From assembly GCF_020662265.1 (NCBI RefSeq), contig NZ_VEWM01000122.1, positions 1-64,000 of the forward strand: a stretch of DNA of 64,000 bases, in the 5' to 3' direction. Position numbers and translations under genes: made by a program. The number at the start of each line of letters is the position of its first letter. Position 1 is the first letter of the stretch. Source of the stretch: Psychrobacter sp. I-STPA6b (GTDB taxonomy: Bacteria; Pseudomonadota; Gammaproteobacteria; Pseudomonadales; Moraxellaceae). Of the stretch, positions 1-64,000 are shown piece by piece. The notes under the pieces are model-generated. The model did no database searches and was not told the DNA's origin. It saw nothing but the letters and a program-made list of their open reading frames with translations.

Positions 1-18
1 ATAAAAGAGGAACAACCC

Positions 19-1209
19 ATGGCAAAGGCCAAGTTTGAAAGAAACAAACCACACGTCAACGTAGGAACCATTGGACACGTTGACCACGGAAAAACAACCC
101 TAACAGCAGCCATCGCAACCGTAGCTGCAAAACACTTTGGTGGTGAAGCAAAAGACTACGCCTCAATTGACAGTGCACCAGAAGAAAAAGCACGTGGTAT
201 CACCATTAACACCAGTCACATCGAATATGACACCGAAGCACGTCACTACGCACACGTAGACTGCCCAGGACACGCTGACTACGTTAAAAACATGATTACC
301 GGTGCTGCCCAGATGGACGGTGCAATCTTAGTTGTATCAGCAACAGACGGCCCAATGCCACAAACACGTGAGCACATCCTACTATCACGTCAGGTTGGCG
401 TACCATACATCATGGTATTCATGAACAAATGTGACATGGTAGATGACGAAGAACTACTAGAACTAGTAGAAATGGAAGTACGTGAATTACTAAGTGACTA
501 CGACTTCCCAGGTGACGACACCCCAATCATCAAAGGATCTGCCCTAGAAGCCCTAAACGGCTCAGACGGACAATATGGCGAACCAGCAGTAGTAGAACTA
601 CTAGAAACCCTAGACAGCTACATCCCAGAGCCAGAGCGTGACATCGACAAAGACTTCCTAATGCCGATTGAAGACGTATTCTCAATCTCAGGACGTGGAA
701 CGGTCGTAACAGGACGTGTAGAATCAGGCATCATCAAAGTAGGTGACGAAATCGAAATCGTTGGTATCAAACCTACCACCAAAACAACCTGTACTGGTGT
801 AGAAATGTTCCGCAAACTGCTAGACGAAGGTCGTGCAGGTGAGAACTGTGGTGTACTACTACGTGGTACCAAACGTGAAGACGTACAACGTGGACAAGTA
901 TTGGCTAAACCAGGCTCAATCACCCCACACACCAAATTTGACGCAGAAGTATACGTACTAAGCAAAGAAGAAGGTGGACGTCACACGCCATTCCTAAATG
1001 GCTACCGTCCACAGTTCTACTTCCGTACCACAGACGTAACAGGTGCTATCACCCTACAAGAAGGCACAGAAATGGTAATGCCAGGTGATAACGTAGAAAT
1101 GAGCGTAGAGCTAATCCACCCAATCGCGATGGACAAAGGCTTACGTTTCGCTATTCGTGAAGGTGGTCGTACTGTAGGTGCTGGTGTTGTTTCTACAGTA
1201 AAAGACTAA
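19..1209 (+). CDS. tuf: Elongation factor Tu
   Basis: GTPase that carries aminoacyl-tRNA to the ribosomal A site. The 396-residue product is full family length. Visible G-domain motifs are GHVDHGKT (residues 19-26), DCPGH and NKCD, followed by the two beta-barrel domains ending in [11 protein letters not shown] strong Shine-Dalgarno (aaagagga) lies about 8 bases before the ATG, and the gene starts at the window edge, so any upstream partner (fusA or tRNA genes) is not visible. Codon use is unlike the neighbours: 20 of 25 leucines are CTA and C/A-ending codons dominate until roughly the last 70 bases, which switch to T-ending codons. Identity is certain. Confidence 0.99.
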
Positions 1210-1255
1210 GCTGTTAGTAATACACAGTGACTATTAGGCTGTTAAAGCCTAAGAT

Positions 1256-1289
1256 AAAAACCGCATCATTAGTGTGATGCGGTTTTTTT
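1256..1289 (+). terminator. Rho-independent terminator of tuf
   Basis: Perfect 8-bp stem ccgcatca/tgatgcgg (1261-1268 with 1275-1282) around a 6-base loop, preceded by five A and followed by seven T. It lies 47 bases after the tuf stop codon. Confidence 0.93.
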
Positions 1290-1326
1290 ATGCTTTTTTT
1301 ATTTATTTTGAAGTAAGATTAGAGCG

Positions 1327-1794
1327 ATGATAATCAAAAATATTAAGCAGCTAAATACAGATGAGTTAATGCAAGTATGTCAACAGATTGCAGAGATTGA
1401 ATTAGAGGTACAGCCAATAGATGCTTGGAGTGCTTCGTTAATCTTAGAGACATTGCGTGAGGCAATGAATCATGGTGTCGTTATTTATAAAGATCAGCAA
1501 ATCGTTTGTTACTGTTTATATAATTATCTATTTGAAACAGCAGAGATTTTACGTATTGGTACAAAGCCTTATTACCAGAGAAAAGGGTTGGCATCGCAGT
1601 TATTGGTACAAATTAAACATAAGTTACAGGTTGTATCTGTAGAGCGTTTATTATTAGAAGTACGAGAAGATAACAGTGGTGCATTAGCTTTATATCATAA
1701 TTTGGGCTTTAAAGAGATACATAGACGAAAGGGTTACTATCAATCAGCTTTGACAAAAGGTGTCGATGCAATTGTGATGCAGTGTTGTCTTTAA
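1327..1794 (+). CDS. rimI: GNAT N-acetyltransferase, RimI-like
   Basis: Predicted acetyl-CoA-dependent N-acetyltransferase of 155 residues. The acetyl-CoA-binding motif A is visible as RIGTKPYYQRKGLASQLL (about residues 78-95, Q/RxxGxA pattern), followed by LLLEVREDNSGALALYHNLGF, the hallmark of RimI enzymes that acetylate the N-terminal alanine of ribosomal protein S18. It stands alone between the tuf terminator and the convergent bpt gene, whose 3' end overlaps it by 4 bases. RimI is the best family match, but other GNAT substrates are possible. No strong ribosome site precedes the ATG. Confidence 0.8.
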   Translation: MIIKNIKQLNTDELMQVCQQIAEIELEVQPIDAWSASLILETLREAMNHGVVIYKDQQIVCYCLYNYLFETAEILRIGTKPYYQRKGLASQLLVQIKHKLQVVSVERLLLEVREDNSGALALYHNLGFKEIHRRKGYYQSALTKGVDAIVMQCCL

Positions 1795-2615
1795 TCAGAC
1801 ATGTTTTTTGATTGAGTTTTGTTTTTAATGGGTGTTGTATTTAATATTTCTAGTATTGTGTCACTGTCTGGTGTCTGTTCAAAGTATTGCCATTGTTGAT
1901 TAATAAACAGCTCAATAGGATAGAAGTCGGCTTTATAACGCATTTTTTTAACACTTGGTATCCAGTAGCCCAAATATAGGTATTGTAGCTGTAGAGCCTT
2001 TGCCAGTTCGATTTGTTGTAAGATGCTATAAATCCCTAGGCTACGTTGTTGATAGGTCATTTGGGTTTCAAAGAAGGTATAGACACTTGATAAACCATTG
2101 TTAAGTCTGTCAGTAACGGCGACAGCAATTAGTTGTCCAGAGGATTCACGAAATTCAATAAAAAAAGTATCAGTAATGCTATGACATAAGAATTTTTCAA
2201 AAGTATGTAGACTCGGGGGGTACATATCACCGTCAGCATGTCGCTCTGTGATGTAGGTGCCATATAAGGAGAAATGTTCTGATGTTGCATGTGAGCTGGG
2301 GATAGTGTTTGTGATGACATCAGGATTACGTTTTAAGACTTTTCGAAAGCGGCGGCTCATTTTGAAATGTTGTAAAGGAATGCGTGTCGGAATACATTGG
2401 CGACAGTGCATACATTCAGGACGATATATGATGTCACCACTACGTCTATAGCCCTGCTCAACAAGGTGGCTGTAAAGTGAGTTTTCGATATGATCGTGTG
2501 TATCTATAGCCACATAGGATAATCTGGCTGCTCTATCTGGTAAGTAGCTACATAGGTGTAGTGGAGAGGTTTGAAAAAAAGTGCTATCAACGTTACGAGC
2601 GTGATGTACTGTCAT
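1791..2615 (-). CDS. bpt: Aspartate/glutamate leucyltransferase (Bpt, bacterial ATE)
   Basis: Transfers leucine from Leu-tRNA to N-terminal Asp or Glu, marking proteins for ClpS/ClpAP degradation (N-end rule). Family signatures are the N-terminal HLCSYLPDRAARLSYV, the cysteine pair in HCRQCIPTRIP, and the C-terminal LYLGYWIPSVKKMRYKADF. The frame is open up to 2663, which would overlap aat by 34 bases, but the ATG at 2615 (274 residues) lies 17 bases after the aat stop and gives the usual short lead before the SYLP motif, so I chose it. It follows aat in one operon; the two enzymes act on complementary N-terminal residues. Confidence 0.93.
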   Translation of the reverse strand: MTVHHARNVDSTFFQTSPLHLCSYLPDRAARLSYVAIDTHDHIENSLYSHLVEQGYRRSGDIIYRPECMHCRQCIPTRIPLQHFKMSRRFRKVLKRNPDVITNTIPSSHATSEHFSLYGTYITERHADGDMYPPSLHTFEKFLCHSITDTFFIEFRESSGQLIAVAVTDRLNNGLSSVYTFFETQMTYQQRSLGIYSILQQIELAKALQLQYLYLGYWIPSVKKMRYKADFYPIELFINQQWQYFEQTPDSDTILEILNTTPIKNKTQSKNMSD

Positions 2616-2629
2616 AAATATGCTATCTA

Positions 2630-3406
2630 TCAATGCTGAGAAAGCATGGTTGAAGCAGAGCAATGCTGTGTGTAGGAATCATATAACTGCTTGACCAGAT
2701 AGTGTTTAAGTTGGTTTTGCTGCCAACTGCTAGTTTGATGATGGATCTGTGTATTAAGATATTGTAAAAACTGAATGCGTGGCATGGTGGTTGCCCCTAA
2801 GCTGAGTAGGTGTTCATTAGGCAACTGACAATCAATGAGAGCAACTTCTGTTTGTTGGCATAGATAGTTAAGTCCCCAAAATGCTATTTTTGAGGCGTTC
2901 GTTTGTCGATGAAACATAGATTCACCAAAAAACATCGAACCAATTTTTAGCCCATAGAGTCCACCAATGAGTTGTTGCTCATTATTCCATATTTCAATAC
3001 TATGCGCAAAACCAAGCTGATGTAGCTTGTTGTAAGCGTCTATCATCTCATCGTGAATCCATGTGTCATTGGTATAACTGCGAGGTAGACTACAGGCATG
3101 AATGACTTCATCAAAGGCTTGGTTAACAGTAATGCGCCATGTGCTTTTTCGTGCTTGTTTTTGTAAAGATTTGCTTGGCTTGTACTCTTGGGGACTAATG
3201 ACACAACGAGGCTCAGGACACCACCATGCGATGGGTTCGTCCTCATTAAACCATGGAAATAGTCCTTGTGAGTAGGCGGTAATTAGGGTGGCAGGGCTTA
3301 GGTCTGCCCCAACGGCTATCAATCCTGTACCATTTTGGTCTGCTTGGATAGGGTCGGGGAATAGGAAGTGGCATTGGTTGAGTAGCGTATGTAAGTTTAG
3401 AGTCAT
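2630..3406 (-). CDS. aat: Leucyl/phenylalanyl-tRNA-protein transferase
   Basis: Adds Leu or Phe from aminoacyl-tRNA to proteins with N-terminal Lys or Arg, creating ClpS-recognised N-degrons. The 258-residue product contains the diagnostic GLFPWFNEDEPIAWWCPEPR block (about residues 50-69) and the later IGGLYGLKIGSMFFGESMF block, which includes the family's GES-MF active region. It is the first gene of an aat-bpt operon, a common pairing in gammaproteobacteria lacking clustered infA/cspD. Start ATG at 3406; length is within the usual 230-260 range. Confidence 0.96.
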   Translation of the reverse strand: MTLNLHTLLNQCHFLFPDPIQADQNGTGLIAVGADLSPATLITAYSQGLFPWFNEDEPIAWWCPEPRCVISPQEYKPSKSLQKQARKSTWRITVNQAFDEVIHACSLPRSYTNDTWIHDEMIDAYNKLHQLGFAHSIEIWNNEQQLIGGLYGLKIGSMFFGESMFHRQTNASKIAFWGLNYLCQQTEVALIDCQLPNEHLLSLGATTMPRIQFLQYLNTQIHHQTSSWQQNQLKHYLVKQLYDSYTQHCSASTMLSQH

Positions 3407-3444
3407 AAGTTTTACTTTGATAAAAAATGTATGCTGCTATGCTA

Positions 3445-3867
3445 TCATTTTTTGGTCATTTTGTTTCTCTTTACTGGTTTGTAAGGGTCATAAAAATTAC
3501 CAATAAAGGTCAGGTCGTTATATTTTTTATTAGGGTCTGTTTCATGAAAAACTGCCAAACAATAGTAGTATAAGGAGTTGCCTTCAGTAATGCCTTTTTC
3601 TTTGGCGGCTTTTACAATTTGCTCATTTGTTTTTTTTGAATTTGTACCGACTTCTTTTACCAAATCTTCAACTGGGATAATCTCATGATTTACTGTGCCA
3701 TAAGCTGCAAACCAGTCCGTATCTATAAAATTTATGCCAAAATCCTTAAAGGCTGGGCAGTTAGAATCGGGGTCTTCTAACCCTTCTGTATATTCATTAA
3801 ATTCATCTATGGTTTTATGAGAAGTTCCCATCCAAACGGCTATCATGTCTTTTTTTTCTTCAATCAT
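3445..3867 (-). CDS. Imm22-like immunity protein, orphan
   Basis: A 140-residue acidic soluble protein. The N-terminal pattern IAVWMGTSHKTIDEFNEYTE, then AFKDFGINFIDTDWFAAYG, resembles the Imm22/DUF4284 immunity family of polymorphic toxin systems (pattern of xxWxG, acidic stretch, FxxDFGIxxxDxDF). The start at 3867 has a good ribosome site (aggaaa, 5-6 bases upstream). No toxin, Rhs/CdiA repeat or secretion gene is adjacent: aat lies downstream and a MITE lies 140 bases upstream. It therefore looks like an orphan immunity gene kept from a lost or distant effector locus. The family call is by pattern recognition only. Confidence 0.6.
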   Translation of the reverse strand: MIEEKKDMIAVWMGTSHKTIDEFNEYTEGLEDPDSNCPAFKDFGINFIDTDWFAAYGTVNHEIIPVEDLVKEVGTNSKKTNEQIVKAAKEKGITEGNSLYYYCLAVFHETDPNKKYNDLTFIGNFYDPYKPVKRNKMTKK

Positions 3868-4009
3868 ACTATTTTCCTATATATTGGCTATTGGCATTAT
3901 TAGTTGTGATTGTATTTTGTCATTTAATCAAAATAAAGAACATAATAAAAAAATTGGCAAGATTGTTATCTTAACCAATTTTTGGTGTTGTATTATCTAT
4001 ACTTGGTTA

Positions 4010-4209
4010 GGGCCTGTTGAACTTTTACCCCGTTAGGTTGATATCTACAAGGGATACAGCTACTTTTTACTTTCATGTAAAAACTGGTTACATTTGCTTT
4101 ATTCTGCGTTAATGAACTGGTTAATATCTAGATATTACCTGCGTTCATTGCCTTGACTAAGTCAGATTTTCCTCAATTTTTCCTATGAAGATGAATGTTC
4201 AACAGACCC
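4010..4209. mobile_element. MITE-like element, copy A (near full length)
   Basis: About 200 bp with matching inverted ends gggcctgttgaac (4010-4022) and gttcaacagaccc (4197-4209), one mismatch, and a TA dinucleotide on each flank. It has no coding capacity. It lies 16 bases beyond the trxB stop codon. Related copies occur at 19775, 32697, 40453 (partial), 43404 (partial), 54691 (partial) and about 10741 (end only). Confidence 0.75.
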
Positions 4210-4225
4210 TAGTTAGATAATCATT

Positions 4226-5691
<1,466 letters not shown>

Positions 5692-8673
5692 ATGTCTTCA
5701 CAGCGGATACAGTATGCCAAACAAGGTGTTTTTACATTATTGGCAATATTTTTGGCAGCATATATTTTTGTTATCTTGCTGACATATACACCAAATGACC
5801 CTAGCTGGTCACATATTAGTAGCGATATGATGTCAGTTAATAATATGGGGGGTGTGACGGGTGCATGGATTGCTGATTTACTTTATACGTTTTTGGGGAT
5901 GTCAGCTTGGTTGTTATTGGTTTTTATTGCATACGAAGCCATACAAATCTGGTGGCAACGTCAGCAACCAATATGGATATTGCGCATGCTGGCCTATACT
6001 TTTTTACTATTGTCTGGCAGTGCTTTATGTGTCTTGGGAAGTAGTTTTCTCGGTATGACAGGGCAATCAGAGCTATTATCTACTGCACAAGCAGTTGCTT
6101 TGAATTTACAAGCAGGCGGTGTGATTGGGTATGAAGTTGCCATTCGATTGGCGCATTTATTGACATCCAAAGGTGCATTGGTATTTGCTTTGCTCTTTTT
6201 TTTAATCACCATAACTTTTGTGTTTAATATACGCTGGATTGCATTTTTTAGACATTTATTTGGTTTATCGTGGTTGGGCAGTGGTGTTAAAGATAATGCT
6301 AACCATGAGCAAGGCTCATACACTAAGATGGGGGATAGTAATACAGAAAATGAGCTGATTGATGAGGATATGCCAGAAGGAAAGTATGGTCAGCTATCTT
6401 TGAAGCTCCCTGAGCCTAGTGACTCATCAGAGGCAGTAACACGTCGGACAGAAGTTAAAGATGTCTTGGGTGAGTTTTTGGCAAAGTCTGGGTTACGTGA
6501 TGCTATTGTTAAGTTTCATGAAGAAGAGGCGGAGCAGTTGCAAGAAAAAAGTGCCAACCCATTAGACTCCCAGCCAGCAGTAAAACAAAAACCATCAGTG
6601 GACAGTCCATCTACTCAGCCAGCGTCACAAGAAGGCTCTCAACAGAAGATTGAGCCAAGTTTTGCATGGAATGACCATCAAGTGATTGATGAGCTATTGG
6701 TTACAGAAAATCAGGTAGCTGATGTTGAGTCAACTATTGATGAGTCGCAGCAAGTTCAAGCTTATCATGATGAGCCAGCAAAAGATTCGCATCTGTCTTC
6801 TACTCCAGTACAAGTAGCATCAACAGATAATGAGAAATGGCATAATACACAAGAAAAAATGACAGATCGGCGATTACAGATCATTATGCCAGAGGAGCAA
6901 CTCTCTGGGTATGGGGAAGTTGTGGGTGAGGAAGATGGTAGTGAGCTACAAGAGTTGGATCTGACGCCAACAAATACTCCTCCTGCTGACCCAACACAAG
7001 CACCACGTGTAATGGATGATGAAATAGCAGATACACAGAAGCCTTCAGTACGATTTGCTGTGCCAGAGGGTGATGCAAGTAATCACATTGTGGATATGGT
7101 GCCAGAGGAAGAATATCACCACTTACCAGAAGTTTCAGATGATGAGGCATTTTTTGGGCGTTCTCGTGCCATGCAAACCGCAAAATACCGTGCGCAGTTA
7201 ACACCGATTCCTGAATTGTCGATATTGGATAAGCCTGATCCTGACCGCAAACCAAGCTATACTGTGGCAGAGCTTGAGCAACTATCTGAGCTTTTAGAGA
7301 TTAAACTACAAGAGTTTAATGTGAAAGCGGAGGTGGTGAATGCTATCCCTGGTCCTGTGGTTACTCGTTTTGAGGTAGAGCTGGCCGCTGGTGTTAAAGC
7401 CAGTAAAGTAACAGGTATTTCACGAGACTTGGCACGCTCATTGTCGATGGCATCGTTGCGTGTGGTCGAAGTGATTCCGGGTAAACCTTATATTGGTATC
7501 GAAGTACCCAATAAAAAACGGGAGATGGTACGTTTAATTGAGCTATTGGATACTGAGAAATATAAAGATCCACATGCTCAAATTAGCATGGCAATGGGAA
7601 AAGATATTGGTGGTAAGCCTATTATTACTGACTTAGCAAAAGCACCTCATATGTTGGTAGCAGGTACAACAGGTTCGGGGAAGTCTGTATTGGTTAATGC
7701 CATGTTACTGTCGATGCTGTTGAAATATAAGCCAGACGAACTACGTATGATTTTGATTGACCCTAAACAGCTAGAGCTTGCTAACTACAATGATATTCCT
7801 CATTTATTGACGCCTGTGGTTACAGATATGAATGAGGCGGCAAGTAGTCTGTCATGGTGTGTGGCAGAGATGGAGCGTCGATATCAGTTGATGAGTTTGT
7901 TAAAGGTGCGCAAATTAGGTGAGTTTAACAAAAAAGTAGTGGCGGCGGAAAAGGCAGGACGACCTATTATCGATCCATTATGGCGCCCTAATGATAGTGT
8001 GAGTATGGATAAAGCACCAAAACTTAAAACCTTACCTCTGATAGTCATTGTTGCTGATGAGTTTGCCGATATGATTATGCAGGTTGGTAAGCAAGCTGAG
8101 GAGTTAATCACACGCTTGGCTCAAAAATCACGAGCAGCAGGGATTCATTTAATGCTAGCGACACAGCGTCCTTCAGTGGATGTCATTACAGGGCTTATCA
8201 AAGCCAATATTCCTGTTCGTGCTGCGTTACGAGTTAACTCAAAAGTAGATTCTCGTACTATTTTAGATAGTGGCGGTGCAGAAGACATGCTTGGTAATGG
8301 TGATATGCTGTTTTTAGGCCCAGGACAGATTGAGCCAGATCGGGTGCATGGTGCCTATGTCAGTGATGAGGAAGTCAATCGAGTGTGTGATGCTTGGCGT
8401 GAGCGTGGTGCACCAGATTACATTGATAATATGGCAAGTAACTTTGAGTTGACCAGCCCAAGTAGTAGCTCTGGAAATACCTCTGGTGAGGATGATGACC
8501 TTTATGATGAGGCTGTGGCTTTTGTTATGGAGACTCGTAAAGTGTCTGCTTCTAGTATCCAGCGCAAGTTTAGTATTGGCTACAATCGAGCAGCACGTAT
8601 TGTAGATTCAATGGAAGAGGCAGGGTTGGTTAGCTCAATGGGAAAAAGTGGTAAACGCGAGTTGTTGATTTAG
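5692..8673 (+). CDS. ftsK: DNA translocase FtsK
   Basis: Septum-located motor that pumps chromosomal DNA and activates XerCD at dif during division. The 993-residue protein has four to five N-terminal membrane segments (within residues 15-190), an acidic and Ser/Gln-rich linker (about 200-510), the alpha/beta motor with Walker A GTTGSGKS (about 657-664) and Walker B LIVIVADEFADM, and a C-terminal winged-helix gamma domain (ASSIQRKFSIGYNRAARIVDSMEEAGLV) that reads KOPS. The linker is shorter than in E. coli FtsK. Monocistronic in appearance; the ATG follows agaggc. Confidence 0.98.
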   Translation: MSSQRIQYAKQGVFTLLAIFLAAYIFVILLTYTPNDPSWSHISSDMMSVNNMGGVTGAWIADLLYTFLGMSAWLLLVFIAYEAIQIWWQRQQPIWILRMLAYTFLLLSGSALCVLGSSFLGMTGQSELLSTAQAVALNLQAGGVIGYEVAIRLAHLLTSKGALVFALLFFLITITFVFNIRWIAFFRHLFGLSWLGSGVKDNANHEQGSYTKMGDSNTENELIDEDMPEGKYGQLSLKLPEPSDSSEAVTRRTEVKDVLGEFLAKSGLRDAIVKFHEEEAEQLQEKSANPLDSQPAVKQKPSVDSPSTQPASQEGSQQKIEPSFAWNDHQVIDELLVTENQVADVESTIDESQQVQAYHDEPAKDSHLSSTPVQVASTDNEKWHNTQEKMTDRRLQIIMPEEQLSGYGEVVGEEDGSELQELDLTPTNTPPADPTQAPRVMDDEIADTQKPSVRFAVPEGDASNHIVDMVPEEEYHHLPEVSDDEAFFGRSRAMQTAKYRAQLTPIPELSILDKPDPDRKPSYTVAELEQLSELLEIKLQEFNVKAEVVNAIPGPVVTRFEVELAAGVKASKVTGISRDLARSLSMASLRVVEVIPGKPYIGIEVPNKKREMVRLIELLDTEKYKDPHAQISMAMGKDIGGKPIITDLAKAPHMLVAGTTGSGKSVLVNAMLLSMLLKYKPDELRMILIDPKQLELANYNDIPHLLTPVVTDMNEAASSLSWCVAEMERRYQLMSLLKVRKLGEFNKKVVAAEKAGRPIIDPLWRPNDSVSMDKAPKLKTLPLIVIVADEFADMIMQVGKQAEELITRLAQKSRAAGIHLMLATQRPSVDVITGLIKANIPVRAALRVNSKVDSRTILDSGGAEDMLGNGDMLFLGPGQIEPDRVHGAYVSDEEVNRVCDAWRERGAPDYIDNMASNFELTSPSSSSGNTSGEDDDLYDEAVAFVMETRKVSASSIQRKFSIGYNRAARIVDSMEEAGLVSSMGKSGKRELLI

Positions 8674-8712
8674 CTGTTTTTATAGGGCTGAGGGTTACTA
8701 AGAAAGTCTGCC

Positions 8713-8780
8713 CCACTTACTCTTACTGAATGCTGAGCTACAAATTAACTAAGGGTTTTAGTTGTTGTAACAGTAAGTGG
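8713..8780. repeat. Spaced 9-bp inverted repeat between ftsK and efp
   Basis: ccacttact at 8713-8721 pairs with agtaagtgg at 8772-8780 across a 50-base spacer, in the gap between the convergent ftsK and efp. No T-run follows either arm, so it is not a classical terminator; it may still form a loose stem at the 3' ends of both transcripts. Confidence 0.35.
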
Positions 8781-8813
8781 TGACAGATAATGTATTATAA
8801 ATAGAAGTTTCTT

Positions 8814-9386
8814 CTAGTTAACACGAGTCTGGTAATCACCTGTACGTGTGTCTACACGCACGATTTCATTTTGTTGTACAAACAATGGAACACGAACAAC
8901 CGCACCTGTCTCAAGTTTGGCAGGTTTGCCACCACCACCAGATGTATCACCACGAACACCAGGGTCTGTTTCAATGATTTCTAGCTCAACAAAGTTAGGC
9001 GCAGTTACAGATAGTGGAACGCCATTAAATAAAGTAATGGTACATAATGCATTGCTATTTTCTTTTAACCATTGAGCTGCATCACCCATAGCATTTTTGT
9101 CAGCTTGTAGCTGTTCAAATGTTTCAGGGTGCATGAAGTGCCAAAACTCACCATCATTGTATAGATAGTTCATTTCAGTGTCGATGACATCAGCACCTTC
9201 TAAACTGTCGCCTGATTTGAAAGTTTGTTCTAGCACTTTACCTGTGCGTAGGTTACGTAATTTAACACGGTTAAAGGCTTGACCTTTACCTGGTTTAACA
9301 AACTCATTTTCGATGATGGCGCAAGGGTTGCCATCTAGCATTACTTTTAAGCCTGCTTTAAATTCGTTGGTCGAATAACTTGCCAC
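8814..9386 (-). CDS. efp: Elongation factor P
   Basis: Relieves ribosome stalling at polyproline runs. The 190-residue product has the KOW-like N domain with Lys34 in the loop VKPGKGQAF, the residue beta-lysylated by EpmA after EpmB, and the C-terminal OB domains ending in [13 protein letters not shown]. The start codon is GTG (9384-9386), supported by a perfect aggag six bases upstream. epmB is divergently transcribed from the other side of the same short gap, matching modification of K34 by beta-lysine. Confidence 0.97.
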
Positions 9387-9427
9387 GTTGTACTCCTATT
9401 GATAAAAATGCCATATTAAGGTTGCTC

Positions 9428-10480
9428 ATGATAAACCATTTGCCAGCACAAAAAAACCTATCAAATACTCGATTACCTGTTATCAATCAAACTGGGCAAA
9501 GTTGGCAACGGCAACTGGCAGATAGTATTGATGATATTGATGAGCTACTAGATATTTTACAGCTATCTGCACTTAAAGCTAGCTTATATTTACCAAAGCA
9601 ATTTGGACTACGTGTGCCACGTGGATTTGTAAATAAAATGCGTATAGGTGATGCTCATGATCCGTTGTTACAGCAAGTATTGCCTAGAATGCAAGAACAA
9701 GTCACTGTGACAGGATATGTCACAGACCCTCTAGCAGAAAATAGTGCCAATCCTATACAAGGACTGTTGCACAAATATCGGTCACGTATATTGGTAACTG
9801 TGACTGGTGCATGTGCCATTCATTGCCGTTATTGTTTTCGTCAACACTTTGACTATCAAAGCAACATTCCCAGCAAGCAACAGATGGCAGAAATACATGA
9901 CTATATTTTGGCACATCCGGAGGTGAATGAGATTATTTTAAGTGGTGGTGATCCGCTTAGCGTATCAAACCGTCGTTTAATAGAGCAACTAAAGGTATTT
10001 GAGAGTTTGCCACAGATTACTACCATACGTCTACATACTCGATTGCCAATCGTCATTCCTGAACGTTTAGATGAAGTTTTGCTGGCTTATTTATCTCATA
10101 GCCGTTGCAAAATAGTCATGGTATTACACACCAACCATGCAAATGAGGTAGATACTCATACAGCCAATTATTTATCTGAGGCAAAGCAGGCAGGTATTAT
10201 CTTGTTAAATCAAGCAGTTTTATTGAAAGGAATAAATGATACACTGCAGGCACAGACTGAGCTAAGTCATAAATTATTTAGTGTCGGTATATTGCCTTAT
10301 TATTTACATATCTTAGATAAGGTATCTGGAGCAGCGCATTTTGATATACCAAAGTATCAAGCAGTCAAGTTATATTGGCAAATGCTGGAAGAATTACCAG
10401 GATATTTAGTACCAAAGCTGGTACAAGAGTTGCCTGATCAACCATTTAAAACCCCAGTTGATTTATATCAAAGTAGATGA
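9428..10480 (+). CDS. epmB: EF-P (R)-beta-lysine synthase, EpmB (radical SAM aminomutase)
   Basis: Lysine 2,3-aminomutase homologue that makes (R)-beta-lysine for EF-P modification. The radical-SAM cluster motif CAIHCRYCFRQHF (CxxxCxxC, about residues 128-135) is followed by EIILSGGDPLSVSN and the PLP lysine region near KLVQELP. The frame extends upstream to a TTG at 9380 that overlaps efp; the ATG at 9428 with taagg 7 bases before it is preferred and gives 350 residues, near the E. coli length of 342. The efp/epmB divergent arrangement supports the specific function over a catabolic KamA. epmA is not in the window. Confidence 0.94.
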   Translation: MINHLPAQKNLSNTRLPVINQTGQSWQRQLADSIDDIDELLDILQLSALKASLYLPKQFGLRVPRGFVNKMRIGDAHDPLLQQVLPRMQEQVTVTGYVTDPLAENSANPIQGLLHKYRSRILVTVTGACAIHCRYCFRQHFDYQSNIPSKQQMAEIHDYILAHPEVNEIILSGGDPLSVSNRRLIEQLKVFESLPQITTIRLHTRLPIVIPERLDEVLLAYLSHSRCKIVMVLHTNHANEVDTHTANYLSEAKQAGIILLNQAVLLKGINDTLQAQTELSHKLFSVGILPYYLHILDKVSGAAHFDIPKYQAVKLYWQMLEELPGYLVPKLVQELPDQPFKTPVDLYQSR

Positions 10481-10514
10481 GTATTTGCTGAACTTTGATT
10501 TTTCATTGACAAAA

Positions 10515-10543
10515 GTTTGGTGAGAAGTTTGGTGAGAAGTTTG
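10515..10543. repeat. Short tandem repeat, 12-base unit
   Basis: aagtttggtgag occurs twice in a row and is followed by a partial third copy (aagtttg). It sits 35 bases after the epmB stop codon in non-coding DNA. Confidence 0.7.
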
Positions 10544-10740
10544 AATAACTCATATGGTAGCCATGGCAGTGAATAGCCGATAAATCTACGAAAAAACGGT
10601 ATGGATGGTATGGTGTTTGTAGTGATGTATTGATTAAAGTAGAGTGTGGTAAGTTGTTAGAGCTTTTTAGCTGATTGTATATGACAGTAAGATACCACTT
10701 TAATAGCCACTGTAAGTATTGAAGTGGTGGAGTCAGATTG

Positions 10741-10780
10741 TAACAGACCCTAGCTATTATTAGCAAAGATTCATCTTCAT
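10741..10780. mobile_element. MITE end fragment, copy G
   Basis: gtaacagaccctag (10741-10754) matches the terminal repeat seen at 4197-4211 and 32922-32937, including the flanking TA. About 14 bases on, attcatcttcatag is the reverse complement of the sub-terminal ctatgaagatgaat of copy A. The rest of the element is absent or unrecognisable. Confidence 0.5.
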
Positions 10781-11068
10781 AGAGTCGTAGCTCTCAAGGA
10801 TGTGCTTACATCGATTTACCTTCATATATTGGCTTGTTTAACTCAGTTTAGGTGAGTATAGTTTGTTTACCTTCACAGCATAATTAGACATTTATCGTGT
10901 ATCGTGTGAAAATTATTGGTTTAATTAAGAGAAATACCCATGATCTTATACAATTTTGTTTGGACTTTTCATGCCACTATTTCCTAAATGAACTGCGTTT
11001 TGATGTGCCATGGTGTGATAAACAAATATAGAAAAAGACATTCATTGATATATATTTAAAGGTCGGAT

Positions 11069-13162
11069 ATGACAACACAAAGCACCCTAAATCTATTGGT
11101 AGTTGATGATAACCAGCTTTATGCAGAGCGTATCGTTGCTTTGTTATCTCACTACTATGATGAGGTAAACTTAGGGTTTTTAGATGATAAAGAAGAGTTG
11201 TTGCGCTTATTGCGACACTCATGGGATGTTTTGATTTTTGGTAAAGCTTATGATATGGGCTTTACAGATATTGTTGGTATTATTCAAGAACAAGGGATTG
11301 ATCTGCCTTTAATCTGTTTACTTAATGAAAATATTGCTGCGACTAGTATTAATGAAGAGGGTATGCCAGCAACCATAGATGAAAAAATGGTAAAAGCATT
11401 ATTAGCAGATAATGAAGCTCAGGTAGTGATTGCAACTTGTATGTTACATAGTAGTTTGGAAGTTCGCCGACAAATGGCTGGATTGAAATATGTACTGTCT
11501 GAAGCAGAACAACGTGCCAATATTTTGATTAAAAATTCAAAAAGTGCTGTTGCATATATTGACCAAGGTATACATATCTTTGCCAATGAGCCTTATTTGA
11601 AGCTCTTTGGCTTTAGCAATATGGATGAGTTGATGGGTATACCTGTGATTGACCTCATTGCAGGTGGTGAAAATATTAAGGCTTTTAAGCAGTTTTTGCG
11701 CCGCTTTGATAAAGGTAATCGGGATAAAGTTGAGTTTAACTTTGAAAGCCGTCGCAAAGATGGTAGTACATTTGAAGCAACACTACAGCTGGCAGCAGCA
11801 ACTTTTGAAGGAGAGCCAGTGACACAAGTAATTATCCAGCAAAGTGGCGAGGATAATGCTGAAATGGCAAGAAAGCTAGCAGCAGCTGAACGTCGAGATA
11901 ATTTGACAGGTTTGTTAAACCGTCGAGGGTTTGAAGAAAGGTTTGCCCAAGTTTATGTAGAAGCTAAAGCGGGTAAGACGAATGCAGCATTGCTTTATAT
12001 CAGCCTTGATGGTATTGGCAAAATCAACTCTAACCTTGGTTTGCAAGGGGTTGATGAGACAGTGAAACAAGTCGGCTATGTGCTTGATGAGACTTTAGAT
12101 TCAGGGGAGGTTAGTCGTTTTAGTGATAGTAACTTTACCGTACTCTTCCCAGATATTATCCAAAGCAAGTTACTTGAGCAGGCAGAAGCTGTTCGACAAA
12201 AAATCAGTGATATGTTAATCGAGATTGGTACTCGAACAGTGACTACGACAGTAACTATTGGTATGGTTATTGTAGATAATACCTCTCCTGATATGAGTGT
12301 GTTGATTGATAGAGCAATGGATGCTAGAGAGCAGGCATTTAAGGATAGTGGTAAGGAAGGCAATGCAATTCATTTATATGATCCTAGTCAGCATGCCAGT
12401 GAAGATGAAATGGTACTGGCAGAATATTTGCAAAGTGCCTTAACCAATAGTCAGTTTAAGCTCTTATATCAGCCAATTTATGATATTGAGACCGATTCTA
12501 GTCATTTCTTTGAGGTTTATTTACGTTTACCTTTGGCAGATGGTACATTGATGACGCCAGATAAGTTCCTTCCTGTGGCGAAAAAATATAACCTGATGGA
12601 TAAGATTGACCGCTGGGTATTGATTAATACTTGTAAGCAGTTGAGTATCGTACGTAAGCAAATACCCGATGCCAAAGCCTTGGTGCAGTTAACCAGTCAA
12701 TCATTAGCAAGTAAACAAATAGCAGGTGTGATTAGTCAGTTATTAAAAGCTGTTGGAGGACAAGATGGTGTCTTAACAGTCCAATTTAATGAGCAAGAGC
12801 TGGTTGATCATATGGCTGTTGCTAAAAAGCAGTTTTCTATGCTAAAACAAGTTGGGTGTCAAGTCGCAATCCATCACTTTGGCTCAACTGCTAAGACTAT
12901 TGAAGTCATGGAGTTTGTGCAGCCATCTATGGTGCGCCTTGCTCGCAGCTATGTGAAGAATCTTGGTGATGCAAATAATGTCGAAACTGTTAAATCTCTA
13001 ATCGCTAAAGTCAATGAACGTTCAACGCCTGCTTTGATGCCTTATATTGAGGATGCTGCTGCGATGTCTGCTGCTTGGAGTGTGGGAGCACGTTATTTAC
13101 AAGGTTACTATTTGCAAGAGCCATCAGAGAAAATGATGGTGCAGGAGGGTGAGGCAACTTAG
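11069..13162 (+). CDS. fimX: FimX-like degenerate REC-PAS-GGDEF-EAL protein
   Basis: Likely c-di-GMP effector controlling type IV pilus assembly and twitching. The 697 residues show a receiver-like domain (1-125) whose phospho-acceptor strand reads WDVLIFGKAYD, lacking the usual Asp; a PAS domain (about 140-260); a GGDEF fold starting at LTGLLNRRGFEERF whose active site is FSDSNF instead of GGDEF (about 347-352); and an EAL fold with EVYLR in place of EALLR (about 481-485). Loss of all three catalytic signatures, the domain order and length (P. aeruginosa FimX is 691 residues) support FimX rather than an active cyclase or phosphodiesterase. No pil genes are in the window. Monocistronic. Confidence 0.85.
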   Translation: MTTQSTLNLLVVDDNQLYAERIVALLSHYYDEVNLGFLDDKEELLRLLRHSWDVLIFGKAYDMGFTDIVGIIQEQGIDLPLICLLNENIAATSINEEGMPATIDEKMVKALLADNEAQVVIATCMLHSSLEVRRQMAGLKYVLSEAEQRANILIKNSKSAVAYIDQGIHIFANEPYLKLFGFSNMDELMGIPVIDLIAGGENIKAFKQFLRRFDKGNRDKVEFNFESRRKDGSTFEATLQLAAATFEGEPVTQVIIQQSGEDNAEMARKLAAAERRDNLTGLLNRRGFEERFAQVYVEAKAGKTNAALLYISLDGIGKINSNLGLQGVDETVKQVGYVLDETLDSGEVSRFSDSNFTVLFPDIIQSKLLEQAEAVRQKISDMLIEIGTRTVTTTVTIGMVIVDNTSPDMSVLIDRAMDAREQAFKDSGKEGNAIHLYDPSQHASEDEMVLAEYLQSALTNSQFKLLYQPIYDIETDSSHFFEVYLRLPLADGTLMTPDKFLPVAKKYNLMDKIDRWVLINTCKQLSIVRKQIPDAKALVQLTSQSLASKQIAGVISQLLKAVGGQDGVLTVQFNEQELVDHMAVAKKQFSMLKQVGCQVAIHHFGSTAKTIEVMEFVQPSMVRLARSYVKNLGDANNVETVKSLIAKVNERSTPALMPYIEDAAAMSAAWSVGARYLQGYYLQEPSEKMMVQEGEAT

Positions 13163-13236
13163 TTGATGTGCGTTAATTTATTTTAACGATACTGTTTTAA
13201 TTGGTTGTTGTCAGTGCTTTATAGGATCTTATTCAC

Positions 13237-13242
13237 TATAAT
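13237..13242 (+). promoter_or_regulatory. Possible -10 element of the cytochrome c gene
   Basis: Perfect tataat 49 bases before the ATG at 13291, inside ctataatagcaggtta (13236-13251), a word shared with one mismatch with the ftsK upstream region. A ttgtca at 13208-13213 is too far away (23 bases) to be a normal -35. Confidence 0.35.
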
Positions 13243-13290
13243 AGCAGGTTAACGTATGTTTGCGTCATAACCTGTTAATAAGATACTACC

Positions 13291-13809
13291 ATGATACAAG
13301 ATAGCCAGTTGCACCCAACAGCCAAATATCATTTTCAAATCAAGTCTTTACTATTCAACTTCTTACAAAAACAATATTCAACGCTCTTTTTAGTGGCTAT
13401 ATTTTTAGGGATGGCGACTCTATCTGGTTGTGAGCGACAACCACCAGATGAGCGTGCGCCAGTGATATTGCCTGTCTCTCAGTTAGGTAATGCTGAAAAT
13501 GGCCGTCAACTTTATCATGACTTGTGTGATAAGTGCCATAAGCTGACACCTGGTGTCAATGGAAAAGGTCCACAATTATTGCGAATTTATGGTGCTCCTG
13601 CTGGTGCATTGGCTGATTATAAATATAGTGATGAGATAAAAAACTCTGGTTGGGTCTGGGATGAGCAGACTCTTGATAAGTATATTGCTGATGCACAAGA
13701 GGCACTACCTGGAAATCGTATGCGTACAGATGGTGTGACAGATGCAACAGAACGTGCTGATATTATTACTTATTTATCTACGATACGAGGTGGAAGTGAT
13801 GGTGAGTAA
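13291..13809 (+). CDS. Small c-type cytochrome, predicted lipoprotein
   Basis: Predicted periplasmic electron carrier of 172 residues. A hydrophobic segment (about 30-45) ends in a lipobox LSGC (Cys47), so the mature protein is probably lipid-anchored. A single haem site CDKCH (residues 79-83) follows NAENGRQLYHDL, and the distal ligand is likely Met in GNRMRTDGV. The C-terminal helix ADIITYLSTI is typical of class I cytochrome c. The 30 residues before the hydrophobic segment are unusually long for a signal peptide, so translation could start later. The redox partner is not shown by the context. Confidence 0.8.
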   Translation: MIQDSQLHPTAKYHFQIKSLLFNFLQKQYSTLFLVAIFLGMATLSGCERQPPDERAPVILPVSQLGNAENGRQLYHDLCDKCHKLTPGVNGKGPQLLRIYGAPAGALADYKYSDEIKNSGWVWDEQTLDKYIADAQEALPGNRMRTDGVTDATERADIITYLSTIRGGSDGE

Positions 13810-13925
13810 AGGTATGTTATGTTAAAATAATAAATTAGGTGATATGTTTAAAGCCTATGTGTGTTATAGAAAAATTTAATAAGTGAATTTTATAAATATT
13901 ATTTTTGTCTTCTTCTTTGTTTTAT

Positions 13926-13967
13926 AGATAAGTGCCATTAATATTTTGACACTTATCTTTCTTTTTA
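13926..13967 (+). terminator. Terminator of the cytochrome c gene
   Basis: Stem agataagtg/cacttatct (13926-13934 with 13950-13958) followed by ttctttttatt. It lies about 115 bases after the stop codon and before the moxR operon. Confidence 0.75.
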
Positions 13968-14021
13968 TTATCTGTTTATAAATTTTTTATACATTTAAAG
14001 TAATTAAATAAAAGTATTTTA

Positions 14022-14999
14022 ATGATGACAAATTCTATTCGTGTTGATTCGCCCATATCTTCTGATATTAGCCAAAAAACTCAAAGCCTATTAGCTAAGT
14101 TAAATGAGATTATTTTAGATAAGTCTCATGTGACCAAGCTGGCACTGACTTGTATCTTAGCAAATGGACATTTGTTGTTACAGGATTTGCCGGGGATGGG
14201 TAAAACGACACTGGCTCATGGATTGGCAAATTTATTGGGGTTGCAGTTTAATCGTGTGCAGTTTACCAATGATATGTTGCCTGCAGATATTTTAGGTATG
14301 AGTTTGTATCATCAAGCAGAGCATCGGTTTGAGTTTCGTCAAGGACCTATTTTTACACAATTGCTTTTAGCTGATGAGATTAATCGCTCTAGTCCAAAAA
14401 CACAAAGTGCGTTATTAGAGGCAATGGAAGAAAGACAGGTAACACATGATAGTGAGACTTATGCACTACCTGAGCCTTTTTTTGTGATTGCTACTCAAAA
14501 TCCAACGCAACAGTCAGGTGTATATCCTCTACCAGAGTCACAGTTGGACCGCTTTTTGATGTGCTTGTCTTTAGGTTATCCTTCAGAGAAGGCGGAGCGA
14601 GCACTATTGGCAGGTGAGAATAGACGAGATTTGTTGCAACAGCTATCCGCTATCATGAATAGTGCAGATGTGATACAAGCACAACAGGATGTGAAAACTG
14701 TTTTTGTGGCTGATGTGGTGATTGATTATATTTTAAAGCTGGTAGAGACAACACGACAAAGTCAAGAATATCATGGTTTGTCTCCTCGAGCAGTGTTAGC
14801 CATTAAGCATGCGTCACAAGCACACGCATATGTTTCAGGTAATATGGAAGTGACGCCAGAAGATGTACAGGCAATTTTCCCTGCAGTTGCAGATCATCGG
14901 TTGGGACAGCGATTTATTCCGTTTAATCAGTCAGGTCATAAAATACAACAAACACTGGCTGAGCAGGTGCTGACTAAAACGCCTGTCTTGTCGTCATGA
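14022..14999 (+). CDS. MoxR-family AAA+ ATPase
   Basis: Chaperone-like ATPase of 325 residues. It shows Walker A LPGMGKTTLAHGLA (about 56-68), Walker B LLLADEINRSSPKTQSALLEAMEE, sensor 1 FFVIATQNPTQQSGVYPLPESQLDRF, and the C-terminal lid helix LSPRAVLAIKHASQAHA. It is the first gene of a MoxR-DUF58-TgpA cluster, widespread in gammaproteobacteria and thought to act in envelope protein maturation; the function in this organism is inference. The start has two adjacent ATG codons (14022, 14025) and no clear ribosome site. Confidence 0.92.
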   Translation: MMTNSIRVDSPISSDISQKTQSLLAKLNEIILDKSHVTKLALTCILANGHLLLQDLPGMGKTTLAHGLANLLGLQFNRVQFTNDMLPADILGMSLYHQAEHRFEFRQGPIFTQLLLADEINRSSPKTQSALLEAMEERQVTHDSETYALPEPFFVIATQNPTQQSGVYPLPESQLDRFLMCLSLGYPSEKAERALLAGENRRDLLQQLSAIMNSADVIQAQQDVKTVFVADVVIDYILKLVETTRQSQEYHGLSPRAVLAIKHASQAHAYVSGNMEVTPEDVQAIFPAVADHRLGQRFIPFNQSGHKIQQTLAEQVLTKTPVLSS

Positions 15000-15098
15000 C
15001 TTTAGCCATTACTCTATTCGTGGTAGAAGTGTTGTAAAAGAAGAAGTTCATTAGCCATGTTTTTCTTCTCAATGGTACTTATTTAACTATATTTAATT

Positions 15099-16109
15099 AT
15101 GCCTTTATTTTCTCCCATCACTCGTCCATTTGCTTCAAGATTACAGCGATTTTTTGCAAATCGTGCACCTCATAGTGACCATACAACACTGACCTTACGT
15201 AATGTATATATCTTTTTTAGCCGAGAGGGGATGCTCTTTGCTTTATTATTGTTGATTACATTTATTATGGGGGTCAATTATGGTAATAACTTGGTATTGG
15301 GGCTGTTCTTTTATTTGATAAGCATTTGGGTAATTAGCTTACATGTGACTTTTGCGCATGTGTCAGGATTGCAGGTTAAGTTAAGAGATATTCAGATGGC
15401 AGGTGTGGGTGAGCCTATCTGGGTTACATTAGAAGTTATTAATGATAAGTCCAAGCCTGCTCGGCAAATACAGCTAGAGTTTGATAAAAAGCAGACCATG
15501 TCTGTAGAGGAAGGGGCAAGTAAGCAGGTTTTGGCAACGGTAGAAGGGACGACGTTGGTGCGTTTAGCAGTTGCTAGCAATCAACGAGGTCGTTTTGAGC
15601 TACCTCGTCTGGTCGTTAGTACGGTGTATCCATTGGGTATTATGCGGGCATGGTCTTATGTTTATTTAGCATCGCCAGCTTGGGTGTATCCAAGGTCATT
15701 GCCATTTGAGTGGACGGAGGCAACAAGGGCATTGAGTGATGATGAGAGTGACTGGAGTGCTTATGGTATCAAAGGGCAGAATGATTTTGATACTTTAGAT
15801 GAATATGTGGCAGGTGAGTCTTTGGCTCGGGTATCATGGGCGCATGTGGCACGAGGTCAGGGAATGTTGACAAAGCAGTTTGCAGATTCAGTAGGTCAAG
15901 AAGTGTGCCTAAATTATGCAGATATGCCAGCGATACAACATGAGGATAAGCTATCTCAGTTAGCTTATGCGGTACAAAAGTTTGGGCAGTCTGGTGAGCC
16001 TTTTATGATGCTATTACCCAATGAGTCTGCATCATCTCCAGAGGTGCAGTTGGGTCAGGGTGAGCATTATGCACAAGCATGTTTACTAAGGTTGGCAAAA
16101 ACACCATGA
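15099..16109 (+). CDS. DUF58 domain protein, membrane-anchored
   Basis: A 336-residue protein with two close membrane segments at about residues 46-90 (MLFALLLLITFIMG and LVLGLFFYLISIWVISL), followed by a cytoplasmic region containing the DUF58 block GQNDFDTLDEYVAGESLARVSW then AHVARGQGMLTKQF. DUF58 proteins carry a degenerate von Willebrand A-like fold and pair with MoxR ATPases. The stop codon overlaps the preferred start of the next gene (ATGA at 16106), so the two are probably translationally coupled. Confidence 0.9.
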   Translation: MPLFSPITRPFASRLQRFFANRAPHSDHTTLTLRNVYIFFSREGMLFALLLLITFIMGVNYGNNLVLGLFFYLISIWVISLHVTFAHVSGLQVKLRDIQMAGVGEPIWVTLEVINDKSKPARQIQLEFDKKQTMSVEEGASKQVLATVEGTTLVRLAVASNQRGRFELPRLVVSTVYPLGIMRAWSYVYLASPAWVYPRSLPFEWTEATRALSDDESDWSAYGIKGQNDFDTLDEYVAGESLARVSWAHVARGQGMLTKQFADSVGQEVCLNYADMPAIQHEDKLSQLAYAVQKFGQSGEPFMMLLPNESASSPEVQLGQGEHYAQACLLRLAKTP

Positions 16110-18328
16110 GTTTATTTCAATCCCACTCGGATACTCATCAGCACACTGCCTTATCAAGTGCAAACAACAGCTTTATGACAAAAAATAGCGTCAGTGCAAC
16201 TGATGGTTTTGAGCGATTGGCTCAGGGTATAACATCGACACCAGCCCAAGATTCTATGGTTTTAGAGTCACCAAAACGATGGTGGCAAAAGCTATTGGGC
16301 TTACCTGCTTATTATTGGGTATTAATGGCACAAGTTGTGGTGATTGTTCCTCATGTGAGTCATTTACCTATTTGGCTGATTGTTTATGCGTTATTTGTTA
16401 TTGTTGCGCAACTGCCAAGAGTAAAGGCGTTACGCTTTGCAAAAAAACGTCTATATCAAGTGGCACAGATATTAGGATTCATAGCAGGCGTTGCTGGATT
16501 GTGGCTGAGTTATCAGACAGCCTTTGGTGTAGATGTTGGCGTGGCATTTTTGGTGCTGTGTTTGGTCAGTAAGCTATGGGAGATGTATCAGCGTAGAGAT
16601 GCTTATATTGTATTAAATTTATCATTTTTTGTGCTGGCATCTTTGTTTTTGATGGACCAAGGTTTGTTAACTACTGCTGAGGTGGTTGTTGGCACATTAT
16701 GGCTATTGTTTGCATTCATTTCGTTGAATGATGATGGTAATTTATTGGGCAGTGGCCGTTTGCGTAGCTTGGGGTTATTGGCTGGTCAGGCCATTCCTTT
16801 ATTGATTATTTTATTTTTATTTTTTCCAAGATTGCCTCCCTTATGGTCATTACAGTTGTCTGGACAGCAAGCGACAACGGGTGTAAGTGACAGTATGTCT
16901 CCGGGTGATTTTGCCAATTTAAGCCAATCCACGGAGTTGGCATTTCGAGTTGAGTTTGGTACTCAGCCTCCAGCTCAATCACAGATGTATTGGCGAGGGC
17001 TAGTATTTAGTGACTTTGATGGGGTAACATGGACACCAAACGCTAATATTCAAACTTGGTGGTCGGGTGATAAGCCGTTATGGTTACAACAAGCATGGCA
17101 AACCATACCCAAGAGAGAGCAAGCAGATGCAACCAGCTATCAAGTCATTTTAGAGCCAACCCAAAGAAATTGGTTATATGGTTTGGATTATCCTTATCCA
17201 AATCAACGGGGAACAAGTTTAACTTCAAATTTTACATTGCGCTCTTTTCGTCCAGTTGTTCAGCAGTTACGTTATCAGGTACAACGCTATCCACAGATGC
17301 GGATAGATACAACGCTATCAGAGCAGGCACGTCAGATTAATTTAAGCATACCTAGTGAAGGTAATAGACGTAGTCAAGAGTGGGCAAAGCAGATGTTTGC
17401 GGATGCAGGTAGAGACCCTATACGTTACATAAATGCTATTCAAAACTGGATTGGTAATACTGAGTTTCGCTATACTTTATCACCCCCAGCGTTGCAACAA
17501 AATCGTATTGATGAGTTTTTGTTTGAGACAAAAGCTGGGTTTTGTGAGCATTATGCCTCTAGTTTTACTTATTTAATGCGTGCTGTTGGTGTGCCTGCGC
17601 GTGTTGTTGCTGGTTATCAAGGTGGTGAGTTAGGGCGTGATGGTAATAGTTGGGAAGTACGGCAAATGGATGCACATGCGTGGAGCGAAGTTTGGCTAGA
17701 AGGTCAAGGCTGGGTGCGCATCGACCCAACTGCTTTTGTTGCGCCTGAACGGGTCGAGCAAGGAATGAATGCTTTAACATCTCAGCAAGGCGCTACCATG
17801 TTTGGCACAGGGGCAGGTGCGCAAATTAGCTATCAGCAGTTTAGAATGCTTCAAACATTACGCCGTCTGTCTGACCAAGCCAGTTATTATTGGCAAAGAG
17901 ATGTGGTTGGTTATGACCAAGATAAGCAAAGTAATGCATTGCTACGCTGGTTTAATATTGCCAATATGATGCAACAACTATTATGGATGATAACAGCTTT
18001 ACTACTGGTGATAGCAACCATTGTCTTTTTAATTTGGTACCGTAGACGTAAAATCTGGAACCCTGTAGATTTACCCTTGGTACAGTTATCAAAACGAGTT
18101 GCAAAAGCAGACCCTCAGCTTGCGTATCAGTCTAATGAAGGTATGCTGGCGTGGTTAAGCCGGCTTGAAGAAGTGGCAGATAGTACGGAAGCAAAGCAAG
18201 CAGTTATCTTACTAAAACAGGATTATCGCCGTTTGCGTTATGGAAAGTTGAGCAGTATGGATACATCCAGTCAAGCCTATCAACAGGCACTCAAACAGTT
18301 ACAATATCATGCCAAACAGATTCGTTAA
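16106..18328 (+). CDS. tgpA: TgpA-type membrane transglutaminase-like protein
   Basis: A 740-residue membrane protein. N-terminal membrane helices (about residues 60-235) precede a periplasmic transglutaminase-core domain with the Cys-His-Asp triad: AGFCEHYASSFTYLMRAVGVPARVVAGY (Cys about 479), MDAHAWSEVWL (His about 523) and WVRIDPTAFV (Asp about 540). A further helix (about 625-650) and a cytoplasmic C-terminal DUF4129-like tail follow. This is the architecture of TgpA, essential in P. aeruginosa. The frame opens at 16079, but the ATG at 16106 overlaps the DUF58 stop as ATGA and is preferred. Confidence 0.92.
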   Translation: MSLFQSHSDTHQHTALSSANNSFMTKNSVSATDGFERLAQGITSTPAQDSMVLESPKRWWQKLLGLPAYYWVLMAQVVVIVPHVSHLPIWLIVYALFVIVAQLPRVKALRFAKKRLYQVAQILGFIAGVAGLWLSYQTAFGVDVGVAFLVLCLVSKLWEMYQRRDAYIVLNLSFFVLASLFLMDQGLLTTAEVVVGTLWLLFAFISLNDDGNLLGSGRLRSLGLLAGQAIPLLIILFLFFPRLPPLWSLQLSGQQATTGVSDSMSPGDFANLSQSTELAFRVEFGTQPPAQSQMYWRGLVFSDFDGVTWTPNANIQTWWSGDKPLWLQQAWQTIPKREQADATSYQVILEPTQRNWLYGLDYPYPNQRGTSLTSNFTLRSFRPVVQQLRYQVQRYPQMRIDTTLSEQARQINLSIPSEGNRRSQEWAKQMFADAGRDPIRYINAIQNWIGNTEFRYTLSPPALQQNRIDEFLFETKAGFCEHYASSFTYLMRAVGVPARVVAGYQGGELGRDGNSWEVRQMDAHAWSEVWLEGQGWVRIDPTAFVAPERVEQGMNALTSQQGATMFGTGAGAQISYQQFRMLQTLRRLSDQASYYWQRDVVGYDQDKQSNALLRWFNIANMMQQLLWMITALLLVIATIVFLIWYRRRKIWNPVDLPLVQLSKRVAKADPQLAYQSNEGMLAWLSRLEEVADSTEAKQAVILLKQDYRRLRYGKLSSMDTSSQAYQQALKQLQYHAKQIR

Positions 18329-18389
18329 GTGACTGATGTTAAGGCGTGCTTAGGTGGCATATTAAATTATAATCAATTGGATTTAGCAG

Positions 18390-18776
18390 ATGTTTTCATT
18401 CTTTATTAGCATGTTTATTACCATGACTATCATGTGGATACTGTTTAAATTTATGTATCCTAAACCACCCAAAGCATTTTTTCCAAAAGAAGGTGATATC
18501 ACAACACTAAGGTTGTGTAGCTATTGCGGACATGCGCTGGCGCAATATCGAGGTATTGTAGAAAAAAAGCCAGCTTCTTTATTGCCAGAAACTGCACCCA
18601 TATCATCACTAGAGGAACAGTCGTCGTTCGTTCCTGATACTTCTTCTCAAAAATTGGTGTCTACTGATGATGATAAAGATGCAACAGATACCCCTATAGA
18701 GGTATGGGATGAGTGGTTCTTCTGTAATGAGGAACATCAACAAGACTTTCACGCTGGGAAAGTCTATAAGAGGTAG
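18390..18776 (+). CDS. Small membrane protein with a zinc-ribbon-like motif (PP0621-like)
   Basis: A 128-residue protein with one N-terminal membrane helix (about 3-24), then LRLCSYCGHALAQYRG, a disordered Ser/Asp-rich stretch (about 65-105), and a C-terminal WDEWFFCNEEHQQDFH. The CxxC plus CxxxH residues form a plausible zinc site, as in the small PP0621-type proteins of pseudomonads, in which the metal ligands are likewise split between the two ends. It follows tgpA by 61 bases in the same direction and may be cotranscribed. Function unknown. Confidence 0.7.
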   Translation: MFSFFISMFITMTIMWILFKFMYPKPPKAFFPKEGDITTLRLCSYCGHALAQYRGIVEKKPASLLPETAPISSLEEQSSFVPDTSSQKLVSTDDDKDATDTPIEVWDEWFFCNEEHQQDFHAGKVYKR

Positions 18777-18834
18777 GTTTTAAAAGAAGACCACTCTATA
18801 GCTAGATACATTTATATTCTATACCACTATCAAG

Positions 18835-19191
18835 TTATAACATGGCTTTGGCATCTCTAATCAGTTTATCAATTAGTGATTCAGCCACTTTATCTTGATT
18901 ATCTTGTGACTTTTTTGCAGTCTCATTGGCATGAATCTTTTCATATAGATTTAGGCAACAAAGTACCAACAAGTTTTCATGGCTAAGCTGGGGCGCCTGT
19001 TTGCGTAGGTCTAAGATAAAGTCATTAATATAATTGGTGGCATCTTTTAGCTCTTTTTCTTCATTGGCTGGACAGTTAATAGTATAAGTTTTACCAGATA
19101 TCATAATATCAACTTTTTTAATGCTGGTATCTATAGAAGATGCGTTTGTATTGATATCATTTTGGGCTTTTGTTTGCTGTGTTTTATCCAT
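18835..19191 (-). CDS. zapA: Cell division protein ZapA
   Basis: Promotes bundling of FtsZ filaments at the division site. The 118-residue protein has the ZapA domain beginning VDIMISGKTYTINCPANEEKELKDATNYIND (about 28-58) and a C-terminal helix for tetramer formation (LLVLCCLNLYEKIHANE...). A 27-residue N-terminal extension rich in Asn, Thr and Lys precedes the domain. It lies 83 bases downstream of a coiled-coil gene on the same strand. The usual neighbours ssrS (6S RNA) and the 5-formyl-THF cyclo-ligase gene are not adjacent here; the latter is at 27.4 kb. Confidence 0.93.
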   Translation of the reverse strand: MDKTQQTKAQNDINTNASSIDTSIKKVDIMISGKTYTINCPANEEKELKDATNYINDFILDLRKQAPQLSHENLLVLCCLNLYEKIHANETAKKSQDNQDKVAESLIDKLIRDAKAML

Positions 19192-19274
19192 GAGTATAAT
19201 GTACCTGTTTTAATCAATCCGCTTAATCATTGGTTGGATGGCTGTATTTAATGATGCTGATGTTACTCTGCAAG

Positions 19275-19694
19275 TTATGAGGTTGCTTGATCAATCTTAG
19301 TTAGTTGTTTCAACGCAGATTTGGTATGTTCAGCAGCCCGACGGTTTTTTGCTTGTAGTTCTTCATTAAGCTGGGTGAGTTCTTCTATCTGCTGTTGCAA
19401 CTTATCTTGCTCTTCACCAATCATATGATGTGCTTCTGCCAGTGTTTGATAGCGTGCATCTAGCTCAGCCAGTTTTTTTTGTAGAGCATTACGCTCTGTC
19501 TGTAACTGTTCATGCTCAGTTTGCAGTTGCTTATTTTTTCCTTCTGCTTCATCTAGTTTAGCTTTAAGTCCGTTAAACTCATTGATATCAGTAATGGGCT
19601 TATTTTGTAGCTTTTTTAGCTCAGCAAGGTGAGTTTGATATTGCTGGTATACCTCTGATAAGGTCTTTTCTAGCGTTTTTAATTTCTCAATCAT
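19275..19694 (-). CDS. Coiled-coil protein upstream of zapA (ZapB-like candidate)
   Basis: A 139-residue protein predicted to be almost entirely coiled coil: Leu/Gln/Glu heptads run from residue 1 to about 125 (for example KLDEAEGKNKQLQTEHEQLQ). No membrane segment or enzyme motif. Gammaproteobacteria often have a short coiled-coil gene of about 70 residues just before zapA; this one is twice that length. The position suggests a division-associated role comparable to ZapB, which is inference. The ATG at 19694 is preceded by agtgacaccctatg with no strong ribosome site. Confidence 0.7.
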   Translation of the reverse strand: MIEKLKTLEKTLSEVYQQYQTHLAELKKLQNKPITDINEFNGLKAKLDEAEGKNKQLQTEHEQLQTERNALQKKLAELDARYQTLAEAHHMIGEEQDKLQQQIEELTQLNEELQAKNRRAAEHTKSALKQLTKIDQATS

Positions 19695-20125
19695 AGGGTG
19701 TCACTTATGGTTAAATCAGTTTTTGGTGAGTGTGTTGGTGCAATGGGCAATTGTCGGTAACATTGATATATTTAGGGTCTGTTGAACATCCCCCCATTGA
19801 GTTAGTAATTATAAGGGGTACAGCTATATTTTACTTTCATGTATCAATTGGTTAGATTTTTCCTATGAAGATAAAAGCTCAATAGACTCCTAAAATAAAT
19901 ATTATCATGCCATGTATGCTTTAATAATGCCATATCTGCCCATATTATATCTATAATAAGTTGTTAAAACGTATGTTTCTAGATGTTGTCTGCTAATAAA
20001 ATTCAAAATTAGTCAGTTTATTCTTGTATTATCTAATGATTTTTTATGATATGGCAATTCTAGGATTCTTTATATTAACGTTTAATTTGGTTTGCTAATT
20101 AACAAACACCTAATAGGACTTTGGC
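19695..20125. other. Intergenic region between the coiled-coil/zapA operon and the UPF0149 gene
   Basis: 431 bases separating divergent genes. It contains MITE copy B (19775-19890); the remaining AT-rich 235 bases presumably hold the promoter of the UPF0149 gene. No RNA gene was recognised, including no obvious 6S RNA. Confidence 0.6.
19775..19890. mobile_element. MITE-like element, copy B (internally deleted)
   Basis: 116 bp starting gggtctgttgaac and ending tcaatagactcc, with TA on both flanks. Inside, ggggtacagctatattttac and tcctatgaagat match copy A, but the middle (about 85 bases present in copy A) is missing. Confidence 0.7.
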
Positions 20126-20800
20126 ATGAATGATAATATCTCTGGCTGGAATGACTGGTCATCAGCGTTTGCTGATTGGACAGATATTAGTATTAGTGAG
20201 TTACATGGTTTGATGACAGGTATTATGACAGTTTGTCATGCGCCTGATATGGCAGGTTGGCAGGCTTTATTTTCGGAGTTAAGTCTATCTGAGCCAGATG
20301 AGTCAGCATTAACGCTATTAACTGAGGAGGCAGAAGATACTTCTTTTCAGCTGAAAGATAAAGATGATGCTTATGCGTATACCCCTCTTGTACCTGATGA
20401 TGAGCATGATTTGTATGAACGGGTTTTGGCACTGAAAAACTGGTCAAGTGGTTTTATGACAGGGTTTGGTATGACCAGCAGTACATTAAGTAGTGAAGAA
20501 AATGAGATGCTGGCGGATTTAAGTAAGATTGCTAGTATTCGCATTAATCCTGATGATGAGTTTGACGGTGGTGAAGAAGCTTATCTACATTTGTATGAGT
20601 TTGCTCGTATGATACCTGTGAGTTTAGCAACCCGTCAGCGTAAACATGTAAAAGAGTTGCCACTGATTGCAGGCTTACCTCTTGATGCCAAAACAGCAAC
20701 AGAAGTTGCACAGGAACGTGAACAGATGCGTGAGCAGGAGCGTGTGAATAAGCCGATTCCCCCTGTGGTTGATGCTATGAATAGTCATCGTCCTTCTTAG
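20126..20800 (+). CDS. UPF0149 (YgfB/YecA-like) protein
   Basis: A 224-residue acidic protein of the YgfB family, with the family pattern ISISELHGLMTGIMTVCHAPD near the N-terminus and LKNWSSGFMTGFG in the middle, then EEAYLHLYEFARMIPVSL. The C-terminal 40 residues (Glu/Arg/Gln-rich) are an extension. In E. coli and Pseudomonas this gene precedes pepP-ubiH and lies opposite zapA; here it retains the divergent zapA neighbour but argE follows. In P. aeruginosa YgfB modulates AlpA-dependent expression; a role here is unproven. Confidence 0.88.
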   Translation: MNDNISGWNDWSSAFADWTDISISELHGLMTGIMTVCHAPDMAGWQALFSELSLSEPDESALTLLTEEAEDTSFQLKDKDDAYAYTPLVPDDEHDLYERVLALKNWSSGFMTGFGMTSSTLSSEENEMLADLSKIASIRINPDDEFDGGEEAYLHLYEFARMIPVSLATRQRKHVKELPLIAGLPLDAKTATEVAQEREQMREQERVNKPIPPVVDAMNSHRPS

Positions 20801-20890
20801 TTCAGAGTTGATGTTTATATTTATATGAAGGCTATACAGTGACATGAGGGTTGATTGGGTATTTGCTCAGTCATTTATAAGGAGATATTG

Positions 20891-22096
20891 ATGAGTCTAA
20901 ATGTTGTGCACGACTTTCCACGTACAAGTGTCGCATGGCTTCAGCGTTTAATTGGGTTTGATACGGTGAGTAGTCGCTCAAATTTAGTCCTGATTGAGGA
21001 TGTGCAGGCATTTTGTCGTCATTTAGGACTACAGCCAGTATTGACCCATAATGAAGCTCAAACAAAAGCCAATTTGTTTGTCACTGTACCAGCAACTGCA
21101 AATGGTGAAGCAGAATATAGTGGTGGCGTTGTGCTGTCGGGACATACCGATGTTGTGCCAGTAGAAGGGCAGGTATGGTCATCAAACCCCTTTATTGCTG
21201 AGGTAAGAGACGGCAAATTATATGGGCGTGGTGCTTGTGATATGAAAGGCTTTATTGCTTGTGCATTGACTTTATTGCCACAGGCAGTGAAGTTAGCAGA
21301 CGATAAAAAGCTACAGAAGCCATTACACCTTGCATTATCCTTTGATGAAGAAGTGGGTTGTTTGGGTGCACCACTGATTTTGGATGATTTAGCGATGCGT
21401 GGCATTGTGCCTGAATATTGTATTGTTGGTGAGCCAAGTGAAATGCAAATGGTGGTGGCACATAAAGGCATTAGTGTTTATCGTTGCTCAGTACATGGTA
21501 AGTCGGTACATTCCTCGTTAACCCCACAAGGCGTCAATGCTATCAGTTATGCCAGTCGTTTGATTGGCTTTATTGATGAGTTGGCAAAGTCACTTAGTGA
21601 GCGTGATGATTGTGACCACTATTTTGATGTGCCGTTTTCTACTTTATCAGTTGGTACGATACAGGGTGGTACAGCGACTAATATTGTGCCGAATTTGTGT
21701 GAATTTACCTTTGATTATCGTAACTTACCACACATGGGGCAAGATGCAATTGTTAAGCCAATTAAACAAAAAATTGCTCACTTAAATCAGCAAATGCAAG
21801 CGATTGACCCCAATACTGGCATTGAGTTGAGACAACTTGAAGATGTGCCTGCAATGACAGATGCACAAAGTGCAGAGTTGCAAAAGTTAGTGGCAGGATT
21901 GGTGCATGATGATGCGGTTAATAAAGTGGCGTATGCGACAGAGGCTGGGCAGTTTACTAATGCAGGTATTGCAACGGTCATCTGTGGTCCGGGAAGTATT
22001 GAGCAGGCACATAAGGCAGATGAGTTTGTGAGTCTTGAGCAGTTGCAACGATGTGATGAGTTTTTGAAGCAATTACTACTTACTATGCAGTATTAA
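20891..22096 (+). CDS. argE: Acetylornithine deacetylase
   Basis: Hydrolyses N2-acetyl-L-ornithine to ornithine in arginine biosynthesis. The 401-residue M20 metallopeptidase shows the metal-binding LSGHTDVVPVEGQ, GRGACDMKGFIA and the catalytic/metal FDEEVGCLGA, then VGEPSEMQMVVAHKG and a C-terminal His in IEQAHKADEFV. A perfect aaggag (20879-20884) six bases before the ATG at 20891 sets the start; an upstream TTG at 20855 is not credited. Convergent with kptA. Confidence 0.93.
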   Translation: MSLNVVHDFPRTSVAWLQRLIGFDTVSSRSNLVLIEDVQAFCRHLGLQPVLTHNEAQTKANLFVTVPATANGEAEYSGGVVLSGHTDVVPVEGQVWSSNPFIAEVRDGKLYGRGACDMKGFIACALTLLPQAVKLADDKKLQKPLHLALSFDEEVGCLGAPLILDDLAMRGIVPEYCIVGEPSEMQMVVAHKGISVYRCSVHGKSVHSSLTPQGVNAISYASRLIGFIDELAKSLSERDDCDHYFDVPFSTLSVGTIQGGTATNIVPNLCEFTFDYRNLPHMGQDAIVKPIKQKIAHLNQQMQAIDPNTGIELRQLEDVPAMTDAQSAELQKLVAGLVHDDAVNKVAYATEAGQFTNAGIATVICGPGSIEQAHKADEFVSLEQLQRCDEFLKQLLLTMQY

Positions 22097-22116
22097 GCTG
22101 GAAGATGTGTATCAGT

Positions 22117-22141
22117 TAGCATACTTTAAAAAAAATATGCT
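22117..22141. terminator. Weak hairpin between argE and kptA
   Basis: agcata and tatgct arms flank an A-rich loop (ctttaaaaaaaa) in the 55-base gap between the two convergent genes. The stem is short and lacks a clean T-run, so termination is uncertain. Confidence 0.3.
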
Positions 22142-22151
22142 ATTGCATTAA

Positions 22152-22709
22152 TCACAACACTTTAAAAAGTTTAGGTTCAACCTTTTCTACTAGCCATACG
22201 CCATTTTCTGCCTGATAAAAGGTGATGCCATCATCTGCCATTTGTTTGGCATCAATCTGTAAAATTACCACTTTGCCATAGCGTTGACCAACGTTATGGG
22301 CAGTGTCTTTGTCAGCCGATAAATGAACATATTGCCGAGATTTAGGTAATAATCCTTGTTGTAAAATAGGCTCTAAAAAGCGACTGGCAGTGCCATGATA
22401 TAAAATATCAGGGGGCTGTTTTGCGGTATAACTGCGTTGTACGGTACGTTTGGAGTGTCCCTGTACGGCTCGAATATATTGCTCATCATCGGATAGGGCA
22501 AAGCGTTGTTTATTATCATTGGCAACGATGGTTTTGATAATATCAATGCTAAGATGATGATTAAATTGGCGACTTTGATGGGTGTTATTGATAAGCTCAT
22601 TAATATTTGCCCAACCCTCACTGTCTAAGGTAATACCAATACTATCAGGATGATGACGCAGAATATAACTTAAGAATTTACTATAGTTGGTTAAGCTTTT
22701 TTGGTTCAT
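22152..22709 (-). CDS. kptA: RNA 2'-phosphotransferase (KptA/Tpt1)
   Basis: NAD-dependent enzyme that removes an internal 2'-phosphate from RNA, producing ADP-ribose 1'',2''-cyclic phosphate. The 185-residue protein has the N-terminal winged-helix SKFLSYILRHHPDSIGITLDSEGW, then LYHGTASRFLEPILQQGLLP and VHLSADKDTAHNVGQRYG, the NAD-binding HGT and HLS motifs with the family's Arg/His residues. The natural substrate in bacteria is unknown, since they lack the tRNA splicing that makes it in yeast. Between argE (convergent) and lon (same strand, separated by the lon terminator), so probably its own unit. Confidence 0.93.
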   Translation of the reverse strand: MNQKSLTNYSKFLSYILRHHPDSIGITLDSEGWANINELINNTHQSRQFNHHLSIDIIKTIVANDNKQRFALSDDEQYIRAVQGHSKRTVQRSYTAKQPPDILYHGTASRFLEPILQQGLLPKSRQYVHLSADKDTAHNVGQRYGKVVILQIDAKQMADDGITFYQAENGVWLVEKVEPKLFKVL

Positions 22710-22797
22710 AGTTTTTATGTTTGTCTACTCAATTAATTTTATTATAGCTTTTTAATAGCATTTGTATTTTAGCATTGTTGCTATCTTATATCATTAG

Positions 22798-22834
22798 ACA
22801 ATAAAAAATAGCCATCAAGTGGATTGATGGCTAT
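22798..22834 (-). terminator. Terminator of lon
   Basis: Perfect 11-bp stem atagccatcaa/ttgatggctat (22808-22818 with 22824-22834) with a 5-base loop; read on the minus strand it is followed by a run of T. It lies 69 bases past the lon stop codon. Confidence 0.92.
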
Positions 22835-22902
22835 CTTAATTTAAGTAAGTTATCTTAAGTCAGTTATCAAGCGTGATATTGCTTTTTATGACTTAATAAA
22901 CT

Positions 22903-25422
22903 TTAGCTACGCAGCGCTTTATCAGACTTAGTGGTATCCACTGCTACCTTACTTGGTTTGAGAGGCTTAGGCATACTGACCAGTGCCTCTTTTAATACCT
23001 CATCAATGGTAGCAACTGGTTGAATAATCAGACCTTCTTTGACATTATCTGGTATTTCAACCAAGTCACGCTCATTACTCTCAGGAATTAATACCCGTTT
23101 AATGCCACCACGGTGGGCTGCCAGAAGTTTCTCTTTTAGCCCACCAATACGTAGCACTTTGCCTCGTAAAGTAACTTCACCTGTCATGGCAATATCAGGG
23201 TGAATGGCGATGCCAGTCATTGCTGAGACCAAAGCAGTGGTCAAGGCGATACCCGCAGAAGGACCATCTTTTGGAGTGGCACCCTCTGGCATATGCACAT
23301 GCACGTCTGTATTTTTAAAGGTCTCATAGTCAATACCCAATGCTTGACCACGTGCGCGCACCACACTCATGGCGGCTCGGATAGACTCTTTCATCACATC
23401 GCCAAGTGAGCCAGTATAGACAAACTCACCTTTACCTTGCATAGTGACAGCTTCGATGGTTAGTAGCTCACCACCGACTTGTGTCCAAGCCAGTCCAGTA
23501 ATACGACCAACTTCTGGCTCTTTTTCTGCCAAACCAAAGTCGTATTTATGAACCCCGAGGTAGTCATCAATATTGTCCTCATTGACGACAGTAGTTTCGA
23601 TTTTAACTTTTTTCGATGGTTTTACACCGTAAGTTTCGACTGACTCTCGAACCACTTTACGGCAAATTTTATTGACTTCACGCTCGAGATTACGCACCCC
23701 AGCTTCACGAGTATAACGCTGGACGATACTGTGTAGGGCTTCTGGTACGATTTCAATCTCGTTCTCTTTTAGACCATTTTGCTTAATCGCTTTAGGTACT
23801 AAGTATTTTTGAGCGATATTAACTTTTTCATCTTCGGTATAACCGGGTAGACGAATGACTTCCATACGGTCAAGCAGGGCAGGTGGTATGTCCATGCTGT
23901 TTGCCGTACAGATAAACATGACTTGTGATAAGTCCAAGTCCATATCTAGGTAATGGTCGTTAAAACTATTATTCTGTGATGGATCAAGTACTTCTAGCAA
24001 AGCAGAAGCTGGGTCACCACGGAAGTCTTGTGCCATTTTATCGATTTCATCAAGCAAAAAGAGCGGGTTTTTGACTTCAACTTTTGCCAAAGACTGTACG
24101 ATTTTACCCGGCATAGCACCGATATAAGTACGGCGATGCCCACGAATTTCTGCTTCATCACGTACACCACCCAGCGCCATACGTACAAATTTACGTCCGG
24201 TAGCACGGGCAATGGATTCACCCAATGAGGTTTTACCCACACCCGGGGGACCAACCAAGCATAAAATCGGACCTCGTAGCTTTTTCACTCGAGATTGTAC
24301 CGCTAAGTATTCCAAAATGCGGTCTTTGACGTCTTTTAGCCCATAGTGGTCTTCATCAAGTACGGTTTTAGCTTTGTCTAGCTTAATCGAAACTTTGCTG
24401 GTAGTGTTCCATGGGGTATCTAATATCCACTCGATATAGTTACGTACCACAGAAGATTCTGAGGAAGCAGGTGGCATCATGCGTAGCTTTTTAAATTCTT
24501 GCTCGGCTTTTTTACGTACGTCATCTGGTAAATCTGCCTCTTTAAGGCGTTGCTCTAGCTCGCTAATGTCATCATCTGCATCAAATGCACCATCATTTAA
24601 ATCAGACAGCTCATTTTTGATGGCTTTCATTTTCTCATTTAAGAAATATTCACGCTGATTGTTTTCCATTTGCTGACGCACAGCATCTTGGATTTCTTGC
24701 TCAATAGATTGTTCAGCACTTTGTTTTACCAAGTATTCTGTGAGGGTGTTGATATGAGCGGGTATATCATCCACTTCTAAAAACTGCTGTTTGACTTCCA
24801 AGTCCATAGAGACGCGGGTGGAGATAAAATATAACAGCTCAAGTAGGTCTTCGATACGCTCAGCAACACGGGTTAGCTCACGAGAGTTGCGTAGTCGTGC
24901 ATCCGCATAGGTGGCAAATAGACTGATCAATGTTTTTAGTGCATTGGTCTGCTGTGCCTCATCTAAAGGCATGCTCATATCTGCACGGCTAAAATCTGCG
25001 GTTAATAGCTCTTCATGATTATGAACTTGATCAAGATGAGCGCGGTATTCACCTTCAATAAGTACTTTGATACAACCATCATCACTATCATGAGGCATGG
25101 TGCTGACAATGCGACAAATTGTCCCGTATTGATATAAATTCTCTTGGTCGATGTCTTCTGTTAAAGAGTCTTTTTGGGCAACAACCAGTACCCGATCGTT
25201 GTACTCTGCTTGTGCCAGTTCAACGGCTTTAACGGAAGGAGTACGTCCAACAAATAGGGCAATTTGCATATGTGGATAGACGACCACATCACGCAGTGCT
25301 AACAATGGTAGGTGCGTTGGGTCTTTTTCATCATTTTGAGTGCTTATTGCATCAGTATCGATATTAATATCAATGTCCATATTATCTATATCTACTGGAG
25401 TTACGGTGTCAGATTTACTCAT
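22903..25422 (-). CDS. lon: ATP-dependent Lon protease
   Basis: Cytoplasmic serine protease for misfolded and regulatory proteins. The product (839 residues from the preferred ATG at 25422) has the N-terminal substrate domain (HLPLLALRDVVVYPHMQIALFVGR), coiled coil, AAA+ module with Walker A GPPGVGKTSLGESIA (about residue 390) and Walker B PLFLLDEIDKM, and the Ser-Lys dyad in PKDGPSAGIALTTAL (Ser about 720) and GGLKEKLLAAHRGG (Lys about 760). The start is set by aggaaa seven bases upstream; a longer frame to 25467 is possible. About 55 residues longer than E. coli Lon, mostly in acidic N-terminal and C-terminal tails. Confidence 0.97.
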   Translation of the reverse strand: MSKSDTVTPVDIDNMDIDINIDTDAISTQNDEKDPTHLPLLALRDVVVYPHMQIALFVGRTPSVKAVELAQAEYNDRVLVVAQKDSLTEDIDQENLYQYGTICRIVSTMPHDSDDGCIKVLIEGEYRAHLDQVHNHEELLTADFSRADMSMPLDEAQQTNALKTLISLFATYADARLRNSRELTRVAERIEDLLELLYFISTRVSMDLEVKQQFLEVDDIPAHINTLTEYLVKQSAEQSIEQEIQDAVRQQMENNQREYFLNEKMKAIKNELSDLNDGAFDADDDISELEQRLKEADLPDDVRKKAEQEFKKLRMMPPASSESSVVRNYIEWILDTPWNTTSKVSIKLDKAKTVLDEDHYGLKDVKDRILEYLAVQSRVKKLRGPILCLVGPPGVGKTSLGESIARATGRKFVRMALGGVRDEAEIRGHRRTYIGAMPGKIVQSLAKVEVKNPLFLLDEIDKMAQDFRGDPASALLEVLDPSQNNSFNDHYLDMDLDLSQVMFICTANSMDIPPALLDRMEVIRLPGYTEDEKVNIAQKYLVPKAIKQNGLKENEIEIVPEALHSIVQRYTREAGVRNLEREVNKICRKVVRESVETYGVKPSKKVKIETTVVNEDNIDDYLGVHKYDFGLAEKEPEVGRITGLAWTQVGGELLTIEAVTMQGKGEFVYTGSLGDVMKESIRAAMSVVRARGQALGIDYETFKNTDVHVHMPEGATPKDGPSAGIALTTALVSAMTGIAIHPDIAMTGEVTLRGKVLRIGGLKEKLLAAHRGGIKRVLIPESNERDLVEIPDNVKEGLIIQPVATIDEVLKEALVSMPKPLKPSKVAVDTTKSDKALRS

Positions 25423-25752
25423 ATAATTTTTCCTCATTAAAACTAAACCCCCAGTCAACATAGACATAGAGTAGATAAGGCTGGGAGCTGAGTTTATGGT
25501 GTCTATCCTTGTAAATGGTGTTTGATTATAAAATTACAAGACAATGAACGGAGAAGTTAGGCGAAATACATTAAAAAATCAGGTAATATATACAGTTTGT
25601 TTTCAGTATGATTGCTAAGTGTAAAAATGATTATATAACTATTTTTACAGTGTCATTGTATTTTACACAACAATTAATTTTAGTTGAGTAGCAATGTGGT
25701 TGAAATTTATTAACTTTTTTAGATAACTTGCAAGAGAAATAGGGCAAAAGTG

Positions 25753-27123
25753 ATGATAAATGCAGTATTACTGGCAGTCGTAGTGATGTTAGGGCTATCT
25801 TTGGCTCGAGTACATGTGGTGTTAAGTCTACTGATTGGGGCTGTGGTTGGTGGTTTGGTCGGCGGTCTGGGCTTAGAGGCAACTTTAACCTCTTTTCAAG
25901 ATGGCATTAAAAATGGGGCAGAAATTGCTCTATCTTATGCATTGCTTGGTGCATTTGCAGTGGCGATTGCTCATTCTGGCTTACCACAGTCATTAGCCAA
26001 TGGCGTGATTAATCGTATGAATGGGCAGGCAGGGCAAGGCTCTCAAGGCATCTCGGTGAAGTGGTTATTGTTTGCAGGATTGGTATTAATGAGCTGTTTT
26101 AGTCAAAATATCATTCCTATTCACATTGCTTTTATTCCACTGATTGTACCGCCATTATTATTGGTATTTAACCGTTTGCAAGTGGATAGACGCTTGCTGG
26201 CATGTTTGATGACCTTTGGTTTGGTCAATACTTATATGTTCCTGCCGTATGGGTTTGGGGATATTTACCTTAACCAAATCATGCTAAAAAATGTCGCTGA
26301 TTCTGGGCTTGATATTGCTAATATTTCAGTAATAAAAGCGATGGCAATTCCTGCTTTGGGCATGGTGTGTGGCTTATTAATCGCCGTATTTATTAGCTAT
26401 CGTAAGCCCCGCCAATATAAAAATATTGACATTGATCAGCAAGCCCAAGATGAGCTGATTGCCAGTGATAGCTTGAGCCAAACGGCAAATAATGCCCAGC
26501 CACAAAGTAAAATGAAAACATTGGTTGCGTTGGGTGCGATTATCACTGCTTTTGTAGTACAGTTATATACCGATTCGTTGTTGTTAGGCTCACTATTTGG
26601 GTTTGGTGTGTTTATGGCGACTGGCGTGGTGAAGTGGCGTGAGGCAGATAGCGTATTTAATGAAGGCATCAAACTAATGGCGATGATTGGCTTTATTATG
26701 ATTACTGCTCAAGGTTTTGCTGAAGTGATGAAAGCCACTGACCAAATTCAGCCATTGGTAGATGGGGCAGCAGCTATGTTTGCAGGCTCAAAAGCGATGG
26801 CTGCTTTGGTGATGCTATTAATCGGCTTGGTGGTGACTATGGGGATTGGCTCGTCATTTTCTACCATTCCGATTATTGCCGCTATTTATGTGCCATTGTG
26901 TATTTCTCTTGGCTTTTCACCACTGGCAACAGTTGCGATTATTGGTACAGCAGGGGCATTAGGTGATGCAGGCTCACCAGCTTCAGATTCAACCTTAGGG
27001 CCTACATCTGGTTTGGCAGTTGATGGTCAACATGACCATATCAAAGATACCGTGATTCCGACCTTTATCCACTATAATATTCCACTGCTGATTTTTGGTT
27101 GGATAGCAGCGATGGTGCTGTAG
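25753..27123 (+). CDS. Na+/H+ antiporter family membrane protein
   Basis: Predicted secondary transporter of 456 residues with about 11 hydrophobic segments. The N-terminus (MINAVLLAVVVMLGLSLARVHVVLSLLIGAVVGG, here described by pattern) fits the Na_H_antiport_2 N-terminal domain, and the later GIGSSFSTIPIIAAIYVPLC plus GDAGSPASDSTLGPTSGLA fits the NhaC-type antiporter core. A GTG codon immediately precedes the chosen ATG at 25753. It stands between the divergent lon and its own terminator. The transported ion pair is family inference; amino acid transport has also been proposed for relatives. Confidence 0.82.
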   Translation: MINAVLLAVVVMLGLSLARVHVVLSLLIGAVVGGLVGGLGLEATLTSFQDGIKNGAEIALSYALLGAFAVAIAHSGLPQSLANGVINRMNGQAGQGSQGISVKWLLFAGLVLMSCFSQNIIPIHIAFIPLIVPPLLLVFNRLQVDRRLLACLMTFGLVNTYMFLPYGFGDIYLNQIMLKNVADSGLDIANISVIKAMAIPALGMVCGLLIAVFISYRKPRQYKNIDIDQQAQDELIASDSLSQTANNAQPQSKMKTLVALGAIITAFVVQLYTDSLLLGSLFGFGVFMATGVVKWREADSVFNEGIKLMAMIGFIMITAQGFAEVMKATDQIQPLVDGAAAMFAGSKAMAALVMLLIGLVVTMGIGSSFSTIPIIAAIYVPLCISLGFSPLATVAIIGTAGALGDAGSPASDSTLGPTSGLAVDGQHDHIKDTVIPTFIHYNIPLLIFGWIAAMVL

Positions 27124-27177
27124 TTTAGGTTTTGTTGAAGTATTAAAGTTTTTAGCGTTTGTTATGGTGATTGTCAT

Positions 27178-27210
27178 GAGCATATTGAATGATTCGATAT
27201 GCTCTTTTTT
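27178..27210 (+). terminator. Terminator of the antiporter gene
   Basis: Perfect 8-bp stem gagcatat/atatgctc (27178-27185 with 27197-27204), 11-base loop, then six T. It lies 55 bases past the stop codon. Confidence 0.92.
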
Positions 27211-27221
27211 ATTTTCATTTT

Positions 27222-27425
27222 TCAGGGGAGACGATGATAGATAAAGACCAAAAGTTTATAAAATATGGTAAAAATAGCAACAATAAGTAGGATAGCAACC
27301 CATGCCAGTTGCCAAAGAATAAAAGTACTAATCGGTGGTGGTGCATGTATGCTAAATATACTGACTAAATAAAGATAACTAATAGCAATAATTAGCAACG
27401 GTAATAGTTTCCATGTATTTATCAA
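27222..27425 (-). CDS. Small two-helix membrane protein, possibly coupled to the cyclo-ligase gene
   Basis: Open frame of 67 codons whose product has two strongly hydrophobic segments (LLPLLIIAISYLYLVSIF and LWQLAWVAILLIVAIFTIFY) separated by a proline-rich turn. The likely start is a TTG that overlaps the upstream stop codon as TTGA, with an aaggtgg just before it; a GTG six bases earlier is an alternative. It resembles no family I recognise. Hydrophobic composition on the correct strand directly after a gene argues for reality, but the non-ATG start keeps confidence low. Confidence 0.4.
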   Translation of the reverse strand: MINTWKLLPLLIIAISYLYLVSIFSIHAPPPISTFILWQLAWVAILLIVAIFTIFYKLLVFIYHRLP

Positions 27426-28072
27426 AACCACCTTATGCCACTGGGTGTTATTAGCCCATCTAATGGCACATCCCACGGCTGGCGTGCTAGCTTTTCTACC
27501 ACCTGAAAATCATAACACCAGCCAATTTTTAATGGTTTTTTTAAGCCCAATCTGTAAGTATCAGCAAGTGTTGTATCATAGTAGCCACCACCCATACCCA
27601 TACGATTGCCTTGCTTATCAGCCACTACCAAAGGACAAAAAATCACATCTAATTGCTTTGCCCAAATCAGCTTGCGACTATAAATTTGTGGCATACCCAG
27701 TGAATGTGGATAAGTCGCTAAATTACATAATTTATGCCGATGAATGGGAGCAAATCGCATACGCTTATCATGGTTGTTTCGTGTGTTTCCGAATGTACCG
27801 ACAACGGGTAAATAAGCTTGATAGCCTAAGTGGTAGCACCAATCCAAAATTACTTGTGTGGGCAACTCACCAAAATTATCATAATAAACTGCCACTTTTG
27901 CTTTTTTGGGTAAACGTGGGTGCAATGTAGGTAGATATAAACTGGCAAGTTTCGCAAAGTGTTGGCGTTGTTGCTGGCTTAACTGACGGCGGTGTTGGGT
28001 AAACATTCGCCGTGGCGGATTACTGAGTTTACTGGTCGCGTCATCTTTTGTGGGAGATAAAAAGCTTTGCAT
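27422..28072 (-). CDS. ygfA: 5-formyltetrahydrofolate cyclo-ligase
   Basis: Converts 5-formyl-THF to 5,10-methenyl-THF with ATP. The 216-residue protein has the basic N-terminal block RRQLSQQQRQHFAKLASLYL, KVAVYYDNFGELPTQVIL, and the diagnostic GNRMGMGGGYYDTTLA loop that binds ATP and substrate. In many gammaproteobacteria this gene follows zapA and 6S RNA; here it is separate, divergent from fumC. N-terminal extension of about 20 residues compared with E. coli. Confidence 0.93.
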   Translation of the reverse strand: MQSFLSPTKDDATSKLSNPPRRMFTQHRRQLSQQQRQHFAKLASLYLPTLHPRLPKKAKVAVYYDNFGELPTQVILDWCYHLGYQAYLPVVGTFGNTRNNHDKRMRFAPIHRHKLCNLATYPHSLGMPQIYSRKLIWAKQLDVIFCPLVVADKQGNRMGMGGGYYDTTLADTYRLGLKKPLKIGWCYDFQVVEKLARQPWDVPLDGLITPSGIRWF

Positions 28073-28182
28073 AGTATCCTTGATGATTGTATAAAATATA
28101 AGTTATCGTGGGATATTTAAAATAGTTTATTGATACGCCTAGAAACACTCTATTAAAGAAAAAAATATAGAGTCATGCTATC

Positions 28183-28197
28183 ATAAAACGGTTTTAT
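28183..28197. promoter_or_regulatory. Palindrome upstream of fumC, possible operator
   Basis: ataaaac-g-gttttat, a perfect 7+1+7 palindrome, lies 94 bases before the fumC start in the divergent fumC/cyclo-ligase gap. It may be an operator; no regulator can be named from the sequence. Confidence 0.3.
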
Positions 28198-28290
28198 TAC
28201 CGTATTCGAGGAGTAGATAAAATATTCCTTAAAATACAACAAGCTGTTTAATGTTTAATAAAAGTTACATCCAAACAATAAGGAGACATA

Positions 28291-29679
28291 ATGTCGACTC
28301 GTACCGAAAAAGATACCATGGGTAATGTGGAAGTTCCTAGCGATGCTTATTGGGGTGCACAAACCCAGCGTAGCCGTGAAAACTTTAAAATTGGTGGTGA
28401 AACCTTACCACGCCCAATGATTGAGGCAATGGCACTGGTTAAAAAAGCGGCTGCCATTACCAATGCTAGTCTAGGTCGTATTGAAGAGAGCCAACGTGAC
28501 CTTATCGTACAAGCTGCTGATGAAGTGATTAATGGCGGTTTGACTGACCAATTCCCCTTAGTAGTATGGCAAACTGGCTCAGGCACACAGTCTAATATGA
28601 ATATGAACGAAGTGCTTGCTAATCGTGCCAACGAAATCGCTGGCAATGAGCGTGGCACATACAAGCCCATTCACCCAAATGACCATGTAAACCACGCTCA
28701 GTCAACTAACGACAGCTTTCCAACGGCTATTCGTGTTGCGGCTGCTCGCCAAATTAACAGCCTACTTATCCCTGCGGTCAAAGCTTTGCGTGATACTTTA
28801 GACAAAAAAGCTAAAGAATTTGACAGCATTGTTAAAATTGGACGTACTCACTTACAAGACGCTACGCCACTGACTTTGGGTCAAGAGTTTAGCGGTTATG
28901 TCAGCCAACTTGACCATGCTTTAACCCGTATTGATAATGCCTTACAAGGTTTGTATGAGCTACCTTTAGGTGGTACAGCAGTCGGTACAGGGCTAAACTC
29001 GCACCCTGAGTATGCCGTCAAAGCTGCTGAGCAGTTATCAACATTGACTGGCTTGCCATTTGTTACTGCCCCAAATAAATTTGAAGCATTGGCAGCACGT
29101 GATGCTGAAGTATTTGCCTCTGGTGCATTAAAAACTTTAGCCGCTAGCTTAAACAAAATTGCTAATGATATCCGCTGGCTAGCTTCTGGTCCTCGCTGCG
29201 GTATTGGTGAGATTAAAATCCCAGAAAATGAACCGGGTTCGTCTATCATGCCGGGTAAAGTGAACCCAACACAGTCTGAAGCAATGACCATGGTTGTTGC
29301 GCAAGTGATGGGTAATGACACCACTATTAGTGTGGCAGGTGCCTCAGGTAACTTTGAGCTAAACGTCTTTAAGCCAGTGATTGCCTATAACTTATTGCAA
29401 TCTATCAAGTTACTCGGTGATGCGTGTAACAGCTTTAATGATAACTGTGCAGTGGGTATCGAGCCTGTCAAAGAAAAAATCGACCACTACCTACACAACT
29501 CATTGATGTTAGTAACTGCACTTAACCGTCATGTGGGCTATGAAAATGCGGCGAAAATCGCCAAAACAGCCTATAAAGAGGACAAAACGCTTAAACAAGT
29601 TGCGGTTGAGCTTGGTTTAATGACTGAAGCTGAGTTTGATGAATGGGTAACTCCAGAAGATATGGTGAACCCTAAATAA
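28291..29679 (+). CDS. fumC: Class II fumarate hydratase
   Basis: Iron-independent fumarase interconverting fumarate and malate in the TCA cycle. The 462-residue product shows the N-terminal [35 protein letters not shown], the [15 protein letters not shown] region and the superfamily signature [15 protein letters not shown] (about residues 315-329). Start ATG has aaggaga 7 bases upstream. Monocistronic with its own terminator. Leucine codons are mixed here, unlike tuf. Confidence 0.98.
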
Positions 29680-29755
29680 CTAACTAGTAATTAACTAATA
29701 AGTTATGTTGTAAAAATATGACAGCATACAAACTTTGTTGATACTCTAAAAAACT

Positions 29756-29785
29756 AAAAAGCCCTGATAAATGCAGGGCTTTTTA
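29756..29785 (+). terminator. Terminator of fumC
   Basis: aaaaagccctg/cagggcttttt stem with a 7-base loop and T-rich tail, about 77 bases past the fumC stop. Confidence 0.93.
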
Positions 29786-29955
29786 TTAACTTGGTTTTTT
29801 ATTTATTTAAAACTATAGTCAAAGAATGATTAAACCGCTATGGTGTTAACTGTGTTTATTGTATAAATATACCATCTGTATTTGGTCACCTTATATCTGT
29901 TTTACTACTTTTTGACTATAGCTTTAAAAATCGATATGAAATGAAAGGATTTACA

Positions 29956-30855
29956 ATGAATGAGAAAGTGCTATTAGTTGACTTTGAAAAATATGGCAAA
30001 CTTGCTGTAGATATGTCAGTGAAAATAGCCATTGCCATTATTATATTTCTTATTGGTAAATGGGTAGTTGAAAGACTGGTAAAAATAGCTGATGGAATGA
30101 TGCAGCGTAGTCATCTTGATGACACCATGGCACGCTTTTTAAGTAATATATTATATGGTGTGTTGCTGGTTTTGGTTGGTATGGCTGCACTAAATGAGAT
30201 AGGAGTCAATACTACTTCTGCGGTTGCTATTTTAGGGGGTGCAACGGTTGCCGTTGGTATTTCACTCAAAGATCAACTATCTAACTTTGCTGCTGGTGTG
30301 GTCATTGTTGTTTTTCGTCCGTTTAGTCGTGGTGACTATATTGAAGTCAATGATACCAAAGGTACTGTTGAGATTATCAATATCCTACATACCCGTTTAA
30401 TTACCCCAAATAATCATGAGCTTATCATACCCAATAGTAAGATATCGACTACTGAAGTAATCAACTATACTTCCATACCCAACCGTCGTGTTGATGTAGT
30501 GGTTGGTATTGGCTATAGTGATGACATTAAAACGGCAAAAGAAATCATGCTAAAAATTGCCCAAGAGCATGAGTTGGTATTTAAAGACCCTGAGCCGATT
30601 GTTCGGGTAACTAATTTGGGTGATAGCTCGGTTGATTTAACCATGAATGTTTGGACGACTAATGATGACTGGTGGAAGGCAAACTGTGACTTACTAGAAA
30701 AAATCAAATATGCACTTGATGAACAAGGTATTGAAATCCCATTCCCACAACGTAGTGTGCATGTGGTGGGATTAGAAGATATGGTAAAGCAATTACAGGT
30801 ATCGTCAGCAACTCCTGTGGAGTTGCAAAAGGAACAAGGGGGAGATTACTCATAA
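29956..30855 (+). CDS. mscS: Small-conductance mechanosensitive channel, MscS family
   Basis: Tension-gated channel that releases solutes on hypo-osmotic shock. The 299-residue product (start at 29956 because aaagga lies six bases upstream; a longer frame starts at 29941) has three membrane helices in the first 125 residues, with the pore-lining TM3 AVAILGGATVAVGISLKDQL, then the beta-domain FRPFSRGDYIEV and LITPNNHELIIPNSKI. This is the compact MscS class of E. coli (286 residues). Its 3' end overlaps the convergent ybeY by 10 bases. Confidence 0.95.
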   Translation: MNEKVLLVDFEKYGKLAVDMSVKIAIAIIIFLIGKWVVERLVKIADGMMQRSHLDDTMARFLSNILYGVLLVLVGMAALNEIGVNTTSAVAILGGATVAVGISLKDQLSNFAAGVVIVVFRPFSRGDYIEVNDTKGTVEIINILHTRLITPNNHELIIPNSKISTTEVINYTSIPNRRVDVVVGIGYSDDIKTAKEIMLKIAQEHELVFKDPEPIVRVTNLGDSSVDLTMNVWTTNDDWWKANCDLLEKIKYALDEQGIEIPFPQRSVHVVGLEDMVKQLQVSSATPVELQKEQGGDYS

Positions 30856-31460
30856 GGATTTGGCAATCCAAGTTTTGCCAAAATTTCAATCTCAAAGCCT
30901 TCCATCTCATCTTGCTCGGCTTGTCCTAGTTCATGGTCAAAGCCGAGTAGATGTAAAATCCCATGTACCAATAAATGGGTTAAATGTTGTTTGATGGTTT
31001 TGCCCTGTTCCTCAGCTTGCGTCACTAATACATCATGGCAAATAATCAACTCACCAAGTGGTAGCTCAGGCATCACCTCTATTAAAGAGGTGGGCAGTTC
31101 ACTGGGGTACGATAGAATATTGGTGGCGTAATCTTTGCCCCGAGCATCCAAATTTAGCTGTCTGCCTTCCTCTGTATCTGTGATATAAATATCTAACGCT
31201 TTATCTTTACTTTGCCATGTTTGGCTATCAACATCCTCATAATAAGGCAACATTAACCCTGAATACATCAGCTCAGAGATATATGCCAATGTAGTTTGAG
31301 CAATGGGGGTAAGCAAGTCATCTGTGTAGTATTGTGTTATTAAATCTTGTGTCATTAAATCATCATCAATGCCATCAATGTGGCTGACACTGATGGCAAG
31401 CGCTGGCTGTGGCATTGATTTTGATATGGATTGTTGTGATGGTCGTAAAGGTGTATTCAT
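30846..31460 (-). CDS. ybeY: Endoribonuclease YbeY
   Basis: Metal-dependent RNase acting in 16S rRNA 3' maturation and ribosome quality control. The 204-residue protein carries the zinc motif HGILHLLGFDHELGQAEQDEME (HxxxHxxxxDH) near its C-terminus and ATNILSYPSE before it. It is about 50 residues longer than E. coli YbeY, from an N-terminal extension and an insertion near residues 65-90. It follows phoH by 5 bases, the classical phoH-ybeY operon. Confidence 0.96.
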   Translation of the reverse strand: MNTPLRPSQQSISKSMPQPALAISVSHIDGIDDDLMTQDLITQYYTDDLLTPIAQTTLAYISELMYSGLMLPYYEDVDSQTWQSKDKALDIYITDTEEGRQLNLDARGKDYATNILSYPSELPTSLIEVMPELPLGELIICHDVLVTQAEEQGKTIKQHLTHLLVHGILHLLGFDHELGQAEQDEMEGFEIEILAKLGLPNPYE

Positions 31461-31465
31461 AAAAC

Positions 31466-32554
31466 TTACTTTATATCGCTCTCAGCTTGTTTACGTGCTT
31501 GCTCTTCTAAGCGTGCTTGTTTACGTGCTTCTTTTAATGCTTCTTGCTCTTCATCATAGACATCATAAGCCTCAACAATTTTTTGCACCAGTTGATGACG
31601 TACCACATCTTTTGAATCAAACTTAGTGATATGAATTTCTTCAATTTTCCCCAAGATTTGTAATGCTTGGGCTAAGCCAGATTTATGACCTCGTGGCAAA
31701 TCAACCTGAGTAATATCACCTGTAATCACTGCTCTTGAGCCAAAGCCTAAGCGGGTTAAAAACATCTTCATTTGCTCTGGAGTGGTATTTTGTGCTTCAT
31801 CCAAAATGACAAATGAGTTATTTAATGTACGACCACGCATATAGGCAAGTGGGGCAACTTCGATGATTTGTCGTTCAAGTAATTTGCCCACTTTTTCAAA
31901 CCCAAGCATTTCGTAAAGAGCATCATATAAAGGACGCAAATAAGGGTCAATTTTTTGGGTTAAATCACCGGGTAAAAAGCCTAATTTTTCGCCTGCTTCT
32001 ACCGCAGGACGTACCAGCAAAATCCGCTCGATTTCATTACGCTCAAGCATATCAACGGCACAAGCAACGGCAAGGTAAGTTTTACCTGTGCCCGCAGGAC
32101 CGACCCCAAATGAGACATCAGAAGTTAAAATGCGTTTGACATAATTTTGTTGATTGCCTCCACGAGGCACAATTTTACCCTTGCGAGTGCGTAACGTTGT
32201 AGGCGTATAGTCTTTAGGCTCAGCTTGTTGAGTTTCTGGCTGTGCAGATTCATTTTGTTGCTCAGACTCTTGCACTCGTGACATGCTAGATTGAATAATT
32301 AAATGCAACTCTTCTGGGCTGATATGTTTGGCAGTTTGTGCTTCATCAGCAAGTTTGTTTAAGATGCGCTCACCACGTTCAATGGCTGTCAAATCACCAG
32401 TAAGAGTAAAGTTATGTTGGCGTTGATTAATGTTAATGTCTAAACGGTCTTGAATGTATTTGAGGTGGTTATTGTATTCGCCTAGTAGTGTTTTTAACTG
32501 TGAGGCAGTTAGAAAGTCAAGGGAGACATGACGGCTAATAGTAGTATCAGTCAA
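31466..32554 (-). CDS. phoH: PhoH-like ATPase (YbeZ)
   Basis: Predicted RNA-linked ATPase that works with YbeY. The 362-residue product shows a KH-like N-terminal region, Walker A FGVGPAGTGKTYLAVACAV (about 150-168), GEKLGFLPGDLTQKIDPYLRP, and Walker B NSFVILDEAQNTTPEQMK, then ITGDITQVDLPRGHKSGL. The Lys/Glu/Ala-rich C-terminal tail (last 25 residues) is charged. It is the first gene of the phoH-ybeY operon; miaB and the CorC gene usually found around it are not present. Confidence 0.96.
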   Translation of the reverse strand: MTDTTISRHVSLDFLTASQLKTLLGEYNNHLKYIQDRLDININQRQHNFTLTGDLTAIERGERILNKLADEAQTAKHISPEELHLIIQSSMSRVQESEQQNESAQPETQQAEPKDYTPTTLRTRKGKIVPRGGNQQNYVKRILTSDVSFGVGPAGTGKTYLAVACAVDMLERNEIERILLVRPAVEAGEKLGFLPGDLTQKIDPYLRPLYDALYEMLGFEKVGKLLERQIIEVAPLAYMRGRTLNNSFVILDEAQNTTPEQMKMFLTRLGFGSRAVITGDITQVDLPRGHKSGLAQALQILGKIEEIHITKFDSKDVVRHQLVQKIVEAYDVYDEEQEALKEARKQARLEEQARKQAESDIK

Positions 32555-33263
32555 GTGAGATTCCTTTTATATGATAAATTGAGTTATTTAAATAAAACGT
32601 TGGTTATCCAAGTTGGTTTTAAGCTTTATGTAAGTTCAATGCTAGGGGCTGATTAATACAATATGATTAAATGGTGATGATATTTTGGTGATGTTAGGGT
32701 CTGTTGAACATTCACCACGTTAAGCTAGTATTGATAAGGGATACAACTATTTTTTACTTTTGTGTAAAAATTGGCTGAATTTGTCTTCTGATGTTAATAA
32801 GCAGTGCGTTAATGAACTTGTTAATATCCTGCTGTTATTAACAAAAGCTACCTGCGCTCATTGCCTTGACTAAGTCACTGTTTATTAAAATCAGTATCTC
32901 AATTTTTCCTACAAAGTTGAATATTCAACAGACCCTAAGGTTAAACCAGTTGTGCTACAAAAAATTATCAATCTTCTGTGGCAATATGTATTTCATATCA
33001 TCATTTGTATGATGATTTGTCAACAGAAGTGATAGGGTATTTTTTATTATGGTTGTTTGTATTAAAAATTCAAGCAGGCTTTATCATAACTTCGGTCGTT
33101 TTTTGTAAAAGCAGGTGTGCAGTGGTTGGTGTATGATATGTTTAAGGTTAATCTATCATCTAAGTTTGTGATATGACAAATAGGTGTGCCAATCACTATC
33201 TAATAAACTGTTTAGATGATTTCACCCACTCTAAAGCCATGATAAAAGTTAGGTAATATACTT
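32555..33263. other. Intergenic region between phoH and ubiH
   Basis: 709 bases between divergent genes, holding MITE copy C (32697-32935). The remaining flanks are AT-rich with no supportable ORF, tRNA or hairpin terminator. The promoters of phoH-ybeY and ubiH must be here but could not be pinned down. Confidence 0.6.
32697..32935. mobile_element. MITE-like element, copy C (longest copy)
   Basis: 239 bp with ends gggtctgttgaac and ttcaacagaccc and TA on both flanks. It matches copy A throughout (gataagggatacaac, tttactttt, tgcgttaatgaact, ctgcgctcattgccttgact, tcaatttttccta) and contains about 40 bases more in the middle. No ORF of note. Confidence 0.8.
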
Positions 33264-34610
33264 ATGGAAGCTGTAGAAAAAAATCAAGCTAATTTTCAGA
33301 CAAAGCAAGCAGATACAATAACAGAAAGCATCACCCAACAAAACGTTCTTATCGTTGGTGGTGGGCATGTGGGTTTATCGTTTGCCTTACTACTGGCACA
33401 TCATGGCATTGCCAGTACTTTATTAGAAAAAAATCGCTATCCACAGATTAGCCCAGACGATGATAGTCATCGTGAGCAGTATTTGGACTGTCGTAATACC
33501 GCCCTATCTCGTAGAACGGTGCAAATTTATCAACAAATTGGCTTATGGCAAGACTTACAAAGCCATGCTTGCCGTATTGATAGTGTACAAATTAGTGAAC
33601 AAGGCAGTTTTGGTTCGGCACAATTAAAAAGGGAAGAGGAAGGGGTAGAAAGTTTTGGGCAAGTGATGGAAAATGCGTGGCTTGGTCGCAAATTGCTATT
33701 GGCAGTACAAGCAAGCCCTTTAATTACCCTCATTGATGGAGCAACTGTTACCGCCATTACACAAAATCCTAGCCAAAAAGAGGTGACTTTAACCTATACA
33801 CAAGCTGATAAGCAAACCGATACTCAAAATAATCATAGCGATAGCCAAGCTCAGCAATTAACTGCCAGTATGTTGGTGGCATGTGATGGGCGAGATTCGC
33901 TGTGTCGGCAGTTATTGGGCATTGGTACAGATGATTATGACTATCAGCAGACTGGTATTGTGGGCGTGGTACAAACTGACAAACCGCATGAGCATATTGC
34001 CATCGAACGCTTTAGCCCCGCAGGACCTTTGGCAGTATTACCATTGACTGATAGAGGCGGTGATGGCAACTTACCCACGCAGGCAGGTTATCGGCGGTCG
34101 GTGGTGTGGGTATGCCCTAAAGGTGAGGAACAACGCTATCTGGACGATGATGAATATTTTTTGCAAACCCTACAAAAGGCATTTGGGCAACGGGCGGGGC
34201 GGTTTATGGCGACAGGCAAGCGAGGGGCATATCCACTTACCCGAGTGTTGGCAAAAAGCCAAGTACAAGGTCGTTGTGTGATTATGGGTAACTCGGCTCA
34301 TACCTTGCACCCTGTGGCAGGGCAAGGCTTTAACTTATGTATGCGTGATGCTGATGTATTGGCAAAAATGCTGGCAAGACAAGTCATGCAAGGGGAGGAT
34401 ATTGGTGATAGCCGTATGTTGGCACGTTATGAGCAAGCCCGCAAAAAAGACCAAAAACGGGTCATTCGTTTTTGTGATGCGGTGGTGCATGGCTTTACCA
34501 ATCCCAACCCTGCGGTAAAAATCGCTCGCAACTTGGCATTAATTGCCTTTGATAAACTGCCCAATGTGAAGCCATTGGTTGCCAGTTATGCGATGGGGTT
34601 AAAATCTTAG
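33264..34610 (+). CDS. ubiH: Ubiquinone hydroxylase UbiH (FAD monooxygenase)
   Basis: Hydroxylates 2-octaprenyl-6-methoxyphenol in aerobic ubiquinone synthesis. The 448-residue flavoprotein has the dinucleotide motif VLIVGGGHVGLSFALLLAHHG (here starting about residue 28), the DG motif VACDGRDSLCRQL, the UbiH-like ERFSPAGPLAVLPL and GKRGAYPLTRV, and the GD-type motif VIMGNSAHTLHPVAGQGFNL. Match to UbiH is better than to UbiF/UbiI across the C-terminal half. N-terminal extension of about 25 residues. A second family member lies two genes downstream. Confidence 0.9.
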   Translation: MEAVEKNQANFQTKQADTITESITQQNVLIVGGGHVGLSFALLLAHHGIASTLLEKNRYPQISPDDDSHREQYLDCRNTALSRRTVQIYQQIGLWQDLQSHACRIDSVQISEQGSFGSAQLKREEEGVESFGQVMENAWLGRKLLLAVQASPLITLIDGATVTAITQNPSQKEVTLTYTQADKQTDTQNNHSDSQAQQLTASMLVACDGRDSLCRQLLGIGTDDYDYQQTGIVGVVQTDKPHEHIAIERFSPAGPLAVLPLTDRGGDGNLPTQAGYRRSVVWVCPKGEEQRYLDDDEYFLQTLQKAFGQRAGRFMATGKRGAYPLTRVLAKSQVQGRCVIMGNSAHTLHPVAGQGFNLCMRDADVLAKMLARQVMQGEDIGDSRMLARYEQARKKDQKRVIRFCDAVVHGFTNPNPAVKIARNLALIAFDKLPNVKPLVASYAMGLKS

Positions 34611-34654
34611 GATTGGTTTTGTATTGAGTGAAATTATAAGAAAAAGGAGCAGTT

Positions 34655-35050
34655 ATGATTTATACAGCGATAGTCAAAGATGGTGGCGTTTTTATTCCCA
34701 ATATAGAGTCGTTACTTAAAGACAATATCAACGCTAAAAATATTGAGGAAGGTCAGAAAATTAACCTGCATATTTTGCAAGTAACTGAATGTGAGGAAAA
34801 TGTATCCTCTCAGGATAATATCTCCTCTACTGAACAAAACAGCCCAAACGATAAAACAAAATATAGCCTTGAGCAAGGAGCAGGATTATTTAAACGGTAT
34901 GGGATTGAAGTTGATATTGAAGATATAGAATATCAGCAAGAAAATCGACAGCAAGCAGTAGTAGAAATGGCAGGACTGCTTAAAGACCATGCTAACCCTG
35001 AATTAATGGATTTAGAGGAAACAGCCATTGATATAACTTTTAGCCAATAA
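34655..35050 (+). CDS. Hypothetical antitoxin-like protein between two ubi genes
   Basis: A 131-residue acidic protein with a strong ribosome site (aaaaaggagcagtt before ATG). The N-terminal IYTAIVKDGGVFIPNIE and IEEGQKINLHIL resemble the small beta-rich antitoxins of the DUF104/AbrB type (pattern: short strand, G-V-x-x-P, x-E-G-x-x-x-x-x-I). The C-terminal AVVEMAGLLKDHANPELMDLEE resembles the toxin-binding tail of VapB-like antitoxins. No toxin-like gene (PIN, RelE) is adjacent, so if it is an antitoxin it is solitary. Family assignment is weak. Confidence 0.5.
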   Translation: MIYTAIVKDGGVFIPNIESLLKDNINAKNIEEGQKINLHILQVTECEENVSSQDNISSTEQNSPNDKTKYSLEQGAGLFKRYGIEVDIEDIEYQQENRQQAVVEMAGLLKDHANPELMDLEETAIDITFSQ

Positions 35051-35119
35051 CATACTTTATGGTAAATCTATCCAATCATTTGATAAAAAAGTAAATAACT
35101 ATCTAAAAAGACAAAATCC

Positions 35120-36400
35120 ATGACTGACTTTCAAACAACCAAGCCAACCAAACTCAACTCAACCCTTATCATCGGTGGAGGCATTGTCGGAGCGACATTG
35201 GCTCTTAAATTGCTACAAGCCAACCTCCCTGTGACCTTGATTGACGCTCGCCCTGCCTTAACCCCTGAGGATTGGCAACGCAAGTTTGCTAAACGAGATG
35301 CAAGGGTTTATGCCCTAAGCCTTGCTAGTATTGAGCTATTAAAGCAAGTGGGAGCATGGCAACTTATCAGCCAATCTGCCCGCAAAGCCGACTATTATCA
35401 AATGCAGGTTTGGCAACAAGATGGCATGGGAGAGCTAAAATTTGCTGATGAGCATAGCCCAACATTACTTGGCAGTATGGTTGAGCCGTTGGTGATTGAA
35501 CACGCTTTATATCAACGTTTATACCAATATCAAGACAGCGACTTATTAACTTTAGTTTCAGGGCATAAAGTCACCCAAATGGACTGGTGTGGGCAAAAAA
35601 TAGGTTATCAAATTACTTTAGATAATCAGCAATGTTATCAAGGCAAATTGTTGGTTGGAGCAGACGGGCGAGGTTCGTTTGTGCGTCAGCAGGCAGGTAT
35701 TGACTTGGCACATCTGGACTATCAACAAATCGCTATTTGTTGTGCCATTCAAACCGAGAAACCCCATCGAGCCACTGCCCGACAAGCCATGTTACCCACT
35801 GGCACACTGGCACTGCTACCGCTTGCCGACATTACTGATGAAGATAAAGCCAATCCGCAACATTGGCAATCGGTGGTTTGGACATTGCCAAAAAATCGTG
35901 CCTTAGAATTATTGCAAGATGGGGATAAAGAACGCCTAATTGCTCAAGAATTAGCGTCTGCCAGTGGTTATGAGCTTGGACACATTCAGCAAATTGAATC
36001 CATCGCCAGCTTTCCGCTCACTGCTCAACAAGCTGAGCGGTATATTGCAGATAACTTGGTATTGATTGGTGATTCGGCTCATGGTGTACACCCATTAGCA
36101 GGGCAGGGGCTAAATTTGGGTATGCTTGATGTGCAGGCATTGTTTGATGGTTTGATGGCAGATTATCAGCGTAGTGGCGGTAAGATTTGGGGACATCGGC
36201 AAACACTACAACGTTATGAGCGAGAACGTCGCCCGCATAACAGCATGATGATGCATAGCTTTTCATTGATTAATTGGTTATTTGCAGGAGATTTTGCCCG
36301 TTTGCGTCCTGTACAACAGTTACGAAGTGTGGGCGTGCATCAAGTAAGCCAAAATAAATGGCTGATGAAACAGTTAGCCAAAAAAGCCAGTGGGGTTTAA
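35120..36400 (+). CDS. UbiI/UbiF-type FAD-dependent ubiquinone hydroxylase
   Basis: A 426-residue paralogue of the upstream UbiH, with LIIGGGIVGATLALKLLQANLPVTLID at the N-terminus, the DG motif LLVGADGRGSFVRQQAG, and LVLIGDSAHGVHPLAGQGLNLGMLDVQAL. The LGSMVEPLVIEHALYQRL segment matches the UbiF/UbiI branch. It should hydroxylate another ring position in ubiquinone synthesis, but C5 (UbiI) versus C6 (UbiF) cannot be decided by reading. Same strand as ubiH, probably cotranscribed; convergent with lysO 20 bases away. Confidence 0.87.
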   Translation: MTDFQTTKPTKLNSTLIIGGGIVGATLALKLLQANLPVTLIDARPALTPEDWQRKFAKRDARVYALSLASIELLKQVGAWQLISQSARKADYYQMQVWQQDGMGELKFADEHSPTLLGSMVEPLVIEHALYQRLYQYQDSDLLTLVSGHKVTQMDWCGQKIGYQITLDNQQCYQGKLLVGADGRGSFVRQQAGIDLAHLDYQQIAICCAIQTEKPHRATARQAMLPTGTLALLPLADITDEDKANPQHWQSVVWTLPKNRALELLQDGDKERLIAQELASASGYELGHIQQIESIASFPLTAQQAERYIADNLVLIGDSAHGVHPLAGQGLNLGMLDVQALFDGLMADYQRSGGKIWGHRQTLQRYERERRPHNSMMMHSFSLINWLFAGDFARLRPVQQLRSVGVHQVSQNKWLMKQLAKKASGV

Positions 36401-36419
36401 ATAAGTAAGGCTTAATTTT

Positions 36420-37331
36420 CTACCCCGCCAATGCTGAAAAAACGACCATTAATACTGGCGCAACAATATTAATAATAAAACCAAAGCTAATGGCAAGTGG
36501 CACTACTGCCAACCCACCTGACTGCTGAATGACAGGTAAGGTAAAATCCAAACTGGTTGCCCCGCCTAATCCCACAGAAGCTGAGGGATAATGGCGCATA
36601 AATACTGGGATAAATAACAGGGCAAAAAACTCCCGTATTAAGTCATTAAATAACGCCACACTACCCCAAATTGCTCCAAAGCTATCTGTCATTACAATGG
36701 CTGATAGTGAATACCAACCAAAGCCAGAGGCTAATGCCAAACCTTGAAAAATAGAGACCTCAGTAAAGATGGCTGAAAATATCAGCCCAGAGCAAAGTAC
36801 GGCACCAGTAAAAATAAGGCTGGTTTGTACCCCTCGTTTATTAACCAATACTTGCTTTAGGGTTACACCAGAGCCTTTTAAGGCAATGCCAACCAATAGA
36901 ATTAATAACATCAGTAAGGCTGTCATGGATTTATCGGGGGGCAAATATGCGGTGGGAAGTAGCTTACCCAAACCTAAGCCAATAAGTACGCAACTAACTT
37001 GAATCAGACTGCCTCGAATACTCACTTTTTGCTTAGGTACTTGACTGGTTTTATGAGCGTGCCAAGGCGATAAGCGGTCAAAGAGCATGAGAGCCAGTAA
37101 CCCTGAGCCGATGGTTAAAACAGCAAGGACGGCAACATATAGTCCGATATTTGCCAGTTGTGAGCTAAGCCCTTGCACTTGTGCCAGCTCAATCCCAACG
37201 AGGGTCAATATGATAAATACCAGATACGACAACAGTTTGTCAGAAAGTTGCGTCAGTTTGGGATTGCTGGGTAAGGCAAAGCCAATAAATAATGGGGTTA
37301 GTACCAATATTAGAGTCATTAGGCTTTGCAT
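36420..37331 (-). CDS. lysO: LysO-type lysine exporter
   Basis: Predicted inner-membrane amino acid exporter of the LysO (YbjE, DUF340) family, 303 residues, about eight hydrophobic segments. Diagnostic blocks are the C-terminal LALASGFGWYSLSAIVMTD and LFNDLIREFFALLFIPV, where E. coli LysO has the acidic residues needed for export. No regulator is adjacent. Family call is firm; substrate lysine is inferred from E. coli LysO. Confidence 0.87.
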   Translation of the reverse strand: MQSLMTLILVLTPLFIGFALPSNPKLTQLSDKLLSYLVFIILTLVGIELAQVQGLSSQLANIGLYVAVLAVLTIGSGLLALMLFDRLSPWHAHKTSQVPKQKVSIRGSLIQVSCVLIGLGLGKLLPTAYLPPDKSMTALLMLLILLVGIALKGSGVTLKQVLVNKRGVQTSLIFTGAVLCSGLIFSAIFTEVSIFQGLALASGFGWYSLSAIVMTDSFGAIWGSVALFNDLIREFFALLFIPVFMRHYPSASVGLGGATSLDFTLPVIQQSGGLAVVPLAISFGFIINIVAPVLMVVFSALAG

Positions 37332-37522
37332 GTATTCATATATCCAGTATTAGAGTGTGTAATGGTAAAAATGTTGGTTTAAACTGTCAAAACAGCAGTA
37401 GATTTTATCATAAAATCGGAGTTAACCTATGGTAGCATTGCTTTGGGTAATGAGTGAGATTTTTCAGCCTGATAGCATCAGGTATGATAAAATCGCCATT
37501 TTTTTACGGCGAGGTAGTCTGT

Positions 37523-38164
37523 ATGGATACCGAAATTATCAAAATTATATTGGCATTTGTGGTGCTAATAAACCCTTTTAGTGCATTGACACTATTTCTA
37601 GATTTGACTCGTGGTTACTCCATGCCAAGTCGACGTAAGGTAGCACAGATTTCTTGTCTAGCGATTTTTGTGACCATTGCCTTTTTTACCATTGCCGGTG
37701 AGACATTGCTAAAGGTTTTGGGTATTTCAATTGGCTCATTCCAAGTGGCGGGTGGTATTTTGGTCTTTTTGATTGCCATTAATATGATGAATGGTGAAGG
37801 TAACCCAGTGAAGCCTGACCAAGATAACTTTGATGTTGAGCATGTGCACGAAGTCATTCCCAGTACGGCATCAGCAGTTGTACCATTAGCTATTCCAATG
37901 ATGATAGGACCAGGTGGTATCTCAACTGTGATTATTTACTCATCACAAATATCTGGGTTATGGCGTGTCAGTGCGGTGATTATTGCTGGTTTTTGTATCA
38001 GTATCTTTTGTTATCTTTGTTTGATGGCAGCAGGGCGCATCAGTCGCTTCTTAGGGGATACTGGACTTAATATCATGAGCCGTATTATGGGGATGTTGCT
38101 GGCAGCAGTGTCGATTGAGATTATCGTCAGTGGTCTAAGAACAATATTTCCCAGTTTGCTATAA
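37523..38164 (+). CDS. MarC-family integral membrane protein
   Basis: A 213-residue protein with six hydrophobic segments and the MarC pattern LINPFSALTLFLDLTRGYS at the N-terminus and VPLAIPMMIGPGGISTVIIYS in the second half. The start at 37523 is set by gagg eight bases upstream; an upstream ATG at 37454 would add 23 residues. MarC proteins are of unknown transport function (the original link to multiple antibiotic resistance was withdrawn). Convergent with a LysE-type exporter. Confidence 0.9.
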   Translation: MDTEIIKIILAFVVLINPFSALTLFLDLTRGYSMPSRRKVAQISCLAIFVTIAFFTIAGETLLKVLGISIGSFQVAGGILVFLIAINMMNGEGNPVKPDQDNFDVEHVHEVIPSTASAVVPLAIPMMIGPGGISTVIIYSSQISGLWRVSAVIIAGFCISIFCYLCLMAAGRISRFLGDTGLNIMSRIMGMLLAAVSIEIIVSGLRTIFPSLL

Positions 38165-38202
38165 ACCCAAATATTAAACAAAAACCATCTATTTTTCAGA
38201 GC

Positions 38203-38805
38203 TTAGCCGTACCATAAGTGCCAAGCCAGATAAATCATTAAACATCCTACCAGTGCATCTAAAATATTCCATGCTTTGGGCTTGGCAAATAGTGGTGATA
38301 ATAGCCGTGCGCCATAGCCTAAAGCAAAAAAGAACATCACGGACGCACTGATAGCCCCAATTGTAAATAATATTTTATTATCTGCTCCTGTAGAAACCAT
38401 ACCAACCAATACCAACGTGTCTAAATAGACATGTGGGTTTAGCCATGTAAAGCCGAAGCATAATAATAAGGATTTTTTAAGGCTACTGACGACTTGTCCA
38501 TCTGCCATTAGTGCATGTGATTTTGTGATACTGGCATATAAACTTTGTAAGCCATACACCAATAAAAATATAGCACCACCAGCTTTAGCAAATGTTACCA
38601 GATTGGGATAGCGAGCAGTAATCGCCCCAAAGCCTGCAACCCCTGCTGAGATAAGCAAGGCATCAGATATTGCACAAAACAGACAAATTGCAAAGACATG
38701 CTCACGCTTTAATCCTTGCTTGAGAACAAACGCATTTTGTGAGCCAATAGCAAGTATAAGGGAAAAACTCAGCGCCCATCCAGAGATAAAGTCCGTTGGT
38801 ATCAT
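38203..38805 (-). CDS. LysE/ArgO-family amino acid exporter
   Basis: A 200-residue inner-membrane protein with the family signature LILAIGSQNAFVLKQGLKREHV near the N-terminus, CAISDALLISAGVAGFGA, and LLCFGFTWLNPHVYLDTLVLVG in the middle, features of ArgO and LysE rather than RhtB. It exports basic amino acids in characterised members. The ATG at 38805 is chosen over a TTG four codons upstream. No LysG/ArgP-like regulator is adjacent. Confidence 0.9.
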   Translation of the reverse strand: MIPTDFISGWALSFSLILAIGSQNAFVLKQGLKREHVFAICLFCAISDALLISAGVAGFGAITARYPNLVTFAKAGGAIFLLVYGLQSLYASITKSHALMADGQVVSSLKKSLLLCFGFTWLNPHVYLDTLVLVGMVSTGADNKILFTIGAISASVMFFFALGYGARLLSPLFAKPKAWNILDALVGCLMIYLAWHLWYG

Positions 38806-38989
38806 TCTGTTACTCAATCAAAAAGATAAAGTTGTTAAGATAAGATATGCAAAGCTGTTAAGCAAGTGATACAGTGATACTTTATCCTGATAATATCAGT
38901 CATTATTAGTAAGAAAACTATTGTAAAATGTAGTAATGCCCAAAACTATGGATATTATAAGTATATAAGTATGTACTAAAAGGGGATAT

Positions 38990-39790
38990 ATGGTCGTTAG
39001 TCTTAATAGAATCTTAAAGTCTTTTGGGCAGTCAGTGAGTGATGAGCAGACTGCTACTGGTAGTCATATGACACAAAGACCAGAGCTTGATTTACCACCC
39101 ATCCACTATCCGAGTACAGACTCCACTTCTACAGATACAGATATACATAACAAATCTTATCAACATACATTAGACGATGAACGAGCAAATACAGAGCGAG
39201 AAAATCAGACACTCAGAGCGCAACGAGTAAGTGATGCTGTCGCACAGGTTAATAATACCCAGTCGCCAACCCCTTTGACTGACCGCTATTTGTTATTACA
39301 AAAAAACCGTCGTTATCCACATCGTCCACCTTTTGATCCAGATACACTATGGACACTAAAACATGGAAAATGCCCAATTATGACAGAGTTAATCGATGTG
39401 GTAGATGAATCTACATTAAATGCGATGCCAATTGAAGCTGTTGCAATTCTTGATCGTATCAATCAAAAGTTACGTCGTTATCGTGAGTGGTCGCATGAGC
39501 TGAATGAAGCACAGGAAGACTGGGTTTGTGAAAAGCAATTTGTAATTGATAAATTAATCCGTGAAAGTATTCCAGAAGCACTACATCATTATGAGCAGTT
39601 GCTTCGGTTTAGCCCCTATCGTACTAAGAATAATAAGGTGCAGGGCAATATGACTGCGGGTGATATGTTAACTGATTTATTTTTAGAAATTGACTATGAG
39701 TTAGATGAGCTATTAGATGAATTGCATCAAACAGTTGTTAATCGTTTAGCATCGACTCATCGTTATGTTAAAAGTCGTACACAAAGCTAA
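38990..39790 (+). CDS. Uncharacterised protein, tandem paralogue 1 of 3 (soluble)
   Basis: A 266-residue protein with no membrane helix, a disordered polar N-terminal 100 residues, and two blocks shared with the next two genes: block 1, MPIEAVAILDRINQK (146-160), and block 2, IPEALHHYEQLLR (194-206) followed by TAGDMLTDLFLEIDYELDELL (222-242) and ending STHRYVKSR (255-263). The ribosome site aaaagggg is strong. The C-terminal pattern (P-E-x-x-x-x-Y, then helix with DxLL, then RYxxxR) slightly recalls helical proteins of the XpaC type, which I could not confirm. Function unknown. Confidence 0.75.
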   Translation: MVVSLNRILKSFGQSVSDEQTATGSHMTQRPELDLPPIHYPSTDSTSTDTDIHNKSYQHTLDDERANTERENQTLRAQRVSDAVAQVNNTQSPTPLTDRYLLLQKNRRYPHRPPFDPDTLWTLKHGKCPIMTELIDVVDESTLNAMPIEAVAILDRINQKLRRYREWSHELNEAQEDWVCEKQFVIDKLIRESIPEALHHYEQLLRFSPYRTKNNKVQGNMTAGDMLTDLFLEIDYELDELLDELHQTVVNRLASTHRYVKSRTQS

Positions 39791-39868
39791 TAGCTGGTAG
39801 CAGTGAGTGCCTTTATTCAACGTGAACAATAGACAGTAGTAATCAACGGTAACTTGTAAGGAAAAAAT

Positions 39869-40414
39869 ATGAGTCAAATGACAGCGATATTTTTGATGGT
39901 GGTTTTATATGGCATCTTGCCTGTTGCTGGCTTGTATTTTGGTTATCGCGGGTTTAAAAAATTAACAGCACCAAAAATGCTGGCATATAAAGCCATGCCT
40001 CAATTGGGTTATATTCCTGAAAAAAGTTTGCCAGATGACATCAAACTGACCTTAGAGCAGATAAATCAAAAAGGTGAAAAATTATGCCTTATCTATGGTG
40101 ATACCAATAATGATGGGGTGATTGATGATAAAGATACAGTAAGTGAAACCTATATCATGATAAAAAATATCATGGATAAACATATTCCCGAAGCCATTGC
40201 TGATTATCGCCGTTTAAATGATTTGGATGAAACCCGCACTAATACTAAAAAAATTAAACACTCTAATGTGACAGGTCGACAAGCGTTATTAGAAGTGTTA
40301 AATACAGTCAATACTCAGTTTGATGATTTGCTAGAGGCTTCATATCACCAAGACGGACAAAAACTTTTAGTAACCAATCGTTATTTACAACAGCGTTTTG
40401 ATAATCGAAGCTAA
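39869..40414 (+). CDS. Uncharacterised membrane-anchored protein, tandem paralogue 2 of 3, with EF-hand-like loop
   Basis: A 181-residue protein with one N-terminal membrane helix (about 6-25), block 1 LPDDIKLTLEQINQKGEKL (54-72), block 2 IPEAIADYRRLN (106-117), then TGRQALLEVLNTVNTQFDDLL (135-155) and NRYLQQRF (170-177). Between the blocks sits DTNNDGVIDDKD (78-89), a good calcium-binding EF-hand/dockerin-type loop that paralogues 1 and 3 lack. Ribosome site gtaagga. The membrane topology would leave the soluble part on one side of the inner membrane; which side is not evident. Confidence 0.75.
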   Translation: MSQMTAIFLMVVLYGILPVAGLYFGYRGFKKLTAPKMLAYKAMPQLGYIPEKSLPDDIKLTLEQINQKGEKLCLIYGDTNNDGVIDDKDTVSETYIMIKNIMDKHIPEAIADYRRLNDLDETRTNTKKIKHSNVTGRQALLEVLNTVNTQFDDLLEASYHQDGQKLLVTNRYLQQRFDNRS

Positions 40415-40452
40415 AAACCTGTTTTCACAAGATGCAATATCGTGCAATATCG

Positions 40453-40528
40453 GATTTTACACAAAAGTAAAATATAGCTATATTCCTTGTAACTATTAGT
40501 TTGGTGAAATAAATGTATAACAGAGCCT
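40453..40528. mobile_element. MITE fragment, copy D (reverse orientation, partial)
   Basis: Reading the minus strand, about 76 bases match the 5' half of copies A-C: an end like ggctctgttat, then ttcaccaaac, ttacaaggaatatagctatattttac. The other half of the element is missing. The TA flank is present after gcc at 40528. It separates tandem paralogues 2 and 3. Confidence 0.55.
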
Positions 40529-40542
40529 ATGGATATAGGCTC
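40523..40542. repeat. Perfect 8-bp hairpin between paralogues 2 and 3
   Basis: gagcctat-ggat-ataggctc forms a perfect stem with a 4-base loop. It starts in the last bases of MITE copy D. It is not followed by a T-run, so it is a transcript-stability or processing structure rather than a classical terminator. Confidence 0.6.
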
Positions 40543-40598
40543 TAAAAGGAAAAAAGAGCGGGAGAAATAGGACAGGTTTACGGAGTAATTAACAGTCT

Positions 40599-41246
40599 AT
40601 GTTGCTATTGACAAGTGCGGGTGTATTAACAGCTGGCGTGGTATGGTATTTAGGCAGAAAAGGCTGGCACGCATTCCATCATAGCGTTGGTATTCGTGTC
40701 GGGCAAGTGACATATATTGATGATACTCATGCCAGACAGCCTTATATCTTGCCACCTTTAAGCATATTAACCATTGATTCGCAATATTTGCAATACCTGC
40801 CTATAGAAATACTGGCACAATTACAGCGTATCGACAGTAAAACGCAAGCATATCAATCTGCTCAGCAAGGACTTGATATCAAGATAAATGAACGGGCTTT
40901 ATCGGTTGACACTGTGACAGAAGAAGCATTTGTGTTACAAAAGCTGATTTATGAGCGTTTGCCAGAAGTGCTTGCCAGACATCATGCCATTGCCCATCAA
41001 CAGGCACTACTGGCAATAAATACAGCAATAACAAATAATGTCTCAACAAAAAAGGCTGTGCCAGAGCAACAGCCTAGTAATCAAAAAAATCCTCAAAATA
41101 GCCTTTTAGAAGCATTAAATATTGTGCAGTCACTCTTGACTCGTATTGAAAACCTTTTAGATAAGTTAATGAGCCAATTTGAGCAAGCACAACTACACAA
41201 CCTAAAAGCCATGCAACGTTATCTTGATAGCCGTGATGAAGGATAG
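40599..41246 (+). CDS. Uncharacterised membrane-anchored protein, tandem paralogue 3 of 3
   Basis: A 215-residue protein with a short N-terminal membrane helix (about 2-18), block 1 LPIEILAQLQRIDSK (67-81), block 2 LPEVLARHHAIAH (121-133), a variable Gln/Asn-rich spacer (140-167), then LLEALNIVQSLLTRIENLLDKL (169-190) and MQRYLDSR (205-212). The spacing and order of blocks match the two upstream genes, so the three arose by tandem duplication. The best ribosome site (cggag) is 13 bases from the ATG, weaker than for its neighbours. Ends 20 bases from the convergent rluB. Confidence 0.73.
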   Translation: MLLLTSAGVLTAGVVWYLGRKGWHAFHHSVGIRVGQVTYIDDTHARQPYILPPLSILTIDSQYLQYLPIEILAQLQRIDSKTQAYQSAQQGLDIKINERALSVDTVTEEAFVLQKLIYERLPEVLARHHAIAHQQALLAINTAITNNVSTKKAVPEQQPSNQKNPQNSLLEALNIVQSLLTRIENLLDKLMSQFEQAQLHNLKAMQRYLDSRDEG

Positions 41247-41266
41247 TCTTTAGTCGCTATGTTTTG

Positions 41267-42193
41267 CTAACGGCTTTTATGTGCAGTACGACCACGGCGA
41301 GCTTTTAGTGGTTTTTTCTGAATACGTTCTTTTTTGCGCTTGGCGGCACCTTGTAGTCCTGTGCCTTGGCGAGGGCGCAAGTTAACTAAATCAGTCAGGT
41401 CATGAATCTCTTTTTTATCCAGCTCAATAAAACGCCCTGTGCGTAGCTCTTTGGGAAGGCTGACTGAGCCATAGCGAGTACGAAGTAATCGGCTAACCTT
41501 GAGTTCTTGTGATTCAAACAAACGGCGCACTTCTCGGTTGCGTCCTTCTTTTAGCTTAACGTGATACCACTTATTGACACCGCTACCACCGCCTTCTTGA
41601 ATATCATCAAATTTTGCCAGACCATCTTCAAGCTCAACACCTGCTGTCAGTTTACTGGCTATCTCAGGGGTCACATCACCGAGTACACGTACCGCATATT
41701 CACGTACAATCTCATTTGATGGATGCATTAAGCGGTGCGCCAGCTCGCCATCATTGGTAAATAATAACAGCCCTGTCGAGTTAATATCTAAGCGTCCGAC
41801 CATCACCCAGCGGTCATGGGTAAGTTTAGGTAGACGGTCAAAGACGGTGGGACGACCCTCTGGGTCATTGGCAGAGCAGATTTCCCCTTCAGGTTTGTAA
41901 TAAGCCAATACACGGCGACGTTTTTCTTTTTCGGGTTTATATTTAATCAGTCGACCATCCACTCGGATTTCATCGCCATGACTGACTCTGTCACCGATGG
42001 TGGCAGGGGTGCTATTAATAGAGACGCGCCCAGATTTGATGACCTCTTCCATCTGTCTTCTTGAGCCAAGCCCCATACGAGCAAGGGCTTTTTGCAGTTT
42101 TTCTGTGCCTGCTGTACTGGTTGGGGAAGTATTGCTCTCAGCGTTAGGATTGGAGTTTGGGTTGGGATGGGAATTGTTACTGTGTTCAGACAT
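41267..42193 (-). CDS. rluB: 23S rRNA pseudouridine synthase RluB
   Basis: Isomerises uridine 2605 of 23S rRNA. The 308-residue protein has a disordered Asn/Ser/Pro-rich start (1-28), an S4 RNA-binding domain (LQKALARMGLGSRRQMEEVIK), the catalytic region VGRLDINSTGLLLFTNDGEL with the active Asp, and the C-terminal RNREVRRLFES. A basic Lys/Arg tail ends the protein. RluB is preferred over RluE/RluF by length and S4 domain. It usually follows scpB; here the scp genes are 1.3 kb away and on the same strand. Confidence 0.92.
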   Translation of the reverse strand: MSEHSNNSHPNPNSNPNAESNTSPTSTAGTEKLQKALARMGLGSRRQMEEVIKSGRVSINSTPATIGDRVSHGDEIRVDGRLIKYKPEKEKRRRVLAYYKPEGEICSANDPEGRPTVFDRLPKLTHDRWVMVGRLDINSTGLLLFTNDGELAHRLMHPSNEIVREYAVRVLGDVTPEIASKLTAGVELEDGLAKFDDIQEGGGSGVNKWYHVKLKEGRNREVRRLFESQELKVSRLLRTRYGSVSLPKELRTGRFIELDKKEIHDLTDLVNLRPRQGTGLQGAAKRKKERIQKKPLKARRGRTAHKSR

Positions 42194-42601
42194 TTAAGTT
42201 TCCTTGAGTCGGTTGGGATACATTTCGCAATGTATACAAAATACAATTATGGTAGGACTATTCTACGCTAATTTACACAGGTTTAGTATGGCTATTGTTT
42301 TATATAGTCTGATTACTATTAAGCCACAACAGCGTTAACCTTACTCGATGTATGATATCTACTGTATTTTCACTCGCTTGCCTTGTGGGGTGGGTGTTCG
42401 ATAATAGTTAGTCATCTTCAACTATATTTTTAATCAGTTTTTTGTATGCCTAGGACAATTTTTTGACTAAGCAATATCTAAGTTTCTAATTGTATTCATT
42501 GATAACTTCTGCCAAAGTAGTGATTGTTATTACATTTAGAGTTTATATAATATAGCAATACCAATGATAAATTTACATAAAGTAAAAATAGGAGAATAGA
42601 A
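42194..42601. other. Intergenic region between rluB and the CSD-DUF805 gene
   Basis: 408 bases between divergent genes, AT-rich, containing no ORF, tRNA, repeat or hairpin that I can support. Confidence 0.6.
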
Positions 42602-43318
42602 ATGAAAGGGAAAGTATTAAGCTTTTATACCCAGCAAAATCAAGGTTTTATCATGGGTGAGGATGGTCATAAGTATTCATTTTTTGGTACTGGCTGGCAA
42701 GAAAATGAAGTACCAAAAGGTGGCGACCAAGTTGAGTTTGTGGTGGATGCCACGGGGCAAGCCATTAATATTGTATATGCTACGTTAGCAACACCTGTGA
42801 ATCTATTTAAGTCACAGCAAGAAGAACGATATTCAGATGCCTCAGAGAGAAATGCTACTTTAGGTAATGTCTATGCCTCACCAACCTCTCAGGTGTCACC
42901 CACTTATAACTCTGCTCAAGATGCCTTATATGCTGAAGAAGAAGGCTATAACTTGATTGATTGGACAAAAAAGTGTCTACAAAATTATGCTAACTTTAAT
43001 GGACGGGCTAGACGTCAAGAATACTGGTTCTTCTACTTGGCGCAGGTGATTATTAACTTTGTTTTGGGTATGATTTTGGGGATATTGAGTGGGGTGATCG
43101 GTGCAGATATGTCATGGGTTGTTAATATTATTGGTCTAGCATTTGCATTACCTACATTTGCAGTAGGGGCAAGACGATTGCATGATATTGGTAAATCTGG
43201 GTGGTGGCAATTGTTATGGTTGGTTCTAATCATTGGCTGGATACCATTGATAATTTGGCTGGCTACTGACACCAAGCCTGAACATAACAAATGGGGTGCA
43301 CCAGCCAGACGCGTTTAG
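42602..43318 (+). CDS. Cold-shock-like domain fused to DUF805 membrane domain
   Basis: A 238-residue protein. Residues 1-65 look like a cold-shock/OB fold (MKGKVLSFYTQQNQGFIMG, HKYSFFG, a PKGGDQVEFVV strand), where canonical CspA has KGxVKWFNxxKGFGFI and FVHF; the aromatic RNP residues are only partly kept. A linker (66-115) leads to DUF805: NFNGRARRQEYWFFYLAQ, three to four membrane segments, and the diagnostic GARRLHDIGKSGWWQLL with TDTKPEHNKWG. Function of DUF805 is unknown. The start has an aggag-like site (taggagaatagaa). Confidence 0.85.
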   Translation: MKGKVLSFYTQQNQGFIMGEDGHKYSFFGTGWQENEVPKGGDQVEFVVDATGQAINIVYATLATPVNLFKSQQEERYSDASERNATLGNVYASPTSQVSPTYNSAQDALYAEEEGYNLIDWTKKCLQNYANFNGRARRQEYWFFYLAQVIINFVLGMILGILSGVIGADMSWVVNIIGLAFALPTFAVGARRLHDIGKSGWWQLLWLVLIIGWIPLIIWLATDTKPEHNKWGAPARRV

Positions 43319-43376
43319 TGAAGAGTTTCTTGCTGTTTCATAATAGTTTCTTGCTATTTAATAGTACTTTGAAAAG

Positions 43377-43411
43377 AAAACCATCTTGTAAGAAAGATGG
43401 TTTTTTATTTT
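43377..43411. terminator. Bidirectional terminator between the DUF805 gene and scpB
   Basis: aaaaccatctt/aagatggtttt stem (43378-43387 with 43394-43402) with T-runs in both directions (ttttttattttt on plus; on minus the other side reads ttttctttt), in the gap between the convergent genes. Confidence 0.85.
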
Positions 43412-43470
43412 TACATGAAAGTAGAAAGTAGCTGTATCTGTTGTAAATATCAGCTTAACGGGGTGAAACT
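43404..43470. mobile_element. MITE fragment, copy E (reverse orientation) overlapping the scpB stop
   Basis: Reading the minus strand, gaagtttcaccccgttaagc then gatatttacaacagatacag and ctactttctactttcatgta follow copy A base for base with few changes. The scpB stop codon (43455-43457) lies inside this match, so the last few scpB codons and the stop are MITE-derived. The terminal repeat itself is not clear. Confidence 0.6.
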
Positions 43471-44009
43471 TCAGATAATGCAGGCAATTCGGGTAACTCA
43501 TCCAAATTTGCCAATCCAAACGCATCTAAAAATTCATCTGTGGTATGCAGTAGGGCAGGGCGACCAATGGTATCTTTGTAGCCATCCTCTTTTATCCAAC
43601 CTTTATCAAATAACTGCCGTAAAATATTACTCGATAGCGTCACTCCACGGATTTGCTCAATATCACTACGAGTGACAGGCTGTTTGTAAGCAATCACACT
43701 CAGTGTTTCAAGTAAGGCTTGGCTCAGGCTTTCTAAGCGTTGCGGAAATACTTGCTGAATTAAGGGGCTGTATTGATTGTCAATCTGTAAGCGATAGCCA
43801 CTGGCAGTATTATTGAGCCTAAGCACGCCATGAGACAGACGTTGTTGTAATATTACCAAAGCGGTCTCTAGCTCTTGCTTGGATAAGGATAAATGTTTTT
43901 TAAGCTGACTGTCTGTTAATGGCGTTTCAGAAGTATGCAGTAATACTTCGATATGACGACTTAATTCTTCATAACGGGCATGAGATTGGGCAATTTCGGT
44001 GTGTTTCAT
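43455..44009 (-). CDS. scpB: Segregation and condensation protein B
   Basis: Subunit of the Smc-ScpAB condensin that organises the chromosome. The 184-residue protein has two winged helices, with the ScpB core LSQALLETLSVIAYKQPVTRSDIEQIRGVTLSSNILRQLFDKGWI (about 95-140) and GRPALLHTTDEFLDAFGL. Its last residues (about SEVSPR) and the stop codon come from a MITE fragment, so the tail has been replaced. scpA is on the same strand upstream, but a 200-residue unknown gene separates them. Confidence 0.94.
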   Translation of the reverse strand: MKHTEIAQSHARYEELSRHIEVLLHTSETPLTDSQLKKHLSLSKQELETALVILQQRLSHGVLRLNNTASGYRLQIDNQYSPLIQQVFPQRLESLSQALLETLSVIAYKQPVTRSDIEQIRGVTLSSNILRQLFDKGWIKEDGYKDTIGRPALLHTTDEFLDAFGLANLDELPELPALSEVSPR

Positions 44010-44024
44010 AGGTTGGCTTATAGT

Positions 44025-44627
44025 TTAGTTCATAGTTTGGTTTTTTGATTTTACAAGTTTATCAATATCTAATAATAACTGACGGGCAGGGTAATATTTC
44101 CAGTTTTCAATTATCCTAAATTTTTGATTAGCAGTGGCATGCATGCTTCGATAATATATGTCCCAATAGCTTGCCATTCTACTTTTTTGTCTTTGCCAAA
44201 ATACAGGGTTTTGCTGGATAAAGTCAGCAATTATATTTGGATGTTTTTGAATAAATGGGGCTGTGTCTAGTTGAACTTCCAATATATACTCACCCAGTAA
44301 CCTGATGACAAAAGGAACAGCAATATCTGGATAATTGGTATCAGTCAGTAGGTTTAAATGCTTTTGTCGAACAAAGCCATCATAATGGCGAGTATATATA
44401 CAGTGTATTATGGTTTGCTCAATCTCATTGAAATTTATCCACGAGATATTAGGTGAGGAATATTGTCGATAAAAAAGACAGAGTGTTTCACCTTGATAAT
44501 AGACATACTCATTTTGTGAGTCAGAAGATGATGGTGAGCCATATTTACCAAGTTCATGTTTTATCAAATATTGCTCGACTTTTTTAGCAGATAAATGATA
44601 TTGGCTTAAAAATGCAGTGGTTATCAT
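44025..44627 (-). CDS. Uncharacterised protein inserted between scpA and scpB
   Basis: A 200-residue soluble protein, no signal or membrane segment. Aromatic-rich and with a helical C-terminal half (for example FIQKHPNIIADFIQQNPVFW and RMASYWDIYYRSMHA). It starts 25 bases after the scpA stop and ends 15 bases before scpB, so it is read as part of the scp operon; no ribosome site stands out. I recognise no family. Accessory insertion into an otherwise conserved gene pair is the notable point. Confidence 0.65.
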   Translation of the reverse strand: MITTAFLSQYHLSAKKVEQYLIKHELGKYGSPSSSDSQNEYVYYQGETLCLFYRQYSSPNISWINFNEIEQTIIHCIYTRHYDGFVRQKHLNLLTDTNYPDIAVPFVIRLLGEYILEVQLDTAPFIQKHPNIIADFIQQNPVFWQRQKSRMASYWDIYYRSMHATANQKFRIIENWKYYPARQLLLDIDKLVKSKNQTMN

Positions 44628-44652
44628 ATTGGTTTTACATATATTTTTGATT

Positions 44653-45474
44653 TTACGCTATCCACTTTAAAGTAAGTGTATTAAATGAGACTTCATGCAC
44701 TTCGTTATTAGGTACCTCGTTGTCAGGTATTTCGGCAAATCCAATTAACTGCCGTTTCATCAGCTCAAGCACTGCCACAAAACTCACCACCACCCCCAAT
44801 TTACCTTGAGTAGGGTCAAGAAAATCGCTAAATTTACCACTGCCTTGTTGTGCTAACTGACGGCTAATACTGGCAATACGGTCAGCCAGTGGCACAGGGT
44901 CAACTTTAACGGTGTGCATTTGATAATCGGGTTTAAGTTGCATTTTAAGCAAACTTTCTACCAAAATTTCTGGGGCATAATTGGATAGCTGTTTTGCCAT
45001 CATCTCAGGGTTGGGCAGGCTTGCCAATGCCAAAAATACATCTCGCTCAAGGCGTACCAGTTTATCCAATCGTTGGCTGGCGGTTTTGATTTGGGCGTAT
45101 TCCTCAAGGCGATGAATCAGCTCAGCTTTGGGGTCACGCTCATCTTCAGGTAGCTCAGGGGCAGGCAATAACAGTTCAGTTTTGATGGCAATCAAGGTCG
45201 ATGCCATCAGTAAATAATCCCCTGCCAACTCAAAATGGTCAGCGTCAAGCTGTTGAATATAGCTTAAATACTGCTCGGTAATCGGTAAAATGGCGGTATC
45301 AGTGATATCAAAGTTATTCTTTTTGACTAAATATAATAAAAAATCCAAAGGTCCTGCAAACTGCTCTAACCAAATGGCAAACGCCTGCGGAGGAATATAT
45401 AAATCCTCTGGCAGGCTTTCGATGGGGGTTTGGTAGATACGGATATCATGTGGTGTTTCGAGTGCGGTGATCAT
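44653..45474 (-). CDS. scpA: Segregation and condensation protein A
   Basis: Kleisin subunit bridging the Smc dimer. The 273-residue protein starts with the signature FAIWLEQFAGPLDFLLYLVKKNNFDI (about 32-57) and ITEQYLSYIQQLDADHFELAGDYLLMASTLIAIKTELLLP, and ends with a winged-helix that contacts the Smc head (VSFVAVLELMKRQLIGF). It lies 6 bases after the methyltransferase gene on the same strand, in a trpS-methyltransferase-scpA-unknown-scpB run. Confidence 0.95.
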   Translation of the reverse strand: MITALETPHDIRIYQTPIESLPEDLYIPPQAFAIWLEQFAGPLDFLLYLVKKNNFDITDTAILPITEQYLSYIQQLDADHFELAGDYLLMASTLIAIKTELLLPAPELPEDERDPKAELIHRLEEYAQIKTASQRLDKLVRLERDVFLALASLPNPEMMAKQLSNYAPEILVESLLKMQLKPDYQMHTVKVDPVPLADRIASISRQLAQQGSGKFSDFLDPTQGKLGVVVSFVAVLELMKRQLIGFAEIPDNEVPNNEVHEVSFNTLTLKWIA

Positions 45475-45480
45475 ATATAG

Positions 45481-46122
45481 TTAACTTTGCCGTACAGCCA
45501 TAAATAACCCTGCCCCAATATTCAATGTATTACATAGATAACGAGGGTCTTGTTTAAAAGTGGTTATAAAGTCTGCGACTTCATCTGCATGAGATATCAC
45601 ATTATCTACCACTAATATATGACTCACACTAAGAGCATGGTGTAAATACTCAATATAATGATGATAAAACTTACGCTCTGCATCCAAAAAAATAAGCTCA
45701 AAAGTTTGTTGATTTTGTTTTAAAAAGCTTTCAGCATCAATGACTTGCAAATCTACTTGATGCGATAAACCAACAGCTTGCAAATGTTGCCAAGCAATCT
45801 GGCTACGCTCACTATCAATATCTAATGAGATAAGTTGGGGTTGCAGATTTGTTTGTGAGTCTGACTGTGCAAGATTGTTTAACGCATAAGCCAACCATAA
45901 GGTAGAAAAACCTGTTGATGTGCCGATTTCTAGAACCCTAAAGGCTTGTTTGGCAATCACCAAACTGGCTAAAAATTTAGCAGATTCAGGCTCAAGGTGG
46001 CGATGGCGTGCCAGTCTGTCTGTTTGTTTATCATCAAACGCTTTATTTTTCTGATACATATTTTCGCAATAATGAATAAAGCGTTGGGTATCGAAGGATT
46101 GGTCAGAACTGGTTATGCTCAT
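45481..46122 (-). CDS. O-methyltransferase family protein (class I SAM-dependent)
   Basis: Predicted SAM-dependent methyltransferase of 213 residues. Motif I is RVLEIGTSTGFSTLWLAYAL (about 60-80), with LISLDIDSERSQIAWQHLQ and ELIFLDAERKFYHHYIEYLHHAL downstream, the catechol O-methyltransferase-like arrangement (LDA near the metal site). The ATG at 46122 is preferred to a TTG nine codons upstream because aaggcg is adjacent to it, although that spacing is short. Its substrate is unknown. Same operon as trpS (upstream) and scpA. Confidence 0.83.
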   Translation of the reverse strand: MSITSSDQSFDTQRFIHYCENMYQKNKAFDDKQTDRLARHRHLEPESAKFLASLVIAKQAFRVLEIGTSTGFSTLWLAYALNNLAQSDSQTNLQPQLISLDIDSERSQIAWQHLQAVGLSHQVDLQVIDAESFLKQNQQTFELIFLDAERKFYHHYIEYLHHALSVSHILVVDNVISHADEVADFITTFKQDPRYLCNTLNIGAGLFMAVRQS

Positions 46123-46156
46123 CGCCTTCTCATTATTTATAAGTAGCAAAATCTAG

Positions 46157-47242
46157 CTACTTCTTTAATTTTGCCAATGGTTTGATACCAATAGCTCGGC
46201 GGGCTTTATCGAGTTGCTTACGGCTATGACGACGCGCTTTTTCTGCCCCCATTAGCAAAATCTCTTCAAGCTCAGCAGGATTTGCCATGAGATGTTCATA
46301 ACGCTCACGGAATGGGGCAATTTCACCATTAATCTTATTAAATAAAATTTCTTTTGCCTCACCCCAGCCAATACCTGCCTCAAAGCGGGTGCGTAGCTCG
46401 CTAATCTCATCAGCAGTAGCAAAGGCTTTATAAATCTCAAAGATGGTTGATTCGTCAGGATTTTTTGGCTCTTCAGGGGCTTGTGAATTGGTGACGATAC
46501 GCATAATGGCTTTATGCAGTTGTTTTTCCCCGTTTACTTGTGGGTTTAGCTCGCCAAATAACGGAATGGTATTGCCATAACTTTTGCTCATCTTACGTCC
46601 ATCAAGCCCCGTTAATAAAGGCATGTCATCATTGACCATCTCTTTAGGCAGGGTAAATAGCGACTTATATTTATGGTTAAATGTCCCTGCAATATCACGT
46701 GCCATTTCAAGATGTTGGATTTGGTCACGTCCAACAGGTACGTGAGTGGCATTAAACATCAAAATATCAGCCGCCATCAGCACTGGATAGCTAAATAATC
46801 CCATGGTAATACCGTGGTCGGGGTCAACATCATTTTTTTCCATATTAATATCAACAGAGGCTTTATAGGCATGCGCTCTATTCATCAAGCCTTTGGCACA
46901 AGAGCAGTTTAAAATCCATGCCAGTTCTGGAATCTCAGCGATGTCGGATTGACGATAAAATACCACTCGTTCTGGGTCTAGACCGCAGGCAAGCCATGTA
47001 GCGGCAATCATTTTGGTAGACTCATGAATTTGGGCAGGGTCAAAACATTTGATGATGCCATGGTAATCAGCTAAAAAGAAAAATGCTTCATCGTCGCTAT
47101 TTTGTACGGATTGTATGGCAGGGCGAATGGCACCCACATAGTTACCTAAATGGGGAATGCCTGTGGTGGTAATGCCTGTTAAAATGCGTCTTTTTTCTGT
47201 TTGCTCATTTGCTTGTTGGCTGTCTAACGGCTGATTGCTCAT
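46157..47242 (-). CDS. trpS: Tryptophanyl-tRNA synthetase
   Basis: Class Ic aminoacyl-tRNA synthetase charging tRNA-Trp. The 361-residue enzyme has the HIGH-type [17 protein letters not shown] (about 25-41), the tryptophan pocket region [31 protein letters not shown], and KMSKS in [12 protein letters not shown] (about 213-217). Length and sequence fit the group common in Moraxellaceae. It leads a long minus-strand run into the scp genes. Confidence 0.97.
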
Positions 47243-47369
47243 AAATTCTCTCTATTTACTTTGTTAAAAAGGTAAAAATTAAAATAATCTTTTAGGGTGG
47301 ATGGTCGCTTGCATGATAGTTTCTTTACTTTTTCGCCTAACAGACATTATAACAAACTCACTGATTAAG

Positions 47370-48485
47370 TCAGTCATAATAGCGTGTGCCATCTGCCTGA
47401 TTTTTAAAACGGCGATGAAACCACATATATTGGGTTGGGTCGATACGAATAAGCCCTTCTAATAACTCATTAATTTTGTTTGCATCGGCGACTTCATCAT
47501 CACTGGGGTAATCACTCAAAGCTGGAGTAATGGTAATGTGATAATGCGGGCGTTTGCCCCGAGGTAGGTTATCAGGGGTTTGCCGATAAAAATGCACTGC
47601 CATGACCGCAGGTGGGTTGTTTTTATCACCAAGTTTGGCAAGTCGGCGTGGGGCAGTAATGGTGGCGGCGGGTACACCAAAAAACTTTGCCATTACTCCA
47701 TGTGTTAGCCCAAAATCTTGGTCAGGCGTGTACCAAATCACATGTCCTGCTTTGATACTTTTGACCAATTGACGCATGTTTTTATGGTCAATTTGAGTAT
47801 CAAAAATATGACGGCGGGCATTGTAAATAAGCCATTCTAACAGGGCATTATTTTGTGGACGATAAACACAATCCACCGCAAAAAACTGCGTGCATAACCG
47901 ACCACCCAAGTCTAACATGGTGTAATGGGCGCCAAGTAATAGCACAGCTTTGCCTTCATTTTGGGCATTAACCAAATGCTGTAAGCCAGAGATAGACATA
48001 GTACGGGTAAAAACATTGGGGCGAAACCATGCACACAGGGTCTCAAAAATACCAATACCTTGATTGACAAAAATTTGCTTTGCCATCAGTTCCCGTTCAA
48101 CTTCAGGCTTTTCTGGAAAAGCCAACTTTAGGTTAATTTTAGTATCTTTTTGACGGCGTTTGCCTAAATGATAAAACAAAATTCCCAATTTTCTCCCAAG
48201 CCAAAATTGCCAACGTAAAGGCAGATAAATTAGGGGTAAAATTAGGGCAAGTAATAGCCAAATGCCCCAATATTTTGGGTGCAAAAACTGCCACTGGAAA
48301 GGTTGTTTTTCAGCGACATGAGTTTGCTTATGGTTGTCAGTAATACTGGGCATACCCTTTGGAATGGGTGGAGAAGGAGGGAGCTTAGTTTTGCCATGTT
48401 GCTGGCTGGTTTGTATAGATTGGGCAGGTGTGGACTGCTTAGGGTCAAACTGTTCAGGAGGCTTGATATTTGGTATTTTTGACAT
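47370..48485 (-). CDS. lpxL: Lipid A acyltransferase, LpxL/LpxM family
   Basis: Membrane-bound late acyltransferase that adds a secondary acyl chain to lipid A. The 371-residue protein has a disordered Pro/Gln-rich N-terminus (1-60), one membrane helix (about 73-92), the catalytic HxxxxD motif in LLGAHYTMLDLGGRLC, VYRPQNNALLEWLIYNARR and WYTPDQDFG. The N-terminal proline-rich extension is longer than in E. coli LpxL (306 residues). LpxL versus LpxM cannot be fixed by reading. Confidence 0.87.
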   Translation of the reverse strand: MSKIPNIKPPEQFDPKQSTPAQSIQTSQQHGKTKLPPSPPIPKGMPSITDNHKQTHVAEKQPFQWQFLHPKYWGIWLLLALILPLIYLPLRWQFWLGRKLGILFYHLGKRRQKDTKINLKLAFPEKPEVERELMAKQIFVNQGIGIFETLCAWFRPNVFTRTMSISGLQHLVNAQNEGKAVLLLGAHYTMLDLGGRLCTQFFAVDCVYRPQNNALLEWLIYNARRHIFDTQIDHKNMRQLVKSIKAGHVIWYTPDQDFGLTHGVMAKFFGVPAATITAPRRLAKLGDKNNPPAVMAVHFYRQTPDNLPRGKRPHYHITITPALSDYPSDDEVADANKINELLEGLIRIDPTQYMWFHRRFKNQADGTRYYD

Positions 48486-48646
48486 GGTAGTTCAAACTTA
48501 GTGACACAATCAATGATGCAGTATCATATATCATGGGGGCGATATTTGCGTTATACAAATTCAAACAGCCTTTGACTGTTAACTTGATACGCTAACATAC
48601 AGGAGGTTATATATCGCCCTGATATAAAATATGGTCTCAATGCGCT

Positions 48647-50608
48647 TTAGTTTTGCTCGAGTTCATCCCAGCGCTCAAGTTTTTCCATTAATAGTTCATC
48701 AATTTCTGCCAGTCGCTCACTGGCTTTGGTGGCAGACTCTAAGTCTTCAGTAAACCATGAGCCGTCTGCCAGTTTATTTTGCAGTTGCTCTTGTTCAGCT
48801 TCTAGTTCAGCAATTTGTTGGGGTAGTGCGTCTAACTCTCGTTGTTCGTTATAACTGAGTTTTCTTTTGCTGGTGTTATTTTTATTTGGACTACTTTTAT
48901 TAGTAGCATCTTTATTGGTGTTGGCTGAATTTGCCTTGTTTGTTGCGGTTTTTTTCTCTGTGGTTTGCTGTGCGGTTTCGTGTTGTTTTTGTCGAATATA
49001 ATCTTGATAGCCACCAACATACTCTTGCACAGTGCCTCGACCTTCGTCATCAGTATCAAATACCCATGTTGAAGTGACCACATTATCCATAAATGCACGG
49101 TCATGACTAATAAGCAAAATTGTGCCGTTAAAGCTGGCGACGGATTCTTCTAACAGTTCTAATGTTGCCATATCAAGGTCATTGGTTGGCTCATCAAGCA
49201 CCAAGACATTGGCAGGTTTGAGCAACTGTTTGGCAAGTAATACACGGTTACGCTCCCCACCTGATAAGGCTTTGACTGGGGTTCTGGCACGCTCTGGCGC
49301 AAATAAAAAGTCTTGCAAATAGCTCATAATGTGAGTTTTGCGTCCGCCAACCTCAATAAAATCTGAGCCTTCAGAGACATTTTGTGCCACGCTGGCTTCA
49401 AGGTCAAGTTGGTCACGTAGTTGGTCAAAAAAGGCAATTTGCAAATTTGTACCTAAGGTAACACTGCCTGTTTTAATCACCTCATCATCAGAGCGGTCTA
49501 AAATGGCATTAATTAAGGTAGTTTTACCGACCCCGTTTGCACCAATAATCCCGATTTTATCGCCACGGATAATGGTGGTGCTAAAATTATCTACCAGTAC
49601 ATGACCGTCATATTCAAGGTGCAGATTTTTTACCTTACACACCAGTTTGCCACTTTTTTCACCATCGCTCATGGTGATATTGACATTGCCAACCTGCTCA
49701 CGGCGTTGTCGGCGTTCTTCTCGCAATGCTTTTAAGGCACGTACTCGCCCTTCATTACGGGTGCGTCTGGCTTTGATACCTTGGCGTATCCAAACTTCTT
49801 CTTCTGCCAGTTTTTTATCAAAGTTGGCATTATTTTTTTCTTCAGCAAGTAGCTGTTGTTCTTTTAGCTCTTGATAGCGGGCATAACCGCCAGCCCCTTG
49901 CGTCACATCATAACTAGAGAGTTTACCTCGGTCTAGCTCGACAATACGGGTTGCCAGCTTATCAACAAAAGCTCTATCATGGGTAACAAATAACAGGGTC
50001 AATCCTTGCCAATCTTTTAAAAACTGCTCTAGCCACTCAATGCTATCGACATCAAGGTGGTTAGTCGGTTCATCCAGAAGCAATAAATCAGGTTTGGTTA
50101 CCAATGCCCGCGCCAATAACACTCGGCGTTTACGCCCCCCAGAAAGTGAAGATAAATCATCATCAGGATTTAGCCCCATATTGGTGAGTAGGGTAGTGGC
50201 TTCTCGTTGCAAATCCCAGCCATGTACCGCATCAATTTCATGTTGCAGTTCTGCCATTTTTTCACAGGCTTTCATATCGCCATTGCTACAGGCATCAACA
50301 TTTTTTTCGTAGTCGATAAGTAGTTGAGCCGTTTTTTTGCTACCACCCATAACAATGTCTAAAATCCGTCCCTCACTTTCAGGCACATCTTGCTCTAGCA
50401 TGGCAATACGGACACTGTTATTAATAATCACTTCACCACTATCTGGCTGTATATTGCCATTAATCAGCTTAAATAAGGTGGACTTTCCCTCACCATTACG
50501 TCCGATTAAACAGACACGCTCACCTGTATTGATGCTAAAATCAATACCATCTAAAATGGGTGCAACGCCAAATGCCAAGTGGATATCTTTTAAGTGGATT
50601 AAAGCCAT
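48647..50608 (-). CDS. uup: ABC-F ATPase Uup
   Basis: Soluble ribosome-associated ATPase with two ABC domains, 653 residues. First Walker A GRNGEGKSTLFKLING with signature LSGGRKRRVLLARALV; second GANGVGKTTLINAIL with LSGGERNRVLLAKQLL; both Walker B motifs end in LVTKPDLLLLDEPTNHLD and VLVLDEPTNDLD. The linker between the domains and the C-terminal coiled coil (LPQQIAELEAEQEQLQNKL) identify Uup over EttA. A low-complexity Thr/Asn/Lys stretch (about 540-585) precedes the coiled coil. Divergent from slyX. Confidence 0.95.
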   Translation of the reverse strand: MALIHLKDIHLAFGVAPILDGIDFSINTGERVCLIGRNGEGKSTLFKLINGNIQPDSGEVIINNSVRIAMLEQDVPESEGRILDIVMGGSKKTAQLLIDYEKNVDACSNGDMKACEKMAELQHEIDAVHGWDLQREATTLLTNMGLNPDDDLSSLSGGRKRRVLLARALVTKPDLLLLDEPTNHLDVDSIEWLEQFLKDWQGLTLLFVTHDRAFVDKLATRIVELDRGKLSSYDVTQGAGGYARYQELKEQQLLAEEKNNANFDKKLAEEEVWIRQGIKARRTRNEGRVRALKALREERRQRREQVGNVNITMSDGEKSGKLVCKVKNLHLEYDGHVLVDNFSTTIIRGDKIGIIGANGVGKTTLINAILDRSDDEVIKTGSVTLGTNLQIAFFDQLRDQLDLEASVAQNVSEGSDFIEVGGRKTHIMSYLQDFLFAPERARTPVKALSGGERNRVLLAKQLLKPANVLVLDEPTNDLDMATLELLEESVASFNGTILLISHDRAFMDNVVTSTWVFDTDDEGRGTVQEYVGGYQDYIRQKQHETAQQTTEKKTATNKANSANTNKDATNKSSPNKNNTSKRKLSYNEQRELDALPQQIAELEAEQEQLQNKLADGSWFTEDLESATKASERLAEIDELLMEKLERWDELEQN

Positions 50609-50734
50609 AGAATGTATCTGTCTTATATGCGGTTAAAATTGTGTTGATTATAGCATGCTCTGTATTTAGAAAGCGCATTATAGGCGATTTGTTCCTACTA
50701 CAATCTTTTTTTACAACAATATATTAGGTTATAA

Positions 50735-50959
50735 ATGATGGATAATGATACATCAGAACAGCTCATTGCCTTGCAAATTAGTGTGGCACACTTAGAAGAC
50801 ACCATCGAACGACTAGATAATGTGATTGCACAGCAAGACAAGCACATACAAGCCATGCAACGACAATTACAACTGTTATATAAGCATATTGAAGCGAAGC
50901 GTGATGATGATGGTATTGCCCCATTTGATTTGTTGGCAGACCGTCCGCCACATTATTAG
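50735..50959 (+). CDS. slyX: SlyX family protein
   Basis: A 74-residue coiled-coil protein with the SlyX pattern LQISVAHLEDTIERLDNVIAQQDKHIQ and C-terminal ending DLLADRPPHY, matching the family's conserved PPHY terminus. Function unknown in all bacteria. Two ATG codons (50735, 50738) are possible starts. It lies between uup and the FadL porin gene. Confidence 0.92.
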   Translation: MMDNDTSEQLIALQISVAHLEDTIERLDNVIAQQDKHIQAMQRQLQLLYKHIEAKRDDDGIAPFDLLADRPPHY

Positions 50960-51191
50960 TTATGGGTTAGAATGAGTAGCAGAATAATGTATATTACTTT
51001 TTGGAATAAAAAATAACTTAGAGTTGTAAAAAAAGAAAAATGAGAATAATATTATAACGATATTGTTTTTATATGTAATATTCATTACTATATCAGGGTA
51101 TCTATTGGAACAATGTAACCTTGCACCCCTGCAATATTTACTATTTACAGCAGGTTGCATCTTAATAATTTGGACGTTTGGAGTATTACAC

Positions 51192-52733
51192 ATGACATCC
51201 CCTATCTTCTCTTTAAAAACTTTGGCAGTTGCCATTACTTCTATTTCTGTGGCTGGTGTGGCGAGTGCTGCTGGTCTAGATCGCTCAGGACAGGATGTGT
51301 CAGCTTTTTTGCAAGATGGCACATATGCTGAGGCATCTTATACCTATATTGATGCGGATGTCACAGGGCATGATAACGCTTATTTGGGTATTGGTGATCT
51401 AAAAAAATATGATAAAGGCAATAAAATTGGTGACATTGCTGAGCCTTATGACTTTTTCCGTTATGGGGTAAAAACAGATATTAATGATACCTTTAGTGTC
51501 GGTGTCTTGTATGATGAGCCATTTGGTGCGGCCGCTGCTTATAGCGGTAAAAATAACTTTGTATCTGGTGATATAAATGATGCTAATGCATTGGTTAATC
51601 AGTTAACTGGCGGTAAGATTACTAGCGCTGCTCAATTGCCAACAGCTATTAGAAGTACTGTTGTTGGAGCGCAACAAGCAGCGGCGGCAGCAAAAACAGC
51701 TGCTGAAGGAGCGGCTGCGGCTCAACAAGCAGGTAATGCTGCTCAAGCAGGAGAGCTTGCCAAAAAAGCACAAGAATATAAAGCAAAAGCAGAAGAATTG
51801 CAGCAGCAAGCTAAAGGCTTAATCAGTGCAGGTGCAATTTCTGGTGGTATTATTTCTTCAGCAGGAGAAGGGACTAATGTTGAAGTACGTACTCATAATA
51901 TTACAGGGTTACTTGGTGTAAAACTGGGTGCTGATAAAAACTTACAAGTATATGGTGGTCCAGCATTTCAGCGCTTGGAAGCAGATGTTAAGTTACGTGG
52001 TCCAGCCTACCTGACTTCAGCTGGTTATGACGCTCATGTTTCACCAAATGAAGCAGTAGGTTGGGTTGCTGGTGTGGCATATAGCAAACCAGAAATTGGT
52101 TTAAAAGCAGCGTTAACATATCGTTCTGAAATAGACCATACAGCTAATATTGCTGAAAATCTACCATCAGTTGCCTATTTACCTGACTCATACCAAGATA
52201 GTATTGCCAAAAATGCAGAAAAAAATGGTTTAGGCAGTATTGATATTACCACGCCTGAGTCATTTAACCTTGATTTTCAAACTGGCTTGAACCCAACTAC
52301 CTTGGCAACGGCTAAGGTACGTTATGTGCCTTGGAGCAAGTTTGAGATTGTACCACCTTTATATAATGCTGCATCAAAAGTGCAACTACATAATGATGAG
52401 GGTTTACCTCTAGTGGGCTATGATAAAGATCAGTGGCAAGTAGAAGTTGGTATTGGTAAACGTTTAACACCAGCTTTGGCGGTTTCTGGTACAGTTGGTT
52501 GGGATAGTGGTGCGGGTAATCCGGTTACCTCTTTAGGACCAATTGAAGGTTACTATAGTGTCGGTGCAGGTGCAAAATATAACATCACACCAAATTGGGC
52601 AATCTCTGCTGGTGGTAAATATCTGATGTTTGGTGATGCTAAAGGTAAACTACCTAATGATAAAGTTGTCAGTAACTTTGAAGATAATAATGGCTATGCT
52701 GTTGGTGTGAAGTTATCTTATCAAGATAAATAA
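51192..52733 (+). CDS. fadL: FadL/OmpP1-type outer membrane porin
   Basis: Predicted outer-membrane beta-barrel for uptake of long-chain fatty acids or other hydrophobic compounds, 513 residues. Start ATG at 51192 (ggag nine bases before) gives a clean signal peptide SLKTLAVAITSISVAGVASA with cleavage before AGLDRSGQDVSAFLQ. The N-terminal plug and strands (EASYTYIDADV, RYGVKTDINDTFSVGVLYDEPFGA) and the C-terminal strands ending in YAVGVKLSYQDK fit the family; Moraxella catarrhalis OMP E is of this type. An Ala/Gln-rich helical insert (about 156-216) is unusual. A frame open to 51063 is not credited. Confidence 0.9.
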   Translation: MTSPIFSLKTLAVAITSISVAGVASAAGLDRSGQDVSAFLQDGTYAEASYTYIDADVTGHDNAYLGIGDLKKYDKGNKIGDIAEPYDFFRYGVKTDINDTFSVGVLYDEPFGAAAAYSGKNNFVSGDINDANALVNQLTGGKITSAAQLPTAIRSTVVGAQQAAAAAKTAAEGAAAAQQAGNAAQAGELAKKAQEYKAKAEELQQQAKGLISAGAISGGIISSAGEGTNVEVRTHNITGLLGVKLGADKNLQVYGGPAFQRLEADVKLRGPAYLTSAGYDAHVSPNEAVGWVAGVAYSKPEIGLKAALTYRSEIDHTANIAENLPSVAYLPDSYQDSIAKNAEKNGLGSIDITTPESFNLDFQTGLNPTTLATAKVRYVPWSKFEIVPPLYNAASKVQLHNDEGLPLVGYDKDQWQVEVGIGKRLTPALAVSGTVGWDSGAGNPVTSLGPIEGYYSVGAGAKYNITPNWAISAGGKYLMFGDAKGKLPNDKVVSNFEDNNGYAVGVKLSYQDK

Positions 52734-52753
52734 ACCCAAGCTTTAAATCTTTA

Positions 52754-52791
52754 AAAGAAAGCTCAGCATAAGTTTATGCTGAGCTTTCTTT
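52754..52791. terminator. Bidirectional terminator between fadL and recJ
   Basis: 17-bp near-perfect stem aaagaaagctcagcata/tatgctgagctttcttt (52754-52770 with 52775-52791), T-rich on both sides, 21 bases past the fadL stop and 85 bases past the recJ stop on the other strand. Confidence 0.93.
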
Positions 52792-52875
52792 GTTTTTATA
52801 GGCTGTATAGCAAACAAGCTCGACACTGTAGCTTGTTTAGTAGCTCTTTGACTATATTTATATTTCTCAGACGAT

Positions 52876-54654
52876 TTATATGACAGCCAAGTCTTTGACC
52901 ATTAACTGTAACGACTGCTGACCATTCCACTCATTGATATCAAGCTCAAAGAGAATATGAACCCGTTGCGCTTGATAGCTCCAAATATTACTATCGTAGT
53001 TAAACCAAATTGCATCAATAGGATACTGCACGTGTGGGTACTGTAGTGATAGTTTAAGATGTTTATCCTTTAATATCCGATGTTGAATAACCGTAAAAAC
53101 ACCATCAAATATTGGGGGTGCAAACCCATTTCCCCAGATACTGGCATGCTTTAATATATCAACAAATGCCAGACTAAAGTCTTGTGGTTCAAGCTGTCCA
53201 TCAGTAAGTTTTTGTTCCTCAAACAGCGTGTTATCCATCTTCTGCATGATGCTTTCAAATGCATCTGCAAAGGCTGTGAAATTTTTACGTTGGATACTTA
53301 ACCCTGCTGCCATCGCATGACCACCAAAGTGGCTGATAAGTTCTGGGTTCTGTTCAGCAACCTGCTCAATAGCATCACGAATATGAATGCCAGTGATTGA
53401 ACGTGCTGAGCCTTTAATGATATCTGTATCGCCTGTTTTTTTGGGGTCAGCGGGCGCAAAAATAATACTGGGGCGATAGTAAGTCTCTTTAAGTCGACCT
53501 GCAACAATACCAATGACGCCTTGATGCCAGTCATCTTGATAGAGTATAAGGCTCTTGCTAGCAATTTGCTGAGTATTTGTGGTTGTATCTATGGCTGACT
53601 CTGCGTTTGGTTGAGCTGATAGTGTCGATATGATGTTATCTGCTTGCTCACGCATGTCGCTTTCAACATGACGGCGGGTTTGATTGAGTTTATCAAGTTG
53701 ATAGGCAAGCTGGCTGGCAAGTTTTGGGTCATCTGTGGTCAGGCACTCAATGCCAATGCGCATATTATCCATTCGTCCAGCCGCATTGATACGTGGACCA
53801 AGTACAAAACCAAAATCTTGAGCTGTTATTTTTTCTGGGTCACGTCCGGCTTGCTCTAGTAGCGCCGAGATACCAGCACAGCAACGTCCCGTACGAATAG
53901 CCTGTAATCCATGATGTACTAAAATGCGGTTGTTATGATCGAGCATGCCAACATCAGCAATTGTTCCTAATGCCACTAAGTCAAGATACTGACTAACTTG
54001 TGCGCTGGATTTACCAGATTGTCGGCGCTGTTTTGCCAATCTACCAAGCAGATAAAATGCGACTCCAACACCTACTAAAGACTTACTAGCAAAGTGACAG
54101 CCAAGCTGATTGGGATTGACAACCGCATCGGCTTTGGGTGTGGGCTTAGTCGTGAGGTGATGGTCAGTGATGATAACGTCAATACCTGCCATTTTGGCTT
54201 TATCCACACCTGCATGGCTAGAGATACCATTATCTACAGTGACAATCATATCTGGTTGATAATCGTCTATGGCAAGCTGAACAATCTCTGGAGTTAATCC
54301 ATAGCCATATTTAAAGCGGTTAGGCACGACAAAGTCAACTTGTGCGCCCATTTGTGATAAAACCCTTAACATCAGTGCAGTGCTGGTTGCACCATCACAG
54401 TCAAAGTCACCGACGATTAAGATGCGTTTTTGCTCATCTATAGCGGTATCAAGTAAGTTAACAGCCGTATCTATACCTAATAACTCATCAGCACGCAGTA
54501 ATGCTGTTAACTGGTGATCAAGCTCATCCCGATGTGTAATACCACGACCAATAAAAAGCCGTGCTAAGGTAGGAGATTCTTTGGCAAGTTCTGCCAAGGT
54601 GTCAGGTAGATTATCAGGAAATGTACCTGTATATCGTGGGGTTAAATTTAGCAT
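52876..54654 (-). CDS. recJ: Single-stranded-DNA-specific exonuclease RecJ
   Basis: 5'-3' ssDNA exonuclease in recombination, mismatch repair and base excision repair. The 592-residue protein shows the DHH motifs VGDFDCDGATSTALMLR and VTVDNGISSHAGV with DVIITDHHLTTKP, and DHHA1 GHAMAAGLS near the end (SHFGGHAMAAGLSIQ). Length matches the family (about 577). Monocistronic, divergent from the DUF697-like gene over 420 bases. Confidence 0.97.
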   Translation of the reverse strand: MLNLTPRYTGTFPDNLPDTLAELAKESPTLARLFIGRGITHRDELDHQLTALLRADELLGIDTAVNLLDTAIDEQKRILIVGDFDCDGATSTALMLRVLSQMGAQVDFVVPNRFKYGYGLTPEIVQLAIDDYQPDMIVTVDNGISSHAGVDKAKMAGIDVIITDHHLTTKPTPKADAVVNPNQLGCHFASKSLVGVGVAFYLLGRLAKQRRQSGKSSAQVSQYLDLVALGTIADVGMLDHNNRILVHHGLQAIRTGRCCAGISALLEQAGRDPEKITAQDFGFVLGPRINAAGRMDNMRIGIECLTTDDPKLASQLAYQLDKLNQTRRHVESDMREQADNIISTLSAQPNAESAIDTTTNTQQIASKSLILYQDDWHQGVIGIVAGRLKETYYRPSIIFAPADPKKTGDTDIIKGSARSITGIHIRDAIEQVAEQNPELISHFGGHAMAAGLSIQRKNFTAFADAFESIMQKMDNTLFEEQKLTDGQLEPQDFSLAFVDILKHASIWGNGFAPPIFDGVFTVIQHRILKDKHLKLSLQYPHVQYPIDAIWFNYDSNIWSYQAQRVHILFELDINEWNGQQSLQLMVKDLAVI

Positions 54655-55076
54655 GTGGGTATTGTACTGTGCTTATCATAATTTATAAATAGCACCTGTT
54701 GAATATTCACTGTATTAACCTAATATTAGTATAAGAGATTAGATGGTTATCAGGGTGAATAACTTTATTTGCGAGTCGTTTATGACGATTGTTTGTGATG
54801 ATTAATTGTTATAACAACGACTGATACTAATTACTCTGATATTAAGTATTCAGTCATCAATAAGCTCAAGTGACTGATAACTTATATTAAACGAACATTA
54901 ACGGCATTTTACAAAAAGCCTAAAAATGAGCGTATCTTTTCTCTCCTTCTTGTCATTTTCAATACAAAGCATGGGTTGTACAAATGCTAAGACGGAGTAG
55001 AATATGCGTCATGTTCGATCCTATTTTATAATTTGTTGTTAATTTTAGTTGTTTAGTCTACTTTAGAGGATATGTT
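54655..55076. other. Intergenic region between recJ and the DUF697-like gene
   Basis: 422 bases. It contains MITE fragment F (54691-54745) and otherwise no ORF, RNA gene or convincing hairpin. It must hold promoters for both divergent genes. Confidence 0.6.
54691..54745. mobile_element. MITE fragment, copy F
   Basis: agcacctgttgaatattcac then tgtattaacc and taatattagtataagagatt follow the 5' portion of copy C (gggtctgttgaacattcac, cgttaagc, tagtattgataagggat). The remainder of the element is not recognisable. It lies 37 bases upstream of the recJ start codon. Confidence 0.5.
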
Positions 55077-55592
55077 ATGAAAACCACACCAGATGTAGAA
55101 AAGTTACCAGAAACCATTGATCCAGACTTGGATTTGGAAAAAGTAAGAGCTGAATGTCGAGAGTTGGTAAAAAAACGTGCCAAATATTCGGCAGGGGTAG
55201 CCGTGATTCCTGTACCATTTTTAGATGTGGCTGTTGATGCTGGTATGTTGACCCAACTTTTACCTGAAATCAGTCATCGTTTTGGTTTGATTTCAGAGCG
55301 TGAAACAGCAATTGATTTAGAAACGAAAGAAGTTTATTGGAAAGAAATACGTGAACGTGCCGTTGAGTTTGCTGGTTTGATGGCAACTCGTGGTATTGTG
55401 AAAAAAACCATTCAAGGTTTTGGTGGTCGTATTGTTGCCAAACAAGTGACAAAGTTTGTACCACTTGGTGGTCAGATGGTAGCAGCATCTTTAGGATATA
55501 TGATTTTCAAAAAGATTGCTTTTGACCACATTGAAGAGTGTTATAAATTAGCAAAAAATATTCAGCAAAAACAGCATGGTAAAAATGTATAA
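55077..55592 (+). CDS. DUF697-like membrane-associated protein
   Basis: A 171-residue protein with a hydrophobic stretch at 39-58 (YSAGVAVIPVPFLDVAVDAG), a central amphipathic segment, and a second hydrophobic segment near 130-148 (PLGGQMVAASLGYMIFKKI). The pattern of Pro-rich PxPxLD followed by Gly/Ala helices fits DUF697/YcjF-type proteins. Ribosome site agagga. No partner is adjacent. Function unknown. Confidence 0.6.
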   Translation: MKTTPDVEKLPETIDPDLDLEKVRAECRELVKKRAKYSAGVAVIPVPFLDVAVDAGMLTQLLPEISHRFGLISERETAIDLETKEVYWKEIRERAVEFAGLMATRGIVKKTIQGFGGRIVAKQVTKFVPLGGQMVAASLGYMIFKKIAFDHIEECYKLAKNIQQKQHGKNV

Positions 55593-55642
55593 AACAGTTT
55601 GTTTAATGATGTTTAGCTGATATTTAAAGTTTAACAATTAAC

Positions 55643-55681
55643 AAAAACCCTCTAAATTCAGATGATTTAGAGGGTTTTTTT
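55643..55681. terminator. Bidirectional terminator between the DUF697-like and phosphate transporter genes
   Basis: 14-bp stem aaaaccctctaaat/atttagagggtttt with a 7-base loop and T-rich tails on both strands, about 50 bases past the plus-strand stop codon. Confidence 0.93.
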
Positions 55682-55710
55682 AATGAGGGAATGTTTAACA
55701 GCCTCTAGTC

Positions 55711-57324
55711 TTATAGTAGATAGGTTAAGAGTAAGAAACTAATGGCTGACATCGCTGCTGCTGCTGGTAGGGTAATGACCCATGCTAGACCAATAGGTTT
55801 CATTAATGACCAGTTGGTATTACGGTTCACCATACCAATACCTAGAACCGCACCAACTAATGTATGAGTACTAGAGACAGGAAGTCCAAGTAAAGATGCG
55901 CCCATAACAACGGCAGCGGCGGATAGTTCCGCGGAAAATCCTGATGCTGGGTGCATTTCTGCTAAGTCTGTTCCAACGGTTTGAATGACCTCTTTACCCA
56001 CAAACCAAAGTCCAACGACTAAGGCAATACCAAAGGTAACCATAACCGTACTAGGAACGGCAGCTTCAGTCGCAATGGCATTATTTCTGATAACATCCAT
56101 GATGGCTGCAAATGGTCCAACTGCGTTGGCGATGTCATTTGCACCATGACTAAAGGCAAATCCTGAAGCAGTAAAGACCTGCATCCAGCTAAATAAAATA
56201 AAGGTGGTACGGGTTAGGTCTTCGGTTTGTTTACCACGCAGGCTCTTAATATAGATAAAGGTTGTTAGCCATATTAGCGCACCTACCATACTAATAATCA
56301 AAAAGCTATGTAGAGTAGATAGGGACATATCAATATTCTTTAGACCCTTAAACACGACCATAGCAGTCATCACCATACCACCAAAGGCTGCGATAAATGG
56401 TACCCATGTTTTTAGTGCTTTTAATGAGTCTAGGCTTGTGCGTTCATGCTCAATATCATAAAGATTCTGATAATAATCAGTCTCTAACTCGTCACGAGCG
56501 GTATCTGGGTGTTTGTATATTTCTTGGTCTCGAATCATTGAAGCGGTATAAGAAACTTGTAATGATTCTGAAAGCTGGTTAAAAAATACTTTATGACGTT
56601 TTTTCAGTGCTTTTTTGGCTGACTTAATCTCTGCTAGCTGTGCTTGTGCACGCTCATTATAGGTGAGGATATTAGATTTAATGAGCCCATATAGCATATA
56701 GGCAAGGATACCACCAAGTAACGGGGAGAGTACCCATGATACAGCAATTTCTCCTATTTTTGACCACTTAACAGTTGATAGTGCCAGCTCAGGGCCACCG
56801 ATGTGTATGCCTAGTACAATTGAGCTTCCGACCACACCACCAATGATGGAGTGTGTGGTAGAAACAGGAAGCCCTTTTTTGGTGGCAAACAGTAGCCAAA
56901 ATGCAGCAGCAATCAGTGCTGATAGCATGATATAGATGAATTGAGTCGGTTCAACTGTCATGCCACCTAGGTCGACGATACCCTTACGAATGGTATCGGT
57001 TACCTCACCCCCTGCTAAAATAGCACCAGAAACTTCAAAGATGGCTGCCACAGCAAGGGCTTGAGGAATGGTTAATGTCCCTGCACCAACGGATGTGCCA
57101 AATGAGTTGGCAACATCGTTACCGCCAATGTTAAATGCCATAAAGACACCAAACAGTGTCGCAATGACAAATAGAAGGACTTGTTGATGTAGTGTATAGC
57201 TAAGCCCCCAGTATAAGAAATATAGCGTCATGACTACTAATATAGATGCAAAAAATATATTGGCAGCAGTTGGCGTTATGGCGGACTGTGGGCTGGAGGT
57301 TGTAGAGATGGATTTTTTTTGCAT
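55711..57324 (-). CDS. Inorganic phosphate transporter, PiT family
   Basis: A 537-residue inner-membrane protein with about ten hydrophobic segments and the two inverted Pit repeats: FNIGGNDVANSFGTSVGAGTL and FSHGANDIANAVGPFAAIMD, with LPVSTTHSIIGGVVGSSI and LPVSSTHTLVGAVLG. A charged cytoplasmic loop (about 225-300) separates the halves, as in E. coli PitA (499 residues). It probably takes up metal-phosphate. The polyP:AMP phosphotransferase gene lies 24 bases upstream on the same strand, suggesting a phosphate/polyphosphate unit. Confidence 0.92.
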   Translation of the reverse strand: MQKKSISTTSSPQSAITPTAANIFFASILVVMTLYFLYWGLSYTLHQQVLLFVIATLFGVFMAFNIGGNDVANSFGTSVGAGTLTIPQALAVAAIFEVSGAILAGGEVTDTIRKGIVDLGGMTVEPTQFIYIMLSALIAAAFWLLFATKKGLPVSTTHSIIGGVVGSSIVLGIHIGGPELALSTVKWSKIGEIAVSWVLSPLLGGILAYMLYGLIKSNILTYNERAQAQLAEIKSAKKALKKRHKVFFNQLSESLQVSYTASMIRDQEIYKHPDTARDELETDYYQNLYDIEHERTSLDSLKALKTWVPFIAAFGGMVMTAMVVFKGLKNIDMSLSTLHSFLIISMVGALIWLTTFIYIKSLRGKQTEDLTRTTFILFSWMQVFTASGFAFSHGANDIANAVGPFAAIMDVIRNNAIATEAAVPSTVMVTFGIALVVGLWFVGKEVIQTVGTDLAEMHPASGFSAELSAAAVVMGASLLGLPVSSTHTLVGAVLGIGMVNRNTNWSLMKPIGLAWVITLPAAAAMSAISFLLLTYLL

Positions 57325-57348
57325 AGTTATATACTGGTATTACGGTTT

Positions 57349-58986
57349 TTAGTTAAGCTCACGGCGGAGCTGTACGATGGCATGTTCTAGCACTTGTAGT
57401 CGAGCGGTACGTTTGTCATTAGTGGCAATCACATGCCAAGGTGCATGTTTACAGTGTGTTCGTGATAGCATGTCGGATGCAGCCTGTACATAGTCTTGCC
57501 ATTTATCACGATTACGCCAGTCATCTTCTGTTAGCTTAAACTGCTTATGCGGTGTGTTCTGGCGTGCCTCAAAACGTTTGAGCTGTTCTTGCTTATCTAT
57601 GGCAAGCCAATACTTAATAACAATATAGCCTGCATCATATAACTCTTGTTCAAAACGCATGATTTCATCATAAGCACGTTGCCATGCTGGCTCACTAGCA
57701 AAGCCTTCAACTCGCTCAACCAGCACGCGACCATACCAAGTTCGGTCAAAAATGGCAATACGGCTAAGATGGGTGAAATTGTCTTTGGGTAGTCTTGTCC
57801 AAAAGCGCCACAGATAAGGATGCTGTAGCTCAATATCGGTTGGTGCGGCGATATTATAAATCTGATATTCACGTGGGTCTAATGGTGAAACCAGACGCTT
57901 GATAGAGCCACCTTTACCAGCAGCATCCATACCCTCAAAGGCAAAGATGATATGTCTTTGTCGATTTGAGTTGTCATTACGAGTGCGCAATAGCTGGGCT
58001 AAGGTTGCTTGTTTTTCTGCCAGTTGCTCTAGGTATAGGCTTTTTTTCATATCTGGGTCATTGATATGAACCAGCTCATTTGGAATGTCTGCCCACTCAA
58101 AAGCGGTGGCTTGTCGCAGATGACCACTCACTTTATGGGCGCTATCTGGATGTTGACTACTGACAATTGCTTGCTGCATAGCTTGCAATACTTCATGCCC
58201 AAAAATACGAGATGCTTCTTTGTCGTCACTGCCATCAATGATGACCCAGTCATCTTGGGTGCTAAGTAACTCTCTGGCAACTTTATTAAACGTAGCCAAT
58301 GCTTTTTTGTCAGCCCAGTCTAAGTGATATAGCCAATGTGGATCATCAATATCATCATTTAGACGAGTGTGAAGTGTTTTGGCATCAATATGAAACCAGC
58401 ATTTAAGAATTTTTGTATGGTTATTACTAAGGTCGGACTCAAAGGCTTGTAGTTTATGGAGTTGCTTTTGTAAGTATTCGCGCCAGTTATTCCGATTAGG
58501 CAGATGCTTGGGCTTTTTCTTAGTAGTAGACTTGACCGCGCCAAGTGCGTATAAAACGGCATATAGCAAGTCTGCATACCAGTTACCAAAATAAGTTAAG
58601 ACATTGCCATGACGTGGCAGATGGCAAGCATGGTTTTGCCACAGAGTCTCACTGGGTGAGGGTAACTCACTGATAGTAGCGGCTACCTTTAGCAAACGTG
58701 GGTCTACCCATTGGCGCAGTTGAGTGACAGCATGTCCTTTACTAGATAGCTCCATACCATTAACCAATACTAACAGTCCGGTTGGCTGACCCTCTAGGCG
58801 GGTTTGGCGTAGAGCATATTGCGCTTTGAGTAACGCAATACGCAGTGCGTTATCATCTAGACGAAACTGGCTGAGTGGGTCGGTTTGTATATCAAGACTG
58901 GCAAGGTTGGGAGTGCTATAATCAGCGCCTTTTTTAGAGGTGCTATTATGAGCTTTAGAGGTGTTGTTGTGAGTGTTAGAAGGCAT
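57349..58986 (-). CDS. pap: Polyphosphate:AMP phosphotransferase (two-domain PPK2)
   Basis: Predicted to make ADP from AMP and polyphosphate. The 545-residue protein has two PPK2 domains: an N-terminal one with a degenerate P-loop (VNGMELSSKGH, about 72-84) and a C-terminal one with GMDAAGKGGSIKRL, DPREYQIYNIAAPT, FDRTWYGRVLVERVEGF and WRNRDKW, all catalytic. This fused architecture is the class II PPK2 first described in Acinetobacter johnsonii. The ATG at 58986 follows agaggag six bases away and is preferred to 59016. A disordered Asn/Ser/Thr-rich start precedes the first domain. Confidence 0.92.
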   Translation of the reverse strand: MPSNTHNNTSKAHNSTSKKGADYSTPNLASLDIQTDPLSQFRLDDNALRIALLKAQYALRQTRLEGQPTGLLVLVNGMELSSKGHAVTQLRQWVDPRLLKVAATISELPSPSETLWQNHACHLPRHGNVLTYFGNWYADLLYAVLYALGAVKSTTKKKPKHLPNRNNWREYLQKQLHKLQAFESDLSNNHTKILKCWFHIDAKTLHTRLNDDIDDPHWLYHLDWADKKALATFNKVARELLSTQDDWVIIDGSDDKEASRIFGHEVLQAMQQAIVSSQHPDSAHKVSGHLRQATAFEWADIPNELVHINDPDMKKSLYLEQLAEKQATLAQLLRTRNDNSNRQRHIIFAFEGMDAAGKGGSIKRLVSPLDPREYQIYNIAAPTDIELQHPYLWRFWTRLPKDNFTHLSRIAIFDRTWYGRVLVERVEGFASEPAWQRAYDEIMRFEQELYDAGYIVIKYWLAIDKQEQLKRFEARQNTPHKQFKLTEDDWRNRDKWQDYVQAASDMLSRTHCKHAPWHVIATNDKRTARLQVLEHAIVQLRRELN

Positions 58987-59314
58987 AACTCTCCTCTTTA
59001 TATCGTTATAATACAAGGGTGGATTATCATTGGCATGCTCTATCTATCAATTTTCTGGGTGCATATTAACATTTTATGACAGTGAACGAGTAGAAAACCT
59101 GATGAAAATTTGACTGTTTTGTATATAAAGTTGTCCAGAAGAGGAGAACTTTACACTTTAGCTATCTGATGATAACAGATTGGCATTTGTATTCTGTGTG
59201 GTTTTCTTTTACTGTGTCGGAGTATTTTGGAGCATTAGTAAAGGTTTATTGTGCATTAATAGATATTTAGTCTGCTCTATTATTTTGTTTTTATTATTTA
59301 GGATAAGTTTTATT

Positions 59315-60034
59315 ATGTCTTCTTTGTCAGACTTACAAGTACACTTGAGTCATTTTTGGCAACTACCGTACCATCAAGATAGCGCTTTGGAGCAAAAATT
59401 AAATGACGTACAAGCATGGCAACGGCAACGGATGGCACACAGTCATGAAGCACTATTTTCTCAGCCCCAAAATCAGGCAATGGCACACTACTTTATGTAC
59501 CAGCTTTATGGTGGTGAAGACTTTAAGACCCTTGCAACGCAGTTGGAACGTATTGTGCCAAAAGCACAGAAATTAGAAAAACTTGCGCCAGCATCAGCAT
59601 TAGAAACAGGGACACTGGGTATTCAGGCGGCCATTACTGCCATTGAGCTGGATATGCACATTGCTCAGTGGCTCTTAGCTCATGACTTGACAGTAAATGA
59701 AGAAAATATGCTTAAGGCTTATCAGGGGGTGAATGAAGCACAAGAGCGGCAGGCACAGATTCATTCTTTAAAAGATATCTGCTATCGTATTGATAAATAT
59801 TTAAACTCATTTATGCTCCAAAAAGCCTTTCAGTTGGCAAAAGGTACTGCATATAAATATAACTACCAGCCCCTTTATGACTTTATTGCATCAGGATTTT
59901 CTGCTATGAAGCCATTAAAAAGTGTCTCTGATTTTATTGAGCCATTTTGTGAGCGTGAGTTAGCAATCATTGAGCATGTGCATGAGCCAAACCCTGCGCA
60001 ATATCAAGGCAAGGTAGACCCATTTGGTGTATGA
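59315..60034 (+). CDS. FFLEELY-motif family protein, uncharacterised
   Basis: A 239-residue soluble helical protein. The pattern AMAHYFMYQLYGGEDFKTLATQLERIVPK (about 53-81) corresponds to the FFLEELYGPxDF block of a conserved uncharacterised gammaproteobacterial family, with the FFLEE core changed to YFMYQ here. Start ATG at 59315 (aggataag 8-9 bases upstream); the frame is open to 59180 but only from a TTG, adding a spurious hydrophobic N-terminus. It lies just upstream of ubiE on the same strand, with a gap of 103 bases. Confidence 0.75.
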   Translation: MSSLSDLQVHLSHFWQLPYHQDSALEQKLNDVQAWQRQRMAHSHEALFSQPQNQAMAHYFMYQLYGGEDFKTLATQLERIVPKAQKLEKLAPASALETGTLGIQAAITAIELDMHIAQWLLAHDLTVNEENMLKAYQGVNEAQERQAQIHSLKDICYRIDKYLNSFMLQKAFQLAKGTAYKYNYQPLYDFIASGFSAMKPLKSVSDFIEPFCERELAIIEHVHEPNPAQYQGKVDPFGV

Positions 60035-60136
60035 TAGAAGCATCAACTGATAATGGTTATAAAACATAAGTACAACTTAATACATATCGGCATATTTAAG
60101 CACTGATATTGTTTTTTATTTTAATAGGATAATGAG

Positions 60137-61204
60137 ATGACAACGCTTCCTGATTCTACTACTCGTGATAGCGCCGCTGATGGCATACAAGATGGCTTAG
60201 TAAAAGAGAGCCTAAATAAGCAAGCAACTTTAAACACTCAAGTACAGCAACACATGGTACAACAAGAAATGCAATCAACTGTAAAATCAACAAAAGATAG
60301 TGAATTTACTAATATTAATGATTTACCTACAGGTACGCCACAAGGTCAACAACAAACACAAATGGGCGCTGGTGCATCATCTGTATCTCAAAGCAGTCAG
60401 GCACAGCATCGTTTTAACCCTCGTGATGATATTAACAATCCGCATACTCCAGATACCGATGGTTTAGAAGAGACCCATTTTGGCTTTCAAAAAGTGAAAA
60501 AAGCTGAAAAGCAAGCCCGTGTTGCGGATGTATTTTCGTCGGTAGCAAAAAAATACGACATTATGAATGACTTAATGTCGTTTGGTATTCATCGCTTGTG
60601 GAAGCGTTATGCCATCAGCTTATCTGGTGTGCGAGCAGGACAACAGGTTTTGGATATCGCCGGTGGTACAGGCGACTTGGCAAAAGTGTTTAGCCGTGAA
60701 GTTGGTCGCTCTGGACATGTGGTATTGTCTGATATTAATGAAGCCATGCTGGATGTTGGGCGTGAGCGCTTGATTAATGCTGGTTGTAATAATGTAGATT
60801 TTGTTTTAGCCAATGCTGAGACATTGACCCCATTTGCTGATGAGTCATTTGATTTAGTCACCATCAGTTTTGGTTTGCGTAATGTTACGGATAAAGATGC
60901 AGCACTACGAGCTATGTATCGGGTGTTAAAACCAGGTGGACGTTTGTTGGTGTTAGAGTTTTCTAAGCCTGTGTTTGAGCCATTGTCTAAAGCATATGAT
61001 ATTTATTCATTTACTGCCTTACCGTTGATGGGAAAATTAGTAGCCAATGATTCAGAGAGCTATCAATATTTGGCTGAATCTATTCGTATGCATCCTGACC
61101 AGAAAACTTTAAAGCAGATGATGGAAAATGCAGGATTTATTCAGTGTGATTATCACAATCTGACAGGTGGCATTGTGGCTGTGCATCGAGGATTTAAAAA
61201 ATAG
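60137..61204 (+). CDS. ubiE: Ubiquinone/menaquinone C-methyltransferase UbiE with N-terminal extension
   Basis: SAM-dependent C-methyltransferase of ubiquinone synthesis. The conserved enzyme begins near residue 110 ([23 protein letters not shown]) and includes motif [36 protein letters not shown], and [34 protein letters not shown]. The first about 105 residues are Gln/Ser/Thr/Asp-rich and disordered, absent from E. coli UbiE (251 residues). The start is supported by aggataatgag; no comparably good internal start exists. Followed by ubiJ and ubiB. Confidence 0.95.
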
Positions 61205-61237
61205 CCATCATTACTGACTTATTACAGGTAATTTTTT

Positions 61238-61984
61238 ATGTTAACCGTCCTTATTTTAACAGGCATAGAAAAGCTGATTAATGTTGCCATAGCCAGTGAT
61301 AAAATTACCCAAGCTGGGTTGCAGCCTTTATCTGGTAAGGTATTGCGTTTGAGCATGCAAGTGCCACAGCTTAACCTTGATGTACTGTTTAATGATGAGC
61401 ATCTGCGCTTTGAGCCAGTGGCAAGTGCCAGCGTTTTTGAGCCAAAGGGTAGTGAGGTTTTGGCAGATGCTGATGCACATACATATGCTCAACAGTATCA
61501 GGCAGGTATTGGGAATGATACACCAGACTGTACCATTCGCGTAGTCAATGTAGCAGAGCTACTAAATTTAATGCGTGAGCCTGAAGGTAACCTGCCAATA
61601 GAAGGTGACTATAAGGTACTGATGCAGCTTAAACAGCTCATTGCAGGTTTTGACCCAGATATTTCAGGACAGCTTGAGCCACTCATTGGCGTGACACTTG
61701 CGAGCCAATTACACTTATTAATTACACAACTAAAAGGCAGCTTTAAACATACTGCAAAACATGCCTTTGATGATGTGGCAGATTGGGCCAATGATGTTGC
61801 TGGTAATGGCAAACCAGACCCAGAGCAGGTGGTAGAGCTAAATGACCTAAAACAACAGTTGCTTAAATTGCGTGCAGATGTGGAGCGAGAAAGCGCCCGT
61901 TTAGCCGCAATAAAAGCAGAGCAAGAAAAATTAAAAAAGACGGCTATGGATACACAATCTACAGACTTGAACCTTGAGAAATAA
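61238..61984 (+). CDS. ubiJ: Ubiquinone biosynthesis accessory protein UbiJ
   Basis: Lipid-binding SCP2-like protein that helps organise the ubiquinone biosynthetic complex. The 248-residue protein starts MLTVLILTGIEKLINVAIASD and has SGKVLRLSMQVPQLNLDVLFND (about 30-51), then the UbiJ LEPLIGVTLASQLHLLITQLKG and FDDVADWANDV, and a C-terminal coiled coil (LRADVERESARLAAIKAEQEKLKK). A 34-base gap follows ubiE and 58 bases precede ubiB, the standard ubiE-ubiJ-ubiB order. Confidence 0.93.
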   Translation: MLTVLILTGIEKLINVAIASDKITQAGLQPLSGKVLRLSMQVPQLNLDVLFNDEHLRFEPVASASVFEPKGSEVLADADAHTYAQQYQAGIGNDTPDCTIRVVNVAELLNLMREPEGNLPIEGDYKVLMQLKQLIAGFDPDISGQLEPLIGVTLASQLHLLITQLKGSFKHTAKHAFDDVADWANDVAGNGKPDPEQVVELNDLKQQLLKLRADVERESARLAAIKAEQEKLKKTAMDTQSTDLNLEK

Positions 61985-62042
61985 TTAATCCAAAGCCTCT
62001 TAAGGCTATTAGGTCATAAAATTTTTAGAGTAATATTTACCC

Positions 62043-63686
62043 ATGCTACTATCTCACCGCAAACGCTTGCTGACTTTATGGCGTATCGCTGCTAAATACC
62101 GCCTTGATACACACCTACCTGTCGAAGAAGTACCACAGCTTGTACCTGTGGCGAGACTGATTCGTCTGCACTATGCAGCATGGGGCAAACAGCCTCAGCC
62201 GAATGCTGTGAAGTTGTCTTTAGAAGAAATGGGAACGCTGTTTTTAAAGCTGGGACAGTTATTATCTACTCGTCGAGATTTAGTTCCTCCTGCCATTATT
62301 GAGCAACTGGTACAGTTACAGGATAAGGTAAAGCCTTTTAGTGCCAAGATTGCTATTGCTCAGATTGAAGACAAAAAATATGGCTTAGGGCAACCGACAA
62401 GTCAGTTATTTGCGCGTTTTGATAGCAAGCCTTTAGCTGCCGCTTCTATTGCACAAGTACATACAGCCGCTTTGCCTGATGGGCGAGAAGTGGTGGTAAA
62501 AGTTGTACGTCCAGATATTCGTAGTACCATCATTGCTGATTTTGAGCTGTTACGTGAGCTGGCACAGTGGGCATCAGCACGTATTGAAGCAGCCAGAGCA
62601 GTACGGATTATTGATATTGTCGAAGACTATCGGCAAGTCATGCTTAATGAGTTGGATTTGACCTTCGAGGCAGATAATACCACACAGATGCGTAATAACT
62701 TCTTAGGCTCTAGCCTGATGTATGTGCCAGAAGTATATGCTGTAAGCAAAAATGTGATGGTTATGGAGCGTATCGTTGGTGTACCAATCTCTCAAACACA
62801 GGTGTTTGATGAGCTGGGGTATGACCGTGCCGCTCTTGCTGAAAAGGGATTGACCATCTTTTTCACCCAAGTCTTTCGGGATAACTTCTTTCATGCCGAC
62901 ATGCATCCGGGTAATGTGTTTGTGGAAGTGGTTATGCCAGAGTTTTTGCAACAAAACCCACAGTTTACACCTCGCTATATTGGGCTAGATTGTGCCATCA
63001 TGGGTGAGCTATCAAAGGCTGACCAAATGATAGTGGCACGCATGTTATTGTCGGTAATGAATAATAACTTTACCTCATTGGTAGATATTGTGAGTCGTGC
63101 TGGCTGGATTCCACCCAATACAGATAAGCATGCATTGACTCGCGATATGCGTCGCACAGTCTCACCCATGCTGGCAAAACCGATTAATGAGATTGATTTT
63201 GCGGGTATACTGATGCAGATTTTGGACATTGCCCGTCGTCATCATATGAGTATTCCGCCTCAGTTGATGCTCTTACTTAAAACATTAGTGCATGTAGAAG
63301 GTTTGGGTCGGGACTTATATCCACAGCTAGATATATGGTCTTTGGCAAAACCAATTCTAACCGCTTGGGTGAAAGAACAACTTGACCCAGTACGCAATAT
63401 GCAACAACTTCGTGAGCAGATACCAGAGCTATTACTGGCAACCAGTGAGCTACCCCGACTGATAGACCAGTCTTTACAAAGTATGTCAGCGCAAGGTGCA
63501 CGCCAAGATGAGCAGATGCGAGAGATTCAGCTTATCCGTGCTGATATGCTGAATGAACGTCGTCGGGACTGGTTTGCATTGTCTGGTTTTGCTGTGAGCA
63601 TTGCTATTGCCACCCAAGTGGGTTGGTTTGCTCCTTTGTTTTATTTATTTGCCGTATTATTTGTGGTGTGGCGGATATTAGCTTGA
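62043..63686 (+). CDS. ubiB: Ubiquinone biosynthesis protein UbiB (atypical kinase)
   Basis: ADCK/COQ8-type atypical kinase required for ubiquinone synthesis. The 547-residue protein shows the KxGQ motif FLKLGQLLSTRRDLVPPAIIEQL (about 73-95), the A-rich loop AAASIAQVHTAALPDG, the ATP Lys VVKVVRPDIRSTI, and the catalytic FFHADMHPGNVFVEV with GLDCAIMGEL. Two C-terminal hydrophobic segments (about 506-545) anchor it in the inner membrane. Last gene of the ubiE-ubiJ-ubiB run. Confidence 0.96.
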   Translation: MLLSHRKRLLTLWRIAAKYRLDTHLPVEEVPQLVPVARLIRLHYAAWGKQPQPNAVKLSLEEMGTLFLKLGQLLSTRRDLVPPAIIEQLVQLQDKVKPFSAKIAIAQIEDKKYGLGQPTSQLFARFDSKPLAAASIAQVHTAALPDGREVVVKVVRPDIRSTIIADFELLRELAQWASARIEAARAVRIIDIVEDYRQVMLNELDLTFEADNTTQMRNNFLGSSLMYVPEVYAVSKNVMVMERIVGVPISQTQVFDELGYDRAALAEKGLTIFFTQVFRDNFFHADMHPGNVFVEVVMPEFLQQNPQFTPRYIGLDCAIMGELSKADQMIVARMLLSVMNNNFTSLVDIVSRAGWIPPNTDKHALTRDMRRTVSPMLAKPINEIDFAGILMQILDIARRHHMSIPPQLMLLLKTLVHVEGLGRDLYPQLDIWSLAKPILTAWVKEQLDPVRNMQQLREQIPELLLATSELPRLIDQSLQSMSAQGARQDEQMREIQLIRADMLNERRRDWFALSGFAVSIAIATQVGWFAPLFYLFAVLFVVWRILA

Positions 63687-63934
63687 TAAGCTAAAAATAA
63701 CTTTATTTACAACTTCCTAACAACTTATTAAAAGTAATAACACAGTGTTAATTTTTACTGCCACAGATTTTGTTACAGTCAAAACTGTATTTCAAAAGCA
63801 ACTGTATTTCAAAAACAATAGTTGTAGTGTGTGGTAAATCGAAGCGTAACCTATGAGTTTTTCAATATCTCTATCTCTTATAATTCAGGTTTAGCTATCA
63901 TTTAAATTAAGACTAGATAATAGGAAGGTTTGTT
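63687..63934. other. Intergenic region after ubiB
   Basis: 248 bases, AT-rich, with an imperfect tandem repeat ttcaaaagcaactgtatttcaaaaacaa around 63790-63820. No terminator or ORF is obvious. Confidence 0.5.
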
Positions 63935-64000
63935 ATGAGTGCCAACAACCATCTCCGTTCACAAAATCCAACCCAACAAAACGATGACAATAAACAGCCA
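63935..64000 (+). CDS. Start of an uncharacterised gene, truncated by the window edge
   Basis: ATG at 63935 preceded by aggaagg six bases away opens 22 codons to the window edge (MSANNHLRSQNPTQQNDDNKQP), a polar, probably disordered N-terminus. The strong ribosome site makes a real gene likely; the product cannot be identified from this much sequence. Confidence 0.6.
   Translation, partial: MSANNHLRSQNPTQQNDDNKQP

Follow-up and report, generated by a model that had tools for sequence, protein, structure and literature searches.

Why would a bacterium keep three adjacent genes for small proteins that fall into no named family, and what could the three of them do together? This question is raised by C1, C2, and C3, which lie one after another in the window, the whole stretch of 64,000 nucleotides of Psychrobacter DNA that was analysed. 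An original prediction had read them as three tandem paralogs, one soluble and two anchored in the membrane, and as candidates for an undescribed system.

Three copies of one domain

The locus, with the two genes that border it, is made up of the following features:

LysE-type exporter gene, 38203..38817, minus strand: upstream synteny marker, outside the system; putative name, suggested by the sequence
C1, 38990..39790, plus strand: 266 aa, no membrane segment; three-helix domain at residues 135-266 (nt 39392-39787)
C2, 39869..40414, plus strand: 181 aa, N-terminal membrane helix; three-helix domain at residues 46-181 (nt 40004-40411)
EF-hand-type loop of C2, 40100..40135, plus strand: residues 78-89, DTNNDGVIDDKD, between model helices 56-77 and 93-119
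C3, 40599..41246, plus strand: 215 aa, N-terminal membrane segment; domain assigned by sequence, residues 57-215 (nt 40767-41243)
RluB gene, 41267..42193, minus strand: downstream synteny marker, outside the system; putative name, suggested by the sequence

The two bordering genes are those we take to encode a LysE-type exporter and RluB. The products of C1, C2, and C3 end in a common domain, some 130 residues long. Smith-Waterman scores for these domains lie 15.8 (C1-C2), 17.1 (C1-C3), and 7.1 (C2-C3) standard deviations above a background of 500 shuffles per pair, in which no shuffle reached the observed score. Comparison of the family profiles gives probabilities of 98.6, 99.3, and 98.0 for the same pairs, against 0.1-0.6 for controls with one side reversed. 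C1, C2, and C3 are old tandem copies of one three-helix-domain protein, and the predicted paralogy is thereby confirmed. The two conserved sequence blocks on which the prediction was built are both real; the pattern given for the first is broken in C2, which has K at a position specified as V, I, or L.

Structure prediction, which had been suggested as a check, reveals three common helices in the models of C1 and C2. The AlphaFold model of C2 has a mean pLDDT of 86.9 (89 sequences) and that of C1 a mean of 76.6 (58 sequences), and the three main helices of the domain span residues 56-77, 93-119, and 136-178 in C2 and 148-172, 179-207, and 223-264 in C1, the two models being compared by helix order and length, without superposition. 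The disordered N-terminus ascribed to C1 agrees with its model, where confidence is mainly low over residues 1-60 (block means 41-50) and fair for a helix at 59-88. Foldseek detects no match of the C2 model to the PDB at E <= 0.001. The best VIA-align Z scores against the PDB are 9.0 for C2, with designed three-helix bundles, and 9.4 for C1, a range that is uninformative for helical bundles, and BAR-domain entries score 8.4 for C2 and 8.6 (F-BAR) for C1, values that are common among such bundles.

The copies differ in anchoring as predicted, with a best 19-residue hydropathy of 0.18 in C1 vs 2.26 in C2 and 1.66 in C3. An N-terminal hydrophobic segment is present in 56/56 C2 and 52/55 C3 homologs of one set, and every anchored homolog (56 + 52) carries a net positive charge after the segment. 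By the positive-inside rule, this charge would place the domain of C2 and C3 in the cytoplasm. Eight of 50 C1 homologs also have an N-terminal hydrophobic segment, namely six from Moraxella and two more for which the assigned start possibly lies upstream of the true one. Since the Moraxella C1 copies are anchored and most of those shown have, as read from their sequences, a C3-like G-I-x-x-G stretch next to the membrane segment, the C1 of Psychrobacter probably lost its membrane anchor.

The loop of C2 was described from the start as EF-hand-like, and it is nearly invariant. Residues 78-89 of C2 fit the pattern D-x-N-x-D-G-x-I-x-x-x-D, which has the ligand positions of a canonical EF-hand. The pattern recurs in 55/56 C2 homologs of a first set, where the sole miss is the copy of M. 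atlantae, and in 62/64 of a second, overlapping set; it occurs in none of the C1 homologs (0/50 and 0/68) or C3 homologs (0/55 and 0/63). C2 resembles an EF-hand calcium loop in having 12 residues with canonical ligand positions between two model helices, but differs from it in that the loop is single and its twelfth residue is D rather than E. A search of C2 against Pfam returned no EF-hand match and only two unrelated matches below threshold. The loop may bind calcium.

Strand and spacing are the sole grounds for assuming that C1, C2, and C3 form an operon. Promoter and terminator scans gave results at or below chance, and an Rfam scan of 38000-42000 gave no match. Between C2 and C3, at 40455-40530, lies a dispersed repeat of about 75-80 bases with 27 matches elsewhere in its own genome by DNA search, one of them inside the window at 32695-32769 on the minus strand. 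Six aligned copies have 40 invariant columns, and a promoter-like match falls inside the repeat.

Distribution and history of the copies

Among 249 genomes of the family, matches to C1, C2, and C3 occur in 94, 96, and 92, respectively, counts that include cross-hits among the three, and for each query they are confined to two of 16 genera, which we take to be Psychrobacter and Moraxella. All three copies are present in 63 of the 68 loci fetched by similarity to C1, a set that is blind to loci without C1; the exceptions are four with C1 only, one of which lies at a contig end (L278, L300-L302, the first being the one at the end), and that of M. atlantae (L303) with C1 and C2. In a second set of 55 Psychrobacter loci, the trio is complete in 44, and 11 show C2 and C3 without C1, among them a locus truncated at a contig end (L092). 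In 53 of these 55 loci the next gene upstream is the LysE-type gene, and in 51 the next downstream is rluB; a single copy adjoining rluB is kept in three of six Moraxella loci. These counts uphold the claim of a retained tandem duplication with different anchoring, and the conservation check proposed with it finds the trio kept in most Psychrobacter loci and one or two copies in Moraxella. The multi-part complex suggested along with the duplication is a hypothesis. A search of plasmid records with C2 gave no match.

In a midpoint-rooted FastTree tree, C1, C2, and C3 each form a clade (support 0.93-0.97), and C1 groups with C3 (support 0.956). Since the copies separate in this way, the duplications are probably older than the split of Psychrobacter and Moraxella, and the losses later. 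One of the records with C1 only (L300, BMPS01000024.1, 31935 bases) is titled Streptomyces cinereus JCM 3040 and carries a C1 of the Moraxella type; it is probably a case of contamination or mislabelling.

The window's genome also encodes a fourth paralog, C4 (G000:C44:29191-29835), which was found elsewhere in the genome by a search with the trio profile (E 3.9e-6). C4 has the same layout as the trio genes, and the trio and C4 profiles match at 97.3. When 119 genomes were searched with C4, 13 gave a match, including six besides its own genome at E 1.1e-14 or better; the remaining matches have higher E values, and some of them are cross-hits to the trio. A weak match (E 0.007) comes from another genus, in genome G020. 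C4 relatives of 341-438 aa (L181, L182, L183, L184) have, by eye, an apparent second helical domain in the C-terminal half.

An unnamed protein family beside telA

The G020 gene is the last of a cluster in which telA (PF05816, E 2.5e-27) is accompanied by a 371-aa gene without assignment and by an SBP/VWA-type gene. A locus of the window's own genus (L235) has a similar row, in the order unassigned 385-aa gene, SBP/VWA gene, homolog of the trio domain, and telA; it was found through telA and is excluded from the unbiased linkage count. The L235 protein matched seven plasmid records, and telA lies nearby in three of the five that were examined (Sphaerotilus, Nonomuraea, and Variovorax), the Nonomuraea record being 11.85 Mb long and hardly a plasmid. 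The other two are a Deinococcus locus with a VWA gene and no telA, and a locus without either. The same protein had no match among phages. Among 319 genomes of the phylum, 13 were matched by a profile of six such telA-side proteins. This profile recovers C2 only in the window's genome (E 8.5e-7), where C1, C3, and C4 are not found by this back-search, and C4 and C2 in one further genome of the genus Psychrobacter; in the other 11 genomes TelA is encoded in the fetched locus in every case (11/11). telA is near the telA-side protein in 14/16 loci found by sequence and in 16/18 over all loci. Members of the family come from Pseudomonadota, with Deinococcus and an actinomycete among the records of the plasmid collection.

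The trio matches the telA-side family at 94.3 with the profile of six sequences and at 97.1 (E 7e-11) with a profile of 18 sequences, which includes those six. Taken singly, C1, C2, and C3 score 90.0, 95.9, and 38.4 against the smaller profile and 97.1, 96.7, and 95.1 against the larger one. The alignment covers most of the domain at 15% identity. Seven neighbour families, used as negatives, gave at most 1.4, reversed alignments at most 0.4, and 30 column shuffles at most 0.6. The domain of the trio is thus very probably homologous to that of the telA-side family. Convergence of simple helical bundles, which would make the trio a family of its own with an unrelated function, is a quite improbable account of the likeness. 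Three-helix bundles are common, C3 alone gave a low score against the six-sequence profile, and the trio profile drew helical false hits in long proteins; but the alignment spans most of the domain, the controls remain at or below 1.4 against 94-97, and the back-search picks out only C2 in the window's genome. These false hits, with E values from 2.3e-4 to 0.0085, come from nine further genomes of the order, and both loci that were read encode what looks like SecA.

The window's genome has a TelA (E 3.7e-89). Its gene is on contig C26 and the trio on contig C63; the trio is therefore a divergent homolog of the telA-side family and not part of a telA operon. The genes adjoining telA in this genome are, we assume, infC and thrS, and the 17 kb fetched around it hold no homolog of the domain. 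The telA-side proteins, such as those of Variovorax (WP_162570943.1) and Sphaerotilus (WP_244954573.1), both annotated as hypothetical, resemble the trio in the homologous C-terminal domain, in an N-terminal membrane part, and in size. They differ in being encoded near telA, several of them with an SBP/VWA gene, whereas the trio genes form a tandem triplet away from telA; in apparently having two membrane segments, as read from their sequences, rather than one; and, compared with C2, in showing no EF-hand-type loop that was noticed. Seven of the 18 telA-side relatives were searched against Pfam with no match at the cut-off, and two against NCBIfam with no assignment. In Variovorax sp. SRS16, the telA cluster (L325, 9640-14243) is followed at a distance of a few genes by a set annotated as Wadjet (Jet).

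TelA itself is matched in 172 of the 249 family genomes, 168 of them over the cut-off. Among the Psychrobacter genomes listed, TelA is found in all but G108, a 300-contig draft in which C2 and C3 are matched, and C2 in all but G043. Among the Moraxella genomes listed, the six with C1 are the same six that have TelA. The joint presence of trio and telA in two related genera may reflect common descent alone. A homolog of the domain stands at only one of ten Psychrobacter telA loci (L235). In a further genus, probably Acinetobacter, TelA is matched in 70 genomes (66 over the cut-off) and the trio in none, and a scan of 18 telA loci, 11 of them from this genus, for the domain gave hits of E 0.29 or worse only. 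Several loci of the latter genus (L304, L305, L307, L308, L312, L313, L318-L320) have another kind of telA neighbourhood, in which a telA-type gene of about 376 aa is flanked on one side by the gene for a membrane-like protein (about 306 aa) and on the other by that for an unassigned helical protein (about 262 aa).

At the curated cut-offs of Pfam, NCBIfam, and PHROGs, C1-C3 have no match, and the weak hits below them disagree with one another; sequence searches of solved structures reached E 0.45 with C1 and E 0.15 or worse with the trio profile. The original label of an undescribed system stands in so far as no Pfam family is matched at cut-off, and has to be qualified in that the domain has an unnamed homolog for which telA is a frequent neighbour. 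Two candidates from Pfam were set aside as partial or coiled-coil-like: RapA_C, matched by C2 at a sub-threshold E of 0.025, and Osmo_CC, matched by 19/50 domain sequences (best 4.9e-5) in a scan without cut-offs shown.

What the trio may do

XpaC, a TelA-linked protein of Gram-positive bacteria, is a known partner of TelA, and telA is linked to surviving attack on the cell envelope. The original prediction had named membership of a known XpaC/TelA-type family as the finding that would speak against it, and this outcome is approached through the telA-side homology, whereas the direct test against XpaC failed. The telA-side family scores 35.0 against XpaC with six sequences and 77.7 (E 1.9e-5) with 18, the reversed control giving 2.7, so that a tie between the two families is likely but weak; it would connect the trio to XpaC only at one remove. 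TelA is encoded in three of four XpaC loci fetched. Direct membership of the trio in XpaC / Halogen_Hydrol (PF10112) could draw on this tie and on the one domain sequence of 50 that matches PF10112 (E 0.0084), yet C1-C3 have no HMM match, and the profile-profile comparison of the trio with PF10112 (ten sequences) gives 0.1. We rejected PF10112 as the family of the trio; as an explanation, direct membership is even slightly less probable than convergence. No protein passes the PF10112 cut-off in any of the 19 relatives' genomes (0/19).

In one report on Listeria, lmo1966-lmo1967 are described as XpaC- and TelA-like genes in a putative operon, a telA-type mutant is reported to be more sensitive to nisin and tellurite, with a 4-fold rise in nisin susceptibility and a 2-fold change for tellurite given for disruption of lmo1967, and the function of TelA and XpaC in this organism is called not well established (PMC12791056). 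A study on Enterococcus gives a 7-fold increase of xpaC expression in a liaR mutant (PMC10269926).

The reading that we prefer, with a probability of roughly 55%, is that the trio is a triplicated and relocated TelA-partner-like scaffold of the inner membrane that serves tolerance of envelope stress. C2 and C3 would be held in the inner membrane with their three-helix domains in the cytoplasm, and C1 would attach to them from the cytosolic side by its own helical bundle together with the disordered tail. The resulting assembly would form a membrane platform at which TelA, encoded elsewhere, docks, a proposal made because of the homology to the telA-side family. Platform and TelA together would help the cell to tolerate stress on its envelope, and calcium at the EF-hand-type loop of C2 could steer the assembly. 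The computation establishes the homology, the three helices common to the models of C1 and C2, the conserved synteny, the telA linkage of the homologs, and the joint presence with telA; the topology, the hetero-assembly, the contact with TelA, the role in envelope stress, and the response to calcium are what we infer.

A bolder form of this proposal, which we consider unlikely, makes the trio a calcium-responsive TelA platform of the inner membrane, equivalent in Gram-negative bacteria to the XpaC-TelA envelope-stress module and equipped with its own sensor. Membrane damage would let calcium enter, the loop of C2 would bind it, the three bundles would rearrange, and TelA would be recruited to the damage. 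The most serious competitor, tentative but clearly ahead of this sensor, is that the trio descends from TelA-partner-like ancestors and now works without TelA, as a lineage-specific inner-membrane scaffold with its own clients, TelA acting alone. The unlinking of the trio from telA, the 15% identity to the telA-side family, and the two genomes in which one occurs without the other (telA without the trio in G043, C2 and C3 without a TelA match in G108) argue for such a parting. It is opposed by the near-universal joint presence with telA in Psychrobacter and in the same six Moraxella genomes, although common descent would suffice for that pattern.

On the TelA-partner-like scaffold reading, triplication, unlinking from telA, and the calcium-type loop set the trio apart within its kind. 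TelA genes are widespread, and a telA-side partner family is now indicated for them whose seven tested members match no Pfam model at the cut-off. In Psychrobacter, one branch of this family appears to have given rise to three copies that differ in anchoring, and one of them, C2, has a likely calcium loop. Among the papers of the library searched, none contains both Psychrobacter and 'toxic anion resistance'. The genome G043 of the genus Psychrobacter, a single contig of 2.7 Mb, has telA and no match to C1-C3, with no homolog of the domain beside telA; it is a natural loss and useful for comparison.
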